A program made the position numbers and the translations under genes. Positions 1 to 64,000 of a stretch of DNA of 64,000 nt are shown here, piece after piece (the first letter of the stretch is position 1; each line of letters begins with the position of its first letter). The notes beneath the pieces were generated by a model. The model saw only the letters and a program-made list of their open reading frames with translations, searched no databases and was not told where the DNA came from. Origin of the DNA: an uncultured Oceanisphaera sp. Lineage in GTDB: Bacteria > Pseudomonadota > Gammaproteobacteria > Enterobacterales > Aeromonadaceae. The stretch lies in NCBI RefSeq assembly GCF_947495715.1, contig NZ_CANLZU010000001.1, positions 1 through 64,000 on the forward strand, in the 5' to 3' direction.

Positions 1-117
1 AACAGAAACACCCTTTGACTCAACATTATTATTCAGTGAAGAGCATATAAAATCTTGACGTCCAACAGAGTATCTACGAAATACGGCGGCCGTAGGCGCC
101 GCTTTCCCCCGCACAGC

Positions 118-150
118 AAAAAGGCCTGCCGGTTACCCGGCAGGCCTTTT
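118..150 (-). terminator. Intrinsic terminator of deaD
   Basis: A perfect GC-rich stem (AAAAGGCCTGCCGG / CCGGCAGGCCTTTT around a short TTA loop) lies 21 bases past the deaD stop and has a T-run on the minus-strand side. It is nearly symmetric and may also stop plus-strand transcription coming from outside the window. I see no gene in bases 1-117. Confidence 0.9.
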
Positions 151-171
151 AATCGCGGTGTGAAGCGGTGA

Positions 172-1941
172 TTAACCGTTCAGACGCTTGTCGTTACGAC
201 GCGGTGAACGCGGCTTGCGATCGTCGTTGGGACGGAAGCTGCGACGGGGCAGCGGGCCACCCTCGTACTTGGCCAGGTTCAGCGGACGCTGACAAACACG
301 CACGTTCTGCAGTACCTTCTGCACGTCGGCAGTCATGCCTTCCGGCAGATCAACGGTAGAGAAATCGTCGTGAATCTGGATCTGGCCGATGTAACGGGAT
401 TCCAGATCCGCCTCGTTGGCGATGGCACCCACCAGGTGACCCGGCTTGACGCCGTGTACCCGACCCACGTCTACGCGGAAGGTTTCCATGACCACACCGG
501 ACACATCGTCACGGCCGCCACGAGGGGTACGCGGACGCTCGCTGCGTTCGCCACGCTCACGGTTTTCACGTACATCGGGACGACGAGCGGCCTGCGGACG
601 ATCTTCCATGAACAGAGGACGGTCACCCTGCAGCAAACGGGCCAGACCGGCGGCCAGCTGAGAGCTGTCCATGCCTTCGGCCTGCAGCGACTCGATCATC
701 TCGACGAACGGTGCCAGTGATTTCTCATCGGCTTCAACGCTGACACGCAGACGAGTCTTGAAGCGCTCGGCACGGATCTTGTTGATCTCGTCGGCAGACG
801 GCATCTGCATTTCTTCAATCGGCTGGCGAGTATGACGTTCCAGGTTGTACAGACCGCGCTTTTCACGACCGGTTACAAACAGGATGGCGTCACCTTCACG
901 ACCGGCACGACCGGTACGACCGATACGGTGTACGTAAGACTCGTTGTCGTGCGGCATGTCGAAGTTGACCACATGGCTGATACGCTCGACGTCCAGACCA
1001 CGGGCGACGACGTCGGTGGCTACCAGTATGTTCAGACGACCGTTTTTCAGACGCTCGATCACCTTTTCACGCAGTTTCTGCGGAATATCACCGTGCAGAG
1101 CTTCACAGGCGTGACCTTCACGACTCATCATGTCGGCCAGATCTTCGGCATCTTTACGAGTACGCACGAATACCAGCATGGCATCCATGTTTTCGGTCTC
1201 GACCAGACGGCACAGACCTTCGTGCTTGTTCATGCCACGCACAAACCAGTAACGCTGACGAATGCTGGAGTTGGTACGGGTCTTGTTTTCGATGCGCACT
1301 TCTTTCGGGTTTTTCAGGTACTTTTGCGCAACACGCTGAATGGCCGGCGGCATGGTGGCCGAGAACAGGGCAATCTGACGGGTAGACGGAGTCTGTTCCA
1401 GAATCCATTCAACGTCGTCGATAAAGCCCATGCGCAGCATTTCATCTGCTTCGTCCAGTACCAGTGCTTTCAGATTGTCCAGCTTCAGGGTGCCACGACG
1501 CATGTGGTCCATCACCCGGCCCGGGGTGCCGACCACGATGTCGACGCCGCGCTTCAGGGCGCGAATTTGCGAATCATATGCCTGGCCACCGTAGATGGAC
1601 AGAATACGAATGTCTTTGCGGTACTTGGCGTAGCCTTCGAAAGACTCGGCAACCTGAATGGCCAGTTCGCGAGTCGGCGCCAGTACCAGTACCTGCGGGG
1701 TGGCATTGCCACCGGTGATGGTGCTCAGCAGCGGCAATGCGAATGCCGCTGTTTTACCGGTACCGGTTTGAGCCAGACCCAATACGTCCTGACCGCTTAA
1801 CAGAGTAGGAATGGCGGCAGCCTGAATGGCAGAAGGCGTCACGTAACCGGCATCGGTCAGTGCTTTTAAGACTTCAGGGGCCAGACCCAGCTCGGTGAAA
1901 GCAGGTGCGTCGGTAGCAGGTACAATAGAAGTATTTGTCAT
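172..1941 (-). CDS. deaD: Cold-shock DEAD-box RNA helicase DeaD/CsdA
   Basis: ATP-dependent RNA helicase that helps ribosome assembly and mRNA turnover at low temperature. The 589-residue protein has the Q-motif region near residues 14-40, Walker A AQTGTGKT at 57-64, DEAD at 163-166, SAT at 194-196 and a HRIGRTGRAG helicase-C motif. An Arg-rich stretch then leads to the C-terminal RNA-binding domain (RVDVGRVHGVKPGHLVGAI), which is typical of DeaD and absent from RhlB, RhlE and SrmB. The length is a little short of E. coli CsdA (about 629) because the basic tail is short. It is transcribed alone: the strong terminator at 118-150 follows, and about 120 bases of leader separate it from the decayed gene upstream. 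Confidence 0.96.
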   Translation of the reverse strand: MTNTSIVPATDAPAFTELGLAPEVLKALTDAGYVTPSAIQAAAIPTLLSGQDVLGLAQTGTGKTAAFALPLLSTITGGNATPQVLVLAPTRELAIQVAESFEGYAKYRKDIRILSIYGGQAYDSQIRALKRGVDIVVGTPGRVMDHMRRGTLKLDNLKALVLDEADEMLRMGFIDDVEWILEQTPSTRQIALFSATMPPAIQRVAQKYLKNPKEVRIENKTRTNSSIRQRYWFVRGMNKHEGLCRLVETENMDAMLVFVRTRKDAEDLADMMSREGHACEALHGDIPQKLREKVIERLKNGRLNILVATDVVARGLDVERISHVVNFDMPHDNESYVHRIGRTGRAGREGDAILFVTGREKRGLYNLERHTRQPIEEMQMPSADEINKIRAERFKTRLRVSVEADEKSLAPFVEMIESLQAEGMDSSQLAAGLARLLQGDRPLFMEDRPQAARRPDVRENRERGERSERPRTPRGGRDDVSGVVMETFRVDVGRVHGVKPGHLVGAIANEADLESRYIGQIQIHDDFSTVDLPEGMTADVQKVLQNVRVCQRPLNLAKYEGGPLPRRSFRPNDDRKPRSPRRNDKRLNG

Positions 1942-2064
1942 TTAACAGTTCCGAATTAATAGAATGTCGGCGGACTGATACAGTAAAAGGCCAGGGACAA
2001 CCTATTCTCGCCAAAGACGAGGGTTTCCCTTTACAGAGTGTGTTTAACACTAAGATTCACAAGG

Positions 2065-2487
2065 CTAATCTGGCCGTTTTTGTCTCAACACCGCCATGGT
2101 TAACGTTCCGGTAAAAACCAGTCCGTCTTTCTCATCATGGATGTCGATCTGCCAGACTTGTGTCGTCGCGCCCAAATGGAGGGGACGGGCAACCCGACAA
2201 GGGTCGCGTCGTTTGGCGCGGACGTGATGCGTTATGTTCCTAAAAAACGCAATATAACCCGCTTCAACGCACATATTTTGGCAGCTACTAAAACCCAGGG
2301 TCTTGGCGAATACATCTGATGCATCACCACGTAGCATGCCGAATAGGCGGGTTATTACGATGTTCAAGCAACACATTACGGCTTGAATATCGTGACCCAC
2401 ATCACAAAAGGTCATGCCCAACTGGGCTGAGGGCGCATTCTCTGTTAATTGGGGGGAATTGTCCAGCGTAAATTCATCTTTCCACAT
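2065..2487 (-). pseudogene. Decayed YdiI/MenI-type hotdog acyl-CoA thioesterase
   Basis: The ends are clearly from the YdiI/MenI hotdog thioesterase family: MWKDEFTL at the N terminus and RPLHLGATTQVWQIDIHDEK near the C terminus. The centre is damaged. The catalytic-loop GMLHGGAS of the family reads GMLRGDAS, and the active-site Glu of VLAETLGS reads Lys in VFAKTLGF. At three places (after AVM, after KTLG, after AGYIA) the peptide departs from the family while another frame of the same DNA restores it. For example, shifted codons give E-H-R-N-N-P before FGML. The frame is open end to end only because small insertions and deletions cancel out. Base composition is also less GC-rich than the neighbours. 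In E. coli ydiI and ydiJ are adjacent, so this is probably the ancestral ydiI of the ydiJ locus at 2979-6035. A new function is possible but thioesterase activity is unlikely. Confidence 0.75.
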
Positions 2488-2498
2488 ATTTAACTGCA

Positions 2499-2584
2499 GG
2501 GAATAGGGATTGGGAATAGGGAATAGGGAATAGGGAATAGGGATTGGGAAAGGTCCACTCCCGATTCCCTAATCCCTATTCCCC
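2499..2584. repeat. Heptad inverted-arm repeat, GGGAATA class
   Basis: The left arm (2499-2552) is a run of GGGAATA / GGGATT units. The right arm (2560-2584) is the complement (CCCTAAT CCCTATT CCCC), so the two fold into a long hairpin with a loop of about 7 bases. It fills the spacer between the thioesterase remnant and the GlsB-like gene. There is no coding content. It may act as a terminator for the GlsB-like gene. Confidence 0.85.
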
Positions 2585-2604
2585 GCCTAACCCCTGCCCC
2601 TCTC

Positions 2605-2850
2605 TCAACGTCGGCTTTTTATCTTTCCAACAATGAAAATCAGCAGGACGGCGCCGAGTACCGACATGATCAGGGAGCCAATCACGCCGGTAGCCGCCAG
2701 CCCCAGCAGCCGAAACACCACGCCGCCGAGAAAGCCGCCCACCAGGCCGACCAGAATATTGCCCAGCAGGCCGAAACCCCGCCCCTTCATCAGGTTACCG
2801 GCGATCCAGCCCGCCAGACCACCGATAATCAATCCCAGTATCAATCCCAT
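2605..2850 (-). CDS. GlsB/YeaQ/YmgE-family stress membrane protein
   Basis: An 81-residue glycine-rich inner-membrane protein of the Transgly_assoc (GlsB/YeaQ/YmgE) family. It opens with MGLILGLIIGGLAGWIAGNLMKGRGFGLLGNILVGLVGGFLGG in outline: two hydrophobic segments separated by the conserved K-G-R-G-F-G turn. A third segment (VIGSLIMSVLGAVLLIFIVGK) follows and the protein ends with the basic KIKSRR. Members are often induced by general stress; their biochemical role is not established. A GGAG-like sequence (AAGGAGAAATA) sits just before the ATG. The gene stands alone between two heptad repeat loci. Confidence 0.88.
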   Translation of the reverse strand: MGLILGLIIGGLAGWIAGNLMKGRGFGLLGNILVGLVGGFLGGVVFRLLGLAATGVIGSLIMSVLGAVLLIFIVGKIKSRR

Positions 2851-2874
2851 TATTTCTCCTTATTCGAAAATATT

Positions 2875-2964
2875 GTGAGGGGTGAGGTGTGAGGTGTGAG
2901 GAGCACAAGACCGAATCTGCAGACCCTGTGTGTTTCCCCTCTCTCCTCACACCTTTCCCCTCAC
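2875..2964. repeat. Heptad inverted-arm repeat, GTGAGGG class
   Basis: The left arm is four exact 7-base units: GTGAGGG, GTGAGGT, GTGAGGT, GTGAGGA (2875-2902). The right arm is CCCTCTC TCCTCAC ACCTTTC CCCTCAC (2937-2964). The 34-base spacer contains ACCGAATCTGCAGACCC, which recurs with one change on the other strand in the 19268-19449 copy. It lies between the GlsB-like gene and the 3' end of ydiJ. Confidence 0.85.
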
Positions 2965-2978
2965 ATCCTGCGTCAGAC

Positions 2979-5900
2979 TCAAGCCAACAAGCTTAGCAGC
3001 GCCTGCACCGGGTGTTTGATGTTTTGTCCTTCGATGCGCTTGACCTGACTGCGGCAGGAAAAACCGGTGGCCATGCACCGGTCGCGCGGCAGTTTGTTCA
3101 TCGGCTCGGCCCAGCTCATGCCATACAGCTCTCTGGAACCTTCTGCATGCTCCCGCTCGTGGCCATAGGTGCCGGCCATGCCGCAGCAACCCACGGCCAC
3201 CGGCTCCAGTTTGGCGCCCAAATGGGCAAAGATCCGGCCCCAGTCCTGATGAGTAGCCGGCAGCGCGGTTTTTTCGGTGCAATGGGCAAACAGATACCAG
3301 GGCTCGCCAGCCGGCGTTCTGGCCGGCAGCCGCTCCAGTTGTTGCAGCAGCCACTCCTGCGGCAGCAGCACCTCGAACTCGCCCCGGGCCGGACCCAGCA
3401 CCTTGGTGTATTCGTCCCGATAACAAAGCACCAGCGACGGGTCGACGCCCACCAGCGGAATGCCGAGCCGGGCCAGATGGTTGAGGAACTGAGCGCTGTC
3501 GGCGGCCATGCCGGCGAAGCGACGCAAAAAGCCTTTGACGTGGGCCGGCTTGCCGTTGGGTTTGAACGGCAGCACCACAGGGTGGAAGCCAAGCGCGGTG
3601 GCCAGCTGTACCAGATCGAACACTACCCTGGCATCGTAGAAGGAGGTGAAGGGGTCCTGCACGATCAGCAGGTTTTTTGCCTTCTGCTCATCACTCAATG
3701 CCTGCAGCTCGGCCATGTCGAACCGCGCCGCCGGGCCGGTTGCCAGCAGGTTTTTCAGGCTGGGGTCGCTCACCAGCGGCATGTCCACCATGCCCAGCAG
3801 CGAGCTGGCGCCGCGCTGCACCCATTTGTTGCTCATCACCGGGTTGACCAGCCTGGGCGCCTTCGCCATCCAGGGGGTATAACTTTCGACCCAGGACACC
3901 ATGTAATCCTTGGGCGGGCGCTGATAGCGCTGGTGATACAGCTGCAGAAAGCGGGCGCGGAAGGTGGGCACATCCACCTTGATCGGGCACTGGCTGGAGC
4001 AGGCCTTGCAGGCCAGACAGCCGTCCATCGCCTCTTTCACTTCGTGGGAGAAGTCGTATTCGCCCCGGCTTTTCTGCCAGGTGTATTTCACCCGCTCCAC
4101 CAGGCCCTTGACGCTGGCACCGCGGCTCATTACCGCCGCTTCTTCGGCCATGGGATCGAAACCCTGGGCCGCCAGCTGGCGCAGCCATTCGCGCACCAGA
4201 CCGGCCCGCCCCTTGGGCGAATGGCGACGGTCGGCGCTCAGCTTCATCGAGGGGCACATGGGGGAGCGCACATCGAAGTCGAAACACAGGCCGTTGCCGT
4301 TGCAGTCCATCGGCTGGGTAAAACCGTCGCGCACATTGACCGGAATCTGGCGGTCATAGAAACCGCGCTTGGTGGCGTCGACCGACACCAATTGATCCAG
4401 GCTGTCGAGCGGAGTGCAGATCTTGCCGGGGTTGAGCCGATTGAAGGGGTCGAAGGCCGACTTGATGCGACGCAGCTCGGTAAACAGGGTTTCACCGAAA
4501 AAGGTGGGGCTGTATTCGGAACGATAGCCCTTGCCGTGCTCGCCCCACATCAGGCCGCCGTATTTGGCGGTAAGCGCGTTCACCTGGTCGGAGATTCTGC
4601 GCAGCATCACCTCCTGCTCGGGATCCGTCATGTCGAGCGCCGGACGCACGTGCAGCACGCCCGCATCTACGTGGCCGAACATGCCATATTGCAGGCCGTG
4701 CTCATCCAGCAGGGCACGGAACTCGACAATATAGTCGGCCAGGTTTTCGGGCGGCACCGCGGTGTCTTCCACGAAGGCGATCGGCTTCTTGCGGCCCTTG
4801 GTATTGCCGAGCAGCCCTACCGCCTTCTTGCGCATGGCATAGATACGGTTGAGCGAGGCCAGATCGTCACACACCTGATAGCCGATGATGCCCGCCTCGC
4901 CCCGCTCGATCAGGCCATCAAGCCGGGCACAGAGCGCCTCGACCTTCTCGCGCTGGGCGTCACCGTCCTGATCGGCGTATTCCACCATGTTGAGGCCGTC
5001 CATCACCTTGCCCGGCACGTCCTGAATGAGATCGCTGACCGAATGCCAGATGATGTCTTCCCGCGCCAGACCCAGCACTCGGGAATCCACGGTTTCCACC
5101 GACAGTGCCTTGGCCTCTACCATCAGCGGCGCGTTGCGCAGCGCCGACTGAAAGCTGTCGTACTTGACGTTGACCAGGGTGCGATAGGTCGGGATGGGAG
5201 TGAGATCGAGCCAGGCTTCGGCAATAAAAGCCAGCGAGCCTTCGGAGCCGCACAGGATGCGGGTCAAATCCAGGGTATGGCTGGCCTTGTCATAGACGTG
5301 CCTGAGATCGTAGCCGGTAAGGAAGCGATTCAGCTTGGGAAAACGTGTTTCTATTTCACCGGCATGCCCGGTCACGCTGTGATACACACAGCGATAGAGC
5401 TCCGCCTCCCGGCTGTCTTCTTCCAGTTTCTTGTCCAGCGCCTCACCGGAGACGGGGCCGGTTTCGATGATGGTGCCATCCACCAGCACCGCGGTGACGC
5501 CCAGCACATGATCCGAGGTTTTACCGTAGACCAGGGAGCCCTGACCGGAGGCATCGGTGTTGATCATGCCGCCGAGAGTTGCCCTGTTGCTGGTCGACAG
5601 GTCCGGAGAGAAGAAGAGGTTGTGCGGTGCCACCAGCTGGTTGAGTCTGTCTTTGACCATGCCGGTTTGCACCCGAACTCGGCGCCCGTCCGCATCGATG
5701 TTGAGCAACTGATGCATGTGACGGGACAGGTCCACCACTATGTTGTCGTTCAGCGACTGGCCGTTGGTACCGGTGCCCCCACCGCGGGGGGCAAACTTGA
5801 TGTCCTGATAGGCGGTTTTGGCCGCCAGACCCAGCATGACCACCAAATCCTGCGTCGAGCGCGGAAAAACCACCGCCTGTGGCAGACTCTGGTAAACACT

Positions 5901-6035
5901 GTTGTCGGTGGCGACCGCCAGCCGGCTGGCATAGCTGCGTTCAATATCGCCACGAAAGCCGCTCTCGGCCAGTGCGTCGAGAAAAGCAAAATAGGTAGGG
6001 GTTATCTGCTGCTGCAGATCTATCCTTGGGATCAT
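2979..6035 (-). CDS. ydiJ: FAD-linked / Fe-S D-2-hydroxyglutarate dehydrogenase YdiJ
   Basis: A 1018-residue two-part oxidoreductase. The N-terminal half is a PCMH-type FAD domain (FAPRGGGTGTNGQSL near residues 82-96) with the C-terminal FAD-oxidase domain ending near residue 545. The second half has a 4Fe-4S motif CLACKACSSQCP (about residues 668-679) and a cysteine-rich CCG-type domain (CCGMAGTYGHE near residue 955). Length and architecture match E. coli YdiJ, which oxidises D-2-hydroxyglutarate and passes electrons towards the respiratory chain. It is monocistronic: heptad repeats follow, and a 490-base repeat-rich spacer precedes it. In E. coli the thioesterase ydiI lies next to it; here only a damaged copy remains beyond the GlsB-like gene. 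Confidence 0.93.
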   Translation of the reverse strand: MIPRIDLQQQITPTYFAFLDALAESGFRGDIERSYASRLAVATDNSVYQSLPQAVVFPRSTQDLVVMLGLAAKTAYQDIKFAPRGGGTGTNGQSLNDNIVVDLSRHMHQLLNIDADGRRVRVQTGMVKDRLNQLVAPHNLFFSPDLSTSNRATLGGMINTDASGQGSLVYGKTSDHVLGVTAVLVDGTIIETGPVSGEALDKKLEEDSREAELYRCVYHSVTGHAGEIETRFPKLNRFLTGYDLRHVYDKASHTLDLTRILCGSEGSLAFIAEAWLDLTPIPTYRTLVNVKYDSFQSALRNAPLMVEAKALSVETVDSRVLGLAREDIIWHSVSDLIQDVPGKVMDGLNMVEYADQDGDAQREKVEALCARLDGLIERGEAGIIGYQVCDDLASLNRIYAMRKKAVGLLGNTKGRKKPIAFVEDTAVPPENLADYIVEFRALLDEHGLQYGMFGHVDAGVLHVRPALDMTDPEQEVMLRRISDQVNALTAKYGGLMWGEHGKGYRSEYSPTFFGETLFTELRRIKSAFDPFNRLNPGKICTPLDSLDQLVSVDATKRGFYDRQIPVNVRDGFTQPMDCNGNGLCFDFDVRSPMCPSMKLSADRRHSPKGRAGLVREWLRQLAAQGFDPMAEEAAVMSRGASVKGLVERVKYTWQKSRGEYDFSHEVKEAMDGCLACKACSSQCPIKVDVPTFRARFLQLYHQRYQRPPKDYMVSWVESYTPWMAKAPRLVNPVMSNKWVQRGASSLLGMVDMPLVSDPSLKNLLATGPAARFDMAELQALSDEQKAKNLLIVQDPFTSFYDARVVFDLVQLATALGFHPVVLPFKPNGKPAHVKGFLRRFAGMAADSAQFLNHLARLGIPLVGVDPSLVLCYRDEYTKVLGPARGEFEVLLPQEWLLQQLERLPARTPAGEPWYLFAHCTEKTALPATHQDWGRIFAHLGAKLEPVAVGCCGMAGTYGHEREHAEGSRELYGMSWAEPMNKLPRDRCMATGFSCRSQVKRIEGQNIKHPVQALLSLLA

Positions 6036-6151
6036 AACGGCCTGTTCCCTGTTATTCGTTAAATACGCCCGGAGTGGCGGCCAGTATACACTCGGCAGTA
6101 ATCACCGACCAGACGAGGTCTGGTATCGAAGCCCGACAGCTCGGTTAAAAG

Positions 6152-6456
6152 TGACACCCCCACCCCGCCTCCCCCTGGGGAAAGCCCGCAGTCATATCTG
6201 CGGCCCCGCTGCCAAGTGGGAGGAGCCGTTCCGTATCGATGGTAAGCTCGGCGCCGCTCAGCTCCCTCCCCTTAGGCTCGGATTGCGCAGAACCACAGCG
6301 AGATGCAACGCAAGGGGAGGGTTAGGGAGGGGTTACTGCAAAATACCTGCATTTTCTGCCGTTTCGATGTCCAGTCAGAAATGACACCCCCACCCCGCCT
6401 CCCCCTGGGGAAAGCCCGCAGTCATATCTGCGGCCCCGCTGCCAAGGGGGAGGAGC
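6152..6456. repeat. 75-bp direct repeat pair in the ydiJ-rluF spacer
   Basis: Bases 6152-6226 and 6382-6456 are the same 75 bases with one difference (t at 6217, g at 6447). Each unit has C-rich and G-rich ends that can pair (CTCCCCCT / AGGGGGAG) and an inner hairpin CCGCAG-TCATAT-CTGCGG. Between the units, CCCTCCCCTT (6264-6273) pairs perfectly with AAGGGGAGGG (6312-6321). The spacer 6036-6525 holds no credible gene; an open frame at 6151-6384 is only a reading of the repeat. Confidence 0.88.
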
Positions 6457-6482
6457 TGCCCGGCGCCAGCTGAAACAGCAGC

Positions 6483-6510
6483 CAATCCCTAATCCCCAGT
6501 CCCTAATCCC
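6483..6510. repeat. Four tandem heptads, single arm
   Basis: CAATCCC TAATCCC CAGTCCC TAATCCC, a one-armed relative of the GGGAATA-class repeat, 15 bases past the rluF stop. No matching inverted arm is evident nearby. Confidence 0.75.
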
Positions 6511-6525
6511 CTCGGTAACCCGCGT

Positions 6526-7455
6526 TTAACGTCCGGTCTTTTTGCCGCCGGTGCGGCTGCCTGGCCGGGCATTTGAACGCGAGCCGGGCCGGCCGGCCCC
6601 AGGCGGAGCTGAACGTCGATCGCGTCCGCTACCGGTCCTGGCCGGTTTACCACGGCTGGCCGTCGCCGGTTTGTCCTTGATGCGCGGGCCCTGGCGGGCG
6701 GCTTTGGGCTGTTGGAGAATGGAGGCTTCTTCGGTTTTACTCGAGTCACCGATCATGCTGTTGATCAGCGCCAGCTCCCGAGGCGTGACTTCACGCCACT
6801 GACCGGACTTCAGTCCGCCCAGCTCGATGTTCATGATCCTCACTCGTCTGAGGCTGGTTACGCTGAAGCCCAGGTATTCGGCCATGCGGCGGATCTGCCG
6901 GTTCAGGCCCTGGGTCAGGATGATATTGATGGTCTTGGGACCGACCTTTCTGACCTTGCAGGGCTTGGTCACGGTGTCGAGTATCGGCACCCCGGCGCTC
7001 ATGCGGGCAACAAAGTCGTCGGTGACTGGCTTGTCCATCGAGACGATATATTCCTTCTCGTGGGCATTGCCGGCGCGCAGTATCTTGTTGACGATATCGC
7101 CGTCGTTGGTCAGCAGAATCAGGCCGCAGGAAGGCTTGTCGAGCCGCCCGATGGGAAAGATACGCGCCTTGTAGTTGACCGCATCGACGATGTTTTCCGG
7201 AATCGCCCTGTCGGTGGTGCAGGTAATGCCAATCGGCTTGTTGTAAACCAGATACACCGCCTTCGGCTTGGCGCGCAAGGGCTTGCCGTTGACAGTCACC
7301 TGATCGGCATCGGTGACCTTGACGCCCATGCCCGCCACGTCGCCATTGACCGTGACTCGGCCCTGCTCGATTAACCGGTCGGCTTCACGCCGGGAACAGA
7401 TGCCGGTTTCGCTGATGAATTTATTGAGGCGGGTCGCGCTCTTGTCTTCGCTCAT
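6526..7455 (-). CDS. rluF: 23S rRNA pseudouridine(2604) synthase RluF
   Basis: Converts a uridine of 23S rRNA (U2604 in E. coli) to pseudouridine. An S4 RNA-binding domain covers residues 7-60 (RLNKFISETGICSRREADRLIEQG in outline). The RsuA/RluB/E/F catalytic motif GRLDK is at 103-107, with Asp106 as the nucleophile. Sequence such as ILRAGNAHEKEYIV and QGLNRQIRRMAEYLG favours RluF over RluB or RsuA. The start was set at the ATG of MSEDKS; the longer frame back to 7587 adds 44 residues not found in the family. After the catalytic domain comes a roughly 60-residue Arg/Gly/Pro-rich basic tail, probably a disordered rRNA-binding extension. Confidence 0.92.
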   Translation of the reverse strand: MSEDKSATRLNKFISETGICSRREADRLIEQGRVTVNGDVAGMGVKVTDADQVTVNGKPLRAKPKAVYLVYNKPIGITCTTDRAIPENIVDAVNYKARIFPIGRLDKPSCGLILLTNDGDIVNKILRAGNAHEKEYIVSMDKPVTDDFVARMSAGVPILDTVTKPCKVRKVGPKTINIILTQGLNRQIRRMAEYLGFSVTSLRRVRIMNIELGGLKSGQWREVTPRELALINSMIGDSSKTEEASILQQPKAARQGPRIKDKPATASRGKPARTGSGRDRRSAPPGAGRPGSRSNARPGSRTGGKKTGR

Positions 7456-7577
7456 GGGGTCGGAGATCTCTTGCTGTCGCCTGCCCGGGCAGGCGCTATG
7501 ATGAAAAGCGGTCAGTGTAAAGTTGCCGGCAGTCGCTCGCAAGCCCGACCGCTTCATGTCTCGTGTCGGACTCCGTC

Positions 7578-8048
7578 CTATAGCCAACGCCGCACCCGAC
7601 GGCAGTAATCATGATAATCGGCACCAAATTTTGCCGCCAGCGCCCCTTCTTCCGCCCCTATCTGTACCCGGTTCATATAACCGACAAACAACGGCAACCA
7701 CAGCAGACCGAGGCCATTACCGAGCCAGACGGCCCAGGCCAGCAACAGCAGGGAGTCGCCCAGATAAACGGGATTGCGCGAATAACCAAAAATACCATTA
7801 GTCACCAAATTGCTAGTCTTGCCCGGGTTGAACGGCAATACCGTCGTCCGGGCCCGGTGCAATTGCCACACCGCCAGCAGCATCAGCGCCAGCCCGGTCA
7901 GCATGATAAGGATCGCTATCCCCTGCTGCCCGAAAAAAGAGACCGTCCAGTGGCTCGCCTGTTGCTCGGTCAGCCACATCATGGTGGCCGTCAGCGCCAG
8001 CACGGCCGGCGGGGGTAACCACAGGAGTCGACTTTGCCTTGGCGTCAT
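7578..8048 (-). CDS. Isoprenylcysteine carboxyl methyltransferase-like membrane protein
   Basis: A 156-residue membrane protein with about four hydrophobic segments and the C-terminal signature of the ICMT/PEMT superfamily: GIFGYSRNPVYLGDSLLLLAW, with the R-N-P-x-Y core, then a conserved acidic, aromatic end (EEGALAAKFGADYHDYCRRVRRWL in outline). Bacterial members are predicted SAM-dependent methyltransferases of unknown substrate. Its ATG overlaps the stop of the SulP gene by 4 bases (ATGA), which implies translational coupling with the transporter. Nothing in the sequence identifies the methylated molecule. Confidence 0.85.
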   Translation of the reverse strand: MTPRQSRLLWLPPPAVLALTATMMWLTEQQASHWTVSFFGQQGIAILIMLTGLALMLLAVWQLHRARTTVLPFNPGKTSNLVTNGIFGYSRNPVYLGDSLLLLAWAVWLGNGLGLLWLPLFVGYMNRVQIGAEEGALAAKFGADYHDYCRRVRRWL

Positions 8049-9967
8049 AGCGGAAAGTCCCGCCGATGGAAGGCCGTTACCGGTAATGCCACCGACTCGT
8101 CGACTCGCTCTTGCCGGGTGTTGATGGCGGCTGCCGACTCCGGCTCGATCATCTGCCTCTTTACGCCGGTATCGGTCGACGCCGACGCGCCCGACTGCAT
8201 CCCTGCCGGGGGGCTGGCCGCTTGTTTGTCTGCGTTATTCTCTTTCGGCTCCTTGTCTTCCGCGCCATCACCGGGCTCCGATGCCCAGTGATGGCGGCTG
8301 ATACGCAACGCCTGATACAGGTCGGGATAGACCTGAATACCTTCTTCCCCGACCCGAATACCGGCCTGTTTCAGCCAGTGCGTCATCTGACCTCGCCTTC
8401 CGGCCATCACCATATGTACCCCGCGTCGTTTCAGTTCTTTATGAAGCTCCCCCACCATGCTCATTACGCTGATATCCTGATGGGTAAAGCAGGAAACCGC
8501 ATCGATGATCAGGCACTTGGGCGGATGATGCTCACCGCCCAGCAGCAGCAAGACCCGCCGCTTGAAATAGGCGGCGTTGAAGTAGGTCAGCGGTGAATTG
8601 AAGCGATAAATCAGCACCCCGGTGATGGCCTTGACTTCTTCGTTATGGCCCAGGGTATGCACTATGCCTTCATCGTTCATGCCCATCAGTTGATCGGTCG
8701 GGCGCATCACATTGCGCAGAAACTGGAACAGGCCCAGTAGCACCGCCAGGGTAATGCCGGGGATCACCCCCATGAACAACACGCTGGCAAAGGTAATCCA
8801 GGCCAGCCAGAAAGCCGATTTATCCGAATGGCGCAACGCCCACAGACCTTTGAAGTCGGTCAGCGACAACGACGCCATGATCAGCACCACCCCCAGGGCG
8901 GCGGTAGGAATGTACTGCAACGGCGCGGTCAGAAAAAAGGTCACTACCGCAATCACCAGCGCCGCCACAATGGAGACCAGCTGACTCTTGCCGCCGTTGG
9001 CATCGTTCACCGCGGTCCGCGAGTCGGCGCCGCTGATGGCAAAGCCCTGAGACATCGCCGACGCCAGGTTGGCAAAACCCAGCGCCCGGAATTCCTTGTC
9101 GGCATCGATATCGTAGCCGTTCTTGGCGGCAAAGCTGCGCGCCGTCAGCATCATGGACACAAAGCTCACCATGGCCAGGTTAAGCGCCGGCAGCACCAGC
9201 TCCCGAATCAGACCCGGAGGAAATTCGGGAAGCTGCAGCTGAGGAATGCCGCCACTCAGGGAGCCGACCACCGCCACCTCGAGCCGCGAAGGATCCAGCC
9301 CCCACAGCAGGGTGGTGGCGACGGCCAGTCCCAGCAGGGAGCTGGGCCACTGCGGCCGAAAACGCCGGCTCAGCAGCATCACCACCAGCGTCAGCAGGCT
9401 GATACTCAGGGTCGAAGTATGGATATGGGAGACATAATCGGGCGCCGCCAGCAGTCGTTCAATCAGACCCGACTGGGTAAAGCTGAAGCCGAACACGCTG
9501 GACAACTGACCGACGATAATGGTGATGGCCACCCCGTTCAGCAGCCCCATCAGAATGGGGCGGGATAAAAAGTCGGCCAGCACCCCCAGCTTTAATCGAC
9601 TGGCCACCAGACACCAGAAACCGGTCATGGCGGTCATGGTCATCACCAGTTGCCAGTGGCGGGTAGGATCCCCCGCCGCCAGCGGCGTGACCACGGCGGC
9701 AATGACCGCACAGGTGGCCGCATCCGGGCCGATAATCAGCTGACGAGAGGTGCCGAACAAGGCGTAGGCAAGCATAGGCAGAATACAGGAATAGAGCCCG
9801 ACCACGGCACCAACACCGGTCAGCTCCGCGTAGGCGATGGCCACCGGTAGCGCCACTGCCGCTACCGATACCCCGGCCCGCACATCCGGCAACAACCAGG
9901 CCCGCTGGTATCCCAGCAGGGTGACCAGCCCCGGCATCCATCGTCCCAGAGAGAAAAAGTTGTTCAT
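8045..9967 (-). CDS. SulP-family anion transporter with C-terminal STAS domain
   Basis: A 640-residue inner-membrane SulP (SLC26-like) permease. The membrane domain begins near residue 20 (LPDVRAGVSVAAVALPVAIAYAELTGVGAVVGLYSCI in outline, the SulP signature) and runs to about 410. A STAS domain follows (VLIYRFNSPLTYFNAAYFKRR to about residue 555) and then a polar, low-complexity tail of about 80 residues. Substrates of bacterial members include sulfate, bicarbonate and dicarboxylates; they cannot be told apart by eye. The gene is followed by, and overlaps, the methyltransferase gene. An AT-rich promoter-like stretch precedes it at 9968-10010. Confidence 0.9.
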   Translation of the reverse strand: MNNFFSLGRWMPGLVTLLGYQRAWLLPDVRAGVSVAAVALPVAIAYAELTGVGAVVGLYSCILPMLAYALFGTSRQLIIGPDAATCAVIAAVVTPLAAGDPTRHWQLVMTMTAMTGFWCLVASRLKLGVLADFLSRPILMGLLNGVAITIIVGQLSSVFGFSFTQSGLIERLLAAPDYVSHIHTSTLSISLLTLVVMLLSRRFRPQWPSSLLGLAVATTLLWGLDPSRLEVAVVGSLSGGIPQLQLPEFPPGLIRELVLPALNLAMVSFVSMMLTARSFAAKNGYDIDADKEFRALGFANLASAMSQGFAISGADSRTAVNDANGGKSQLVSIVAALVIAVVTFFLTAPLQYIPTAALGVVLIMASLSLTDFKGLWALRHSDKSAFWLAWITFASVLFMGVIPGITLAVLLGLFQFLRNVMRPTDQLMGMNDEGIVHTLGHNEEVKAITGVLIYRFNSPLTYFNAAYFKRRVLLLLGGEHHPPKCLIIDAVSCFTHQDISVMSMVGELHKELKRRGVHMVMAGRRGQMTHWLKQAGIRVGEEGIQVYPDLYQALRISRHHWASEPGDGAEDKEPKENNADKQAASPPAGMQSGASASTDTGVKRQMIEPESAAAINTRQERVDESVALPVTAFHRRDFPL

Positions 9968-10294
9968 TTTTCAACCAATTATAATTATTTGTTTATATTT
10001 CATTATAGGGTGAGCCTCGGTGAAAATACCTGTTCATCTTTATTTGAACACCTTAAGTAAGATCTCATCACCGATGTGGAATGACGACAGCACCATGCCT
10101 GTTATGCTGCATGACTTATCACCCTACCGTCAGCATCATTTCGCTCCTCCGCTTTATTGGTAAAAAGAACCCGGCGCATAAAAATGGAAAAGAGTCCCCG
10201 TTATTTTCTGTCCTGCGAACTCGATGTATGTTTGAATCATTCTCTTCAGCTCAGACCATCTATCTATTCTTTTTATCAGCGCAGGTCCCATGGC
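9968..10294. promoter_or_regulatory. Divergent spacer with a TGTTCA/TGAACA inverted repeat
   Basis: This 327-base spacer separates the divergent SulP and receiver-domain genes. It contains TGTTCA (10031-10036) and TGAACA (10045-10050) separated by 8 bases, a symmetric arrangement that suits a dimeric regulator. Which regulator would bind is unknown. No gene is seen in it; the open frame upstream of 10295 lacks a good start signal. Confidence 0.4.
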
Positions 10295-11299
10295 ATGACA
10301 ATCCGCATTCTGATTTGTGACGACTCCGCCCTGGCGCGCAAGCAAATGGCAAGAACACTGCCTTCCGACTGGGACGTACAGATCCGGTTTGCCAGCCAGG
10401 GGAGTGAAGCCCTTGAGCTGCTGCATAATCAGGGTACCGATGTCTTGTTTCTCGATCTCAACATGCCGGTACTGGACGGTTACGGCGTATTGGAGGCCAT
10501 CAGGAAGCAGGAGTTGCAGGTCATCACTGTGGTGGTTTCCGGTGATATTCAGCCTCAGGCAATGTCGCGGGTCAAGGCGCTGGGCGCCATCGGTTTCATC
10601 AAGAAGCCCATCGATACCGACGAGCTGACCCGGCTGCTGACCGAATACGGGCTTTATCAACCCAATAGCGGCGCCCGCCAAACGCCGCCCGAGGCCTTGC
10701 CCTCGCTCACGCTGTCGTTGCAGGATTACTTGCAGGAGTTGGCCAATGTCGCCATGGGGCAGGCCTCGAACCTGCTGGCCCGGCTGCTGGATGTGTTTAT
10801 TCTGCAACCCGTTCCCAAGGTGGCGATGATCGCCCGCAGCGAACTGAGCATGGCGATTTCGGCGGTAGAGGGCAACAGCCAGTACTCTGCCGTTTGCCAG
10901 GGGTTTGTCGGTGCCGGTGTGTCCGGCGAAGCACTGCTGTTGTTCTCCGATTCCAGTATCGAGGCCATGGCGCGTTTGCTGCATTATGACGAACCCGATA
11001 ATCCGGCTCCGGACATGGAAATTCTGATGGACATGTCGAGCATACTGTTTGGTGCCTTTCTCAAGGGACTGGGCGATCAGCTGGATATCCACTTCGGGCT
11101 GGATCAGCCAACCATTCTCGGACAACACCAGCAGCTCGAGGTTCTGCTCGAACATCATCGTCAGCAGGCCGAGCAACTGTTGTGCATCGAAATTCCTTAC
11201 GAACTGGAACAGCAACATATTTCCTGCAACCTTCTGGTGCTACTGACAGAAGACTCGGTCAACCGGCTGGAGCAACGGTTGATTTACCTGACGGAGTAA
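10295..11299 (+). CDS. Response regulator: receiver domain plus CheC/CheX-like domain
   Basis: A 334-residue protein. The receiver domain (1-120) has Asp9/Asp10, phospho-acceptor Asp54 (LFLDLNMPVLDGYG) and Lys104 (FIKKPI). After a linker comes a domain of about 190 residues resembling the CheC/CheX/FliY phosphatase fold (FVGAGVSGEALLLFS and EILMDMSSILFGAFLKGLGDQLD). In CheC the active residues lie in an E-x-x-N motif; the matching stretch here reads D-M-S-S, so phosphatase activity may be lost or changed. The start at 10295 follows an AGG motif; the longer upstream frame is not supported. The PAS-GGDEF gene begins 3 bases after the stop, so the pair is almost certainly one operon controlling c-di-GMP output. 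Confidence 0.85.
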   Translation: MTIRILICDDSALARKQMARTLPSDWDVQIRFASQGSEALELLHNQGTDVLFLDLNMPVLDGYGVLEAIRKQELQVITVVVSGDIQPQAMSRVKALGAIGFIKKPIDTDELTRLLTEYGLYQPNSGARQTPPEALPSLTLSLQDYLQELANVAMGQASNLLARLLDVFILQPVPKVAMIARSELSMAISAVEGNSQYSAVCQGFVGAGVSGEALLLFSDSSIEAMARLLHYDEPDNPAPDMEILMDMSSILFGAFLKGLGDQLDIHFGLDQPTILGQHQQLEVLLEHHRQQAEQLLCIEIPYELEQQHISCNLLVLLTEDSVNRLEQRLIYLTE

Positions 11300-11302
11300 A
11301 CC

Positions 11303-12256
11303 ATGTCTCTCGACAAACTGGATGCACATGCCTTTCACTTTCTGGTGGATATGCTGGAGTCGGTCGAAATCGGCCTGGTGGTACTGGATCTGGACTTCCA
11401 GATACAGCTGTGGAATGGCTTCATGGAAAACCACAGCGGCCTGACCTCGACCGCAGTTCGGGATAAAAACCTGTTCAGCCTGTTTCCCGATCTGCCCCAG
11501 ACCTGGCTGCGCCGCAAGGTGGACACCGTGGTCACTCTGAAAACCCGGGCTTTCACCTCCTGGGAGCTGCGTCCCTACCTGTTTCGCTTTGGCACCAGCC
11601 GTCCGGTCACCGGTACCGAGCCCATCATGTATCAGAACCTGACCATCAGCCCGCTGGCCGAGCCGGATGGCAGCGTAAAGCGGGTTTGCCTGATGATCTA
11701 CGATGTCACCGATGTGGCCAGCAGCCGACTGGCGCTGGAACAAGCCAACAAAAAGCTGGCCCGGCTGAGCATCACCGACAACCTGACCGGCCTGCTGAAC
11801 CGGGGCGCCTGGGAAAACCAGCTCGATAGCGAGTTTTCCCGATACCAGCGCTATGGCCATCCCTGCAGTCTGGTGCTGATCGATATCGACAACTTCAAGT
11901 CAATCAACGATCGATATGGTCACCCGGTCGGTGATGAGGTGATTCGTCACCTTGCCGCCACCATTCGCGCCGTCTTGCGCAGTACCGATCAATCGGGGCG
12001 CTACGGCGGCGAGGAATTCGGCATTATATTGCCGGAAACCGATACCGAAGGCGCCGTGGTCATCGCCGAACGTCTGCGACAGGCCGTCGAAGCCGCGGTG
12101 ATAACGACCCGGAACATGGAGATTCGCTATACCATCAGTTCCGGAATTGCCACGCTGAATAACGCCATTCCTCATGCTACCGAATGGCTAAGCCGCTCCG
12201 ACACCGCGCTGTATGCCGCCAAACATGCCGGCAAAAACCGGGTAGAGGTCGCCTGA
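11303..12256 (+). CDS. PAS-GGDEF diguanylate cyclase
   Basis: A 317-residue cytoplasmic protein. A PAS-like sensor domain spans about residues 5-140 (LVVLDLDFQIQLWNGFMENHSGL in outline) and a GGDEF domain about 150-317. The active-site motif is GGEEF at 235-239, which is compatible with activity. An RxxD inhibitory site (RSTD) sits five residues before it, so product feedback by c-di-GMP is expected. No membrane segment or signal peptide is seen. It lies 3 bases behind the receiver/CheC-like gene, and a strong terminator follows at 12332. Confidence 0.93.
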   Translation: MSLDKLDAHAFHFLVDMLESVEIGLVVLDLDFQIQLWNGFMENHSGLTSTAVRDKNLFSLFPDLPQTWLRRKVDTVVTLKTRAFTSWELRPYLFRFGTSRPVTGTEPIMYQNLTISPLAEPDGSVKRVCLMIYDVTDVASSRLALEQANKKLARLSITDNLTGLLNRGAWENQLDSEFSRYQRYGHPCSLVLIDIDNFKSINDRYGHPVGDEVIRHLAATIRAVLRSTDQSGRYGGEEFGIILPETDTEGAVVIAERLRQAVEAAVITTRNMEIRYTISSGIATLNNAIPHATEWLSRSDTALYAAKHAGKNRVEVA

Positions 12257-12331
12257 CGCAAGCAACGCCCGTTACGGTTGACGTTGTTATCACTGTACGC
12301 TCGAACATCATGACCGACAAACGAACCCAAT

Positions 12332-12368
12332 AAAAAGCCCCGGCGGGTCATATCCGGCCGGGGCTTTT
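12332..12368. terminator. Bidirectional terminator between the GGDEF gene and fabV
   Basis: AAAAAGCCCCGGC and GCCGGGGCTTTT arms form a strong stem with an A-run on one side and a T-run on the other. It can therefore end both the plus-strand signalling operon and minus-strand fabV, whose stop is 20 bases away. Confidence 0.88.
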
Positions 12369-12387
12369 GATGATTATCGACGCGGCA

Positions 12388-13587
12388 TCAGGCCAGTTCG
12401 ATCACCTCGAACTCGACTTCGGGGCTGACGTCGGCATCGTAATCCACGCCGGTCAGGCCGAAACCGAACAGACGCAGAAACTCGTCCTTGTAGCCCTGAT
12501 AGTCGGTCAGCTGGTAGATGTTGTCGTCCTGTACCTGGGCCCAGATCTCGCGGCAGGCGTTCTGTACTTCGTCACGCAATTCCCAGTCGTCCAGACGCAG
12601 GCGGTTCTGCTCGTCGACCGGCGCCTGCTCGCCGCTGTAAAGGCGGGTTTCAAACAGACGCTGAATCTGCTCGATACAGCCTTCGTGAATGCCCTGCTCT
12701 TTCATGATCTTGAAGGCCATGGAGATATACAGCGGCATGACCGGGATGGCGGCGGAGGCCTGAGTCACCACCGACTTCAACACCGCCACATGGGCGTTGC
12801 CGCCTTTGGCCTTGAGCTTGGCATCGATAGCGTGGGCGGCGCGATCCAGATCTTCCTTGGCCTTGCCCAGGGTGCCGTGCCAGTAAATCGGCCAGGTCAG
12901 ATCGGTACCGATGTAGGAATAGGCGACGGACTTGGCACCGTCGGCCAGCACACCGGCATCGGCCAGCGCGTTCATCCACAGTTCCCAGTCCTGACCGCCC
13001 ATTACCTTTATGGTATCGGCAATTTCCTGCTCGTTGGCCGGCTCGACCACGGCTTCTACCAGCACGTCCTTGTTGGTGTCCAGGGCGGTAGACTTGTAGG
13101 GTTCGCCAATCGGCTTGAGGGCGGAGCGCACCAGTTCGCCGGAGTCGGGCATTTTGCGTACCGGCGAGGCCAGGGAATACACCACCAGGTCAATCTGACC
13201 CAGATCCTGTTTGATCAGCTCGATCACCTGATCGCGGCATTCGTTGGAGAAGGCATCGCCGTTGATGCTCTTGGCGTACAGGCCTTCTTCCTTGGCGACC
13301 TTGTCGAAGGCGGCGGCGTTATACCAACCGGCGGAGCCGGTCTTTTTCTCGGTGGCCGGCTTTTCAAAGAAAACGCCAATGGTGGCGGCACCGCTGCCGA
13401 AGGCGGCGTTGATGCGGGAAGCCAGACCATAACCGGTGGACGCGCCGATCACCAGTACCTTTTTGGGACCCTGTTCAAGCTGGCCCTTGGCTTTGACGTA
13501 GGCGATCTGCTCGCGTACATTCGCCTCACAACCGACCGGATGGGTGGTGGTACAGATAAAGCCACGGACCTTGGGTTTGATGATCAT
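12388..13587 (-). CDS. fabV: FabV-type trans-2-enoyl-ACP/CoA reductase
   Basis: NADH-dependent enoyl-ACP reductase that performs the last step of each fatty-acid elongation cycle. The 399-residue protein starts [13 protein letters not shown], the family's usual N terminus. It has the cofactor loop [11 protein letters not shown] (48-58) and the Y-x8-K catalytic pair Tyr235/Lys244, at the same numbering as characterised FabV proteins. A longer frame to 13647 adds 20 residues without family support. FabV enzymes are largely insensitive to triclosan, unlike FabI; whether FabI is also encoded elsewhere cannot be seen here. It is transcribed alone, ending at the shared terminator at 12332-12368. 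Confidence 0.95.
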
Positions 13588-13729
13588 AAAGATGTTTGCC
13601 TCGGTTATTTCTCGGATAGACGCTAAAGATACCTTATTCCGAGACAAAAGTGAGGCCTGACGTGTTTCATTGCTGTAAGCGTTGAGCCTGTCTCTTAGTC
13701 ACAACTCTGTCAGCCCATAAGATATGCTC

Positions 13730-13837
13730 AGAGGCAACTGGGTAGCCTCTTCCGACACGCTAAACCGCATCCCTGCGACGCTCAGCACATGACGTCCTGT
13801 CATGTGATGGTCGGCTGAGGCTATCCCAGTCACCTCT
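13730..13837 (+). repeat. Dispersed 61-bp core element, copy A, with outer stem
   Basis: The core is 13753-13813 (CGACACGC...GGTCG) with inner hairpin CACATGAC / GTCATGTG. The outer stem pairs ACTGGGTAGCCTC (13737-13749) with 13817-13830, allowing one bulged base, and AGAGG (13730-13734) with CCTCT (13833-13837). A run of five T follows, so this copy could terminate plus-strand transcription. Confidence 0.8.
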
Positions 13838-13935
13838 TTTTAGGCGCCGAGTCGTCGGTGAGCACCACTGACAGACCACTCCTTGGTTGAGCACGGAGTT
13901 GACGTTCAGTATCTGACAGGCAGCACAGCAGCTTC

Positions 13936-14053
13936 ACGAAGTGGCAGCGGGGATTGCCGGAGCCGACCGTTAAATGCCAGGGACGGCATTTGCCGAGCGT
14001 CCCATGGATGGGCTTGAAGCGTGTCGGCGGAGCGCAACCGCGCTGCTGCTTCG
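13936..14053 (-). repeat. Dispersed 61-bp core element, copy B, with outer stem
   Basis: The core is 13964-14026, reversed relative to copy A. The inner hairpin is AAATGCC / GGCATTT. The outer stem pairs CGAAGTGGCAGCG (starting near 13938) with CGCTGCTGCTTCG (14041-14053) over 13 positions, two of them G-T; TTGC (13954) pairs with GCAA (14034). With copy A it forms a head-to-head doublet. Confidence 0.78.
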
Positions 14054-14159
14054 CATGGCGGTCATTCTCAATGACTTGTGACTAACTAAAAGACAGGCTT
14101 ACAGCTGCTATATCTTCGTGCTCAGCGTGATAATGCCGAATAAAACGCAGAGAGAACAT

Positions 14160-15905
14160 ATGTTTACCCTTCGCCCCTATCAGCAGGATGCGGTGAATCG
14201 CACCCTGGAGTATTTTCGTCGTCATGACGATCCGGCGGTGCTGGTGCTGCCCACCGGTGCCGGCAAGAGCCTGGTAATCGCCGAGCTGGCGCGCATCGCC
14301 CGTGGTCGGGTGCTGGTGCTGGCGCACGTCAAGGAGCTGGTGGAGCAGAACCACGCCAAATATCAGAGTTACGGCCAGCCCGCGGCGATCTTCTCCGCCG
14401 GCCTCGGCCGGAAGCAGGCCCACACCCAGGTGGTGTTCGGCTCTGTGCAGTCGGTGGCGCGCAATCTGGAGCATTTCGCGAACTTCAGCCTGGTGGTGAT
14501 CGACGAATGCCACCGGGTATCCGATGACGACGACAGCCAGTATCTTAAGGTGATCAAACACCTGCGCCAGTCCAATGCCCGGCTCAAGGTGCTGGGCCTG
14601 ACCGCCACCCCCTATCGGCTGGGACTGGGCTGGATTTACCAGACTCATTATCACGGCATGGTACGCAGCCGCTCAAAACGCTTCTTCAAACACTGCCTCT
14701 TCGAACTGCCGCTGCGGCTGATGATCAAACAGGGCTATCTGTGTCGGCCCGAGCTGATAGACGCCCCCGTGGTGCACTATGACTTTTCCCGCCTGTATGA
14801 GCAGGGACTCTTTACCGAGCAACAGCTGGAGAAGGAGCTGGCGCGCCAGCCCAGAGTCACCCCGCACATAGTGCAGCAAATTCAGGACTACGCCGCCGAC
14901 CGGGTCGGGGTCATGGTGTTTGCCAGCACGGTACGCCACGCCGCCGAGGTGGCCGGCCTGCTGCCGAAAGAAGAAACGGCGCTGATCACCGGCGACACTC
15001 CCGGGCCGGAGCGGGATGCCATTATTCACCGCTTCAAGGCGCGAGAGCTGAAGTATCTGGTCAACGTCTCGGTGCTGACCACCGGCTTCGATGCCCCCCA
15101 CGTGGATGTGATTGCCCTGCTGCGTCCCACTCAGTCGGTGGCGCTTTACCAGCAGATCATCGGCCGGGGCCTGCGTCTCAGCCCCGACAAGACCGACTGT
15201 CTGGTGCTGGATTACGCGGGTAACAACATGGATATCTTCGCCCCCGATGTGGGCGAGCCCCGCCCCCACCCGGACACCACCCAGGTGCAGGTGCTGTGCC
15301 CCGCCTGCGGCTTCGCCAATATCTTCTGGGGCAAGACTGACAGCGACGGCCGGGTACTGGAACACTTCGGCCGCCGCTGTCAGGGCCTGTTTGAGAATGA
15401 CGAAGGCGAACCCGGTGAGCCCTGCGGTTACCGTTTTCGCTTCAAGTCCTGCCCCCAGTGTCTGGCGGAAAACGACATCGCCGCCCGGGAGTGCAACGAC
15501 TGCGGCCACCTGTTGGTGGATCCGGACAAGAAGCTGAAAGAGGCACTGGCGCTGAAGGATGCGCTGGTGCTGCGCTGTGCGGGCCTGAGCCTGGCAGAAA
15601 GCAGCGGCAAGTTCGGACCGGCACTGAAGGTCACCTATCACGACGAGGATGGCACCGAGCTGCAGCAATGGTATGCTTTCGACAACAAGGGTAGGCGCGG
15701 TCGTTTTTTTCTGGAATTTGTGCGCCCGCATTGGCCGGCCCCCGGACTGGAGCCGGAGTTTGCCTCGCTGGCAGAAGTCGTGGCCTCGGCCTCGCGCTTT
15801 CGTCACCCGGACTTCGTGATTGCCAGAAGCCATAAACGCGGCTGGCGAATAAAGGAAACCCTGTTCGATTATCAGGGCCGGTTTCGTACCGCCCACTCCC
15901 TTTAA
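14160..15905 (+). CDS. radD: RadD (YejH) superfamily-2 DNA repair helicase-like ATPase
   Basis: A 581-residue SF2 ATPase. Walker A PTGAGKS is at 31-37, with DECH in motif II (VVIDECHRV), LTATPYRLG in motif III, and helicase-C motifs [10 protein letters not shown] and [10 protein letters not shown] cysteine-rich C-terminal region (CPACGF, CPQC, CNDCGH) looks like zinc-binding ribbons. The whole sequence matches E. coli RadD/YejH, which interacts with SSB and takes part in double-strand break repair and recombination. The start was set at [10 protein letters not shown], matching the family, with a purine-rich AGAGAGA just upstream; 14118 is a weaker alternative. dacB follows after 23 bases and may be co-transcribed. 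Confidence 0.93.
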
Positions 15906-15928
15906 CATGCTCGTTACCGTGAAGGCCC

Positions 15929-17389
15929 ATGACCTTAAAGAGAAGTATGCATCGTTATATAACCGGCCTTGCCGCCATCATCTTCAGTGTTTCCGTGCAG
16001 GCAGTCACGCCGCCAGAACACGGCCAGGCGGCCTGGATTCTGGCCGATGCCGCCACCGGCCAGATAGAGTCGGCCCATAATCCGAATCTGCTGCTGAAAC
16101 CGGCCTCGACCCAAAAGCTGGTTACCACATTGGCCGGCGCCCTGGCGCTGGGCCCAGACTGGCGTTACCAGACCCGCGTTCACTACCGGGGCAAGCTGCA
16201 AAACGGCAAGCTGGTCGGCGATCTGCTGATCGATTTCGTCGGTGATCCCTCGTTGACCAGAGAGCAGTTGCGCGATCTGCTGAAACGCACCGGTGTGCGT
16301 CAGGTAAGCGGCAATGTATTACTCAATCAGCAACGTTTCGGCGGCTACGATCGCGGTAACGGCTGGTCGTGGAACGATTTGAGCGTCTGCTATACCTCGC
16401 CGGTATCGGCGCTGATCCTGGATCGCAACTGCGTGCAGGGCGCCCTCTATGCCCGCACCGGACAGGCGGCCCGCGCGACCGTGCCGGCGCATCAGCCGGT
16501 GAAGGTCAGCGCCCAGGTCGAGGTGCTGAGTCGTGCCGAACAGAAGCGCCGCTTCTGCGAACTGGAAGTGGACATGAGCCCGCCCAACCGGTATCGCCTC
16601 ACCGGTTGTATCGGCCCACGCAAGGATCCCTGGCCCCTGCGCTTTGCCATTCAGGATGTGGACGCCTGGGGCGAGCAGCTGACGCGCTGGGCCCTGAGCC
16701 AGGCCGGCATTCGCGTATCCGGCGGCATCAAGGCCAGCCGCATCGAGGCCGGTGACTGGCCCGCCCTGGCCCATCACCACTCGCCCGAGCTTCGGGAACT
16801 GAGCCGTCGGATCCTGGAGCATTCCGATAATCTTTATGCCGACAGCCTGCTGCGTACTCTCGGTGCCGAGCACTTTAATCAGCCCGGCAGCTTCCGTAAC
16901 GGTACCCAGGCGGTGCGCGACATTCTCAAGCAGAAGGCCGGCATCGATCTGGGTCCTTCCTGGCTGGCGGATGGCTCGGGGCTGTCTTCCCACAATCTGC
17001 TGCGCGCCGACGATCTGCTGGCGGTGTTGCTGGTAATGGCACAGGATCCCCGCGCCAACTGGCTGATGGGTGTGTTGCCGGTCAGCGGTGAAAGCGGCAC
17101 CCTGCGCTATCGTCGCAGCGTGCTCGGCCCGGCACTCAAGGGCAAAATCATGGCCAAAACCGGCACCATAGCCCATGTGCAGAATCTGGTCGGCTTTATC
17201 GATACCGATGGCGGCCGGCGCAAGGCGTTCGTGCTGTTGCAGAATGGCTTGTCCATCAGCCCGCAACATGAAAAGAACATTGCCGCCGGCCAGGGGGAAT
17301 GGCCCGCCCGGCGCTTCGAGCGCCGCTGGCTGGAGTCGGTGGTGACGCCAGATTCCATTGTTAAAACCAATCAATCAGCAACAAACTAA
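15929..17389 (+). CDS. dacB: D-alanyl-D-alanine carboxypeptidase/endopeptidase PBP4
   Basis: Periplasmic class-C penicillin-binding protein that trims and cleaves peptidoglycan cross-links. The 486-residue precursor has a signal peptide with a likely cut after VQA (residue 25). The serine-peptidase triad is complete: S60-T-Q-K63, S354-H-N356 and K410-T-G412. The inserted domains between the first two motifs (about residues 90-260) are as in E. coli DacB. Initiation could also be at Met7 (MHRYITGL), which has a comparable purine-rich upstream sequence; the mature protein would be unchanged. Confidence 0.94.
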   Translation: MTLKRSMHRYITGLAAIIFSVSVQAVTPPEHGQAAWILADAATGQIESAHNPNLLLKPASTQKLVTTLAGALALGPDWRYQTRVHYRGKLQNGKLVGDLLIDFVGDPSLTREQLRDLLKRTGVRQVSGNVLLNQQRFGGYDRGNGWSWNDLSVCYTSPVSALILDRNCVQGALYARTGQAARATVPAHQPVKVSAQVEVLSRAEQKRRFCELEVDMSPPNRYRLTGCIGPRKDPWPLRFAIQDVDAWGEQLTRWALSQAGIRVSGGIKASRIEAGDWPALAHHHSPELRELSRRILEHSDNLYADSLLRTLGAEHFNQPGSFRNGTQAVRDILKQKAGIDLGPSWLADGSGLSSHNLLRADDLLAVLLVMAQDPRANWLMGVLPVSGESGTLRYRRSVLGPALKGKIMAKTGTIAHVQNLVGFIDTDGGRRKAFVLLQNGLSISPQHEKNIAAGQGEWPARRFERRWLESVVTPDSIVKTNQSATN

Positions 17390-17468
17390 CGATTTATAGA
17401 ACGAGAGCACCGTCCTTATACTGTGCCTGTTAAATGAATGAATAAATTAATCAGTCAGGAGAGAGCCC

Positions 17469-17732
17469 ATGTTTACAGTGATTTTCGGTCGTCCCGGTTG
17501 CCCCTTTTGTGTTCGTGCCAAAGAGCTGGCAGAAAAACTGACCGAGGAACGGGATGATTTCAGCTTCCGTTACATCGACATTCACGCCGAAGGCATTTCC
17601 AAGGAAGATCTGGAAAAAACCGTCGGCAAGCCGGTAGAAACCGTACCGCAGATCTTCATCGACCAGCAGCACATCGGCGGTTACACCGAGTTTGAAGCCC
17701 ACGCCAAGGTCCACCTGGGACTGTATCAGTAA
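17469..17732 (+). CDS. grxA: Glutaredoxin 1
   Basis: An 87-residue glutathione-dependent disulfide reductase, a donor for ribonucleotide reductase and other cytosolic targets. It has the dithiol site C11-P-F-C14, the TVPQIF cis-proline motif and GGYTEF for glutathione binding. Sequence such as VRAKELAEKLTEERDDF and GKPVETVPQIFIDQQHIGGYT matches E. coli GrxA rather than GrxC. AGGAGAGAGCCC precedes the ATG. In E. coli grxA is OxyR-controlled; I could not identify an OxyR site with confidence. A heptad repeat begins two bases after the stop. Confidence 0.94.
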   Translation: MFTVIFGRPGCPFCVRAKELAEKLTEERDDFSFRYIDIHAEGISKEDLEKTVGKPVETVPQIFIDQQHIGGYTEFEAHAKVHLGLYQ

Positions 17733-17734
17733 GG

Positions 17735-17845
17735 GCTGAGACGTGAGGGGTGAGTGGCGAGGCGTGAGGGGTAAAACACGGCGGCCAGAAAACCACTCTT
17801 TTGCTTGTCCTCCTCACTTCTTACCCCCTCACTCCTCACGCCCTA
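17735..17845. repeat. Heptad inverted-arm repeat after grxA
   Basis: Left-arm 7-base units GCTGAGA CGTGAGG GGTGAGT GGCGAGG CGTGAGG GGTAAAA (17735-17776) face right-arm units TCCTCAC TTCTTAC CCCCTCA CTCCTCA CGCCCTA (17811-17845). GGCGTGAGGGGTAAAACAC is shared, on the opposite strand, with the 19268-19449 copy. The rest of the 317-base spacer before alaA (17846-18049) shows no gene. Confidence 0.82.
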
Positions 17846-18049
17846 TTGTCTTTTTTCGTCACAAGTCGCTGATTACTCTTTTCATCCCGGCTACAAAGTC
17901 TCATCATGGAACATATCACTAGTCTTTATCGGCCGGTGTCTCCCGGATTGCTTATTTTGCCCACTGCGCATGAACATCATGTCGCCGGGTGGCATTTTGC
18001 TTGCCGGTGACAATCCGGGCCGATGTGTAATCCGAGGCCGTCAGTACCC

Positions 18050-19264
18050 ATGTATTCCGTAGAAAAATCGCACAAGCTGGACAACGTCTGTTACGACATT
18101 CGCGGACCCGTTCACAAAGAAGCCCGTCGCCTGGAAGACGAAGGCCATCGGATCCTCAAGCTCAATATCGGCAACCCCGCTCCCTTCGGCTTCGATGCAC
18201 CGGAAGAGCTGCAAAAAGACATCATCGTCAACCTGCCGACCAGCCAGGGCTATTGCGACTCCAAGGGGCTGTTTTCGGCGCGCAAGGCGGTGATGCAGTA
18301 TTACCAGCAGAAAGGCCTGCGCACCACGGATCTGGACGATATCTATATCGGCAACGGGGTGTCGGAGCTGATCATGATGGCAATGCAGGCATTGCTGAAC
18401 AACGGCGACGAAATTCTGGTGCCCTCGCCCGACTATCCGCTGTGGACTGCCTCCGTCACCCTGTCCGGCGGCAAGGCGGTGCACTACCTCTGTGACGAGC
18501 AGGCCGACTGGTACCCGGATCTGGACGACATCAAGTCCAAAATCACCCCGCGGACCCGGGGCATAGTGCTGATCAACCCCAATAATCCCACCGGCGCGGT
18601 TTACGGCAGCGAGTTTCTGCTGGAAGTGATCGAGATCGCCCGCCAGAACAAGCTCATCATCTTCGCCGATGAAATCTACGACAAGATCCTCTATGACGAT
18701 GTAGCCCACCATTCGGTGTGCACCCTGTGTGACGACGTGCTGGTCGCCACCTTCAACGGTTTGTCGAAGAGCTATCGTGCCGCCGGCTTCCGCCAGGGCT
18801 GGATGATGCTGAGTGGTCCCAAGCATCAGGCCAAGGGCTATATCGAAGGGCTGGAGATACTGTCGTCCATGCGACTGTGCGCCAACGTGCCTATGCAGCA
18901 TTCCATTCAGGCGGCACTGGGCGGCTATCAAAGCATCAACGAGCTGGTGTTGCCCGGCGGGCGCCTGCGCCAGCAGCGGGATCGGGCCTGGGAGCTGCTG
19001 AACGAGATTCCGGGCGTGAGCTGCGTCAAGCCCAAGGGCGCCATCTACCTGTTCCCCCGGCTGGATCCCAAGATGTACAACATCAAGGACGATCAGAAGA
19101 TGGTGTATGACCTGCTGCTGCAGGAAAAGATGCTGCTGGTGCAGGGCACCGGTTTCAACTGGCCCACCCCGGACCACTTCCGTCTGGTCACCCTGCCGCG
19201 GGTAGAAGAGCTGGAAGATGCCATCGGCCGCCTCGCCCGCTTCCTCAAGCATTACCAACAATAA
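18050..19264 (+). CDS. alaA: Alanine aminotransferase AlaA
   Basis: PLP-dependent class-I aminotransferase producing alanine from pyruvate and glutamate. The 404-residue protein starts MYSVEKSHKLDNVCYDIRGP, aligning with E. coli AlaA (405). It keeps NPNNPTGA, the FADEIYDKI loop, Schiff-base Lys240 in FNGLSKSYR, and the FRQGW motif. A frame from 18023 adds nine residues without support. GAGG lies upstream at an acceptable distance. Neighbours are unrelated, and heptad repeat loci lie on both sides. Confidence 0.94.
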   Translation: MYSVEKSHKLDNVCYDIRGPVHKEARRLEDEGHRILKLNIGNPAPFGFDAPEELQKDIIVNLPTSQGYCDSKGLFSARKAVMQYYQQKGLRTTDLDDIYIGNGVSELIMMAMQALLNNGDEILVPSPDYPLWTASVTLSGGKAVHYLCDEQADWYPDLDDIKSKITPRTRGIVLINPNNPTGAVYGSEFLLEVIEIARQNKLIIFADEIYDKILYDDVAHHSVCTLCDDVLVATFNGLSKSYRAAGFRQGWMMLSGPKHQAKGYIEGLEILSSMRLCANVPMQHSIQAALGGYQSINELVLPGGRLRQQRDRAWELLNEIPGVSCVKPKGAIYLFPRLDPKMYNIKDDQKMVYDLLLQEKMLLVQGTGFNWPTPDHFRLVTLPRVEELEDAIGRLARFLKHYQQ

Positions 19265-19267
19265 AAT

Positions 19268-19449
19268 GTGAGGGGTGAGGGGTGAGGTGAACAAGCAACT
19301 CCACAATACGAAAATCTTGAGTTAACGAGCTAAAAGAAAACCAGGATCCTGACGTACGTCAGGATGACGGCTAAAAAGGCTGAAAGAAAAACACCGGGTC
19401 TGTAGATTCGGTGTTTTACCCCTCACGCCTCACACTTTACCCCTCACAT
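19268..19449. repeat. Heptad inverted-arm repeat between alaA and cls, with a perfect palindrome in its spacer
   Basis: The left arm is GTGAGGG GTGAGGG GTGAGGT (19268-19288). The right arm is TTTACCC CTCACGC CTCACAC TTTACCC CTCACAT (19415-19449). The spacer contains the perfect 20-base palindrome ATCCTGACGTACGTCAGGAT (19346-19365). It also has a hairpin ACACCG / CGGTGT whose complement carries ACCGAATCTACAGACCC, close to the spacer of the 2875 copy. It sits between convergent genes and may act as a two-way terminator. Confidence 0.83.
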
Positions 19450-19454
19450 TACCG

Positions 19455-20912
19455 TTACAGCAGCGGGCTCAACAGGTAGAACAGGTTTTCCGCCACCCGA
19501 CGGCGCAGCGGCCGCTGGCGCCACTCCAGCCAGGAGACCGGCTGGGCATCGCTCAGGTAACTGTCTGCCAACTGCAGCAACTCCCCCATCGCCGCACCAT
19601 CGTCCACCAGCAGCGTCATTTCGAAATTCAGCCACAGGCTGCGCTTGTCCAGGTTCACCGTGCCCACCAGTGCAAACTGATGATCCACCAGCACACACTT
19701 GGTATGCAGCAGGCCGGCGCCGTACAGGTGAATTTCCACGCCCGCCTGCAGCAACTCGTCGAAGAAGGCATTGCAGGCATAGTTGACCATGCGCGAGTCG
19801 TTCCTGGCCGGCAGTACCAGTTGCACTTCTACCCCGCGATCCGCCGCCGAGCACAGGGCCGCCACCAGCGCATCGTCGGGCACGAAGTAAGGGGTAATCA
19901 GCACCAGTCGTCGCCGGGCCTGATAGATGGCGGTCAGCAGACTCTGCTGAATGGCATCGCCGCCCATGAAGGGACCCGAAGGCAGCAGCTGCAGCTTGAG
20001 CTGGTTGTCCAGACAGCTGATAGGGTGATATTCCAGCTGCTCCAGCAGCCGCTCGCCGGTTTCCATTTCCCAGTCCCACACGAACAGCGACCAGAAGATG
20101 GGCACTATGGGCCCACGGATGCGCAGCATGATGTCGACCCATTGCCCCACGCCCGCGTGTTGTTTAAAGCAGGCCGGATCCACCAGGTTCATGGAGCCGG
20201 TGTAGGCAATATCGTCATCAATCACCACCAGCTTGCGGTGCATGCGCAGATCCTGACGCTCGAACAGCAAGCGGAAGGTGCCCACCGGCAGCACCTCTAT
20301 CACCTTGACGCCCGCTTCCCGCAATCGCCGCGGCCAGGAACTTCGAAAAAAATCGGCGCTGCCGACCGAGTCCAGCAACAGCCGGCAGTCCAGCCCCCGA
20401 CGGGCCGCATTCATCAGCTCGAAGGCAATATCGTCGGCTCGCCCCCCCGCATACCAGATATAGTATTCGAGATAACAGGAACTGCGCGCCGCCCGAATAT
20501 CGGCCTGCAAGGTCGACAGTATTTCATCCGGCTGCTGCAGCAGCGTCATGCCATTGCCGCTCAGCATCGGCATGTTAAGCCGTGCCTTGACCAGCTCATA
20601 AATGGGCCGGGCCGGATCGCTGACCTCAAACTTCTGGCCGGGAAAGCGCGCCACCAGCACGTTGATCCAGTCCGCATAGGGCCGATACATGGCCTTGGCC
20701 CTGTCTGCCCGCTTGCGACCCAGCCGTACTTCGCCAAACAGAATATAGGTTGCCACCCCCAGAATGGGAATGGCATAGATCAGCGCCAGCCAGGCCAGAG
20801 AGACACCGACCGGACGACGCTTCATGATGACCCTGAGCGTCACCCCTATTACCAGGCTGGTGTGCGCCGCAAACAGCAGCCAACCCAGGGCGGTATAGAT
20901 ATAATCACTCAA
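19455..20912 (-). CDS. clsA: Cardiolipin synthase A (phospholipase D family)
   Basis: Condenses two phosphatidylglycerols to cardiolipin and glycerol at the inner membrane. The 485-residue protein starts with two transmembrane segments (ALGWLLFAAHTSLVIGVTLRVIM and VSLAWLALIYAIPILGVATYIL in outline). Two HKD catalytic motifs follow: HRKLVVIDD near residue 224 and HTKCVLVDH near 404, each ending in the usual G-S/T-x-N (YTGSMN, VGTVN). Length matches E. coli ClsA (486). It reads convergently towards alaA and is divergent from the DUF1439 gene, with a spacer of only 75 bases. Confidence 0.92.
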   Translation of the reverse strand: MSDYIYTALGWLLFAAHTSLVIGVTLRVIMKRRPVGVSLAWLALIYAIPILGVATYILFGEVRLGRKRADRAKAMYRPYADWINVLVARFPGQKFEVSDPARPIYELVKARLNMPMLSGNGMTLLQQPDEILSTLQADIRAARSSCYLEYYIWYAGGRADDIAFELMNAARRGLDCRLLLDSVGSADFFRSSWPRRLREAGVKVIEVLPVGTFRLLFERQDLRMHRKLVVIDDDIAYTGSMNLVDPACFKQHAGVGQWVDIMLRIRGPIVPIFWSLFVWDWEMETGERLLEQLEYHPISCLDNQLKLQLLPSGPFMGGDAIQQSLLTAIYQARRRLVLITPYFVPDDALVAALCSAADRGVEVQLVLPARNDSRMVNYACNAFFDELLQAGVEIHLYGAGLLHTKCVLVDHQFALVGTVNLDKRSLWLNFEMTLLVDDGAAMGELLQLADSYLSDAQPVSWLEWRQRPLRRRVAENLFYLLSPLL

Positions 20913-20987
20913 AAATGCCTTGCTCCTCTAAAGCGGGACGGTGCAGACTGATTAAGGTACAGAAAATCGAGAAAGGGATACAGACTG

Positions 20988-21533
20988 ATGAAAATTATAG
21001 TTTTTTTAATCACTTTCGGCATCAGCGGCCTGTCCTGGGCACAAAGTCTGATCCTGACCGAGCAACAACTCAATCAGCAGTTGAACCAGCAGCTTGGCAA
21101 GGAGTTTCCGGTTTCTCTCGGCTCCTGGCTATCGGCGGGGATTGAGCTGAAACAGCTCAGTGTCGAGCTGGGCCGACAGGAAGCGGACAAGGCCAGAGTA
21201 CAGGGGCAGGGAATACTGTCGATGCAGCAGGGTCAGCAACGCAGTCACTGGGATATAGAGGGTGACTTCAGTGCCCGCCCCCGCTACGACAGCGAGCAGG
21301 GTGCCTTGTTTCTGGATGAATTCCAGCTGCTGAGCTATCGGCTGAATCAGCAGACCAGCTCGCCTCAGGCCAGCATGATGCTGCCCTTGCTGCTGCAGGG
21401 ACTCGCGAGTTATCTGTCCCAGTACCCGGTCTACACCCTGGATGACACCGATCCCCTGCAGCGCCAGCTGAAAGACAGGGTGCTGAGCCTGGAGATAGCC
21501 CCGGGTCAGCTGTCATTGCGCGGAATAGAATAG
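20988..21533 (+). CDS. DUF1439 (YceB-like) exported protein
   Basis: A 181-residue protein with a signal peptide cut after LSWA (residue 18). It has no lipobox cysteine, unlike E. coli YceB, so the product is probably periplasmic and soluble. The mature part follows the DUF1439 pattern: LTEQQLNQQLNQQLGKEFP at the start, a central GAIFLDE-like strand (GALFLDEFQLLSY), and LPLLLQGLASYLSQYPVYTL towards the end. Family function is unknown; the fold resembles lipid-binding tubular proteins. Its last 28 bases overlap the end of the convergent GGDEF-EAL gene. Confidence 0.85.
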   Translation: MKIIVFLITFGISGLSWAQSLILTEQQLNQQLNQQLGKEFPVSLGSWLSAGIELKQLSVELGRQEADKARVQGQGILSMQQGQQRSHWDIEGDFSARPRYDSEQGALFLDEFQLLSYRLNQQTSSPQASMMLPLLLQGLASYLSQYPVYTLDDTDPLQRQLKDRVLSLEIAPGQLSLRGIE

Positions 21534-23287
21534 TCACCACCCGCATCCACCGCGCCACTGGCGGCGATAAAGGCGTCCAGTTCGTGCGGGCCTACCGGAG
21601 ACGCCAGCAGTCGCCCCTGAACCGCGTCACAGCCGTACTGGCGCAGAAACCGCATCTGTTCCTCATGCTCGACGCCACAGGCGACCACCCCGATGCCCAG
21701 CGTCCGGGACAACAAGAGTAACGAGCGAATAACCGAGCGATCCAGGCTGTCAAAACTCTCCGTCAGCAGGCTGTGATCCAGCTTGATACCATCTATCGGT
21801 AGTTGCCCGAGCTTGCTGAAGTTGAAGCGCCCTCTGCCCACATTATTCAGAAACACCTTGATACCGGCGTCTCTCAGGCCGTTGAGCATGCCGGTCAGCG
21901 ACTCGCTGCGGCGCATCATGAAATCGCCGCACAACTCCAGTATGAAATGCTCGGGAGCCACCCCGTGGCGTTGCAGCAGCGCCAGTAAGCGACCTACTTT
22001 TTGTTGTTCCAGCTCCAGGCCACTCAGATTGATGCTGACTCGCCCCTGCCAGTGGTGCTGTTGCTGCCAAAGGCCAACTTGTCGAGCCGCCTCGGTAAAG
22101 ACCCACTCGGCCAGCGGCAGCAGCAGCCCGGCCGCCTTGACCGCCGACAGAAATTGATCCGGATACAAAACGCCCAGCTCGGGGTGACGCCAGCGCAACA
22201 GCGCCTCGACACTGACCAGCCGGTGGTCATTCGTTGCCAGGGTCGGCTGATATTCCAGAAATAACTGGTGCTCCTCGAGTGCCCGATGAAATTCGGTCGT
22301 CAACCGCTGCTGTTGCTCCAGATAAGAGAGTTGAACACCGTCAAACAGGCAGATCTTGGTGCTGCCATAGCGTTTGGCCTGATACATGGCGGTATCCGCA
22401 TAACGCAGCAGGGTATCGATATCGCGCCCGTGCTCGGGGTAAAAACTGATACCGATGCTGGCGCCCACGCTCAGCTCATAACCGCCCACCAGCACCGGCC
22501 GCTGGATCTGCTCCAGCAAGCTCGTGGCTCTGGTCATCAGCTCCGTTCTGGTCATGGTACCGCGCCAGATCATCACAAACTCGTCACCGCCGATACGGGC
22601 CACCATTTCATTGGCCTCAATCCGGGTTTGCAGCCGGGCCGCCAGCACCTTGAGCACCTCATCCCCCACTCCATGGCCGAAGCTGTCGTTAATCGGCTTG
22701 AAGCGATCCAGATCGATAAACAACAATGACAAGGTTTCCTGTGGCGCAAGCGCCGCCGTCACCTCGTCGAACCAGCTCAGCAAAAAGGTGCGGTTGGCGG
22801 TATCGGTCAGGGCGTCGTGATGGGCCAGGTAACTGAGCTGGTCTTCGGATTGTCTGAGCTGGCTGATATCGTCGAGAATGCCGATGATGTAGACGATCCG
22901 CCCGTCATGATTTCTGACCAGCCGCAGTATCAGCCAGTGGGTTACCAGCTGGCCGTCACGGTTATGATGCTGTACCTCGCCCTGCCAGTCTCCCTGCTGT
23001 TGCAGCCGCAGCCAGATGTCCTGATAGTAGCGGCGCCCGTGCAGCGACTCGTTGATCCGGGTGAGATGGCGCCCTTCAATATCGGCCGCATCCAGCTCGC
23101 TGAGCCGACAGAAGGCCGGGTTCACTTCCAGCACCCGGCCGCGGGCGTCCATCAGCACTATGCCTTCACGGGTATGATGCATGATCTGCCGAGTCAGATT
23201 CAGCGAGGTCGCGGCCCGTTCCTGCACGCTTTCGCTGCCGGCCCGGACTCCGGCGTTCAGCGTGGTCAATAACAAAGTGTCATCCAT
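21506..23287 (-). CDS. PAS-GGDEF-EAL protein with intact GGDEF and degenerate EAL
   Basis: A 593-residue cytoplasmic c-di-GMP protein. A PAS domain covers about 30-145 (IMHHTREGIVLMDARGRVLEVNPAF in outline). The GGDEF domain covers about 150-310 with GGDEF near residue 234; the RxxD inhibitory site is absent. The EAL domain covers about 330-580 and keeps EALLRW near 361. The other metal and catalytic motifs are changed: ELTE is ELCG, DDFG is NNVG, and AEGVE is ACGVE. Phosphodiesterase activity is therefore unlikely; the EAL part may bind c-di-GMP or regulate the cyclase. An adjacent stand-alone promoter is assumed upstream of 23287. Confidence 0.9.
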   Translation of the reverse strand: MDDTLLLTTLNAGVRAGSESVQERAATSLNLTRQIMHHTREGIVLMDARGRVLEVNPAFCRLSELDAADIEGRHLTRINESLHGRRYYQDIWLRLQQQGDWQGEVQHHNRDGQLVTHWLILRLVRNHDGRIVYIIGILDDISQLRQSEDQLSYLAHHDALTDTANRTFLLSWFDEVTAALAPQETLSLLFIDLDRFKPINDSFGHGVGDEVLKVLAARLQTRIEANEMVARIGGDEFVMIWRGTMTRTELMTRATSLLEQIQRPVLVGGYELSVGASIGISFYPEHGRDIDTLLRYADTAMYQAKRYGSTKICLFDGVQLSYLEQQQRLTTEFHRALEEHQLFLEYQPTLATNDHRLVSVEALLRWRHPELGVLYPDQFLSAVKAAGLLLPLAEWVFTEAARQVGLWQQQHHWQGRVSINLSGLELEQQKVGRLLALLQRHGVAPEHFILELCGDFMMRRSESLTGMLNGLRDAGIKVFLNNVGRGRFNFSKLGQLPIDGIKLDHSLLTESFDSLDRSVIRSLLLLSRTLGIGVVACGVEHEEQMRFLRQYGCDAVQGRLLASPVGPHELDAFIAASGAVDAGGDYSIPRNDS

Positions 23288-23420
23288 GTCGGTACTCAGA
23301 TAATTGAACGAGTAAATGAAAACGGCCTCTGCCGTTCATTGCCCGATGACTGGCACTCCGAGGCGGTGTATGAAGTGTTTTTTTCGGGTGCAGTCATATT
23401 ACAGACTCACTTGAGAAATA

Positions 23421-23447
23421 AAAAGCCCGCATCGCTGCGGGCTTTTT
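23421..23447 (-). terminator. Intrinsic terminator of purL
   Basis: AAAAGCCCGCA / TGCGGGCTTTT stem with a TCGC loop, 24 bases past the purL stop. A T-run follows on the minus strand, and the reverse side is also T-rich. Confidence 0.9.
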
Positions 23448-23470
23448 ATTATTGGAAGCAAGTTGCAAAT

Positions 23471-26400
23471 TTAACCGAGATTTTTACGGGCGTTGCGGAA
23501 GATGCGCATCCAGCCGCCGTCTTCGCCCCAGCCATCCGGGTGCCAGGAGTTGGCCACGGTGCGGAACACCCGCTCCGGGTGCGGCATCATGATGGTGACC
23601 CGACCGTCCTGACTGGTCAGGCCGGTAATGCCGTTGGCAGAGCCGTTGGGGTTGAACGGATAACGCTCGGTAGCCTGGCCGTGGTGGTCCACGAAACGCA
23701 GGGCCACGGTACCGCTGGCCTCGATGGCGTTGATGTCGGCATTGAGGGTCTGCACCCGGCCTTCGCCGTGAGACACGGCGATGGGCAGGCGAGAGCCGGC
23801 CATGCCGGACAGGAACAGGCTGGGCGACTCCTGCACTTCCACCAGGCTGAAGCGGGCTTCGAAACGCTCGGAGGTATTGCGTACAAAGTCCGGCCAGTGC
23901 GCCGCACCGGGGATCAGATCCCGCAGCCGCGACAACATCTGACAACCGTTGCACACACCGAGGGCGAAGCTGTCTTCACGGGCAAAGAAGGCTTCAAATT
24001 GCGCCCGCAGCGCCTCGTTGAACAACACCGACTTGGCCCAGCCACCGCCGGCGCCCAGCACGTCACCGTACGAGAAGCCACCACAGGCGACCATGCCGGC
24101 AAACTCGTCCAGACGATAGCGACCGCTTTGCAGGTCGCTCATGTGCACGTCGACGGCGGCAAAGCCGGCACGATCGAAGGCGGCGGCCATCTCCACGTGG
24201 GAATTGACGCCCTGCTCGCGCAGTATGGCCATGCGCGGATGCTCGCCCTTGGCAATAAAGGGCGCGGCGATATCTTCCTTGGGATCGAAGCTGAGCGACA
24301 CCGACAGGCCGGGGTTATCCGCTTCCAGCTTGGCCTCGAACTCGCTCTGGGCGCAGTCCGGGTTGTCACGCAGCGACTGCATACGGTAGCTGGTTTCGGA
24401 CCACAGGCGGCGCAGCTCGGTGCGAGACTCGGCATAGACTTCTTCACCGGCGAAGAAGAAGCGCAGCTGATCGTCCTGATTCGGCTGACCGATGACATGG
24501 CTGCAGGCAGCCAGGCCATGACCGGCCAGACAGGTCAGCACCGCTTCCTTGTCTTCGCGACGCACCTGCAGCACGGCACCCAGTTCTTCGTTGAACAGGG
24601 CCGCCAGCTGATCGGCCCCCAGCAGATCCAGCTCGACATCCAGGCCGATGTTACCGGCGAAGGCCATTTCCGCCAGGGTCGCGAACAGACCGCCATCGCC
24701 CTTGTCGTGGTAGGCCAGCAGCTTGCTTTCGGCCAGCAGCGCCTGAATGGCATAGAAAAAGCCTTTCAGCGCTTCCGGGCTGTCCAGGTCGGCGGGCTGA
24801 TCACCCAGCTGACGATATACCTGGGCCAAAGCCGATGCACCCAGACGGTTCTTGCCGTTGCCCAGGTCAACCAGGATCAGGTCGGTATCGCCCAGATCGG
24901 TACGCAACCAGGGGGTGACGGTGGCACGCACGTCGTTGACCCTGGCGAAGGCGGTGATCACCAGCGACAGCGGAGAGGTGACCGTCTTGTCTTCACCGTT
25001 TTCCTGCCAGCCGGTTTTCATCGACATGGAGTCTTTGCCCACCGGTATGGTCAGTTCCAGCTCGGGGCACAGCTCTTCGCCCACGGCCTTGACCGCTTCA
25101 TACAGGCCGGCGTCTTCACCGGGGTGGCCGGCGGCAGACATCCAGTTGGCAGACAGCTTGATGTGCTTGAGCTCGCCGATGTCGGTCGCGGCGATGTTGG
25201 TGATGGCTTCCGCCACCGCCAGCCGGGCCGAGGCGGCGTAGTCGAGCAGGGCCACCGGGGCGCGCTCGCCCATCGACATGGCCTCACCGGCGTAGGTGTC
25301 GAAGGCCGCGGCAGTCACGGCACAGTCGGCGACCGGCACCTGCCAGGGGCCCACCATCTGATCCCGCGCCACCAGACCGGTCACGGTACGGTCGCCGATG
25401 GTGATCAGAAAGCCCTTGTCGGCCACGGTCGGCAGGGTCATGACCCGCTCGGCCGCTTCCTTGAGCTCGATACCGCTCAGCTCCAGCGCCGGGCTTCGGT
25501 GCTGGGCCTTGGTCACGTCACGCTGCATCTTGGGCGCCTTGCCCAGCAGCACTTCCAGCGGCATGTCGATAGGCTGATTGTCGAAGTGGCTGTCGTGCAG
25601 GCTCAGGTGCGGCTCGGCAGTGGCTTCACCGACCACGGCAAAGGGTGCCCGCTCGCGGCGACAGATGGCTTCAAACTCGGCCATGCGATCGTTCGCCACC
25701 GACATCACGTAACGTTCCTGGGACTCGTTACACCAGATTTGCAGCGGGCTCATGCCCGGCTCGTCGTTGGGAACACTGCGCAGATCGAAACGTCCGCCAC
25801 GGCCGCCGTCGTTAACCAGCTCGGGCATGGCGTTGGACAAACCGCCCGCGCCCACATCGTGGATAAACTGAATGGGGTTGTTTTCGCCCATGCCCCAGCA
25901 ACGATCGATGACTTCCTGACAGCGGCGTTCCATTTCCGGGTTGTCTCGCTGTACCGAGGCAAAGTCCAGGTTTTCGCACGACTGGCCGGAGGCCATGGAG
26001 GAAGCGGCACCGCCGCCCAGGCCGATGTTCATCGCCGGGCCACCCAGCACCACCAGCTTGGCACCGACGGTGATTTCGCCTTTCTGTACGTGTTCGCCAC
26101 GAATGTTGCCCAGACCACCGGCCAGCATGATCGGCTTGTGATAGCCGCGCACTTCTTCGCCGTTGAAGCTGGACACCTTTTCTTCAAAGGTACGGAAGTA
26201 GCCGAGCAGGGCCGGACGGCCGAATTCGTTGTTGAAGGCGGCGCCGCCCAGCGGACCGTCGATCATGATATCGAGCGGGCTGACGATACGTTCCGGCTTG
26301 CCGAAGTCCTGCTCCCAGGGACGAGCATAGCCCGGTATCTTGAGGTTGGACACGCTGAAGCCGACCAGGCCGGCCTTGGGCTTGGAGCCACGGCCGGTGG

Positions 26401-27361
26401 CGCCTTCGTCGCGAATTTCGCCACCGGAGCCGGTGGCCGCACCCGCATAAGGCGAAATGGCGGTGGGGTGGTTGTGGGTTTCCACCTTCATCAGAATATG
26501 AATGTCTTCCTGATGGTAGCGATATTCACCGGACTCGGCGCTGGCGAAGAAACGCCCGGCGGGTGAGCCGGTCATCACCGCCGCGTTGTCTTTATAGGCA
26601 GACAGCACATGCTCGGGCGTCTGCTCGAAGGTGTTCTTGATCATCTTGAACAGCGACTTGGGCTGTTCGACGCCGTCGATGGTCCAGTCGGCGTTGAAAA
26701 TCTTGTGCCGACAATGCTCCGAGTTGGCCTGAGCGAACATGTAGAGTTCGATATCGTTGGGATTACGGCCCAGGGCGGTAAAGCCGTCATACAGATAATC
26801 GATTTCGTCTTCGGCCAGTGCCAGACCCAATCGCAGGTTGGCCTCGGCCAGGGCGTCACGACCACCGGTCAGGATGTCTACCGCCGTCACCGGTGCCGGC
26901 TCGGCTTCGGCAAACAGGCAGCTGGCATCTTCCGGCGCATCCAGGGTCACTTCGGTCATGCGATCGTGCAGCATGGCCGACACCGCCGTCAGTTCGGCGG
27001 CACTCGGAGTGCGCTCGAAGCTCAGGTAATAGCAGATGCCGCGCTCGATACGCTTGACCTGGGTCAGGCCGCAGTTACGCGCAATATCGGTGGCTTTAGT
27101 AGACCAGGGAGACAGGGTGCCGGGACGGGGAGTAACCACCACCAGCAGGCTGCCGGCGGCAGGGGTAACGCCCCGAGCGGGGCTGTCGAGCAGCTGGCTC
27201 AGGGTTTGTCGACTGTCGGCCTCGAGGTTGGCGTTCAGCGCAACAAAGTGCACATACTCGGTTTCAATGGCAGCCAGCGGCAGCTTCTGCTGCTGGGCGC
27301 GGCGAACCAGGGCCCGGGTTCTGAAACCGGATAAGGCCGGTGAGCCTCTCAGTATTTCCAT
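23471..27361 (-). CDS. purL: Phosphoribosylformylglycinamidine synthase PurL
   Basis: Fourth step of purine synthesis: FGAR + glutamine + ATP to FGAM. This is the large single-chain form (1296 residues; E. coli 1295). It has an N-terminal PurS-like domain, a linker, two AIR-synthase-like halves (the ATP site includes [29 protein letters not shown] in outline) and a C-terminal class-I glutaminase. The glutaminase triad is present: the Cys of GVCNGCQ near residue 1137, and the His and Glu of PHPERVF near 1262. The start is the ATG of [11 protein letters not shown]; the longer frame begins with TTG. It is divergent from mltF, as in E. coli. I could not see a convincing PurR box upstream. Confidence 0.97.
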
Positions 27362-27551
27362 AGTGGCAGTTCTCAAAGCGTGAGTGAATGGGGGGTTGAG
27401 AAATTGGCGGTATTATAGGTTTACCCCCCTGCTCTGTCGACGCCCATTTCCCGTCGTTTGTTCCGCAAAGTTGCCCGAAAAGACAGCTCTTGCCTGACGA
27501 GACGGTTAACTTCTGCTATAAGATGCCAGTCGTCTTGTATGAGGATTTGTT

Positions 27552-28964
27552 TTGCGCCGACTGCCGATGCTGTTCAACGCCACACTGCTGCTGGGGTTAA
27601 TCACCCTGAGCGGCTGCGACCTTCACCCAAAAAATCAGACCCAGCAGCAACAGATTCAGGACCGTGGCACCTTGCGGGTCGGTACCCTCTATCATCCGCT
27701 CTATTACTTTTTGCGCGATGGTCAGCAAGAAGGGCTGGATTACGAGCTGGCACAGGGATTTGCCGACTCGCTGGACGTGGAGCTGACCATGGTGCCCGCC
27801 TACAGCCTGGACGAGCTGTTTGGCCTGCTCGACACCGGCAAGGTCGACATGCTGGCCGCCGGCCTGACCAGCACGCCGCAGCGGCGAGCCCAGTATCGCT
27901 TTGGCCCCAGCTATTATGACATCGCCCAGACGCTGGTGTATCGCAAGGGCAGCGCCCGGCCGAAGGATCCCAGCCAGATTGAGGGAGAAGTCCGGGTACT
28001 GGCAGGCTCCAGCCAGGCCGAATCGCTGCACCAGCTGCAACGGGAGTTACCGGAACTGCACTGGGAAACCCGCCGGGATACAGATGCGGAAGACCTGCTG
28101 CGTCAGGTCGCCGAAGGGGGAGCGGATCATACCCTGGTGGCCGATATTCTGCTGGCTCGCACCCAGCGTTATTATCCCAATATCGAGGCCGCCTTTACTC
28201 TGGGTGAGCCGCAACCGGTGGCCTGGGTGCTGGACCGACGGGCAGACGACAGCCTGCTCGGCCGGATGCTGACTTTTTTCAACCGGCAACAGACAAGCGG
28301 CACCCTGGCGCGACTGAATGAAAAATATTTCGGTCATGTGCAGAGCTTCGATTACGTCGATACCCGCACTTTTTTGCGCCGAACGGAAACCATACTGCCC
28401 AACTACCAGCCGTTGTTCGAACGTTATGCGGGGGAGCTGGACTGGCGGCTGCTGGCGGCCATCAGCTACCAGGAGTCGCACTGGGACCCAGAAGCCCGCT
28501 CTTATACCGGCGTGCGTGGCATGATGATGCTGACCGAAGACACCGCCAGACAGGTGGGTGTCTCCGACCGGCTGGATCCGGAGCAAAGCATTCGTGGCGG
28601 CGCGCATTATCTTGCCTCGCTGATAGCGCGGTTGCCGGATGCCATTCCCGACAGTGAACGGGTCTGGTTTGCGATGGCCGCCTATAATATCGGTCTGGGC
28701 CATTTGCTGGATGCCCGCAGACTGACCCGACTGCGCGAGCAGGATCCGAATTCCTGGACTGCGGTGAAGGAGAGTCTGCCGTTGCTGCATCAACCCAGAT
28801 GGTACAAAAAAACCCGCTACGGTTATGCCCGCGGCCGGGAAACACGGCAGTTTGTCAACAATATCCGGCAGTATTACCAGAGCCTGCTGTGGCAGGACAA
28901 CCCGGGCACAGACCCGGGCCTGACCGCCCAGCATGAGAGCCCGTCGGCAGAACCGGAAAGTTAA
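27552..28964 (+). CDS. mltF: Membrane-bound lytic transglycosylase F
   Basis: Outer-membrane-associated murein hydrolase. The 470-residue precursor begins with a lipoprotein-like signal (ITLSGCDLH, lipobox L-S-G-C near residue 23). A periplasmic-binding-protein-like domain follows (about 38-265; RGTLRVGTLYHPLYYF, then GLDYELAQGFADSLDVEL). The SLT lytic domain (about 285-420) holds the catalytic Glu in AAISYQESHWDPEA and the GVRGMMMLT motif. The frame appears to start with TTG at 27552, six bases after GAGGA; an ATG five codons later is the alternative. Location beside purL is conserved among gammaproteobacteria. Confidence 0.94.
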   Translation: MRRLPMLFNATLLLGLITLSGCDLHPKNQTQQQQIQDRGTLRVGTLYHPLYYFLRDGQQEGLDYELAQGFADSLDVELTMVPAYSLDELFGLLDTGKVDMLAAGLTSTPQRRAQYRFGPSYYDIAQTLVYRKGSARPKDPSQIEGEVRVLAGSSQAESLHQLQRELPELHWETRRDTDAEDLLRQVAEGGADHTLVADILLARTQRYYPNIEAAFTLGEPQPVAWVLDRRADDSLLGRMLTFFNRQQTSGTLARLNEKYFGHVQSFDYVDTRTFLRRTETILPNYQPLFERYAGELDWRLLAAISYQESHWDPEARSYTGVRGMMMLTEDTARQVGVSDRLDPEQSIRGGAHYLASLIARLPDAIPDSERVWFAMAAYNIGLGHLLDARRLTRLREQDPNSWTAVKESLPLLHQPRWYKKTRYGYARGRETRQFVNNIRQYYQSLLWQDNPGTDPGLTAQHESPSAEPES

Positions 28965-29088
28965 CGGTAATGTCACTTTACCCGGGCCCAGCAACCTGAT
29001 ATTTAGTGCTGTAACGCCACATTATATTATGCCGCCGAGCGCCGATAACCTCGCCGGCGGCCCGTATCGATTTAAAGAGGAATTCACC

Positions 29089-29241
29089 ATGTTGAAACGA
29101 AGACGCGCCCTGCTTAAACAGCGCAAGCCGGCCAACTGGTCACACCGCCGTAAAATACTGCTGCAGGATGTTCGCCGTAAAATACTGCGCCGTAACAATG
29201 CCTATTTTCTTACCCAGATCAACGTCGACTCGGCGGCCTGA
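29089..29241 (+). CDS. Small basic protein, unknown (50 aa)
   Basis: A short frame with a strong Shine-Dalgarno (AGAGGA at 29076-29081, 7 bases before the ATG). The 50-residue product starts MLKRRRALLKQRKP and has 15 Lys/Arg and two acidic residues, so it is expected to bind nucleic acid, ribosome or membrane. It contains an in-frame duplication: the 16 bases at 29146-29161 (CGCCGTAAAATACTGC) recur exactly at 29173-29188, giving R-R-K-I-L twice. I do not recognise a family. The longer frame from 28933 overlaps mltF and is not supported. Translation seems likely from the ribosome-binding site, but no homolog evidence is available to me. Confidence 0.6.
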   Translation: MLKRRRALLKQRKPANWSHRRKILLQDVRRKILRRNNAYFLTQINVDSAA

Positions 29242-29306
29242 CGCCGCCGTCACTTCCTGTATGAACTCCCTGTCCTGCCTGAACATAAACCAGCACAGAA
29301 CAGCCA

Positions 29307-29747
29307 TTAACGTACCGTAATCACCCCGCACTCGGCACCGTGGTTCACCTTGTGAGATACGCTGCCCATCATCAAGCCCGCCAGATCTCCCAGCCCGCGA
29401 CAGCCCATGACGATCACATCGACATCCAGCGCCTTCGCCTCGTGCATGATGGCACGCGCCGGCTCACCCCGCGCGGTATGCGTCTGGAGATGTTTCACTC
29501 CGAGTTTTCGGGCCTCGGCTTCGGCACCGGCGAGCACTTTCTTGCCGGCCGCATCCATCTCCTTGAGTTCATCTCCGATGGCTACGGCACCAATGCCCCA
29601 GATCAGGGTCGCTTCATGGGGCAAGACCTCGGGAACATGCAGAATATGTACCGTGGCATCGTCCTGACGCGCCAGATGGCATGCCAGCGTCAGCGCTTTT
29701 CTGCTATGTTCCGAGCCGTCCACGGCCACCAACAGTGAACTGTACAT
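29307..29747 (-). CDS. Universal stress protein, UspA family
   Basis: A 146-residue single-domain Usp protein. It opens MYSSLLVAVDGSEHSRKAL, with the conserved D-G-S after the first strand. It ends with the ATP-binding pattern G-x2-G-x9-G-S (GCRGLGDLAGLMMGSVSHKV) and the final strand GVITVR, so it belongs to the nucleotide-binding Usp class. Such proteins support survival under starvation or oxidative stress. An AGGAGG-like sequence (AGGAGGTTTT) precedes the ATG. It stands alone, and a heptad repeat starts 66 bases upstream of its start. Confidence 0.9.
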   Translation of the reverse strand: MYSSLLVAVDGSEHSRKALTLACHLARQDDATVHILHVPEVLPHEATLIWGIGAVAIGDELKEMDAAGKKVLAGAEAEARKLGVKHLQTHTARGEPARAIMHEAKALDVDVIVMGCRGLGDLAGLMMGSVSHKVNHGAECGVITVR

Positions 29748-29813
29748 AAAACCTCCTGTTATCCATACAGGGCCCCTTGACCCCTGCTATCCATACTAGA
29801 CCAAGAACTTTAC

Positions 29814-29957
29814 TTGAGGGGTGAGGGGTGAGGGGTGAGGGGTGAGGGGTGAGGGGTGAGGGGTGAGGGGTGAGGGGTGAGGGGTGAGGGGTGAAGAGTA
29901 AGGCCCAATCTGCATGCGGTGCTTGTTTACACCTCACTCCTCACCCCTATCCCCTCA
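29814..29957. repeat. Heptad inverted-arm repeat with ten perfect GTGAGGG units
   Basis: The left arm is TTGAGGG, then GTGAGGG ten times without a change (29821-29890), then GTGAAGA. The right arm has CACCTCA CTCCTCA CCCCTAT CCCCTCA (29930-29957). The arms are unequal in length, which is expected if units are gained or lost by slippage. The spacer contains CCCAATCTGCATG, reminiscent of the spacer of the 2875 copy. It lies in the Usp-der spacer. Confidence 0.92.
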
Positions 29958-29970
29958 CTTTTTCCAATAA

Positions 29971-29995
29971 AAAAACGCCGGCTGAGCCGGCGTTT
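29971..29995 (-). terminator. Intrinsic terminator of der
   Basis: AAACGCCGGC / GCCGGCGTTT stem with a 3-base loop, six bases past the der stop, followed on the minus strand by a seven-T run. Confidence 0.92.
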
Positions 29996-30001
29996 GAGTG
30001 A

Positions 30002-31543
30002 TTATTTTTTCTTGTTGAAACGCATCATCCGTTTACGTTTGCGCATCTGGGTTTCGGTCAGCTTGTTCTTGATGCCCTCGTACGGGTTGGCACCTTCATT
30101 GAACTCGACCCGAATCGGCGTTCCCATCACCTGCAGCGAACGACGGAAGTAGTTGATAAGGTAACGCTTGTAGGACTCCGGCAGATCCTTGACCTGGTTG
30201 CCGTGCACTATGATGCGCGGCGGGTTGTAGCCACCGGCATGGGCGTACTTGAGCTTGACCCGGCGACCGCGTACCAGCGGCGGCTGGTGATCTTCCTGCG
30301 CCATCATCATGATGCGGGTCAGCATGGAGGTGTTGACCCGCTTGGTAGCGGACTGATACGCCTCTATCACGGAGCCGAACAGGTTGCCCACGCCACTGCC
30401 GTGCAGCGCCGAGATGAAGTGCAGACGGGCAAAGTCGATAAAGCCGAGGCGGCGATCCAGCTCACGCTTGATATCGTCCTTCACGTCCTCATTCAGGCCA
30501 TCCCACTTGTTGACTGCCAGCACGATGCTGCGACCGGCGTTGAGCACGAAGCCCAGCAGGCTGAGATCCTGATCGGAAATGCCTTCACGGGCATCCAGCA
30601 CCAGCAACACCACGTTGGCGTCTTCAATCGCCTTCAGGGTTTTGATCACCGAAAATTTTTCGACGGTTTCATGCACTCTGCCCCGACGGCGTACCCCGGC
30701 GGTATCGATCAGTATATAGTCCTGCTCGTCCCGCTTCATCGGAATGTAAACGGAATCGCGGGTGGTGCCCGGCATGTCGTACACCACCACCCGGTCTTCA
30801 CCGAGAATACGGTTGGTCAGGGTCGACTTGCCCACATTGGGGCGACCGACGATGGCCAGCTTGATGGGCAGATCGTCGAACGGCACCTCCTGTGCTTCGT
30901 CAATCTTGTCCATCGCCGCGATAACGCTGTCGATGTCGTCGCCGTCGAAGTCCACCTGCTCGAAATCGAATTCACCGGTTTCGGCTGTGTCGTCTTCGGC
31001 TTGCGCGTCGGCCAGGGCCTGTGCTTCGGCTTCCTCTTTGGCCGCCCGCTCTTCCAGCTGGGGAGCCAGTGCGGTTTCCAGCAGGCTCAGCACGCCCCGG
31101 CCATGGGTCGCGGCGATGGGATAAAGCTCGCCCAGGCCCAGCTGATAAAATTCACTGACGGCAGAGTCGGCATCGATACCGTCGGTTTTGTTCACCACCA
31201 GAAGGGTGTCTTTCTGGCAGCGACGCAGGTGGGCGGCAATGGCTTCATCGGCCGAGGTCAGGCCGGCGCGGGCATCGACCATGAACAGCACCACATCCGC
31301 TTCGTCGATGGCGGCCAGTGACTGCGCGGCCATTTTCAGCTCTATGCCTTCTTCGGTGCCGTCGATACCACCGGTGTCGACCACGATAAATTCCAGCTCG
31401 CCAATCTTGGCCTGGCCATATTTTCGGTCCCGGGTCAGACCGGGAAAGTTCGCCACCAGCGCGTCCCGGGTACGGGTCAGGCGGTTAAACAGGGTGGATT
31501 TGCCCACATTGGGGCGGCCCACCAGAGCCACTACTGGCATCAT
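30002..31543 (-). CDS. der: Ribosome-assembly GTPase Der (EngA)
   Basis: An essential GTPase for 50S subunit maturation with two tandem G domains, each with GRPNVGKST as P-loop (residues 8-16 and about 215-223), DTGG/DTAG G3 motifs and NKxD G4 motifs (NKTD, NKWD). A C-terminal KH-like domain follows. The linker between the G domains is strongly acidic (about residues 165-205), as in other gammaproteobacteria. Start chosen at ATG 31543 ([12 protein letters not shown]), 9 bases after GGAG; the longer frame begins with TTG. It is last in the ispG-hisS-yfgM-bamB-der run. Confidence 0.96.
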
Positions 31544-31615
31544 AAAATCAGTCTCCAAAAAACAATAACGGCTCCTGATCCGAGATCAGGAGCCGGTGTG
31601 TCACTTGTGCCGGGA

Positions 31616-32794
31616 TCAAGGCTGGCCGATGGCCACCAGATCGCCGCCGCGGCTTTGCACATAAAGGGTATCGCCGGCCACGAGAGGCGCCACATACAGC
31701 CCCTCGCTGTCGATACGCAGCAAGGACTTGAGCACGCCACTTTGACGATCAAACCAGTACAGATAACCTTCGGCGTCACCTGCTACCAGATAATCACCGA
31801 ACACCACCGAGGCCGTCAGCTGGCGATTTTCCAGCTCGGTATTCGACCACAACTCCATGCCACTGCGCGCATCCACTGCAAACAAGTGGCTACGGCTGTC
31901 GCTGATATAGAGCTGGCGACCATCGGTGCTCAGATCCTGAGAGCCCTGGTACTGGCGCTTCCACAATTCCTGGCCCGAAATCAGCTGATGGGCGGTCAAT
32001 TGGCCATTATAAGCGATAGTGAACAGGATATCGCCCAGAATCACCGGTTTTGCCGCCACATCGACCATGCGCTCCAGCTCGGTGGCACCGCGAGGGCTGG
32101 CAATGCGGGTATCGCGCACCGGCTGACCATTGGCCAGCAGGGCTATCCCCAGCCGGCCGTCGGCCCGGCCGTAGAGCACGGCGCCGCCGGTGGTGACCGG
32201 GGTGGCCATGCTGCGCAGGGTCAGGCTGGGCTGCTCGTTACGTAACTGCCACTGCTGCTCGCCACTGACCGCATCCAGCGCCACCAGATTACCGGCGCTG
32301 GTGTGCACCACCACCTTGCCCTCGTCCACCGCCGGGGCGGCCAGCACCTCACCGGGCACGTCACGGGTCCACAGCAGCTTGCCGTCCGACTGGGAAACGG
32401 CGTAGACAATGCCGTTTTCGGAGCCAAAGTACAGGTTGCCGTAGGCGGCGGTCAGACCGCCGGAAATACGCGGGCTGCGCTGGTTTTCATTGATATCCAG
32501 CTTGTCCAGCCGCAGCTGCCACGCGCGATCACCGCTGTCACGCGCATAGGCGGCCAGCACGCCGTCGCGGGAGGCGGCAAATACCCGCTCGCCGTCAACC
32601 ACCGGGCTGAGCTGGGAATAAAAGTCGCCGACGCCATTGCCGACCGAGGTCGACCAGCGTGCGTCGGTATCCAGGGTATTGTTGATGTCGGGCAAGGGAC
32701 TTGCCGGTGCCACTTCCGGCTGGCTGGAACAGGCGCTCAGGCCCAAGCCCAGTACCAGCGGCAACATCATGGTCAACCGTTTATGCATGATCAT
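31616..32794 (-). CDS. bamB: Outer-membrane assembly lipoprotein BamB
   Basis: Lipoprotein subunit of the BAM complex that inserts beta-barrel proteins into the outer membrane. The 392-residue precursor has a lipobox LSAC near residue 22 and an eight-bladed PQQ-type beta-propeller recognisable by repeated W-x-x-x-L / VYAVSQSDGKLLW and LVALDAVSGEQQWQ motifs. Its ATG overlaps the stop of yfgM by 4 bases; Met3 (MHKR) is an alternative start. The order hisS-yfgM-bamB-der is the conserved one. Confidence 0.95.
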   Translation of the reverse strand: MIMHKRLTMMLPLVLGLGLSACSSQPEVAPASPLPDINNTLDTDARWSTSVGNGVGDFYSQLSPVVDGERVFAASRDGVLAAYARDSGDRAWQLRLDKLDINENQRSPRISGGLTAAYGNLYFGSENGIVYAVSQSDGKLLWTRDVPGEVLAAPAVDEGKVVVHTSAGNLVALDAVSGEQQWQLRNEQPSLTLRSMATPVTTGGAVLYGRADGRLGIALLANGQPVRDTRIASPRGATELERMVDVAAKPVILGDILFTIAYNGQLTAHQLISGQELWKRQYQGSQDLSTDGRQLYISDSRSHLFAVDARSGMELWSNTELENRQLTASVVFGDYLVAGDAEGYLYWFDRQSGVLKSLLRIDSEGLYVAPLVAGDTLYVQSRGGDLVAIGQP

Positions 32795-33435
32795 TCCTCG
32801 TCACTCAGCTCGGCAGAGACCGCCAGATTGTCCAGCTTCAGCTGCAGACCCGGATTATCATTCAGGCCACCCGCATCCCGCGCCGCGCGATAGGCGTCAC
32901 GAGCGTCGTCGCCCTTGCCTTCGGCCATCAGGATGTCGCCCTGCACTTCGCTGCGCTGGGCGGCGAAGGCATCGGCCGTGATGGCATCAAGAGTGGACTG
33001 GGCCTCGGCCAGTTCATTTTGTGCCAGTAACACCCGGGCCAGGCGCAGGCGAATGGTGTCAGACAGCGCCGCATCATCGGTGCCGGCCAGGGCCAGTTCC
33101 AGCTGTTGTTGCGCCAGATCCAGCTTGTTGGCCTTGACCGCTTCGGCCGCCAGCAGCAGGGCTGCCAGCTCGCCATAACTGTTGCCCCGGTTCTGCTCGA
33201 CAAAGGCCGCGGTGTCGTCGAACGCCGCCGGGCCTTTGCTGGCCAGTTGCTCGCTTACCTGTGCAAAGGCATCGGCGCCGGCGGCGCGTGTCTCAATCTG
33301 ATGACTCTGGTAATAACGCCAGCCAAACAAGCCACCCAGGCCTATCACGGCTCCTAGGATGATGGACTTGCCATATTCCTGCCACCACAGTTTAAGGGTC
33401 TCGAGTTGCTGCTCTTCCGTGCTGTTGATATCCAC
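32791..33435 (-). CDS. yfgM: YfgM, TPR-like SecYEG-associated ancillary protein
   Basis: A 214-residue inner-membrane protein with a short N-terminal cytoplasmic part (TEEQQLETLKLWWQEYGKS), one transmembrane segment (IILGAVIGLGGLFGWRYY) and a periplasmic helical TPR-like domain (YGELAALLLAAEAVKANKLDLAQQQLELAL in outline). In E. coli it associates with the Sec translocon and the chaperone PpiD. It is packed tightly: its start directly abuts the hisS stop, and its stop overlaps bamB. Confidence 0.92.
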   Translation of the reverse strand: MDINSTEEQQLETLKLWWQEYGKSIILGAVIGLGGLFGWRYYQSHQIETRAAGADAFAQVSEQLASKGPAAFDDTAAFVEQNRGNSYGELAALLLAAEAVKANKLDLAQQQLELALAGTDDAALSDTIRLRLARVLLAQNELAEAQSTLDAITADAFAAQRSEVQGDILMAEGKGDDARDAYRAARDAGGLNDNPGLQLKLDNLAVSAELSDEE

Positions 33436-34710
33436 TTAGATCCCCTTCTTGAGCTGTTCAATCATGTCGTTCACCGCCAGCGTCTGTTGCTCGCCCTGGC
33501 CGCGCAGATACTTGACCGTCACTTCGCCCCGGGCAATCTCATCTTCACCCAGGATCAACGCGATGCCCGCACCGCTCTTGTCGGCCCGCTTCAGCTGTTT
33601 CTTGAAATTGCCGCCACCACAGTGGCTCATCACCCGCAGACCCGGCAGCTGATCACGCAACTGCTCGGCCAGGGCAAAGCCGGCCACCTGGCTGTTGTCG
33701 CCCATCATCGCCAGATACACATCGGCCAGCGCCGGCTGTGTTTCAATCTGGTTGAGGGTGTCCAGCAGCAGCACCAGTCGTTCCATGCCCATGGCGAAGC
33801 CCACCGCCGGCGTGGCCTGGCCACCCAGCTGCTCTACCAGGCCGTCGTAACGGCCGCCGCCACAGACGGTGCCCTGAGCACCCAGGCTTTCGGTCACCCA
33901 CTCGAACACGGTCAGGTTGTAATAGTCCAGGCCCCGCACCAGGCGCGGATTGATTTCGAAGTCGATACCGGCGGACGTCAGCAGCGCCTTCAGCCCCTCG
34001 AAGTGGGCCCGGGTCTGCTCGCCGAAATAGTCGCCGAGGACCGGTGCGTCCTGCAGCAACGCCTGAACCTGCGGGTTCTTGCTGTCCAGCACCCGCAGGG
34101 GGTTGGTGTACAGTCGGCGCTGGCTGTCTTCGTCCAGCTGGTCTTTATGCTGCTCCAGGTACGCCACCAGCGCCTGGCGGTATTCGGCCCGCTCTTCGGG
34201 CTGACCCAGGCTGTTCAACTGCAGTACCAGATGCTCGCTGACGCCGAGCTGCTTCCACAGCCGGGCGGTGAGCATGATCAGCTCGGCGTCGATGTCCGGG
34301 CCCTGCAGCCCGAATACTTCAACCCCGAATTGATGAAACTGGCGATAGCGGCCTTTCTGGGGGCGCTCGTAGCGGAACATGGGACCCATGTACCACATGC
34401 GGCGTTCCTGGTTGTAAAGCAGGCCGTGCTCGATACCGGCGCGCACACAACCGGCGGTGCCTTCCGGGCGCAGGGTCATGCTGTCGCCGTTGCGATCGTC
34501 GAAGGTATACATTTCCTTTTCGACCACGTCGGTCACTTCGCCGATGGCCCGCTTGAACAGGCCGGTGACTTCCATGATCGGCATGCGCACTTCGGCGTAA
34601 CCATAGGCACGCATAAGGTCACGCAGTACCGTTTCTGCCTGTTGCCAGGCCGGTGTCTGTTCCGGCAGGCAGTCGTTCATTCCACGAATTGCTTGAATCT
34701 GTTTGGCCAC
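33436..34710 (-). CDS. hisS: Histidyl-tRNA synthetase
   Basis: Class-II aminoacyl-tRNA synthetase, 424 residues (E. coli 424). It opens [16 protein letters not shown]. Motif 2 is [18 protein letters not shown], the histidine-specific motifs are [15 protein letters not shown] and [14 protein letters not shown], and motif 3 is in [12 protein letters not shown]-terminal anticodon-binding domain follows (about 325-424). It is the first gene of the compact hisS-yfgM-bamB segment; ispG lies upstream across a spacer that holds a dispersed core element. Confidence 0.97.
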
Positions 34711-34777
34711 GAAAATATCTCTATGGTTGACGGCTTAAAATAAATTGAATGCTAGAGGTGGTGCCGCAAAGCTTGAT

Positions 34778-34887
34778 AAGCGGATTCAGCTGTTCACTAA
34801 GCCGACCGTGACATGCCATGGATGGCATGTCCGAGCCCCCAGGGATGGGTTTACGGCGTGTCGGCGTGAGAGCAGTTGTGTCCGCTT
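34778..34887 (-). repeat. Dispersed 61-bp core element, copy C, with outer stem
   Basis: The core is 34803-34863, with inner hairpin GACATGCCAT / ATGGCATGTC. The outer stem pairs AAGCGGA (34778-34784) with TCCGCTT (34881-34887), and CAGCTGTTC with GAGCAGTTG over nine positions, two of them G-T. It lies between ispG and hisS. Confidence 0.8.
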
Positions 34888-34899
34888 CTTCATCCAGCC

Positions 34900-36021
34900 T
34901 CAGTCTTTGCCCTGCACCGGAATACGGGCGGCCGGATCCATCATCGCCACCTTGGCCCGAATACGGCTTTCCAGCTCGTCTACCAGGCTGGTGTTGTCGA
35001 GCCGCCCCACCCGCTCGCCCCCATCGTAGAGGGCGCTCTTGCGCTGGGCCCCGGCCAGACCGAGATCGGAAATCAGCGCCTCGCCGGGGCCATTGACCAC
35101 GCAGCCGATAATGGACACGTCCATCGGTACCACTATGTCTTCCAGCCGGCTTTCCAGCTCGTTGACGGTGCTGATCACATCAAATTCCTGACGGGAGCAG
35201 GACGGACAGGCGATGAAGTTGATGCCCCGGGAGCGAATGCGCAGGGACTTGAGAATATCAAAACCGACCTTGATTTCTTCTACCGGATCGGCCGCCAGCG
35301 AGATGCGCAGGGTGTCGCCGATGCCTTCGGCCAGCAGCATGCCCAGGCCGATGGCGGACTTGACCGCACCGCTGCGAAAACCACCGGCTTCGGTGATGCC
35401 CAGGTGCAACGGCTGCTCAATCTGACGCGCCAGCTCCCGATAGGCACCCACCGCCAGGAAGACATCGGAGGCCTTGACGCTGACCTTGAACTGATCGAAG
35501 TTGAGTCGGTCCAGAATCTCCACATGGCGCAGCGCCGACTCCACCAGCGCCGCCGGGGTGGGCTCGCCGTATTTTTCCTGCAGATCCTTTTCCAGCGAGC
35601 CGCCGTTGACGCCGATGCGAATGGGAATACCCTTGTCCCGCGCGCAGTCCACCACCGCCCGAATCCGGTCTTCGCGGCCGATGTTACCCGGGTTGATACG
35701 CAGACAATCGGCGCCATATTCGGCCACTTGCAGGGCGATGCGATAATCAAAATGAATATCGGCCACCAGCGGCATGCTGGTGCCGGCACGAATCAACTTG
35801 AAAGCCTCGGCCGCCTCCATGGTCGGTACCGAGATCCGCACTATGTCGGCACCGGCCTTTTCTACCGCCCGAATCTGGGCCAGGGTCGCCGCGACATCCG
35901 TGGTCAGGGTATTGGTCATGGTCTGCACGCTGATGGGGGCATCTCCCCCCACCAGCACAGAGCCAACGCGAATTTGTTTGGACAGGCGACGAACGATGGG
36001 GGTTTCATGTAGGGACATCAT
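34900..36021 (-). CDS. ispG: 4-hydroxy-3-methylbut-2-en-1-yl diphosphate synthase IspG (GcpE)
   Basis: Penultimate enzyme of the MEP isoprenoid pathway, a 4Fe-4S enzyme of 373 residues (E. coli 372). Cluster ligands are visible: CPSC near residues 270-273 and the Cys of [12 protein letters not shown] near 305, with the Glu of GPGE as the fourth ligand. The TIM-barrel signature [15 protein letters not shown] is at the N terminus. The start may be either of two adjacent ATGs. rodZ ends 15 bases upstream, so rodZ-ispG are probably co-transcribed. Confidence 0.96.
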
Positions 36022-36036
36022 TTACTCTTGCATTAA

Positions 36037-36984
36037 TCAGGGTTTCGGTACGGTCAGGCGGGCTACCCGGCCGGCGCGGAAAGCGGACATATCCACCGCC
36101 TGGTTCATATACTCGATGCTGGCCGCCTGCGGCGCACCCAGCGTCAGACGAAACGGCGGCTCCCCTTCCAGGTTAAGCGACTGGCTGGCCTTTTGTACTC
36201 CTTCGGACAACACCCGTCCTTGGCTGTCGGTCACCTTGATCCAGCAATCGTCGGTAAAGCGCATGGTCAGCAGGCGGGGATCGGCCGCCGGCGTTTCGAC
36301 TTCCGGCTCGACAGTCGCCTCAAGGGTCTCTGCTACGACCGGCGTGCTAACGTCTGCCGGCTGATTCTCGGTTGCCGCAACCGGCGCCGAAGAAGGCGGC
36401 GTCACCTCCGCCGTGGTATCCATTTCATCCGCCGGGGCGGGAGGAAGCGTCAATTGGGGAGCAACCACCGGAATATCCGCCTCGGGTGTCGACACCTCCT
36501 GTTGCTCGGTTGCAGGCTCAAAGCTGGGTACCATGTAGCTGGAGCCGCTGTCCTGCCACCACCAGTAAAACAAGGAACCAATCAAGCCAAGCAGCACCAG
36601 CCAGCTGATCCGTTTGAGCCAGTTGTCGCTGGCCTGCTGCCGGGTTTTTCTGGAAAAGCTCTGCATGGGGGCTGAGGCCTTGATCTGTTCGATGCCACTC
36701 ATGCTATCGAAGGCGGCCAGCGCCTGTTGTTCACTGACCCCCACCACCTTGGCATAGGCTTTGACGTAGCCACGCAAAAAGGTAAGTGCAACCCCGGCCT
36801 TGTATTGATCGCCGTCGATAGACTCGATGACCGCCAGCCTCAGGTTAAGGCGACGGGCCACTTCAGCCTGCGTCCACCCCTTGGCTTCTCGCGCTTCACG
36901 CAACAGGGCGCCGGGGCCAGCTGTTACTACTGGTTCTGATTCTGCTTCAGCCTGAGGCTGCGGATCTGCTTCGTTAATAGTCAT
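36037..36984 (-). CDS. rodZ: Cell-shape protein RodZ
   Basis: Bitopic membrane protein that links MreB to the elongasome. The 315-residue form starting MTINEADPQP has an Xre-type helix-turn-helix domain (about 25-95; LREAREAKGWTQAEVARRLNL), a basic juxtamembrane stretch, one transmembrane segment (about 130-150; ISWLVLLGLIGSLFYWWW), a Pro/Thr/Glu-rich periplasmic linker and a C-terminal DUF4115 domain (DDCWIKVTDSQGRVLSEG). The longer frame to 37065 runs deep into pilF and is not supported. As placed, it overlaps the end of pilF by 11 bases, which implies coupling. Confidence 0.93.
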   Translation of the reverse strand: MTINEADPQPQAEAESEPVVTAGPGALLREAREAKGWTQAEVARRLNLRLAVIESIDGDQYKAGVALTFLRGYVKAYAKVVGVSEQQALAAFDSMSGIEQIKASAPMQSFSRKTRQQASDNWLKRISWLVLLGLIGSLFYWWWQDSGSSYMVPSFEPATEQQEVSTPEADIPVVAPQLTLPPAPADEMDTTAEVTPPSSAPVAATENQPADVSTPVVAETLEATVEPEVETPAADPRLLTMRFTDDCWIKVTDSQGRVLSEGVQKASQSLNLEGEPPFRLTLGAPQAASIEYMNQAVDMSAFRAGRVARLTVPKP

Positions 36985-37753
36985 TTGATAAGAATCGCCT
37001 GGCCTGTTCTGAATCCGGAAATAACCGTACCAGCTCGGCACCGGCCAGCCGGGCTTGCGCCACACTGCCTTGTGCCTCTGCGGTACGCACTGTTAACCAT
37101 AAGCTCTGTGCACTGGGCTGATGCTCGTTGCGATAGCGGGCAAGATAGTCGAGTGCATCCCCGTTATCCCCCTGCTCTGCCAGCAGTTCGGCCATCCCCA
37201 GCAGGGCCTTCGATCTGGCCGGACTGTACTCCAGCGCCAGCCTGAAATAGTCGAGAGCAACCGCTGGTTTACCACCTCGAATGGCGCACATGGCCGCATT
37301 TTCGTAGCTGTCTGCCACCTGTACATAGCCAGGTGACACTATCGCCCTTCTGAACATGACATCCGCGTCATCGAAACGTTCCCGTCCACACAGAAAAACG
37401 CCGTAATTGTTCAGGCCATCGCCATGGTTGGGGTCCAGCTTCAGCACCTGGCGGTAACTGTGTTCAGCCTGTTCAACATCCGATACCGACTGATAAAACC
37501 AGGCGCGAGCAAGGTGAACGTCGGCATTCTGCGGATCCTGAGTCAGGGCCCGGTCAAGATTAAACTTGGCCTGCTCCGTATCTCCGCGCCGCAAGTAGGC
37601 CAAACCAAGATTCATTCGAGTTAACGCCGCTTCCGACGGCGCGAACATCACTTCCCGGGACTGACGTCCATCAGACAAATAAGTGGTTTCATGAACACAA
37701 CCACTCAAGATGGATCCCATCAGCAGCGCGGGCAACAGAATAAGCGTTCGCAT
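36974..37753 (-). CDS. pilF: Type IV pilus biogenesis lipoprotein PilF/PilW
   Basis: Outer-membrane pilotin that helps assemble the PilQ secretin. The 259-residue precursor has a lipobox LSGC near residue 19 followed by TPR repeats (AEAALTRMNLGLAYLRRGDTEQAKFNLDRAL; GDGLNNYGVFLCGRERFDDADVMFRRAI in outline). Position between rlmN and rodZ is normal for pseudomonads, vibrios and Aeromonas; E. coli K-12 lacks it. It implies that type IV pili are encoded elsewhere in the genome. Confidence 0.93.
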   Translation of the reverse strand: MRTLILLPALLMGSILSGCVHETTYLSDGRQSREVMFAPSEAALTRMNLGLAYLRRGDTEQAKFNLDRALTQDPQNADVHLARAWFYQSVSDVEQAEHSYRQVLKLDPNHGDGLNNYGVFLCGRERFDDADVMFRRAIVSPGYVQVADSYENAAMCAIRGGKPAVALDYFRLALEYSPARSKALLGMAELLAEQGDNGDALDYLARYRNEHQPSAQSLWLTVRTAEAQGSVAQARLAGAELVRLFPDSEQARRFLSNDY

Positions 37754-37778
37754 TCCCTTTACACCAATGGTTTTTTTC

Positions 37779-38897
37779 TTAAACCATTGTGACGGATATA
37801 CTTTGTTCCTGCATCCGTTTTTTCATGGTGCGCTTGGTACGATCGATCACATCGCCGACCAGCTGGCCACAGGCGGCATCGATGTCGTCGCCGCGGGTCT
37901 TGCGAATGGTCACGGTGTTACCGTATTGCATCAGCACCTTGTTGAAGCGATCGATACGGCTGTTGCTCGGCTTGCCGTAATCATTGCCCGGGAAGGGATT
38001 GAACGGAATCAGGTTGATCTTGCAGGGCAGGTCTTTCAACAGCTCGGCAAGCTCGTGGGCATGCTGCATGTCGTCGTTGACGTGATCAAGCAGCACGTAT
38101 TCGATGGTCACCTTGCCATGATTGGCGTTGGATACCGCAAGGTAACGACGAATGCTGGCGATCAACTCGGCAATATTGTACTTGTCGTTGATCGGCATGA
38201 TCTCGGAGCGCAGCTTGTCGTTGGGAGCGTGCAAAGACACCGCCAGCGCCACATCAATCATGTCAGCCATCTTGTCCAGCGCCGGTACCACACCGGAAGT
38301 AGACAGGGTGACCCGGCGCTTGGACAGACCGAAACCGTAGTCTTCCAGCATCAGTTTCATCGCCGGTACCACGTTGTTCAGGTTGAGCAGCGGCTCGCCC
38401 ATGCCCATCATCACCACATTGGTGATCGGCTTGCGACCCGAATCACGCACAAAGCCCACCCGGCTGGCGGCACGCCATACCTGGCCGATGATCTCGGACA
38501 CCTTGAGGTTACGGTTGAAGCCCTGCTGAGCGGTGGAGCAGAATTTGCAATCCAGCGCACAACCCACCTGGGAAGACACGCACAGGGTGGCGCGGTCGCC
38601 ATCGGGTATATAGACGGTTTCCACTTCCTGACCGCCCACCAGCATGGCCCACTTGATGGTGCCGTCGGCGGATTTTTTCTCGACGCTGATTTCCGGCGCG
38701 CGGATCTCGGCCCGCTGCTGCAGCTTGGCGCGCAGCACCTTGTTGATATTGGTCATCTGCTCGAAATCGTCACAACCGAAGTGATAAATCCATTTCATCA
38801 CCTGATCGGCCCGGAACGGCTTCTCGCCCAGTTCACTGAAGAACGCACGCATGCCATCACGATCCAGATCCAGCAGGTTTATTTTTGTTTCACTCAT
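37779..38897 (-). CDS. rlmN: Dual-specificity rRNA/tRNA adenine-C2 methyltransferase RlmN
   Basis: Radical-SAM enzyme that makes m2A2503 in 23S rRNA and m2A37 in some tRNAs. The 372-residue protein has the 4Fe-4S motif C-x3-C-x2-C ([15 protein letters not shown]), [11 protein letters not shown] for SAM binding, and the methyl-carrier Cys near the C terminus ([15 protein letters not shown]). Length equals the family norm (E. coli 384). pilF follows 25 bases later, so rlmN heads the pilF-rodZ-ispG segment. Confidence 0.96.
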
Positions 38898-39008
38898 CGG
38901 TTGCCTCTCGCTTTCTGACCAGGGCCCACAGGGCGCGAAATTGTACAGAATTTAGCATGGGGTTGCCAGTAGTGGCACTTCGACCGCTGCGAAAGCCCGC
39001 AAAATAAA

Positions 39009-39033
39009 ACGCCGCCTCATAACGAGGCGGCGT
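39009..39033 (-). terminator. Intrinsic terminator after the xanthine-type permease
   Basis: ACGCCGCCTC / GAGGCGGCGT stem with a short loop and T-rich minus-strand tail (TTTTATTTT), 68 bases past the permease stop and upstream of rlmN. Confidence 0.88.
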
Positions 39034-39100
39034 GGCTGACCGATTCTTTCACCCCTGTCGCCTCTCCTCCTTCGAGTGGCGGAAGAGAGTCGTTCCGGGC

Positions 39101-40621
39101 TTAGTGATCGGTGAGCGGTTTATTGGTGTCGATCCTGGCCGAAGAGCGGGTTTTCTTGCTGCCCTCGATGGTCACTTCATTACCGTCGGCATCGAACAGC
39201 TTGCCATCGGTGAAGTAATCCCCTTCGCTCAGGCAGGAAATGTCTTCCTGACGAATGGTGCGCTCGGTACCGGCGGAGAAGACCGACTGTTTGTCCGAGT
39301 TACCCACTTTCACGTGGTTGAACAGCAGGTTCAACAGTATGGCCATGATGGCGGTAGAGCTGATGCCGGAGTGGAAGATGGTGGCAAACCAGTCCGGGAA
39401 GTGATGATAGAAAGAAGGTGCCGCGATGGGCAACATGCCGAAACCGATAGAAGTGGCCACGATAATCAGGTTCATGTTGTTGTGATAGTTCACCTTGGCC
39501 AGGGTGCGAATACCACTGGCGGCCACGGTGCCGAACAACACGATACCGGCGCCACCCAGGACGGAAGTCGGTACGGTGGCAATTACACGGCCCATGATGG
39601 GCATCAGACCCAGTGTCATCAGGATCAGACCGGCAAAGGCCACCACGTAACGGCTCTTGACGCCGGTTACCGCCACCAGCCCCACGTTCTGGGCAAAGGC
39701 GCTCTGGGTGAAAGAGCCGAACAGCGGCGCCACGGCACTGGAAATCATGTCGGCGCGCAGGCCATCGCCCAGACGGCGAGAGTCGACCTTGGTGTCGATG
39801 ATGTCACCCACCGCCAGAATATCGGCCGAGGTTTCCACCAGAATCACCAGCACCACAATCAGCATGGAGATAATGGCCGCCACTTCAAACACCGGTGCAC
39901 CGAAGTGGAACGGGGTCGGAAAGGCAAACACCGGGCCGTCCAGCACGCGGGAGAAATCAACCAGCCCCATGGCCCAGGCCCCCAGGGTACCGAACACCAT
40001 GGCCAGCAGAATGGACAGACGGCTGATGGCCGCATTACCCAGCTTGCTCAGCACCAGCACCATGGCCAGCGTCATGGCAGCCAGGCCGATGTTGGTCATG
40101 CTGCCGAAGTCTTCGGCCCGGCTGTTGCCACCCATGGCCCAGCGCGCCGCCACCGGCATCAGCGTCAGACCTATGGTGGTAATGACCGCCCCGGTGACCA
40201 GTGGCGGAAAGAATTTGATGATTTTGGAAAAGATGGGGGTGATCAGAAAGCCAATCACCGAAGCGGCAATCACGGCGCCAAACACCGATGGCAGGCCCCC
40301 GCCAGAGGTCACGATAGCTACTATGGTCGCCACGCTGGCGAAGGACACACCCTGTACCAGCGGCAACTGACAACCGAAGAAGGGCAAGCCCATGGTTTGC
40401 AGCAAGGTGGCGATACCACCGATAAACAATGAGGCGGCGATCAACATGCCGATTTCCGCCGAGCCCAGGCCCGCAGCCTGCCCCACGATAAGCGGCACGG
40501 CAATAATGCCACCATACATGGTCAGTACGTGCTGAAAACCGTAAGCGATATTGGCACCAACACCGAGGTTTTCATCTTCTGGACGGGCCTGTGAAGGACG
40601 GGCCGATGATTTTGTAGTCAT
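39101..40621 (-). CDS. NCS2/NAT-family xanthine (uracil-xanthine) permease
   Basis: Proton-coupled nucleobase importer with about 14 membrane segments; 506 residues from the ATG at 40621, which has GGGAG 6 bases upstream. The NAT signature Q-N-x-G-x4-T-G occurs at about residue 309 (QNVGLVAVTGV). Q in the first position is typical of xanthine/urate transporters rather than uracil carriers. The N-terminal FQHVLTMYGGIIAVPLIVG and the first-membrane-segment His are as in XanP/XanQ. A hydrophilic C-terminal tail of about 50 residues ends the protein. It sits between rlmN and ndk, where E. coli has no transporter. Confidence 0.88.
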   Translation of the reverse strand: MTTKSSARPSQARPEDENLGVGANIAYGFQHVLTMYGGIIAVPLIVGQAAGLGSAEIGMLIAASLFIGGIATLLQTMGLPFFGCQLPLVQGVSFASVATIVAIVTSGGGLPSVFGAVIAASVIGFLITPIFSKIIKFFPPLVTGAVITTIGLTLMPVAARWAMGGNSRAEDFGSMTNIGLAAMTLAMVLVLSKLGNAAISRLSILLAMVFGTLGAWAMGLVDFSRVLDGPVFAFPTPFHFGAPVFEVAAIISMLIVVLVILVETSADILAVGDIIDTKVDSRRLGDGLRADMISSAVAPLFGSFTQSAFAQNVGLVAVTGVKSRYVVAFAGLILMTLGLMPIMGRVIATVPTSVLGGAGIVLFGTVAASGIRTLAKVNYHNNMNLIIVATSIGFGMLPIAAPSFYHHFPDWFATIFHSGISSTAIMAILLNLLFNHVKVGNSDKQSVFSAGTERTIRQEDISCLSEGDYFTDGKLFDADGNEVTIEGSKKTRSSARIDTNKPLTDH

Positions 40622-40643
40622 TATTGCTCCCTGCATGTTCATA

Positions 40644-40724
40644 TTGTGTATACGATAACCACATCAACATAATGATTTATGTAAAAAATAATGTAAACAT
40701 TTTTCACAGATAAATCGTACACAA
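40644..40724. promoter_or_regulatory. Inverted operator-like sites in front of the permease gene
   Basis: TTGTGTATACGAT (40644-40656) and ATCGTACACAA (40714-40724) are inverted copies that differ by an internal TA. A 12-base palindrome AATGTAAACATT (40690-40701) lies between them in very AT-rich DNA. This looks like a regulated promoter for the purine permease; the regulator is unknown. Confidence 0.45.
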
Positions 40725-40760
40725 TTAACAAAAAATTCATAACAGCAGGATGCCGGACAC

Positions 40761-40787
40761 AAAAAAAGGAGCCGAAGCTCCTTTTTT
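40761..40787 (-). terminator. Intrinsic terminator of ndk
   Basis: AAAAAAAGGAGC / GCTCCTTTTTT stem with CGAA loop, 20 bases past the ndk stop; T-runs on both strands make it potentially bidirectional. Confidence 0.92.
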
Positions 40788-40806
40788 ATTCACCGAACCT
40801 TATCCC

Positions 40807-41238
40807 TTAGCGGGTACGCGGGCACAGTTCTTCGTCGCTGAAGAAATAAGCGATTTCGCGCGCGGCAGAAGCGGCGGCATCGGAGCCGTGCACGGCGTTT
40901 TCGTCGATGCTGTCGGCATAGTCGGCACGCAGGGTACCGGCCAGGGCGTCGGCCGGGTTGGTGGCGCCCATGATTTCACGGTGACGCAGTACGGCGTTCT
41001 CGCCTTCCAGAACCTGAACCATTACCGGGCCGGAAGTCATGAAGCTGACCAGCGCCTTGAAGAAAGGACGCTCGCTGTGCTCGGCGTAGAAACCTTCAGC
41101 CTGTTCCTGGCTCAGGTGTACCATTTTGGCGGCAACGATTTTCAGGCCGGCAGTTTCAAAACGGTGATAGATGGCACCGATCAGGTTCTTTGCTACGGCA
41201 TCAGGCTTGATGATGGAAAAAGTACGTTCGATAGCCAT
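40807..41238 (-). CDS. ndk: Nucleoside diphosphate kinase
   Basis: Transfers the gamma-phosphate from NTPs to NDPs through a phosphohistidine. 143 residues, the usual bacterial length. It begins [15 protein letters not shown]. The catalytic His is in [21 protein letters not shown] near residue 117, with the GAT-like [18 protein letters not shown] motif before it. It is monocistronic with its own terminator; two dispersed core elements occupy its upstream spacer. Confidence 0.97.
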
Positions 41239-41393
41239 GTTTGTTCCTTAAATGATAAATAGGACAGAATAAAACGCGCGGAATTATACGTAAAGCCGAC
41301 TCAAGTTAACACCATTGCCGGATAATTTAATTGCCCCCGAAGTTGGCAGCACAAACAGACGACGCTGATGTCTCAGCGAGGGAAAAAGGATCT

Positions 41394-41513
41394 GCTCAGA
41401 GGCAATACAGCCGCCTCCCACGACACTCCATAAACTCATCCCTGAGGGCTCGGAAATGCCATCCCTGGCATTTCACGGTCGTGGGAGGTCGTCTCTGTTG
41501 CCTCTTCCTGAGC
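41394..41513 (+). repeat. Dispersed 61-bp core element, copy D, with outer stem
   Basis: The core is 41421-41481, with inner hairpin GAAATGCCA / TGGCATTTC. The outer stem pairs CCTCCCACGAC (41414-41424) with GTCGTGGGAGG (41478-41488), 11 of 11. Then GGCAA (41401) pairs with TTGCC (41498), and GCTCAG (41394) with CTGAGC (41508). Confidence 0.85.
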
Positions 41514-41546
41514 TTCGAGTTGCCTGTAGACAGTGCCAACAGATGA

Positions 41547-41677
41547 CTCTGCGGTATCAGGGAGGACAAAGGGATCTGCTCAGCCGACCATCCGCACCAC
41601 GGATGGTGCGGCTGAGCCTACATGGAAGTATTCACGGCGTGTCGGCGGAGCTGGCCCTTTGTCCGACCTTTGCAGAG
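41547..41677 (-). repeat. Dispersed core element, copy E, with outer stem
   Basis: The core is 41585-41644, reversed relative to copy D, with inner hairpin CCGCACCA / TGGTGCGG. The first loop of the core is diverged. The outer stem pairs GGACAAAGGG (41564-41573) with CCCTTTGTCC (41655-41664), 10 of 10, and CTCTGC (41547) with GCAGAG (41672). GGATCTGCTCAG flanks both D and E. The 474-base ndk-pepB spacer (41239-41712) holds no gene. Confidence 0.8.
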
Positions 41678-41712
41678 TAATCAAATAGATCTGTTATTTA
41701 ATCAGTTTGGTA

Positions 41713-43017
41713 TTAGCCGGTACCTTCGCATATCTGGGCCAGCATGGCGGCGATGGTCCGCACGCCGTGGCCCTTGCCACCGGCCGCCCACAGATCGTTG
41801 GCCGACTTCTGGTAAGAACCGGACAAGTCCATGTGTACCCACTGACAGCCGTTTTCCGGCACGAAGCGCGACAGGAAGGCGGCGGCGGTAGAGGCGCCGG
41901 CCATGCCTTCGCCACCGTGAATGTTGGCCATGTCGGCAAACGACGAGGTCAGCTGCCCTACATGGAACGGCTCCAGCGGCAGATGCCAGGCTTTCTCATG
42001 CTCGGCTCGAGCCGCCTGCACCGTGCTCTGGGCCAGCGTCTCGTTCATGCTGAACACGGCGTTGTAATCCCGGCCCAGGGCCATCTTGGCGGCGCCGGTC
42101 AGCGTAGCCGCATCCAGGATAAAGGGCGCACCGGTGGCGCCGGCGGCCAGCAGACCATCGGCCAGTACCAGGCGGCCTTCCGCATCGGTGTTGAGGATCT
42201 CGACTGTGATGCCGTTCTTGTAGGTGAGGATGTCACCCAGCTTGAAAGCATGGCCGGAGACCAGGTTTTCGGCACAGCACAGGAACAGCTTGACCCGCTG
42301 CTGCAGGCCGCGCTGAATGGCCAATGCCAGGGCGCCGGTCACGGTGGCGGCGCCGCCCATGTCGGACTTCATCACCGCCATGCCGTCGGACGACTTGAGG
42401 CTGTAACCGCCGGAGTCGAAGGTAATGCCCTTGCCCACCAGCGCCGCGGCAACCGGCGCATTGGCGTCGCCCGTCGGGTTGAAGTCCAGCTCCAGCAGGG
42501 TCGGCGGACGCTCGCTGCCCCGGCCGACTTCATAGATACCCACATAACCCAGATCCTTTAGCTGCTCGCCGCTGTAGGTGCGATAGCTGACCGCATCGGG
42601 GGCCAGCGATTGAATGAACTTGCCCGCCTCGGCGGCGAGAAAGGCCGGATACACCTCTTCCGGGGTGCCATTGATCATCTTCCGTACCCAGCGGGAAGAC
42701 AGGTTGCGGGCTTCCAGCTCGACCAGCTCATCGGCGGACATCTCGCCCCACTCCAGTTGCTGACCGCCACGGGCATTATAGAAACCCAGGGCAAAGGCCC
42801 AGCGGCTTTCCAGCTGCCAGCCATCGCCGCTCAGTTGTACCGCCTTGATACCCATGGCATCAAGCTTGCGCCCGGCCTGCTGCGCCTTGCGCTCCTGCTC
42901 GGCGGCATTGGGTACATGAACCCGGGCTTCATCGTCCTTAAAACTCAACAGTGCCTTGTCGCCCCATTGCGCAGGAGCGGCTTCGGCACAGAGTACGACC
43001 TTCATCATTGCAGGCAT
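41713..43017 (-). CDS. pepB: Peptidase B (M17 leucyl aminopeptidase family)
   Basis: Cytosolic manganese/zinc aminopeptidase with a preference for acidic N-terminal residues in E. coli PepB. The 434-residue protein keeps the M17 metal and active-site motifs KGITFDSGGYSLK, MKSDMGGAATV and NTDAEGRLVLAD. The start at MPAMMKVVL lies 6 bases after AAGGA; earlier in-frame codons up to 43113 lack support, since they would include the terminator hairpin at 43050-43074. pepB follows the isc operon as in E. coli but is separated by that terminator and a heptad repeat. Confidence 0.94.
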   Translation of the reverse strand: MPAMMKVVLCAEAAPAQWGDKALLSFKDDEARVHVPNAAEQERKAQQAGRKLDAMGIKAVQLSGDGWQLESRWAFALGFYNARGGQQLEWGEMSADELVELEARNLSSRWVRKMINGTPEEVYPAFLAAEAGKFIQSLAPDAVSYRTYSGEQLKDLGYVGIYEVGRGSERPPTLLELDFNPTGDANAPVAAALVGKGITFDSGGYSLKSSDGMAVMKSDMGGAATVTGALALAIQRGLQQRVKLFLCCAENLVSGHAFKLGDILTYKNGITVEILNTDAEGRLVLADGLLAAGATGAPFILDAATLTGAAKMALGRDYNAVFSMNETLAQSTVQAARAEHEKAWHLPLEPFHVGQLTSSFADMANIHGGEGMAGASTAAAFLSRFVPENGCQWVHMDLSGSYQKSANDLWAAGGKGHGVRTIAAMLAQICEGTG

Positions 43018-43049
43018 GATCATTCCTTGTTCTGTTGACTGAAAAACGG

Positions 43050-43074
43050 AAAAAGCCACAGAAGAACTGTGGCT
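43050..43074 (-). terminator. Intrinsic terminator between iscX and pepB
   Basis: AGCCACAG / CTGTGGCT stem with a 5-base loop followed on the minus strand by TTTTTCC. It probably ends isc operon transcription before pepB. Confidence 0.78.
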
Positions 43075-43080
43075 CAAAAG

Positions 43081-43268
43081 AAAGCGATAAGCTGTCAGCT
43101 GTAAGTAACACAACCGCAGTTACAGGAGCTGCGTTGTGTTTGTCAATTCCGCGAAGCTTGAAGGTTTTACGCCGAAAGAATCGGCGCCTGAAAAACCAAC
43201 AACCATAAGCCCAAGTCCACCAACCACTCGGGCAGCTTACGGCTTCAAGCTTATAGCTTGTAGCTTAT
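43081..43268. repeat. Heptad inverted-arm repeat, AGCTTAT class, after iscX
   Basis: The right arm is five 7-base units AGCTTAC GGCTTCA AGCTTAT AGCTTGT AGCTTAT (43234-43268) and runs into the iscX stop codon. The left arm (43082-43102, AAGCGAT AAGCTGT CAGCTGT) is the inverted form. The spacer holds two more hairpins: AACACAACCGCAG (43107) with CTGCGTTGTGTT (43129), and GGTTTT-GCCGA with TCGGC-AAAACC (about 43163-43197). Confidence 0.8.
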
Positions 43269-43465
43269 TCGTATTCATCCATCCAGACCATGATGATGGC
43301 CTCGAGGATGCGTTCGCTGGAATGAGCGGGATCGTCATCAAAGTCTTCCAGCTCGCAGATCCACTGGTGCAGGTCGGTAAAGCGCACCGTTTTGGGGTCC
43401 GTCTCCGGATAGGCATCCAGCAACTCCAGTGCTATTTCGCGACTGTCGGTCCATTTAAGACTCAT
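43265..43465 (-). CDS. iscX: IscX (YfhJ), Fe-S assembly modulator
   Basis: A 66-residue acidic protein that binds IscS and iron and tunes Fe-S cluster assembly. It begins [36 protein letters not shown], matching the conserved winged-helix family, and has the Asp/Glu-rich iron-binding face ([14 protein letters not shown]). It is the last isc gene, 13 bases after fdx. The final codon and stop are formed by a unit of the adjacent heptad repeat. Confidence 0.94.
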
Positions 43466-43478
43466 ACGCCCTCCCCGG

Positions 43479-43817
43479 TCAATGACCTTCGGATACCATG
43501 TTCACGGTATATTTGGGGATCTCTACTACCAGATCCTCTTCGCTGACCCGGGCCTGACACCCCAGACGCGACTCGGGTTCGAGACCCCAGGCCTTGTCCA
43601 GCATATCATCTTCCAGTTCGCAGCTTTCTTCCAACGAATCAAAGCCTTCCCGCACTATGACATGACAGGTAGTACAGGCACAGGACTTTTCGCAGGCGTG
43701 CTCAATGTCGATACCATTGCGCAGGGCCACATCCAGTACGGTTTCACCCAGCTTGGCCTCGAGCGCGGCCCCTTCGGGACACAGCTCGGCATGGGGCAGA
43801 AAAACAATCTTCGGCAT
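43479..43817 (-). CDS. fdx: ISC-type [2Fe-2S] ferredoxin
   Basis: Electron donor for Fe-S assembly on IscU. 112 residues with the adrenodoxin-like cysteine pattern C-x5-C-x2-C ([10 protein letters not shown], with an extra Cys) and a distal Cys in [12 protein letters not shown]. It starts [16 protein letters not shown], as in E. coli Fdx. It is two bases downstream of the hscA stop, fully within the isc operon. Confidence 0.96.
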
Positions 43818-43819
43818 CG

Positions 43820-45664
43820 TTACACCTTATCCACTCGTTGGCCGGCCAGCGCGCGGCGAATGGAAGCATCCATTCGGCGGGCAGCAAAATCGGCCGTTTG
43901 CTTGTCGGTTTCTTCTATCGCCACCTTGATGGCATCCAGATCCTGTCCTTCGGCGCTTCGCTGCAGCGACTCGACAGAAGCCAGGATCTCGGCGCGTTCC
44001 TGCTCGCTGAGCAGTTCGTCACCGTCGGTGGCCAACGCGCTGACGATATTTTCAATCACCCGCGCCGCTTCCACTTTCTGTTCGGCCAGCATGCGCGCGT
44101 CTATGTCTTCTTTGGCGTGTTCGAAAGACGCGCTCAGCATGGTGGCGATGTCTGCTTCGTTCAGCCCGTAAGACGGCTTCACTTCGATGGCGGCCTGCAC
44201 CCCGGAAGACTTTTCCATGGCGCTGACCGACAGCAAACCATCCGCATCCACCTGAAAAGTGACCCGAATGTGGGCGGCACCGGCGGCCATCGGCGGAATG
44301 TCGGTCAGGTTAAAACGGGCCAGAGAGCGGCAATCGGCCACCAGCTCACGCTCGCCCTGCACCACATGAATGGCCATGGCGGTCTGACCGTCCTTGAAGG
44401 TGGTGAATTCCTGCGCCCGGGCCACCGGTATGGTGGTGTTGCGCGGAATGATTTTCTCCACCAGGCCACCCATGGTTTCCAGCCCCAGCGACAGCGGAAT
44501 CACGTCCAGCAGCAGCATGTCGCTGTCCGGCTTGTTGCCGATCAGCACATCGGCCTGAATGGCGGCACCGATGGCGACCACCTTGTCCGGATCCAGGCTG
44601 GTCAGGGGTTCGCGCGCAAAAAACTCGCCAACCCGACTGCGCACCAGCGGCACCCGGGTAGAGCCGCCAACCATCACCACTTCCCGTACTTCATCGGCGG
44701 TGACGCCGGCGTCTTTCAGGGCCCGACGGCACGCCATCAGGGTCTTGTTGACCCAGGGCAGGATCAAGGCATCGAAGTCGGCGCGAGTCAGGGTGCCCTG
44801 CCAGCCGGCCCAGCTTACCGAGACGCTGTCGCTGTCGGTGAGTGCCTGCTTGGCGGCACAGGCCGCGTCCAGCAGGTTACGCTGCTGGGTGGGGGTCATG
44901 TCGCTGATATTGGCCTGCTGCTGAATCCAGTCGGCCAGCGCATGATCGAAGTCATCGCCGCCCAGGGAGGAGTCGCCGCCGGTGGCCAGCACCTCGAACA
45001 CGCCCTTGTGCAGACGCAGAATGGAGATATCGAAGGTACCGCCACCCAGATCATAAACCGCAATCACCCCTTCCTGACCGGAGTCCAGGCCATAGGCGAT
45101 GGCGGCGGCGGTGGGCTCGTTGAGCAACCGCAGCACTTCCAGACCGGCAAGACGGGCCGCATCCTTGGTGCCCTGACGCTGGGCATCATCGAAATAGGCC
45201 GGCACGGTAATCACGGCGCCCTGAACCGGGTTGCCCAGGCTGTGCTCGGCTCTTTGTGCCAGCGTTTTCAGGATCTCGGCCGACACCTGCACCGGATTGA
45301 CCGCCCCCAGAGGGGTGTTCAACTCGATGACGCCGGTGCCGGTTTCCCTGAACGAATAAGGCAGCCGATGACGGGGAATATCCGCCAATGCCTTGCCCAT
45401 CAGCCGTTTTACCGAGGCGATGGTGTGCTCAGGATCAAACTCGGCTTCGTGCTTGGCGTCATGACCAACCCGCAGACCGTCCTGGGTGTAGTGCACCACC
45501 GAAGGCAACAGGTCGCGCCCCTGATCATCAGTCAGGGTCTCGGGCAGGCCGCTGCGTACCACGGCCACCAGAGAGTTGGTGGTACCAAGATCGATACCGA
45601 TCGCCCACTTGTGTTCATGCGGAGCCGCGCTCTGGCCCGGCTCGGAAATTTGTAATAATGCCAT
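43820..45664 (-). CDS. hscA: HscA, Hsp70-class chaperone of Fe-S assembly
   Basis: Specialised Hsp70 that, with HscB, releases clusters from IscU. 614 residues (E. coli 616). The ATPase domain starts with [18 protein letters not shown] and includes [14 protein letters not shown] and [11 protein letters not shown]. The substrate-binding domain follows from about residue 385 ([26 protein letters not shown]). The usual DnaK C-terminal linker tail is short, as in other HscA. It lies 5 bases after hscB. Confidence 0.97.
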
Positions 45665-45669
45665 GAGGT

Positions 45670-46188
45670 TCAGAATTCCTGCTGCGCATCTTCCAAACGT
45701 TCGAGTTCGGCATGCAGCTTGGTCATGAATTTAAGTTTGCGTACCGTATCGGCAGCATCCGGCCAGCGTGACGAGACAAGCTGTTGCTCCAGCTCGGCAT
45801 AGAAATCGGCAGACGCCTGTTGCAGCTCCCGATCAAACGCCATGATGGCGCCAAACACATCCTCAGCACCGGCAATGTCTTCCAGTTGCTCGCGCCATTC
45901 CATCTGTTGCATCAGAAACAACGGATCCTTCAGGGTCTGTTGTTCGGCACGGATATCGAATCCCTGCAGGGACAGCAGATATTCGGCACGGCTAAGGGGC
46001 TGCTTGAGGGTGGTGAACGCATCATTGATCTGGGCGGCACGTTGTACCGCCTGAAGGCGCTCCCGCTCGGGGCGGGAGGCAAACTTGTCGGGATGAAACT
46101 GCATCTGCAGCTGGCGATAGGTGTCGGCCAGTGTCTGGCTGTCGAGGGCAAACTCTGCCGGTAAGCCAAACAGCTCGAAGTAGTTCAT
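45670..46188 (-). CDS. hscB: HscB, J-domain co-chaperone
   Basis: 172-residue DnaJ-type partner of HscA that delivers IscU. It has an N-terminal J domain ([21 protein letters not shown] at residues 32-36) and a C-terminal IscU-binding helical domain (about 85-172). Start set at the ATG at 46188, matching E. coli HscB (171); a frame to 46227 adds 13 residues overlapping the spacer to iscA. Confidence 0.96.
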
Positions 46189-46198
46189 GCCGGGGTCC

Positions 46199-46522
46199 TT
46201 AAACGTTAAAGCTTTCGCCGCAACCACATTCCCCGTCGATATTGGGGTTGTTGAATTTAAAGCCCTCGTTCAGGCCTTCCTTCGCGAAGTCGAGTTCGGT
46301 GCCGTCCAGATACACCAGGCTTTTGCTGTCGACGATCACCTTGACCTCGCCATGCTCGAACACCTGGTCGCCTTCGGACAATTCGTCGACGAATTCCAGC
46401 ACATAGGCCAGGCCGGAGCAACCGGAAGTCTTGACCCCCAGCCGCAGTCCCAGGCCCTTGCCTCTGTTGTTCAGAAAAGTCTGCACCCGTTGTGCAGCTG
46501 CATCGGTAATGGTGATCGCCAT
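46199..46522 (-). CDS. iscA: IscA, A-type Fe-S carrier
   Basis: 107-residue A-type scaffold/carrier. The three conserved cysteines are present: one in [14 protein letters not shown] near residue 35 and two in GECGCGESF near 99 and 101. It moves clusters to apo-proteins. It lies 12 bases after iscU and 10 bases before hscB. Confidence 0.97.
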
Positions 46523-46534
46523 GGTGTCTCCGTC

Positions 46535-46921
46535 TTACGCCAGGTTTTTCTTCTTCTTGTAATCGTCAATCGCTGCCTTGATGGCATCCTCTGCGAGAAT
46601 GGAGCAGTGGATTTTCACCGGTGGCAGGGCCAGTTCTTCCGCAATCTGGGTATTCTTGATGCTGGCCGCTTCGTCCAGGTTCTTGCCTTTCACCCATTCG
46701 GTGATCAGCGAGCTGGAGGCGATGGCAGAGCCACAGCCGTAAGTCTTGAACTTGGCGTCTTCGATGATGCCTGCGTCGCTGATCTTCAGCTGCAGCTTCA
46801 TCACGTCGCCACAGGCCGGCGCACCGACCATGCCGGTTGCGATGCTAGGATCGTTTTTGTCGAAACCACCGACGTTGCGGGGGTTTTCATAGTGATCTAT
46901 TACTTTTTCGCTGTAAGCCAT
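46535..46921 (-). CDS. iscU: IscU, Fe-S cluster scaffold
   Basis: 128-residue scaffold on which IscS sulfur and iron are assembled. All three ligand cysteines are visible (PACGDVMKL near 37, YGCGSAIASSS near 63, IHCSILAEDAI near 106). The HscA-binding motif LPPVK directly precedes the last one. Length equals E. coli IscU. Confidence 0.98.
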   Translation of the reverse strand: MAYSEKVIDHYENPRNVGGFDKNDPSIATGMVGAPACGDVMKLQLKISDAGIIEDAKFKTYGCGSAIASSSLITEWVKGKNLDEAASIKNTQIAEELALPPVKIHCSILAEDAIKAAIDDYKKKKNLA

Positions 46922-46960
46922 GATTTAGTTCCTCACCCATGCTTCAATGATTTAGACACC

Positions 46961-48178
46961 TTAATGGTGTGCCCATTCAACTTGATCCAGATCTATTCCG
47001 TCCTTGAACATTTCCCACAGCGGAGACATGTCACGCAGGCGGCCGATGGCCTCATTGACCAGACGCACGGCATAGTCAATCTGTTCTTCGGTGGTAAAGC
47101 GACCGATACTGAAGCGAATGGAGCTGTGTGCCAGCTCATCGTTCAGACCCAGGGCACGCAGTACATAAGACGGTTCCAGGCTGGCAGAGGTACAGGCCGA
47201 ACCGGAAGAGACCGCCAGGTCTTTCAGCGCCATGATCAGTGACTCACCTTCGACATAGGCGAAGCTGATGTTGAAAATGCCCGGTACCCGCTGTTCCAGG
47301 TCGCCGTTGACATAGACTTCTTCGATGTCTTTGATGCCGTCATACAGACGGTTGCGCAGCGCCAGAATCCGCTCGCCTTCGGCGTGCATTTCTTCCTTGG
47401 CGATGCGGAAGGCTTCACCCATGCCGACAATCTGGTGGGTGGCCAGGGTACCGGAGCGCATGCCGCGCTCGTGACCGCCACCGTGCATCTGGGCTTCCAG
47501 ACGAACCCGCGGTTTACGGCAAACATACAGCGCACCGATACCCTTGGGGCCGTAAATCTTGTGGGCAGACAGAGAGAGCAAATCGATGTTCATGTCCTGC
47601 ACGTCGATGTCGGTCTTGCCGGCACTCTGGGCGGCATCCACATGGAACATGATCTTGCGGCTGCGGCACAGCTCGCCGATGGCTTTCACGTCCTGGATAA
47701 CGCCGGTTTCGTTGTTCACGTGCATGATGCTCACCAGAATGGTGTCATCGCGCAGGGCATTTTCGATTTGTGCCAGGGTGAACAGACCGTTGGGCTGAGG
47801 CTCAAGATAAGTGACTTCGAAACCTTCACGCTCCAGCTGACGGCAGGGATCCAGCACCGCTTTATGCTCGGTCTTGGAGGTAATGATGTGCTTGCCTTTC
47901 TTGCCATAAAAATTGGCAATGCCCTTGATGGCCAGGTTATCGGACTCGGTGGCACCGGAGGTGAACACGATTTCGCGCGGGTCGGCATTGATCAAATCCG
48001 CAATCTGGTTACGGGCAATATCGACCAGCTCTTCCGCCTGCCAACCGAAGCGGTGCGAGCGAGAAGCCGGGTTACCGAAAACACCGTCTTGGGTCAGGCA
48101 TTGCATCATTTTTTCGGCGACGCGAGGGTCTACCGGGCAGGTAGCCGCATAGTCGAGATAAATGGGCAGTTTCATCAT
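46961..48178 (-). CDS. iscS: Cysteine desulfurase IscS
   Basis: PLP enzyme that extracts sulfur from cysteine for Fe-S clusters and tRNA thiolation. 405 residues (E. coli 404). PLP Lys lies in [18 protein letters not shown] and the mobile-loop catalytic Cys in [21 protein letters not shown]. The C-terminal IscU-docking tail is conserved. GGAG lies just before two consecutive ATGs. It is separated from iscR by 86 bases, as in other isc operons, where the iscR-iscS spacer can be an RNA-processing site. Confidence 0.98.
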
Positions 48179-48264
48179 ATTCTCCGTTCAACGCTGCCCT
48201 GTTCGGCAGTCTTGTCATCGACATTTAAAATTGAATGTTTCAGGCTCACTTGCTGCTACTCGGG

Positions 48265-48723
48265 CTAGTCCAGAGTCAACAGATTCAGATTACTGTCTTG
48301 CTGCTCGGAAATCAGCCGGACATCCTGCTGGTTAACCAGCTCGGCCAGACTGATGCCATCGAGGAAGTTGCTGATGCGATCACTGAGTGCACACCAGAGC
48401 GAATGGGTCAGACACTGATTGCCACTCAGACAATCGCCCTTACCCTGACACTTGGTGGCATCCACCGACTCATCGACAGCGGCGATTACCGCCCCGACGG
48501 AAATGGCGGCCGGTTTCATACCCAGCAGATAACCACCACCGGGACCCCGCACACTGCTGACCAGCCCCTGCTTGCGCAAACGGGCAAACAGCTGCTCGAG
48601 ATAGGACAGGGAAATACCCTGTCGCTCGGAGATATGGGCCAGGGACACCGGGCCGGATTCTCCGTGCAACGCCACATCCAGCATGGCTGTTACCGCATAA
48701 CGACCTTTTGATGTCAGTCTCAT
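48265..48723 (-). CDS. iscR: IscR, Rrf2-family Fe-S sensing repressor
   Basis: 152-residue winged-helix regulator that represses isc when it carries a [2Fe-2S] cluster. The three ligand cysteines ([13 protein letters not shown], near residues 92, 98 and 104) and the ligand His are present, with an Rrf2 DNA-binding domain ([20 protein letters not shown]). It is first in the isc operon and is preceded by a near-consensus type-1 binding site, consistent with autorepression. Confidence 0.97.
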
Positions 48724-48760
48724 GTGATTAAACCGTTTTCAGACATGGGCTCAGGGTGTC

Positions 48761-48785
48761 ATACCCGAGTGTTTCAGTCAAGTAT
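48761..48785 (-). promoter_or_regulatory. IscR type-1 binding site of the isc promoter
   Basis: On the minus strand the 25 bases read ATACTTGACTGAAAC followed by ACTCGGGTAT. The published type-1 consensus (ATA-s-yy-GACT-r-www-y-AGTC-rr-s-TAT) is met at every position except one (ACTC for AGTC). The site lies 38 bases in front of the iscR ATG and includes a TTGACT that could be a -35 element. Confidence 0.85.
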
Positions 48786-48820
48786 AAGTCCTACCAAAGC
48801 ACTCGGCTATTCGGCCCCGG

Positions 48821-49558
48821 TCAGCGGCCTTTTTTATCCACCGACGTCAGGATGCCGCGCAGTATGTTCAGCTCGTGATCTTCCGGCCGCGCCCGGTTGA
48901 ACAGCCGCCGCAACTTGGTCATCACCTGTCCCGGATGAGGCTTGATGATAAAGCCGGTGTTCAGCAGGGTTTGCTCCAGATGCTGATAGAAACGTTCCAG
49001 ATCTTCGGACAACGGATACTCCGGCTCGGCATCGGTGTCACCTTTTATCTGGCCCGTCGCGGCCTGCTCGCGGGCCAGCCAGGCCATGCGTACTTCATAA
49101 CTCAGGGTCTGCACCGCCATCGCCAGGTTAAGCGAGCTGTATTCCGGGTTGGCCGGAATGGCCATGTGAAAATGGCACAGCTGCAGCTCTTCATTGCTGA
49201 GTCCGGTTCGCTCCCGGCCAAACACCAGCGCCACCTTGTGCCGAGGGGCTTCAATCATGGCTTTTTCGCCCGCTTCCCGGGCATCCAGCATGGGCCAGGA
49301 CAAGGTGCGCGAACGGGCGCTGGCACCGATGACCAGACCACAGTCGGCCACCGCCTCGGCCAGCGTCGGTACGATGCGGGCTCTGCCCAGCACGTCGCTG
49401 GCGCCGGCGGCGAGGGAAACGGCCTGGCTGTCCGGGGAGCTGACCGGATCGACCAGCCACAAGTCGCCCAGGCCCATGGTTTTCATGGCACGGGCGGCAG
49501 AGCCGATATTACCGGTATGTGAGGTGTTGACCAACACAACGCGAATTTGCTCAAGCAT
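48821..49558 (-). CDS. trmJ: tRNA (cytidine/uridine-2'-O)-methyltransferase TrmJ
   Basis: SPOUT-class enzyme that 2'-O-methylates position 32 of tRNA. About 245 residues. The N terminus [30 protein letters not shown] has the family's N-x-GxxAR motif; the SPOUT knot motifs are [14 protein letters not shown] and [17 protein letters not shown]. Start chosen by alignment with E. coli TrmJ; upstream Met (49564) and TTG (49573) are alternatives. It lies upstream of iscR in the same direction, as in E. coli. Confidence 0.94.
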
Positions 49559-49616
49559 ATTCATGAGATCCAAGGGTGCTTAAGGCGCAGGATATTAGCA
49601 CAGCCACCGCCCGGAT

Positions 49617-50138
49617 TCAGGTGTTATCCTCACCTCGTCCGGCTTTTGTCTGCACCGCCATATCGGCCTGGCGCACCACGGCGGACATCAGCCCCAGCAA
49701 ACGGCGGAACCAGGCCGGCTGACCATCCGGATCCAGACTATCCAGCATGTTCTTGCATGCCAGACCCAGCTCGGTATCGCCGGTGATCAGCAAGCGACGT
49801 CGAAAAAACAGCGTATCCGGATCCAGCTCTCCGGTACTGAGACGGATCAAGTCCTGCAATTCGCTTCGAATAATCACATCGGCCTCGTGGGTGGCCAGGC
49901 TGCGCAAACGCCCCTGCTCCAGTGTCAGGGTGAGCCGATAATCCAGATCCGGCACCAGCACCTGCAACCGGGCGCCGGTCAGAAAATCCAGCTGCCCTCG
50001 TTGCAACGGCTCGGCCAGCACCCGGTTGAGCAACTGCTCGAGCAGCGGCCCCTGCAGACGATGAGGCAGGCGGTGCAGGGGAATTTTCAGCAGCGACGGG
50101 GCATGTTGACAAATATCTCGACAAACAAGCGCTAGCAT
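49617..50138 (-). CDS. ubiT: UbiT (YhbT), SCP2-domain factor for O2-independent ubiquinone synthesis
   Basis: 173-residue protein with an SCP2-like lipid-binding domain (about 40-140; LNRVLAEPLQRGQLDFLTGARLQVLVPDL, then ATHEADVIIRSELQDLIRLSTGELDPDTLFFRRRLLITGDTELGL in outline). With UbiU and UbiV it supports ubiquinone synthesis without oxygen. The start at 50138 has AGAGGA seven bases upstream; the longer frame to 50207 is not supported. It is divergent from ubiUV, so all three genes share one 148-base control region. Confidence 0.92.
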   Translation of the reverse strand: MLALVCRDICQHAPSLLKIPLHRLPHRLQGPLLEQLLNRVLAEPLQRGQLDFLTGARLQVLVPDLDYRLTLTLEQGRLRSLATHEADVIIRSELQDLIRLSTGELDPDTLFFRRRLLITGDTELGLACKNMLDSLDPDGQPAWFRRLLGLMSAVVRQADMAVQTKAGRGEDNT

Positions 50139-50200
50139 AGATGATTCCTCTTCCGTAAAAGCACTATCACAACACAAACTCATGCTGTTAATGCTGCGCC

Positions 50201-50235
50201 AAATCAAATACCCCTTTTTGTCTCAAATCAAATAC
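50201..50235. promoter_or_regulatory. Direct repeats in the ubiT-ubiUV divergent promoter
   Basis: AAATCAAATAC occurs at 50201-50211 and again at 50225-50235, 24 bases apart. Each contains ATCAA, half of an FNR/Anr box (TTGAT-n4-ATCAA), but no full palindrome is present. A role in anaerobic control of ubiTUV is plausible but unproven. Confidence 0.35.
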
Positions 50236-50286
50236 TCGTTATCCGTTCCTCTCTAGACTGCCCGCTTCTGACCCGGAGTGAACAAG

Positions 50287-51282
50287 ATGGAACTACTATG
50301 CCCCGCCGGCAGCCTGCCGGCCCTGAAAGCCGCCGTCGACCAGGGTGCCGATGCGGTTTACATCGGTTTTAAAGATCAGACCAATGCCCGCCATTTCGCC
50401 GGACTGAACTTCAGCGAACGGGATTTGCGTGACGGTGTGGATTATCTCGGGCGGCACAGACGCAAGCTGCATGTCGCCATCAATACCTTCGCCCATCAGG
50501 GCAAGCAGCGGCTCTGGCAGGGCGCGGTGGATCAGGCGGTGGCACTGGGTGCCGATGCGCTGATCATTGCCGACCCTGCGGTACTCGCCTATGCCGCCAG
50601 TCAATATCCGGACACCGAGCTGCACCTGTCGGTGCAGGCAAGTGCGACCAATGCCGCCGCCATCCGCTTTTTTCAGCAGAATTACGGCGTCAAACGCGTG
50701 GTACTGCCCCGGGTACTCTCTATCCAGCAGGTACGTCAAATTGCCAAAGAGACGGACGCCGAGCTGGAAGTCTTTGCCTTCGGCAGCCTGTGCATCATGG
50801 CGGAAGGACGTTGTTATCTCTCTTCCTACCTGACCGGCGAAAGTCCCAATACGGTGGGCGCCTGTTCACCGGCCCGTTATGTACGCTGGGAGGAAAAAGG
50901 AGAACAGCTTGAATCCCGCCTCAACGGGGTCTTGATCGACAGCTTCGGCCCTGACGAGCAGGCCGGCTACCCCACCCTGTGCAAAGGCCGTTTCGAGGTG
51001 GATGGCAAGCGTTTTCATACTCTGGAAGAGCCCACCAGCCTGAACACCCTGAGTCTGATCCCCAGCCTGGCCAAACTCGGCATCAAGTCGGTCAAGATAG
51101 AAGGACGCCAGCGCAGCCCGGCCTATACCACCCAGGTCACCCGTGTATGGCGCCAGGCGCTGGACAGCTATCTGGCCAACCCCGACGGCTACGCGGTCAA
51201 GGCGGCCTGGCATGAGCAACTCGCCACCCTGTCCGAAGGCAGCCAGACCACCCTGGGTGCCTACCATCGTAAATGGCAATAG
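50287..51282 (+). CDS. ubiU: UbiU (YhbU), U32-family hydroxylation factor
   Basis: 331-residue U32-family protein, the same length as E. coli YhbU. UbiU and UbiV form a 4Fe-4S heterodimer needed for O2-independent hydroxylations in ubiquinone synthesis. Four cluster cysteines are visible: SLCIMAEGRCYLSSY, GACSPARY and TLCKGRF. Start taken at ATG 50287 (MELLCPAGSLPALKAAVD), 8 bases after GGAG; a GTG three codons earlier is the alternative. Its end overlaps the frame of ubiV, which starts 8 bases later. Confidence 0.95.
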   Translation: MELLCPAGSLPALKAAVDQGADAVYIGFKDQTNARHFAGLNFSERDLRDGVDYLGRHRRKLHVAINTFAHQGKQRLWQGAVDQAVALGADALIIADPAVLAYAASQYPDTELHLSVQASATNAAAIRFFQQNYGVKRVVLPRVLSIQQVRQIAKETDAELEVFAFGSLCIMAEGRCYLSSYLTGESPNTVGACSPARYVRWEEKGEQLESRLNGVLIDSFGPDEQAGYPTLCKGRFEVDGKRFHTLEEPTSLNTLSLIPSLAKLGIKSVKIEGRQRSPAYTTQVTRVWRQALDSYLANPDGYAVKAAWHEQLATLSEGSQTTLGAYHRKWQ

Positions 51283-51290
51283 GAGACATC

Positions 51291-52190
51291 ATGCATATTC
51301 ATCTCGGGCCCATGCTGTTTTTCTGGCCCAAAGCCGAGCTGGAATCATTTTATCAACAGGCGCTAAGCCAGCCCTGCCGGCGTATTTACCTGGGAGAAAC
51401 CGTTTGTCCCAAACGCCGTGAATTCAAGTCGGCCGACTGGCTGGCCCTGGGCCGGGAACTACAGCGGGCGGGCAAGGAGGTGGTGTACTCCACCCTGGCG
51501 CTGATCCAGTCACCGGCCGAGTTGCTGGCCATCAGGAAACTGTGTGATAACGGCGAGCTGACCATCGAAGCCAATGATCTGGGCGCGGTTCAGCTGGCCC
51601 ATGAGCATGGCTTGCCCTTTGTCGCGGGCCCGGCGCTCAACGTCTACAACCTGGATACCCTGCGCCTGCTGCTGAACAAGGGCATGACCACCTGGGTGCC
51701 ACCGGTGGAGCTGTCGCGGGACTGGCTGCTGGGCATTCATCGGGCGGCCGAAGCAGACGGCATAAGGGAGCGTTTCAAGCTGGAAGTGTTCGGCTATGGT
51801 TACCTGCCGCTGGCCTATTCTGCCCGCTGTTTTACCGCCCGGGCCGAGAATCGGCTCAAGGATGACTGCGAGCTGGTCTGCATCGATTATCCCGGCGGCC
51901 GTCAGGCACTGACCCAGGAAGGGCAAGCGGCCTTTAACCTCAACGGCATTCAGACCCAATCTGGCTATTGCTATAACCTGATCAACGAGGTGCCGACCAT
52001 GACCGACTGGGTGGATGCGGTACGCATCAGCGCCCACAGCAGGGAATGTCTGCAATGGATTGGTCGTTTTGAGCAGCAGCAACGCCGGCCGGAGAGATAC
52101 CCGCTGAACTCCCGCTACTGCAATGGCTACTGGAACCAGTTGCCGGGCATGGAGTGGCTGCCGTCACCGGCAGACATGGTGCAGTCATAA
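51291..52190 (+). CDS. ubiV: UbiV (YhbV), U32-family partner of UbiU
   Basis: 299-residue U32 protein. Cluster cysteines are ETVCPKR near residue 39, SARCFTAR near 180 and KDDCELVC near 193-197, as in E. coli UbiV. The start MHIHLGPMLFFWPK is preceded by AGGAGACATC; the upstream in-frame ATG at 51273 lies inside ubiU. The gene is coupled to ubiU and ends 20 bases before the convergent nlpI. Confidence 0.95.
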   Translation: MHIHLGPMLFFWPKAELESFYQQALSQPCRRIYLGETVCPKRREFKSADWLALGRELQRAGKEVVYSTLALIQSPAELLAIRKLCDNGELTIEANDLGAVQLAHEHGLPFVAGPALNVYNLDTLRLLLNKGMTTWVPPVELSRDWLLGIHRAAEADGIRERFKLEVFGYGYLPLAYSARCFTARAENRLKDDCELVCIDYPGGRQALTQEGQAAFNLNGIQTQSGYCYNLINEVPTMTDWVDAVRISAHSRECLQWIGRFEQQQRRPERYPLNSRYCNGYWNQLPGMEWLPSPADMVQS

Positions 52191-52210
52191 CGAGGAAGCA
52201 AGCCCGCCTT

Positions 52211-53086
52211 TCAGCGTTTCAGCCGGGCCTGTTCGCCGATGAGATCCAGCTCCAGCAGTGAGTAGCGGTGTTCGACAAAGTCATAGATGTTGGTGGCCAG
52301 GGCCAGCTTGAAATACACCATGGCCTGCTCCGGCTGCTCGTTGCGCTGGGCCTGCTTGGCCAGATAGAAATAGGCTTCGCACAACCGTTCGGCCAGCTCC
52401 TGGTTATCTTCGCTTTCTTCCGAGATCCGGTTGAGCAACTGTTCATCACTCATGGTGCCCAGATAGACATTGACGATATCCCAGGCCCATTCGTCGGAAC
52501 CATGGATCTGCTGATGGCTGCGTAACGCCTCCAGTGCCGCATCGCTATCGGTCTGCTCCAATGCCAGATACCACCACAGCAACCGGTAAGGGTCGGCGGG
52601 ATCTTCGTCGAGGAAGGTTTTCAGATCCCGCGCCGCCAGGGTGGGCCGGCCGCCGTAATACAGCGCAATACCCCGGTTCAGGTTGGCATAGGCGTACTCC
52701 GGCGCCAGCTCCAGCGCCGAGTCGAAGGCTTCATAGGCTTCGTCGAACTCCTGATTCTGGGTCAGATAGACACCGTTGAGGTTGTAGGCATCGGCAAAAT
52801 CGGGTCTTTCCCGCAGGGCTCGGTTAAAGTCCAGCCGGGCCATGGCCCGCAGGCCGACCCGGTCGAATACCACGCCGCGCTGAAAAAACAGCTCGGCACG
52901 TTGCTCGGGCGTCAGTCCCGGTGAATTCAGCATCTGCCCCAGGCGGGCAATCCCCAGCTCGCTTTCATAGGAAACCTGCATGGGTACCGGCAGCACCAGG
53001 GTGGGAGTCACCACCCGGGGTGCGCTGCAGCCAACCAGCACCAGGCCCAGAAGCGCCAGGGGAGCAAGCAATAATCTGTCGTTCAA
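52211..53086 (-). CDS. nlpI: NlpI, TPR lipoprotein
   Basis: Outer-membrane lipoprotein of 291 residues (E. coli 294). The lipobox LVGC is near residue 20. TPR repeats follow (LTPEQRAELFFQRGVVFDRVGLRAMARLDFNRAL; PDFADAYNLNGVYLTQNQEFDEAYEAFDSAL in outline). In E. coli NlpI is an adaptor for the protease Prc and scaffolds murein hydrolases. The gene is monocistronic here; pnp, its usual neighbour in Enterobacterales, is not in this position. Confidence 0.94.
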   Translation of the reverse strand: MNDRLLLAPLALLGLVLVGCSAPRVVTPTLVLPVPMQVSYESELGIARLGQMLNSPGLTPEQRAELFFQRGVVFDRVGLRAMARLDFNRALRERPDFADAYNLNGVYLTQNQEFDEAYEAFDSALELAPEYAYANLNRGIALYYGGRPTLAARDLKTFLDEDPADPYRLLWWYLALEQTDSDAALEALRSHQQIHGSDEWAWDIVNVYLGTMSDEQLLNRISEESEDNQELAERLCEAYFYLAKQAQRNEQPEQAMVYFKLALATNIYDFVEHRYSLLELDLIGEQARLKR

Positions 53087-53167
53087 GACGGCTCCGAACT
53101 TGTCTTATTATGACCACATGTTATGCAGCTCCACGACGTTTGTCATGTTGCAAATGCATTTCATAAC

Positions 53168-53190
53168 AAAAAGGGGCCCGCCGGGCCCCT
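53168..53190 (-). terminator. Intrinsic terminator of secF
   Basis: GGGGCCCG / CGGGCCCC stem (53173-53189) with an adjacent A-run that reads TTTTT on the minus strand, 15 bases past the secF stop. Confidence 0.88.
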
Positions 53191-53204
53191 TGGGTTTCAT
53201 GCTG

Positions 53205-54149
53205 TCAGGCTAACGGCTCTTGATCCGCCCCTTCCTTCTCTACCTGCGGCGGCAGCATATGCTCCCGTTGTACCCCGAGCAACATGGCCCAGGCACTGGC
53301 GATATAGATGGAAGAATAGGTACCGAATCCGATGCCCAGCAAAAGTGCGGTGGCAAAACCGTGGATCAGCGCCCCGCCCTTGAGGAACAGCGCCACCACC
53401 ACCACCAGGGTGGTGGCCGAGGTGATCAGGGTTCGGCTCAGGGTTTCGGTAATGGCCTCGTTAAACACCTCGGCGGTCGTGGTATTGCGCACCCGGCGAA
53501 AGTTTTCCCGCACCCGGTCGAACACCACTATGGTGTCGTTGAGTGAGTAGCCCACCACCGTCAGCAAGGCCGCCACTATGGTCAGATCCACCTCGATTTG
53601 CATCCAGGAGAACACGCCCAGCGTAATGATCACATCGTGAGCCAGCGACAGCACGGCACCGGAGGCCAGACGCCACTCGAAACGCATGCCGACATACATC
53701 AGGATACAGAGCAAGGCAACCAGAATGGCCAGGCCACCCTGTTCGGCCAGCTCGGCACCGATGGCGGGGCCGACAAACTCCAGTCGCTTCATCTCGACGG
53801 ATTCGGACACCTGCGCCATGGCAGCCATGACCGATTCGCCCTGCTGCTGTACATCCACGCCTTCCTGCGGGGCCAGCCTAATCAACACATCCCGGCTGGT
53901 GCCGAAGTTCTGCACGGTGGCCCCCGGCAAGCCGACCTGTTCCAGGCTGTTACGCACCTGGTCCAGCTCGACCGCCTGCTCGAAAGCGGCTTCAACCACG
54001 GTACCGCCGGTGAAGTCCAGGCCCCAGTTCAGGCCTCGAGTAAAGAGGCTGAAAAAGCACAACGCTATCAAGGCCAGCGACAATGCAGTCGCCGCCTTTG
54101 AATAGTGCATGAAGCGAATGGGCGCCCGGGTTTTGAGGATCTCAAACAT
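53205..54149 (-). CDS. secF: Protein translocase subunit SecF
   Basis: 314-residue inner-membrane protein with six transmembrane segments. With SecD it uses the proton gradient to complete export through SecYEG. It begins MFEILKTRAPIRFMHYSKAATALSLALIALCFFS and has the conserved LNWGLDFTGGTVVE near residue 41 and YSLNDTIVVFDRVREN near 205. Length fits E. coli SecF (323). It follows secD by 11 bases and ends at a strong terminator. Confidence 0.97.
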   Translation of the reverse strand: MFEILKTRAPIRFMHYSKAATALSLALIALCFFSLFTRGLNWGLDFTGGTVVEAAFEQAVELDQVRNSLEQVGLPGATVQNFGTSRDVLIRLAPQEGVDVQQQGESVMAAMAQVSESVEMKRLEFVGPAIGAELAEQGGLAILVALLCILMYVGMRFEWRLASGAVLSLAHDVIITLGVFSWMQIEVDLTIVAALLTVVGYSLNDTIVVFDRVRENFRRVRNTTTAEVFNEAITETLSRTLITSATTLVVVVALFLKGGALIHGFATALLLGIGFGTYSSIYIASAWAMLLGVQREHMLPPQVEKEGADQEPLA

Positions 54150-54160
54150 CGGTTATTTCC

Positions 54161-56014
54161 TCATATCGACAGTTTGCTGAGACGCTTGCCGCCCCAGAGC
54201 AGGTTAACCAGGGCCCGGGTACCGACAATGGCGGTAAACATGGAGGCAAGAATACCGATCATCAGGGTCACGGCGAAGCCCTTGATGGGGCCGGTGCCCA
54301 CCGCAAACAGTATGATGGCGGTGATAAGCGTGGTGATGTTGGCATCGGCAATGGTGCCGAGCGCCTTGTCATAGCCGATATGAATCGCCTGTTGCACCCC
54401 GCGCCCGTCGCGCAGTTCCTCACGGATACGCTCGAAGATAAGCACATTGGCATCCACCGACATACCGATGGTCAGCACGATACCGGCAATGCCCGGCAGC
54501 GTCATGGTTGCCCCCGGCACCATCGACATCACCCCGATGATGATCACCAGGTTGGCCAGCAGCGCCCCATTGGCCACCAGGCCGAACTTGCGGTAATAGA
54601 TGGTCATGAACAACACCACCGCCAGCATGCCATAGACCATGGCCATCAGGCCGTTTTCCACGTTCTGCTTGCCCAGGCTCGGGCCTATGGTGCGCTCTTC
54701 CACTATCTGGATGGGCGCAATCAGGGCGCCGGCCCGCAACAACAGCGCCAGGTTCTGGGCTTCCGCCATGGAATCGATGCCGGTGATACGGAAACTGCGG
54801 CCCAGTCGCGACTGAATGGTGGCGACGTTGATCACTTCCTGCTGTTTGCGGAACTGGCGCGTGCCATCTTCATTCAGCTCATCACCGGTTTTGTACTCGG
54901 TAAACACCGTCGCCATGGGGCGACCGACGTTATCCTTGGTAAAATCGGCCATGCGGCTGCCACCGGGGGCATCCAGGCTGATATTCACCTGCGGACGGCT
55001 GAATTCATCCATGCCGGAGCTGGCATCGACGATATGCTCACCGGTCAGGATGATGCGCTTTTTCAACACCACGGGGCGACCGTCACGGTCACGCAGCAGC
55101 TCGCTGTTGGGCGGAACCCGACCCGCGTTGGCGGCGGCCACATCGGCATTTTCATCCACCAGGCGGAATTCCAGGGTCGCGGTAGCACCAAGAATTTCCT
55201 TGGCGCGGGCGGTGTCCTGAATACCCGGCAACTGCACCACGATGCGCTCGGCACCCTGACGCTGCACCAGCGGCTCGGCCACACCCAGCTCGTTGACCCG
55301 ATTGCGGATGATGGTGATGTTTTGCTGCAGGGCGTATTCTTTCACTTCCTTCAGCCGCTGCTCGCTCATTACCGCGAACAACCCGAAGCTCTCGCCATTA
55401 TCGCGATCGGAGAACATCAGGCCCGGATAGCGGCCGCGCAGATGACTGAGCGCCTGGTCACGGGTGTCCGCATCACGGAATACCACCAGGGTGCCACCGT
55501 CTTTGGCCAGTACACCGGAATAACGCAGCCGCTGTTCGCGCAAGTCGGTACGGAAGTCCTGCACCGTTTGCTCCTGCACCCGGCTCAGCGCTTCGTCCAT
55601 GTCCACTTCCATCAGGAAGTGCACGCCACCACGTAAATCGAGGCCCAGTTTGAGCGGGCCGGCGCCGATGGCTTCAAGCCAGGAGGGCGTCGACGGCGCC
55701 AGGTTGAGGGCGGTGATGTAACCATCACCCAACGCATCCGCCACCAGATCCTTGCCCTTGAGCTGATCGTCGGTATTGCGGAAACGGATAAGTAACTGAT
55801 CATCGGCCAAAGCCGCGCTCTTCACCGCGATGCCGGCCTTGCTTAACGTCTGCTGAGCCTGAGTCAGGACGGCAGGGGTCACTTCAGTGCCACGGGAGCC
55901 AGACACCTGCAAGGCAGGGTCTTCACCAAATAGATTGGGTGCTGCATACAGAAAACTGATGGTGATCACGGCGATCACCATCAAGTATTTCCACAGCGGA
56001 TATCGATTTAACAC
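54161..56014 (-). CDS. secD: Protein translocase subunit SecD
   Basis: 617 residues (E. coli 615). One N-terminal membrane segment is followed by a large periplasmic domain (about 35-450) with [20 protein letters not shown] near 116-135, then five membrane segments with [21 protein letters not shown] and the functional Asp. It operates with SecF, and YajC precedes it. The order yajC-secD-secF with tgt and queA upstream is fully conserved. Confidence 0.97.
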
Positions 56015-56035
56015 GCTGTGCTCCTCGACAGAGAA

Positions 56036-56362
56036 TTAAAGGGACTGGATAGAGCCCTTGGGAAGAACAGCGGTGATGAAGTCCTTCTTGATGGTGACCT
56101 GGCTCTGCTCGCTCAGGTTCAGCAATACGTAGTCGTTTTCTGCGGAGATTTTGGCAATCTTGCCTACCAGGCCACCGTTGGTCAGCACTTCGTCACCCTT
56201 GCTCAGGGAAGACATCAGGCTCTTGTGCTCTTTGACCCGCTTGGACTGGGGGCGGAAAATCATGAAATAGAAGATCAGGCCGAATACCACCAGCATGATG
56301 ATCATTTCCATACCGCCACCGGCGGCTCCGTCCTGGGCGTAAGCGTTGGAGATAATATCCAT
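56036..56362 (-). CDS. yajC: YajC, accessory subunit of SecDF
   Basis: 108-residue bitopic inner-membrane protein. A single membrane segment (about 20-40; MEMIIMLVVFGLIFYFMIFRPQ) is followed by RPQSKRVKEHKSLMSSLSKGDEVLTNGGLVGKI, the family signature. It associates with SecDF-YidC. It lies 22 bases before secD. A dispersed core element separates it from tgt. Confidence 0.96.
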   Translation of the reverse strand: MDIISNAYAQDGAAGGGMEMIIMLVVFGLIFYFMIFRPQSKRVKEHKSLMSSLSKGDEVLTNGGLVGKIAKISAENDYVLLNLSEQSQVTIKKDFITAVLPKGSIQSL

Positions 56363-56420
56363 TCTTTTCAGTTCCTCGTTATTGATGGTTAAAAGCTGTT
56401 ATATCGGTGTTGTGCACCGG

Positions 56421-56523
56421 TGAGGGAAGGCACAGCACGTCGACACGCCATAAACCCATCCCTGGGGGCTCGGACATGCCATCCATGGCATGTCACGGTC
56501 GACTTAGCTGACACCTTCCCTCA
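56421..56523 (+). repeat. Dispersed 61-bp core element, copy F, with outer stem
   Basis: The core is 56441-56501, with inner hairpin GACATGCCAT / ATGGCATGTC (56473-56482, 56485-56494). The outer stem pairs TGAGGGAAGG (56421-56430) with CCTTCCCTCA (56514-56523), 10 of 10; CAGC pairs with GCTG, and GTCGAC (56439) with GTCGAC (56498). It sits between tgt and yajC. Confidence 0.85.
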
Positions 56524-56531
56524 TCCGTTCT

Positions 56532-57680
<1,149 letters not shown>

Positions 57681-57725
57681 TTACCTCACTGGCCGGATAA
57701 ACAGTCCGACCTTATTTCTAAAACA

Positions 57726-57808
57726 GGTGAGGGGTAAATCGTGAGGAGTGAGGTGAAAAACCAATGTCTTACTCTTTGCCCCTCACACCTTACGCCTCAC
57801 ACCTTACG
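57726..57808. repeat. Heptad inverted-arm repeat between tgt and queA
   Basis: Left-arm units GGTGAGG GGTAAAT CGTGAGG AGTGAGG (57726-57753) face right-arm units TGCCCCT CACACCT TACGCCT CACACCT (about 57777-57805) across a spacer of about 23 bases. It belongs to the GTGAGGG class. Confidence 0.82.
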
Positions 57809-57813
57809 GTTCT

Positions 57814-58863
57814 TTACGGCTGGGTCTGCCGGGTAATAAACATGGCATCACCGTAGCTGAAGAAACGATAACGCTCGGCCACAGCCTGCCGGTAGGCTTC
57901 AATAATGTGGTCGTAGCCGGCAAAGGCGCTGACCAGCATGAGCAGGGTCGACTCGGGCAGATGGAAATTGGTGACCATGGCATCCACCAGCTGAAAACGA
58001 TAGCCGGGGTAGATAAAGATATCGGTGTCACCATAAAAAGGCGCCAATGGCTCGCCACGGGCCATGGTGGCCTGGGCGGCACTTTCCAGCGAGCGTACCG
58101 AGGTGGTGCCCACGGCAATGACCCGGCCGCCCCGGGCACGAGTGGCTTCTATCTGTGCCACCACTTGTGGCGGTACCTCGATATATTCCGCATGCATCTT
58201 GTGATCGAGTACCTGCTCGACCCGTACCGGCTGAAAGGTACCGGCACCCACGTGCAGAGTAACGAAGGCCAGCTCGGCACCTTTGGCGGTCAGCGCGTCC
58301 AGCAGCGGCTGGTCGAAGTGCAGGCCGGCGGTCGGTGCGGCCACGGCGCCGGGCTTTTCGTTGTAAACGGTCTGATAACGCTCTTTATCGGCATCGGTAT
58401 CGGGCCGGTCGATATAGGGTGGCAGCGGCATGTGGCCGACAGCTTCGAGGATCTCGAGTACCGGTCTGTCGTCGTGAAATTCGATCTCGAACAGGGCGTC
58501 ATGGCGCGCCAGCATGGTGGCCTGCACGTTTGGTTCCAGGATCAGAGCGGTGCCCGGTTTGGGCGCCTTCGAGGCACGCACATGCGCCAGTACCCGCTTG
58601 TCGTCCAGTACCCGCTCGACCAGCACTTCCAGCTTGCCGCCGCTGGCCTTGTGGCCGAACAGACGAGCCGGAATCACCCGGGTGTTGTTGAACACCAGCA
58701 GATCGCCGGGGTTGACCAGATTCAGGATCTCGGCGAACTGACCATGGGTGATGTCACCACCGTTGCCGTTCAGCTGCAACAGCCTACTGGCGGAACGTTC
58801 CGGCATCGGATGGCGGGCTATCAGTTCGTCGGGGAGCTCAAAGGAAAAATCGCGGACCAGCAT
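57814..58863 (-). CDS. queA: S-adenosylmethionine:tRNA ribosyltransferase-isomerase QueA
   Basis: Transfers the ribosyl part of SAM to preQ1-tRNA to make epoxyqueuosine. 349 residues. It begins [19 protein letters not shown] and has family motifs [49 protein letters not shown] and the C-terminal [18 protein letters not shown]. Start placed at the ATG at 58863, six bases after AGAGG; the frame from 58869 begins with GTG. Confidence 0.97.
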
Positions 58864-59039
58864 ACACAACCTCTTGTCATAACGGGCGCTAGTCTAGTGA
58901 GGCCGCCCCACGGGATCAAGGCAATTCGGCCGGGGTTGGAGCATAATGGACATTACTGACCGGCCATGCCGGTGCCGCAGGAGGCTACGCTTCCCCGGCC
59001 GTCCGGTTGAGCTATCTTGATATAAAAGAGAGGAGAAAG

Positions 59040-59549
59040 ATGATGCCCGCGATCGTCTCTGAAATTATGTCACACAATGTCATCGGCCTGCCGCCATCGG
59101 CTACGCTGGCCGAGGCCCGCACCCTGATGCAGCGTCATCATATCCGCCACCTGACGGTGCAGGAAGGAGATAAGCTGATGGGGCTGGTCAGCCAGCGAGA
59201 CATTCTGGCCGCGCAGGAGTCGAGCCTGGAAAAAGGCAACAACGGCGCCTTCCTGCAGCAGCATCAGCTTAGCGAGGTCATGATAAAAGGGGTCACCACC
59301 GTCAGCCCCCGCGCCGGTGTCCGCGAAGCGGCCCTTTACCTGCAAAAATGCAAGTACGGTTGTTTGCCGGTGGTCGACAAGGGCAAACTGGTGGGCATAG
59401 TGACCGACAGTGATTTTGTGACTGTGGCCATCCACCTGCTGGAGGTGCTGGATACCCAGCTGGCCGAGCAATCACCTGACGAGTTTGATGACGACGATCT
59501 GGATCTGGCGATGACTCGGGAAGGCGAAGACGAGCAGGAAGCCCGGTGA
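59040..59549 (+). CDS. Tandem CBS-domain protein
   Basis: About 169 residues made of two CBS domains (about 5-60: MSHNVIGLPPSATLAEARTLMQRHHIRHLTV; and 85-140: MIKGVTTVSPRAGVREAALYLQKCKYGCLPVV in outline), with an acidic C-terminal tail rich in Asp/Glu. CBS pairs usually bind adenine nucleotides and act as regulatory modules; no effector domain is attached. AGGAG precedes two consecutive ATGs (59040 and 59043). The gene overlaps acpH by 4 bases (GTGA), so the two are translationally coupled. Confidence 0.88.
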   Translation: MMPAIVSEIMSHNVIGLPPSATLAEARTLMQRHHIRHLTVQEGDKLMGLVSQRDILAAQESSLEKGNNGAFLQQHQLSEVMIKGVTTVSPRAGVREAALYLQKCKYGCLPVVDKGKLVGIVTDSDFVTVAIHLLEVLDTQLAEQSPDEFDDDDLDLAMTREGEDEQEAR

Positions 59550-60127
59550 ATTACCTGGCTCATCTGCATCTGGCACATATCAGCAATACCAGCCTGCCAG
59601 GCGCCCTGCTCGGTGAATATGCCCGGGGCAGTATCGACCCTCGATTGCCTTGCTCCCTGCAGCTGGGTATTCGGCTGCACCGACGCATCGACAGCTTTAC
59701 CGACGCCCATCCGCTGCATGCAGAGGCGGTTCGTGCCCTGCCCAGCCCCTTTCGTCGCTATGGCGGCATCATCATGGACATGATGTTCGACCACTTTCTT
59801 GCCCGCCACTGGGCTCGTTACCATGACTGGCCACTGGAAGAATTCATCGCCTACAGCCACCGGCAGCTGATGCCGGATAAAGATTGGCCGGACGCCATGG
59901 TCACTTTGGTGGAACGCCTCAAGCAACATAACTTGCTGGCCAGCTACCAAAGTCTGGACGGCATTACCCTCGCCCTTGGCCGTATCGATCGTCGTTTTCG
60001 CCGCCCCACGCCCCTGCCCCAATGCGCACCGCTGCTTCAGCAACACTATTCCGCCATGGAGCAGGCTTTTCTCGGCTTTTACCCCGAACTGCAGTCTTTT
60101 GTACTGGATCAGTCCCGACAACCCTGA
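59546..60127 (+). CDS. acpH: Acyl carrier protein phosphodiesterase AcpH
   Basis: Removes the 4'-phosphopantetheine arm from holo-ACP. 193 residues (E. coli 193). It begins MNYLAHLHLAHISN from a GTG codon and belongs to the HD-like AcpH family: the first His pair in the N terminus, GIRLHRRIDSFTDAHP, GIIMDMMFDHFLARHW. Its start overlaps the CBS gene. Its end overlaps the convergent kinase gene by 19 bases. Confidence 0.93.
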   Translation: MNYLAHLHLAHISNTSLPGALLGEYARGSIDPRLPCSLQLGIRLHRRIDSFTDAHPLHAEAVRALPSPFRRYGGIIMDMMFDHFLARHWARYHDWPLEEFIAYSHRQLMPDKDWPDAMVTLVERLKQHNLLASYQSLDGITLALGRIDRRFRRPTPLPQCAPLLQQHYSAMEQAFLGFYPELQSFVLDQSRQP

Positions 60128-61941
60128 GCCCTGGGATTGGCCGGGTAGAAAAGCGTCGGCTGCACCGGCTGGTGGCTGAACAACCGGGTATTCTTGTGCG
60201 GCAACTTCATGAAGCCGCCCACTCCCTGATCGTCAATCTGCGGTATCAGTGCCACTATCTGGCGCAACAAATCGGCAAACTCCGTCTCGGCGCCGGCATC
60301 CAGCAGCCGATAATAGCTGTGCAGCTTCATATACAGTGGCGTCACCTCGAAGATGATACAGCCGGTATGATGAATCCCGTTCAGCCGGGCGAGCACCGCC
60401 ATGATGGCGGCGGGCAACACCAGCTGTTCGTCCGGATCCCGCCCATCTTCAAAATAGGAGTGCTGACGGCTGGCATCGTCGGTACTGGGAATGGCCGCCA
60501 ACCGATAGGGAATGCGAGTCTCCGCCGGTGGTACGAACGGCAGATCCGGCGTTTTTCGGCTCAAATGAAGGGTATTGCGCGCGTTGAACAGGCAGGCCTT
60601 GAACAAACCGACTTTATCGATGCTTCGCGCCAACATCACCACGTTGTTGACCGCCAGCGCAAAGGCAGGCCGCATCTGCTCATCGTAAAGGTTGAGGCTG
60701 GAGTCGATGTACAGCCCCTCTTCCTGCCAGTGCAACGCCAGCCCGCCCACCACCGGATAACGCCCCAGGCGGCTGACCGCCGCCACAAAGGCCTTTTCGG
60801 TGTCGCCCATGCCCACCAGGTAGTTTTTGTAGTAACGCTCCAGCTGCGCATCGTCCACGTAATGGATGTCGGCTTCTTCGCTGCGTTCGCGCAAAAACGA
60901 CTTGCGTGACGAATACACTACCGTATCCATTTCGTGGCGCTCGGGGCTGCTCCACACCGGCAACAGGGGGCTGTCGTCAAACAGTGGCAGCTCGGGCAGC
61001 ACCAGTCGTTTCAATCGCGGCATGGCGGCAATGAAGTGATCGCCCGCCCGCTGCCGGATCCCGGCATCGTCGCCCAACAGGCCATCCAGCATCAGCGCGA
61101 ACTCCTTCGGCAACCCCAGGCTGGTCGCCGGTATGGCCTGGCTGCCAAAACGGCAGGACTGACCCGACGCCAGCGCATACAGGGTGGCCGCCACGCCCTG
61201 CTCGTCGAAACGCGGGCTGGACTGAGCGCCCTCCCGTTGTTCGGGCCCGATGAAATAAACATCGCCCAGCCGGGCATTGCTGTGCTGCAGATCCGCCGAC
61301 ATCAATTGCATCACGTTGGTAGAGACAAACTGCCCTTCCCGGTCGAGCTGGGCGAATACCGACGAGCCCCAGTCGACCAGACAGATGTGACCACTGGCGG
61401 CATCAAACACGATATTGGATGGCTTGATATCACCGTGCACTATGGGGGCGGACTGACCGTCCTTTCGGTGCTCACGCAGGGCTTGCAGAATATCGGCCAG
61501 CTGGGCGGCGATGTCGATCAGCAAGCGGGCCGGCAAACGACCCTGCTGCAGACTGTATTGCTCCAGATCCAGCCCTTCGGCCCGGGTCATCATCAGAATG
61601 CCCTGTTTTTTCAAGCGCTGATAGGTGATGTAACGAGGCACCCGCGGGTGTTGTATCTGCGACAGCATGTAGGCCTCATCGGCCAGCCGTTCCCGAATGG
61701 CTTCGGGCAGCGTGATACGCGAAAACTTGAAGGCATATTCCTCACCCGGCTCGGCGGTACCGGCAAAGGTGAAACCGTAGGCACCGTGGCCGACCAGGCT
61801 GATATGACGATAGCCCAGCTTTTCCAGCTGGCTGACGCACAAGGCAATCCAGTCTTTCAGTTTTCTGGCGTCGTTGGCATTGAGCAGGTAAATGGACTGC
61901 TCTTCGGGAATATAGAAATTACGCAGCCGATGGAGACTCAT
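60109..61941 (-). CDS. Eukaryotic-type Ser/Thr protein kinase with a large unassigned C-terminal region
   Basis: 610 residues from Met at 61941, with a GGGGGGAG stretch just upstream. The kinase domain (about 45-310) is complete by motif: glycine loop GHGAYG (51-56), Lys72 in YAFKFSR, catalytic HGDIKPSN with Asp171 and Asn176, and a DWG in place of DFG (190-192, LVDWGSS). IGPEQ takes the place of APE. No membrane segment or sensor domain is visible, so it is probably cytosolic. The last 280 or so residues (after PVWSSPERHEMDTVVYSSRKSF) match nothing I know. It lies 36 bases downstream of the dehydrogenase E2 gene, with an 18-base palindrome over the E2 stop, so co-transcription is possible but may be partial. 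Confidence 0.82.
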   Translation of the reverse strand: MSLHRLRNFYIPEEQSIYLLNANDARKLKDWIALCVSQLEKLGYRHISLVGHGAYGFTFAGTAEPGEEYAFKFSRITLPEAIRERLADEAYMLSQIQHPRVPRYITYQRLKKQGILMMTRAEGLDLEQYSLQQGRLPARLLIDIAAQLADILQALREHRKDGQSAPIVHGDIKPSNIVFDAASGHICLVDWGSSVFAQLDREGQFVSTNVMQLMSADLQHSNARLGDVYFIGPEQREGAQSSPRFDEQGVAATLYALASGQSCRFGSQAIPATSLGLPKEFALMLDGLLGDDAGIRQRAGDHFIAAMPRLKRLVLPELPLFDDSPLLPVWSSPERHEMDTVVYSSRKSFLRERSEEADIHYVDDAQLERYYKNYLVGMGDTEKAFVAAVSRLGRYPVVGGLALHWQEEGLYIDSSLNLYDEQMRPAFALAVNNVVMLARSIDKVGLFKACLFNARNTLHLSRKTPDLPFVPPAETRIPYRLAAIPSTDDASRQHSYFEDGRDPDEQLVLPAAIMAVLARLNGIHHTGCIIFEVTPLYMKLHSYYRLLDAGAETEFADLLRQIVALIPQIDDQGVGGFMKLPHKNTRLFSHQPVQPTLFYPANPRAQGCRD

Positions 61942-61966
61942 GACTCCCCCCGCCATTCGCTTGATG

Positions 61967-61984
61967 GAGCTAGCACGCTAGCTC
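61967..61984. promoter_or_regulatory. Perfect palindrome over the E2 stop codon
   Basis: GAGCTAGC-AC-GCTAGCTC spans the stop codon of the dehydrogenase E2 gene. It could be an RNA hairpin (7-bp stem, 4-base loop) or a protein site; no T-run follows, so a full terminator is unlikely. Confidence 0.5.
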
Positions 61985-63297
61985 AATTGTGCCAGCATGC
62001 GTTCCGGTTGCTCCAGATACCGGTACCAACGCCGGTTGAAGCGAGCCATGGTGGCGCCATCGATGAGTCGATGATCCGCCGACCAGCACACCATCATCAG
62101 ATTCCGGGTGACCACCTCACCGGCCTCGTTGAAGCGCGGCAACTGCTGCAACCGTCCCAAAGCGGCAATGGCAACCTGCGGCGGGCTGACGATGGGGCTG
62201 GACACCACACCGCCGAGGGCACCGATATTGGAGAGAGTAATGCTGGCGCCCTGCAGTTCGGCCGGGGCCAGTCGACCGGCCCGCGCCGCCGTGGTCAGTC
62301 GTTCCAGTTCGACCGCCATCTCCAGCAGGGATCGTCGCTGGCAGTCACGCAGCACCGGCACCAGCAAACCGGCGTCGGTATCCACCGCCACCCCGATATG
62401 ATGATCCGGCAGATAACTGACTTCGGTCGCCTCCTCGTTGAGTCGGCTGTTAAGCAGCGGAAACTCGTTCAAGGCCAGTGACAGCGCCTTGATAAAAAAC
62501 GGCAGCAGGGTCAGCTTGATGTCCTGCTCGGCAAATACCGGCACCAGCCGCTGCTTCACGCGCAGCAACTCGCCCAGCTCCAGCTCGTCACAGAAGGTAA
62601 ATTGCGGAATCGCCAGCGAGGCCGTCATCTGCCGGGCCATGGCCGCCGCAATGCCGGTGAGGGCTTCGCTGTGCGACGGGGCATGCTCGTCGCGGCGCTT
62701 TGGCTCGACCCGCCGAGGGCTGGCGGCCTGCGGTTGTGTTTGCTCCGCCAGATAAGCCTCGATGTCTTCCTTGTAGATGCGGCCCTTGTCGCCGGAGCCG
62801 ACAACCCGCTTCAAATCCAGCTCCTGCTCGCGCGCCAGACGCCGTACCGCCGGACTGGCCAACACCTTGCCCCCCTCGGGCAATGCCTGCGATTCATGAT
62901 CGCCGCGATTAGAATCAGAGACAGTTTCGGGTGTGGGCTCTGGCTTCGACTCGGGTACCTGTACCTGTTCATGCTCCGGGGCCGCTTCAGGCTCGGTGAC
63001 CGGCTCAGACTTTTTGACCGGCTCAGGCACTTCGGGCGCCGACTCGCCATTCGCACGCCCCGCTACTTCCATTTCAAACAAGGGCGCATGCACCCGGGCC
63101 ATCTCTCCCTTGGACACATACAAGTGCGTCACGGTACCGCTGTGCATCGCCGGTATCTGCACCAGCGCCTTGTCGGTCATTACATCGCAAATCGCCTGAT
63201 CTTCGGCGACACTGTCGCCTTCTTCGACCAGCCATTCCACCAGCTCGCATTCCACTATGCCTTCACCGATATCCGGCAGATAAAAGTCCTGCTTCAT
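61978..63297 (-). CDS. Dihydrolipoamide acyltransferase (E2) of a branched-chain-type 2-oxoacid dehydrogenase
   Basis: 439-residue E2 core subunit. A single lipoyl domain (1-78; lipoyl-Lys43 in VMTDKALVQIP) is followed by a Glu/Pro-rich flexible linker, the E1/E3-binding domain (about 145-180; ASPAVRRLAREQELDLKRVVGSGDKGRIYKEDIEAYL in outline) and the catalytic domain with the active-site His in SADHRLIDGATMARF near residue 408. One lipoyl domain and an adjacent separate E1-beta gene point to BkdB-like complexes rather than the multi-lipoyl AceF of gammaproteobacteria. It lies 9 bases downstream of the E1-beta gene. Confidence 0.9.
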   Translation of the reverse strand: MKQDFYLPDIGEGIVECELVEWLVEEGDSVAEDQAICDVMTDKALVQIPAMHSGTVTHLYVSKGEMARVHAPLFEMEVAGRANGESAPEVPEPVKKSEPVTEPEAAPEHEQVQVPESKPEPTPETVSDSNRGDHESQALPEGGKVLASPAVRRLAREQELDLKRVVGSGDKGRIYKEDIEAYLAEQTQPQAASPRRVEPKRRDEHAPSHSEALTGIAAAMARQMTASLAIPQFTFCDELELGELLRVKQRLVPVFAEQDIKLTLLPFFIKALSLALNEFPLLNSRLNEEATEVSYLPDHHIGVAVDTDAGLLVPVLRDCQRRSLLEMAVELERLTTAARAGRLAPAELQGASITLSNIGALGGVVSSPIVSPPQVAIAALGRLQQLPRFNEAGEVVTRNLMMVCWSADHRLIDGATMARFNRRWYRYLEQPERMLAQLS

Positions 63298-63306
63298 GCT
63301 GCCCCC

Positions 63307-64000
63307 TCAAAAATTGAATGTGCGCACGATGGCGGCATGGATCTTGAGATGATCCGCCATGTATTCCTTTTCCAATGCCAGTGGATAAGGCGTATCCAGA
63401 CCGCACACCCGAGCGATGGGACTTTCCAGATACAGAAAGCAGCGTTGCTGTATGGTGGCGGCAATTTCGCCGGCAAAGCCACCGGTAAGCGGCGCCTCGT
63501 GGGTGATCACCAGCCGCCCGGTTTTATTCACCGACTCGGCCACCTTATCCGCATCCCACGGCAGTATGCTGCGCAGATCAATCAGCTCGCAGGAAATGCC
63601 CTCCTGCTCGGCCAGAGCCACCGCCTTGGCCGCCACCTCCATCTGGGCTCCCCAGGCCAGCACGGTGACATCCGTTCCCTGCTGCACCACTTCGGCCTCA
63701 CCCAGGGGTACTTCATAGTAGTCTTCGTCCACCTCGCCCACCGCGGCCCGGTACAGCCGCTTGGGCTCCATGAACAGCACCGGATCCGGACAGGCAATGG
63801 CCGCCAGCAACAATCCCTTGGCCTGAGCCGGATCCCGCGGTATCACCACTCTCAGGCCCGCCGTATGGGCAAAGTAGGCTTCCGGTGACTGGCTGTGGTA
63901 ATGGCCACCGGCAATGCCGCCACCGTAGGGCGTGCGGATCACCAGCCCGCCCACGTCGAACTGATTGCCGGAGCGGTAGCGGTATTTGGCGGTTTCGTTG
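63307..64000 (-). CDS. 2-oxoacid dehydrogenase E1 component, beta subunit (partial, cut by the window edge)
   Basis: The frame is open to the end of the window; upstream codons give [15 protein letters not shown] before [13 protein letters not shown], so the real start lies beyond base 64000. The visible 230 residues carry the transketolase central and C-terminal domains: the TPP-binding-type [31 protein letters not shown] (in outline), [12 protein letters not shown], and [32 protein letters not shown]. Typical of the beta subunit of branched-chain 2-oxoacid dehydrogenase (BkdA2-like). It forms an operon with the E2 gene, 9 bases apart. Confidence 0.9.

Follow-up and report, generated by a model that had tools for sequence, protein, structure and literature searches.

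Six copies of a short conserved core, each enclosed by an outer stem of its own, lie scattered through the first 64,000 nucleotides of contig NZ_CANLZU010000001.1 from an uncultured Oceanisphaera sp. (this whole stretch is called the window below). The question raised by this locus is what maintains such a repeat: selection on a folded RNA or single-stranded DNA, or a need of the fold for mobility. We were able to trace the element through the genome, the genus and the gammaproteobacteria, and to ask of its sequence which strand folds and what that strand might bind. The reading that we favour, and to which we give an even chance of being right, is that the repeat is a dispersed element which offers paired CsrA sites on the RNA of its ANGGA strand.

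Six copies in the window and at least 150 in the genome

All six cores listed in a preliminary description of the sequence (13753-13813, 13964-14026, 34803-34863, 41421-41481, 41585-41644 and 56441-56501) were found at those positions, as were the three outer stems that it quoted. We built a 113-position covariance model, R1, from 27 copies of the same genome, the six window copies among them, and its scan of the whole genome recovers all six. A first look at this genome gave 1633 candidates; 150 were scored, and every one of the 150 matches R1. Six copies is therefore right as a count for the window and wrong as a total for the genome, which holds at least 150.

The first module, an outer stem with its two-hairpin core, spans 13727..13839 and has the strand with TCCN loops on the + strand (R1 88.3 bits); the second, at 13938..14053, is inverted relative to it (- strand, 83.1 bits). 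A solo module occupies 34777..34889 (- strand, 108.7 bits), in a spacer between what we take to be ispG and hisS. At 41395..41507 (+ strand, 116.3 bits) lies an A-type module with stems AGGCAA..TTGCCT and CCTCCCACGAC/GTCGTGGGAGG, which forms the left half of a composite with terminal inverted repeats (TIRs). Its right half is a B-type module at 41559..41670 (- strand, 92.9 bits; stem GGACAAAGGG/CCCTTTGTCC), followed at 41687..41713 by the right TIR (- strand, two mismatches to the pattern in the TIR pattern scan). Two pairs of window copies are thus inverted, 13753/13964 and 41421/41585, the latter being part of a TIR element that ends on the right at 41713. A truncated extra copy, consisting of linker and the start of a B module, is found at 41342..41399 (+ strand) as a 58-nt direct repeat (D6), 76% identical to 41526-41583, and the TIR pattern scan lists no left TIR at this locus. 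The last module, again solo, is at 56416..56527 (+ strand, 100.9 bits) with the stem TGAGGGAAGG/CCTTCCCTCA.

The preliminary description saw kept complementarity in the outer stems. With 35-nt flanks, all six window copies beat dinucleotide shuffles: the observed pairing energy was matched by 0, 8, 5, 1, 1 and 0 of 500 shuffles, respectively. Each copy's own flanks also pair at lower energy than any combination with a flank from one of the other five, by a margin that is narrow at 13753, 34803 and 56441 (0.3, 1.3 and 0.6 kcal/mol).

Other repeats were noticed along the way. The window contains arrays of the heptamer TGAGGGG and its variants (29801-29912, 17716-17785, 19254-19287 and 2862-2903), and an 83-nt direct repeat, 95% identical, whose copies at 6144-6226 and 6374-6456 are 230 bp apart; the segment 6340-6526 with the second of these copies is absent from genome G001. 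Elsewhere, locus L287 (G696:C1:93000-98000) holds a tandem array of six heads, one every ~227 bp, at about 94445-95628, and each of its repeats also carries a GTAGGAGCGGCTTCAGCCGCGA palindrome resembling a GTAG-type REP.

A conserved head of two hairpins

Over 33 cores, drawn from the genus and other families, the consensus of the head begins CGCCGTRAA-nnCA-TCCN-TGnn-GGCTY and continues with a second hairpin, nnnnCA-TCCN-TGnnnn. It comprises two hairpins with TCCN tetraloops, which read A-NGGA-T on the opposite strand. In these 33 core sequences 98.7% of the cells are paired and 124 double changes are seen against 30 in shuffles, in a set whose selection demanded TCC and at least four paired bases in hairpin 2 and so favours that helix, pairing in hairpin 1 not being a criterion. 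Sliding the pairing partner abolishes the structure signal. The loops show no variation in TCC; of the 66 hairpins, 65 keep the C-G pair beside it and 58 the closing A-U pair. Read on the opposite strand, this kept loop region is CA-NGGA-UG, and the remaining pairs covary.

A larger set comprises 340 distinct copies, for which TCC and at least four Watson-Crick pairs in hairpin 2 were demanded. The closing pair on the TCCN strand is A-T or G-T in 307 of 340 copies for hairpin 1 and in 328 of 340 for hairpin 2, which fits T or C as the last loop position on the ANGGA strand. Paired AYGGAY hairpins in a fixed order, by which the RNA family TwoAYGGAY is recognised, are present in the copies, the Y at loop position 2 not being strict, as all four bases occur there.

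In 5 of 37 A-type modules (74 listings, each module appearing on both strands) a long form exists, with an extra 50-nt segment at one point of the hairpin-2 loop. This segment of two hairpins holds GGCAGGAGC or a similar sequence, together with an NGGA hairpin whose polarity is opposite. The pattern count located the long form in L289, L290, L292, L301 and L302, and by eye it is also seen in L291, L293 and L295. Another structured segment interrupts hairpin 1 in some modules, and interrupted loops are found as well in loci of G019, G015, G010 and G001 and in one G404 copy of similar build.

Outer stems nearly free in sequence and kept in pairing

We examined the outer stem in 119 copies found by a core-only pattern, 118 of them from named genomes (where the exact core pattern hits at least 118 stretches) and one from a viral contig, the single such contig with an exact core. 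Flanks of the same copy pair at a mean of -53 kcal/mol, compared with -26 kcal/mol when flanks are swapped, and in 61 of the 119 copies the pairing of the copy's own flanks falls below the 1st percentile of swaps. The outer stem is thus nearly free in sequence while its pairing is kept. The preliminary description had taken the unlike stems as covariation: the fold is indeed kept more than the stem sequence, but the differing outer stems largely represent separate stem families and not one compensatory series.

Within a single genome, copies may have stems in common (G109, G092) or have only the part near the head in common, with divergence further out (G145); in G404 almost every copy has a stem of its own. 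In nine regions of G404, 11 copies have stems of 32-55 paired positions with 0-4 mismatches, G.T being counted as paired. By eye several of the G404 stems keep a weak common consensus, and the stem of L367 resembles none of the others. One G404 copy is absent from the sister genome G874, whose divergence is too great for the ancestral arm to be seen.

Many copies are packaged in a miniature transposon

A pattern of the TIR ends (TACCAATC) has 173 sites in the genome at three or fewer mismatches, whereas the reversed pattern has none. These ends bound 27 elements of 129-591 bp (one left end being counted with two right ends). All 27 have TNA on both sides, with the same middle base in 21 of 27 where a fraction of 0.32 is expected (p 1e-6). 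In the typical unit of ~360 bp, one A-type and one B-type module flank a linker and point in opposite directions. TIRs together with a target duplication are what defines a miniature inverted-repeat element (MITE), and both are found in the TIR composites, a description that applies to the composites and not to solo modules. The TNA duplication resembles, we presume, that of the IS5/IS1031 group. With bacterial MITEs, which have no open reading frame, the composites also share their small size; they differ in carrying folded modules as cargo, modules that are found outside TIR units too. No transposase gene was noticed among the 100 of 173 TIR places listed, the profile search being for PF01797 (Y1), of which the genome has two genes. 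The Y1 scan of the window finds none, in agreement with the earlier observation that the window has no TnpA-REP gene.

Relatives show both occupied and unoccupied sites; their flanks are too different for exact empty sites to be drawn. The 414-422 bp region of the 41421/41585 composite corresponds to 33 bp in G013 and 44 bp in G005. The spacer around 56441, 153 bp long here, comes to 17 bp in G013; in G005 it is 11 bp long, and neither holds the stem. Where we find the 13753/13964 pair, G001 and G015 carry a different single element, G005 another, and G013 none. Among the 23 genus genomes the 34803 spacer is occupied in 6, measures 19-24 bp in 11, and in the remaining 6 is 28-108 bp long and lacks a head; in G001 and G008 it holds a module of opposite orientation with another stem. 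Compared with window positions 41346-41714, G019:C13 has the two modules in reverse order and orientation (B then A).

The preliminary description had offered a selected fold or a need for mobility as the choice. That the fold is kept stands, but the two are not alternatives, as a TIR/TNA miniature transposon carries many of the copies.

A class-wide family related to TwoAYGGAY and Ysr224

R1 matches all 23 genus genomes, with from 2 to at least 150 copies per genome; in a sample of 148 genomes of the order, 36 have a match with an E value no higher than 1e-6. A head-only model of 48 positions, R2, matches 72 of 369 sampled gammaproteobacterial genomes; in a sample of the phylum it matches 30 of 398, of which 29 are within the class and one, with a single weak match, lies outside. 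Among the matches listed for the exact core pattern in named genomes are Stenotrophomonas, Xanthomonas, Marinobacter, Alcanivorax, Rheinheimera and Alteromonas, and further Shewanella, Vibrio, Microbulbifer, Methylomicrobium and Zobellella. Phage and plasmid records gave no match for the 34777-34889 module.

The comparison with Rfam and with REP/RAYT collections that the preliminary description had proposed gave kin in the former, while a relationship with the latter is unsupported. Two loci score above the TwoAYGGAY (RF01731) cut-off of 43, L087 at 44.0 bits and L093 at 45.6 bits (the latter reported in one of two scans), and L095 at 70.8 bits exceeds the cut-off of 70 for Ysr224 (RF02770, Yersinia sRNA 224). 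The B module of the window (41559-41670) scores below both thresholds, with 27.5 bits for Ysr224 (E 3e-4, - strand) and 19.3 bits for TwoAYGGAY (+ strand), and the whole window has no Rfam match at the gathering cut-off. The TwoAYGGAY gathering score of 43 is reached in none of the 23 genus genomes (best 33.4), and none of the 18 named loci reaches the cut-off of either family. As judged from sequence likeness, one superfamily contains TwoAYGGAY and Ysr224; because the genus copies and the 18 named loci score below the cut-offs, we do not file the window copies as members of either.

TwoAYGGAY, whose clan also includes RsmY, has two A-Y-GGA-Y hairpins on one strand in the same order as our element, and alignments show the conserved AAG and ACGGCGU parts in common. 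Its outer stem is described as poorly conserved in the available portion of PMC4333381, a further likeness, and the available portion of PMC2864571 lists it as a probable structured RNA, occurring in human gut samples, in gammaproteobacteria and in Clostridiales. The second hairpin of its model is longer than ours, and the present element differs in being dispersed, in up to at least 150 copies per genome, and partly inside a miniature transposon. Ysr224 has the same core, on the TCCN strand. In the accessible text of PMC9029176 it is among the most prevalent sRNAs when every copy is counted, as expected of a repeat. A Ysr224-like copy is found in 5 of 5426 E. coli genomes; the five records (H1-H5), one chromosome and four plasmids, all come from wastewater.

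With REP/BIME and REPIN sequences and their RAYTs the element shares a dispersed intergenic location as palindromes, often in inverted pairs. It differs in its two-hairpin head, its much longer free stem and the lack of a constant GTAG/CGTC tag: at no scored site does GTAG occur in more than 24 of 340 copies, compared with 14 of 340 random 25-mers, and CGTC in 58 of 340 at one site, compared with 6 of 340 random 10-mers, which is not constant. Neither of the two PF01797 loci of the genome (3.2-3.4 kb loci) has a core copy beside the Y1 gene, and the L031 Y1 locus shows only a lone 9-base match with one mismatch. With the tag not constant and both Y1 loci free of the core, we rejected REP/RAYT membership.

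In the consulted parts of the open-access literature on REP/RAYT, MITEs, CsrA, TwoAYGGAY and Ysr224 we found no description of the element as a dispersed repeat, nor do the available portions of PMC3733652, PMC12306157 and PMC10969869 describe it as a repeat.

Mismatches point to the ANGGA strand as the folding one

The strand that folds can be sought in the mismatches of the stems. We counted outer-stem mismatches that stand isolated between three Watson-Crick pairs on either side and are no closer than 10 nt to the core, using an aligner that scores A.C and G.T equally. In 333 stems of the 340 distinct copies, read on the TCCN strand, there are 122 A.C, 23 G.T and 65 other mismatches. The stems form 105 clusters, of which 43 have more A.C and 7 more G.T (p 2e-7); counting each mismatch once per cluster leaves 87 A.C against 19 G.T, and grouping by genome or locus gives 64 with more A.C, 12 with more G.T and 22 ties. 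An A.C on the TCCN strand is a G.U on the ANGGA strand; an RNA in which pairing is maintained would tolerate G.U but not A.C, and the ANGGA-strand fold therefore appears to be the selected one.

The inner hairpins, with the loop-adjacent pair left out, go weakly in the same direction (17 A.C, 8 G.T). The loop-adjacent pair itself departs the opposite way, with G.T in 90 of 680 cases when the TCCN strand is read, which we take as the loop position of AYGGAY. Beyond 30 nt from the core the excess of A.C fades (54 A.C and 45 G.T among all aligned mismatches), and G815 (0:1) and G789 (1:1) lack it. A small positive control of terminator-like hairpins gave 6 G.T, 0 A.C and 8 other mismatches on the sense strand; control hairpins without a T-run were counted on both strands, so that their balance of 295 G.T to 288 A.C arises by construction.

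The signal indicates the folding strand and not its RNA nature, since single-stranded DNA of one strand could yield the same wobble pattern. The annotation of Ysr224, for which expression is reported, counts against the ANGGA reading: it is on the TCCN strand, whereas TwoAYGGAY and the wobble pattern point to the other.

Copies lie between genes without a matching orientation

Genes called by a simple script place 222 of 233 copies between genes (81 of 86 in an earlier set). Solo copies occur in 35 convergent spacers and are rare in divergent ones (13). Between co-directional genes the ANGGA strand of solo copies is sense in 40 cases and the TCCN strand in 52 (p 0.25), the earlier set having given 20 and 27. 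Within 200 bp of gene 3' ends the numbers are 50 for ANGGA and 73 for TCCN (p 0.047), a direction opposite to that expected of the RNA reading. With no matching gene orientation, the counts do not favour a read-through RNA of the ANGGA strand, and this lack of orientation is the main weakness of the RNA reading.

Promoter-like scores upstream are only slightly higher for the ANGGA strand, at 6.7 against 6.0 for TCCN (p 0.007), with a score of 9 or more in 42 and 37 of 271, respectively; promoters belonging to the element itself are thus putative. The T fraction after the ANGGA side is 0.21, that after the TCCN side 0.31 and the background 0.24; TTTT follows the stem in 12 of 333 cases on the ANGGA side and in 22 of 333 on the TCCN side. 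With no T-run on the ANGGA side, a reading of the element as an intrinsic terminator was rejected.

Proposed paired CsrA sites and the competing explanations

Both loops match the CsrA/RsmA recognition sequence CA-NGGA-UG. According to the accessible part of PMC7652899, SELEX of CsrA gave the consensus RUACARGGAUGU, most ligands having GGA in a loop, mostly of six bases, and mostly four or fewer contiguous pairs. The stems here are longer than those of the SELEX ligands, which counts against CsrA. For TwoAYGGAY, binding to CsrA was proposed from a similar motif match (PMC4333381, in the text available). On the strength of the motif we infer that CsrA would be the ligand of the ANGGA-strand RNA.

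The genome encodes CsrA, as do 313 of 369 genomes of the class. Comparing the lists by eye, we found CsrA in 67 of 72 element-bearing genomes and in 246 of 297 others, a difference (Fisher p 0.03) that ignores kinship and genome size. The five of 72 element-bearing genomes in which no CsrA match was found include four that are 67-88% complete (G174, G235, G266, G507) and one, G361, that is 98% complete. This co-occurrence is consistent with CsrA as ligand, but weak.

What we propose is a non-coding gammaproteobacterial element, inserted between genes, that consists of a long outer stem topped by a conserved two-hairpin head. In the RNA of its ANGGA strand two CA-NGGA-UG loops would stand side by side, held by the outer stem in a manner that may suit one CsrA dimer. 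A typical TIR unit, with its two opposite modules, has an ANGGA head on either strand. The ANGGA strand would then act as RNA, and the copies as decoys or as local docking sites for CsrA. Decoy RNAs of the CsrB/RsmY/RsmZ type come from one or a few dedicated genes, whereas the present element has many dispersed copies, with promoters that are only putative. Those decoys carry several GGA hairpin loops and bind CsrA (PMC7652899, in the text accessible to us); the likeness to them here is one of motif.

A different account places the function in DNA: the ANGGA strand would form a single-stranded hairpin at the replication fork and serve as substrate of a hairpin-processing enzyme, as in IS200/IS605 or REP/TnpA-REP systems, and the likeness to CsrA sites would be coincidental. 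We consider this unlikely, though it accounts for much of what we see. A mobile DNA would be expected to show no bias in gene orientation, to be present or absent between relatives, to leave differing elements in the same spacer and to have long near-perfect inverted repeats, and the strand-specific wobble fits single-stranded DNA too. It leaves unexplained why both loops carry the CA-NGGA-TG of CsrA sites and why the related Rfam clan includes RsmY; no copy lies near either of the genome's two Y1 genes, and the GTAG/CGTC tags are not constant. A constant active strand would, moreover, be hard to explain if both orientations were replicated alike.

The intergenic placement of 222 of 233 copies, and the 35 convergent as against 13 divergent spacers of solo copies, could also suggest ordinary hairpin repeats at gene ends, acting as bidirectional terminators or mRNA stabilisers and dispersed by chance. 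The ANGGA side lacks the T-run, however, and a terminator needs no conserved two-hairpin head, so that we hold this account to be doubtful. It is still harder to credit that the head inserts into the loops of pre-existing hairpins, the varied outer stems being old hairpins of the host. The 50-nt insert in the hairpin-2 loop of 5 of 37 A-type modules, and the interrupted loops in G404, G019, G015, G010 and G001, show what such insertion could look like, but these loops may equally represent an inherited long form; the short spacers at 56402 in G013 (17 bp) and G005 (11 bp) have no stem, and the 11 G404 stems, with 32-55 paired positions, exceed ordinary hairpins. That the copies are decayed remains of one known insertion sequence, as the TIRs and TNA duplications might suggest, is scarcely credible, since a full transposase gene would not fit into the 27 TIR elements of 129-591 bp, and the core shows strong conservation and occurs in many other families, where these TIRs were not noticed in the stretches viewed.

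Implications for the family

The element joins two Rfam families annotated on opposite strands in one superfamily of dispersed repeats, and points to the strand that is likely to be functional. It also suggests that censuses of sRNAs may count such repeats as sRNA genes.

The diversity of stems within G404 poses the puzzle of how inverted repeats arise. A bolder version of our proposal holds that the ANGGA-strand RNA titrates or positions CsrA and that, across this class-wide dispersed family, a templated process remakes the outer stem where it stands; taken as a whole we regard it as improbable. One arm would serve as the template for the other, by fold-back or template switching. If it were true, near-identical heads would come to sit on unrelated, near-perfect stems, an outcome of neither fixed-sequence transposition nor plain compensatory drift.

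Under the simpler proposal of an ANGGA-strand RNA with paired CsrA sites, a single genome may hold hundreds of such sites, and the question raised is what effect these would have on the pool of free CsrA or on neighbouring transcripts.
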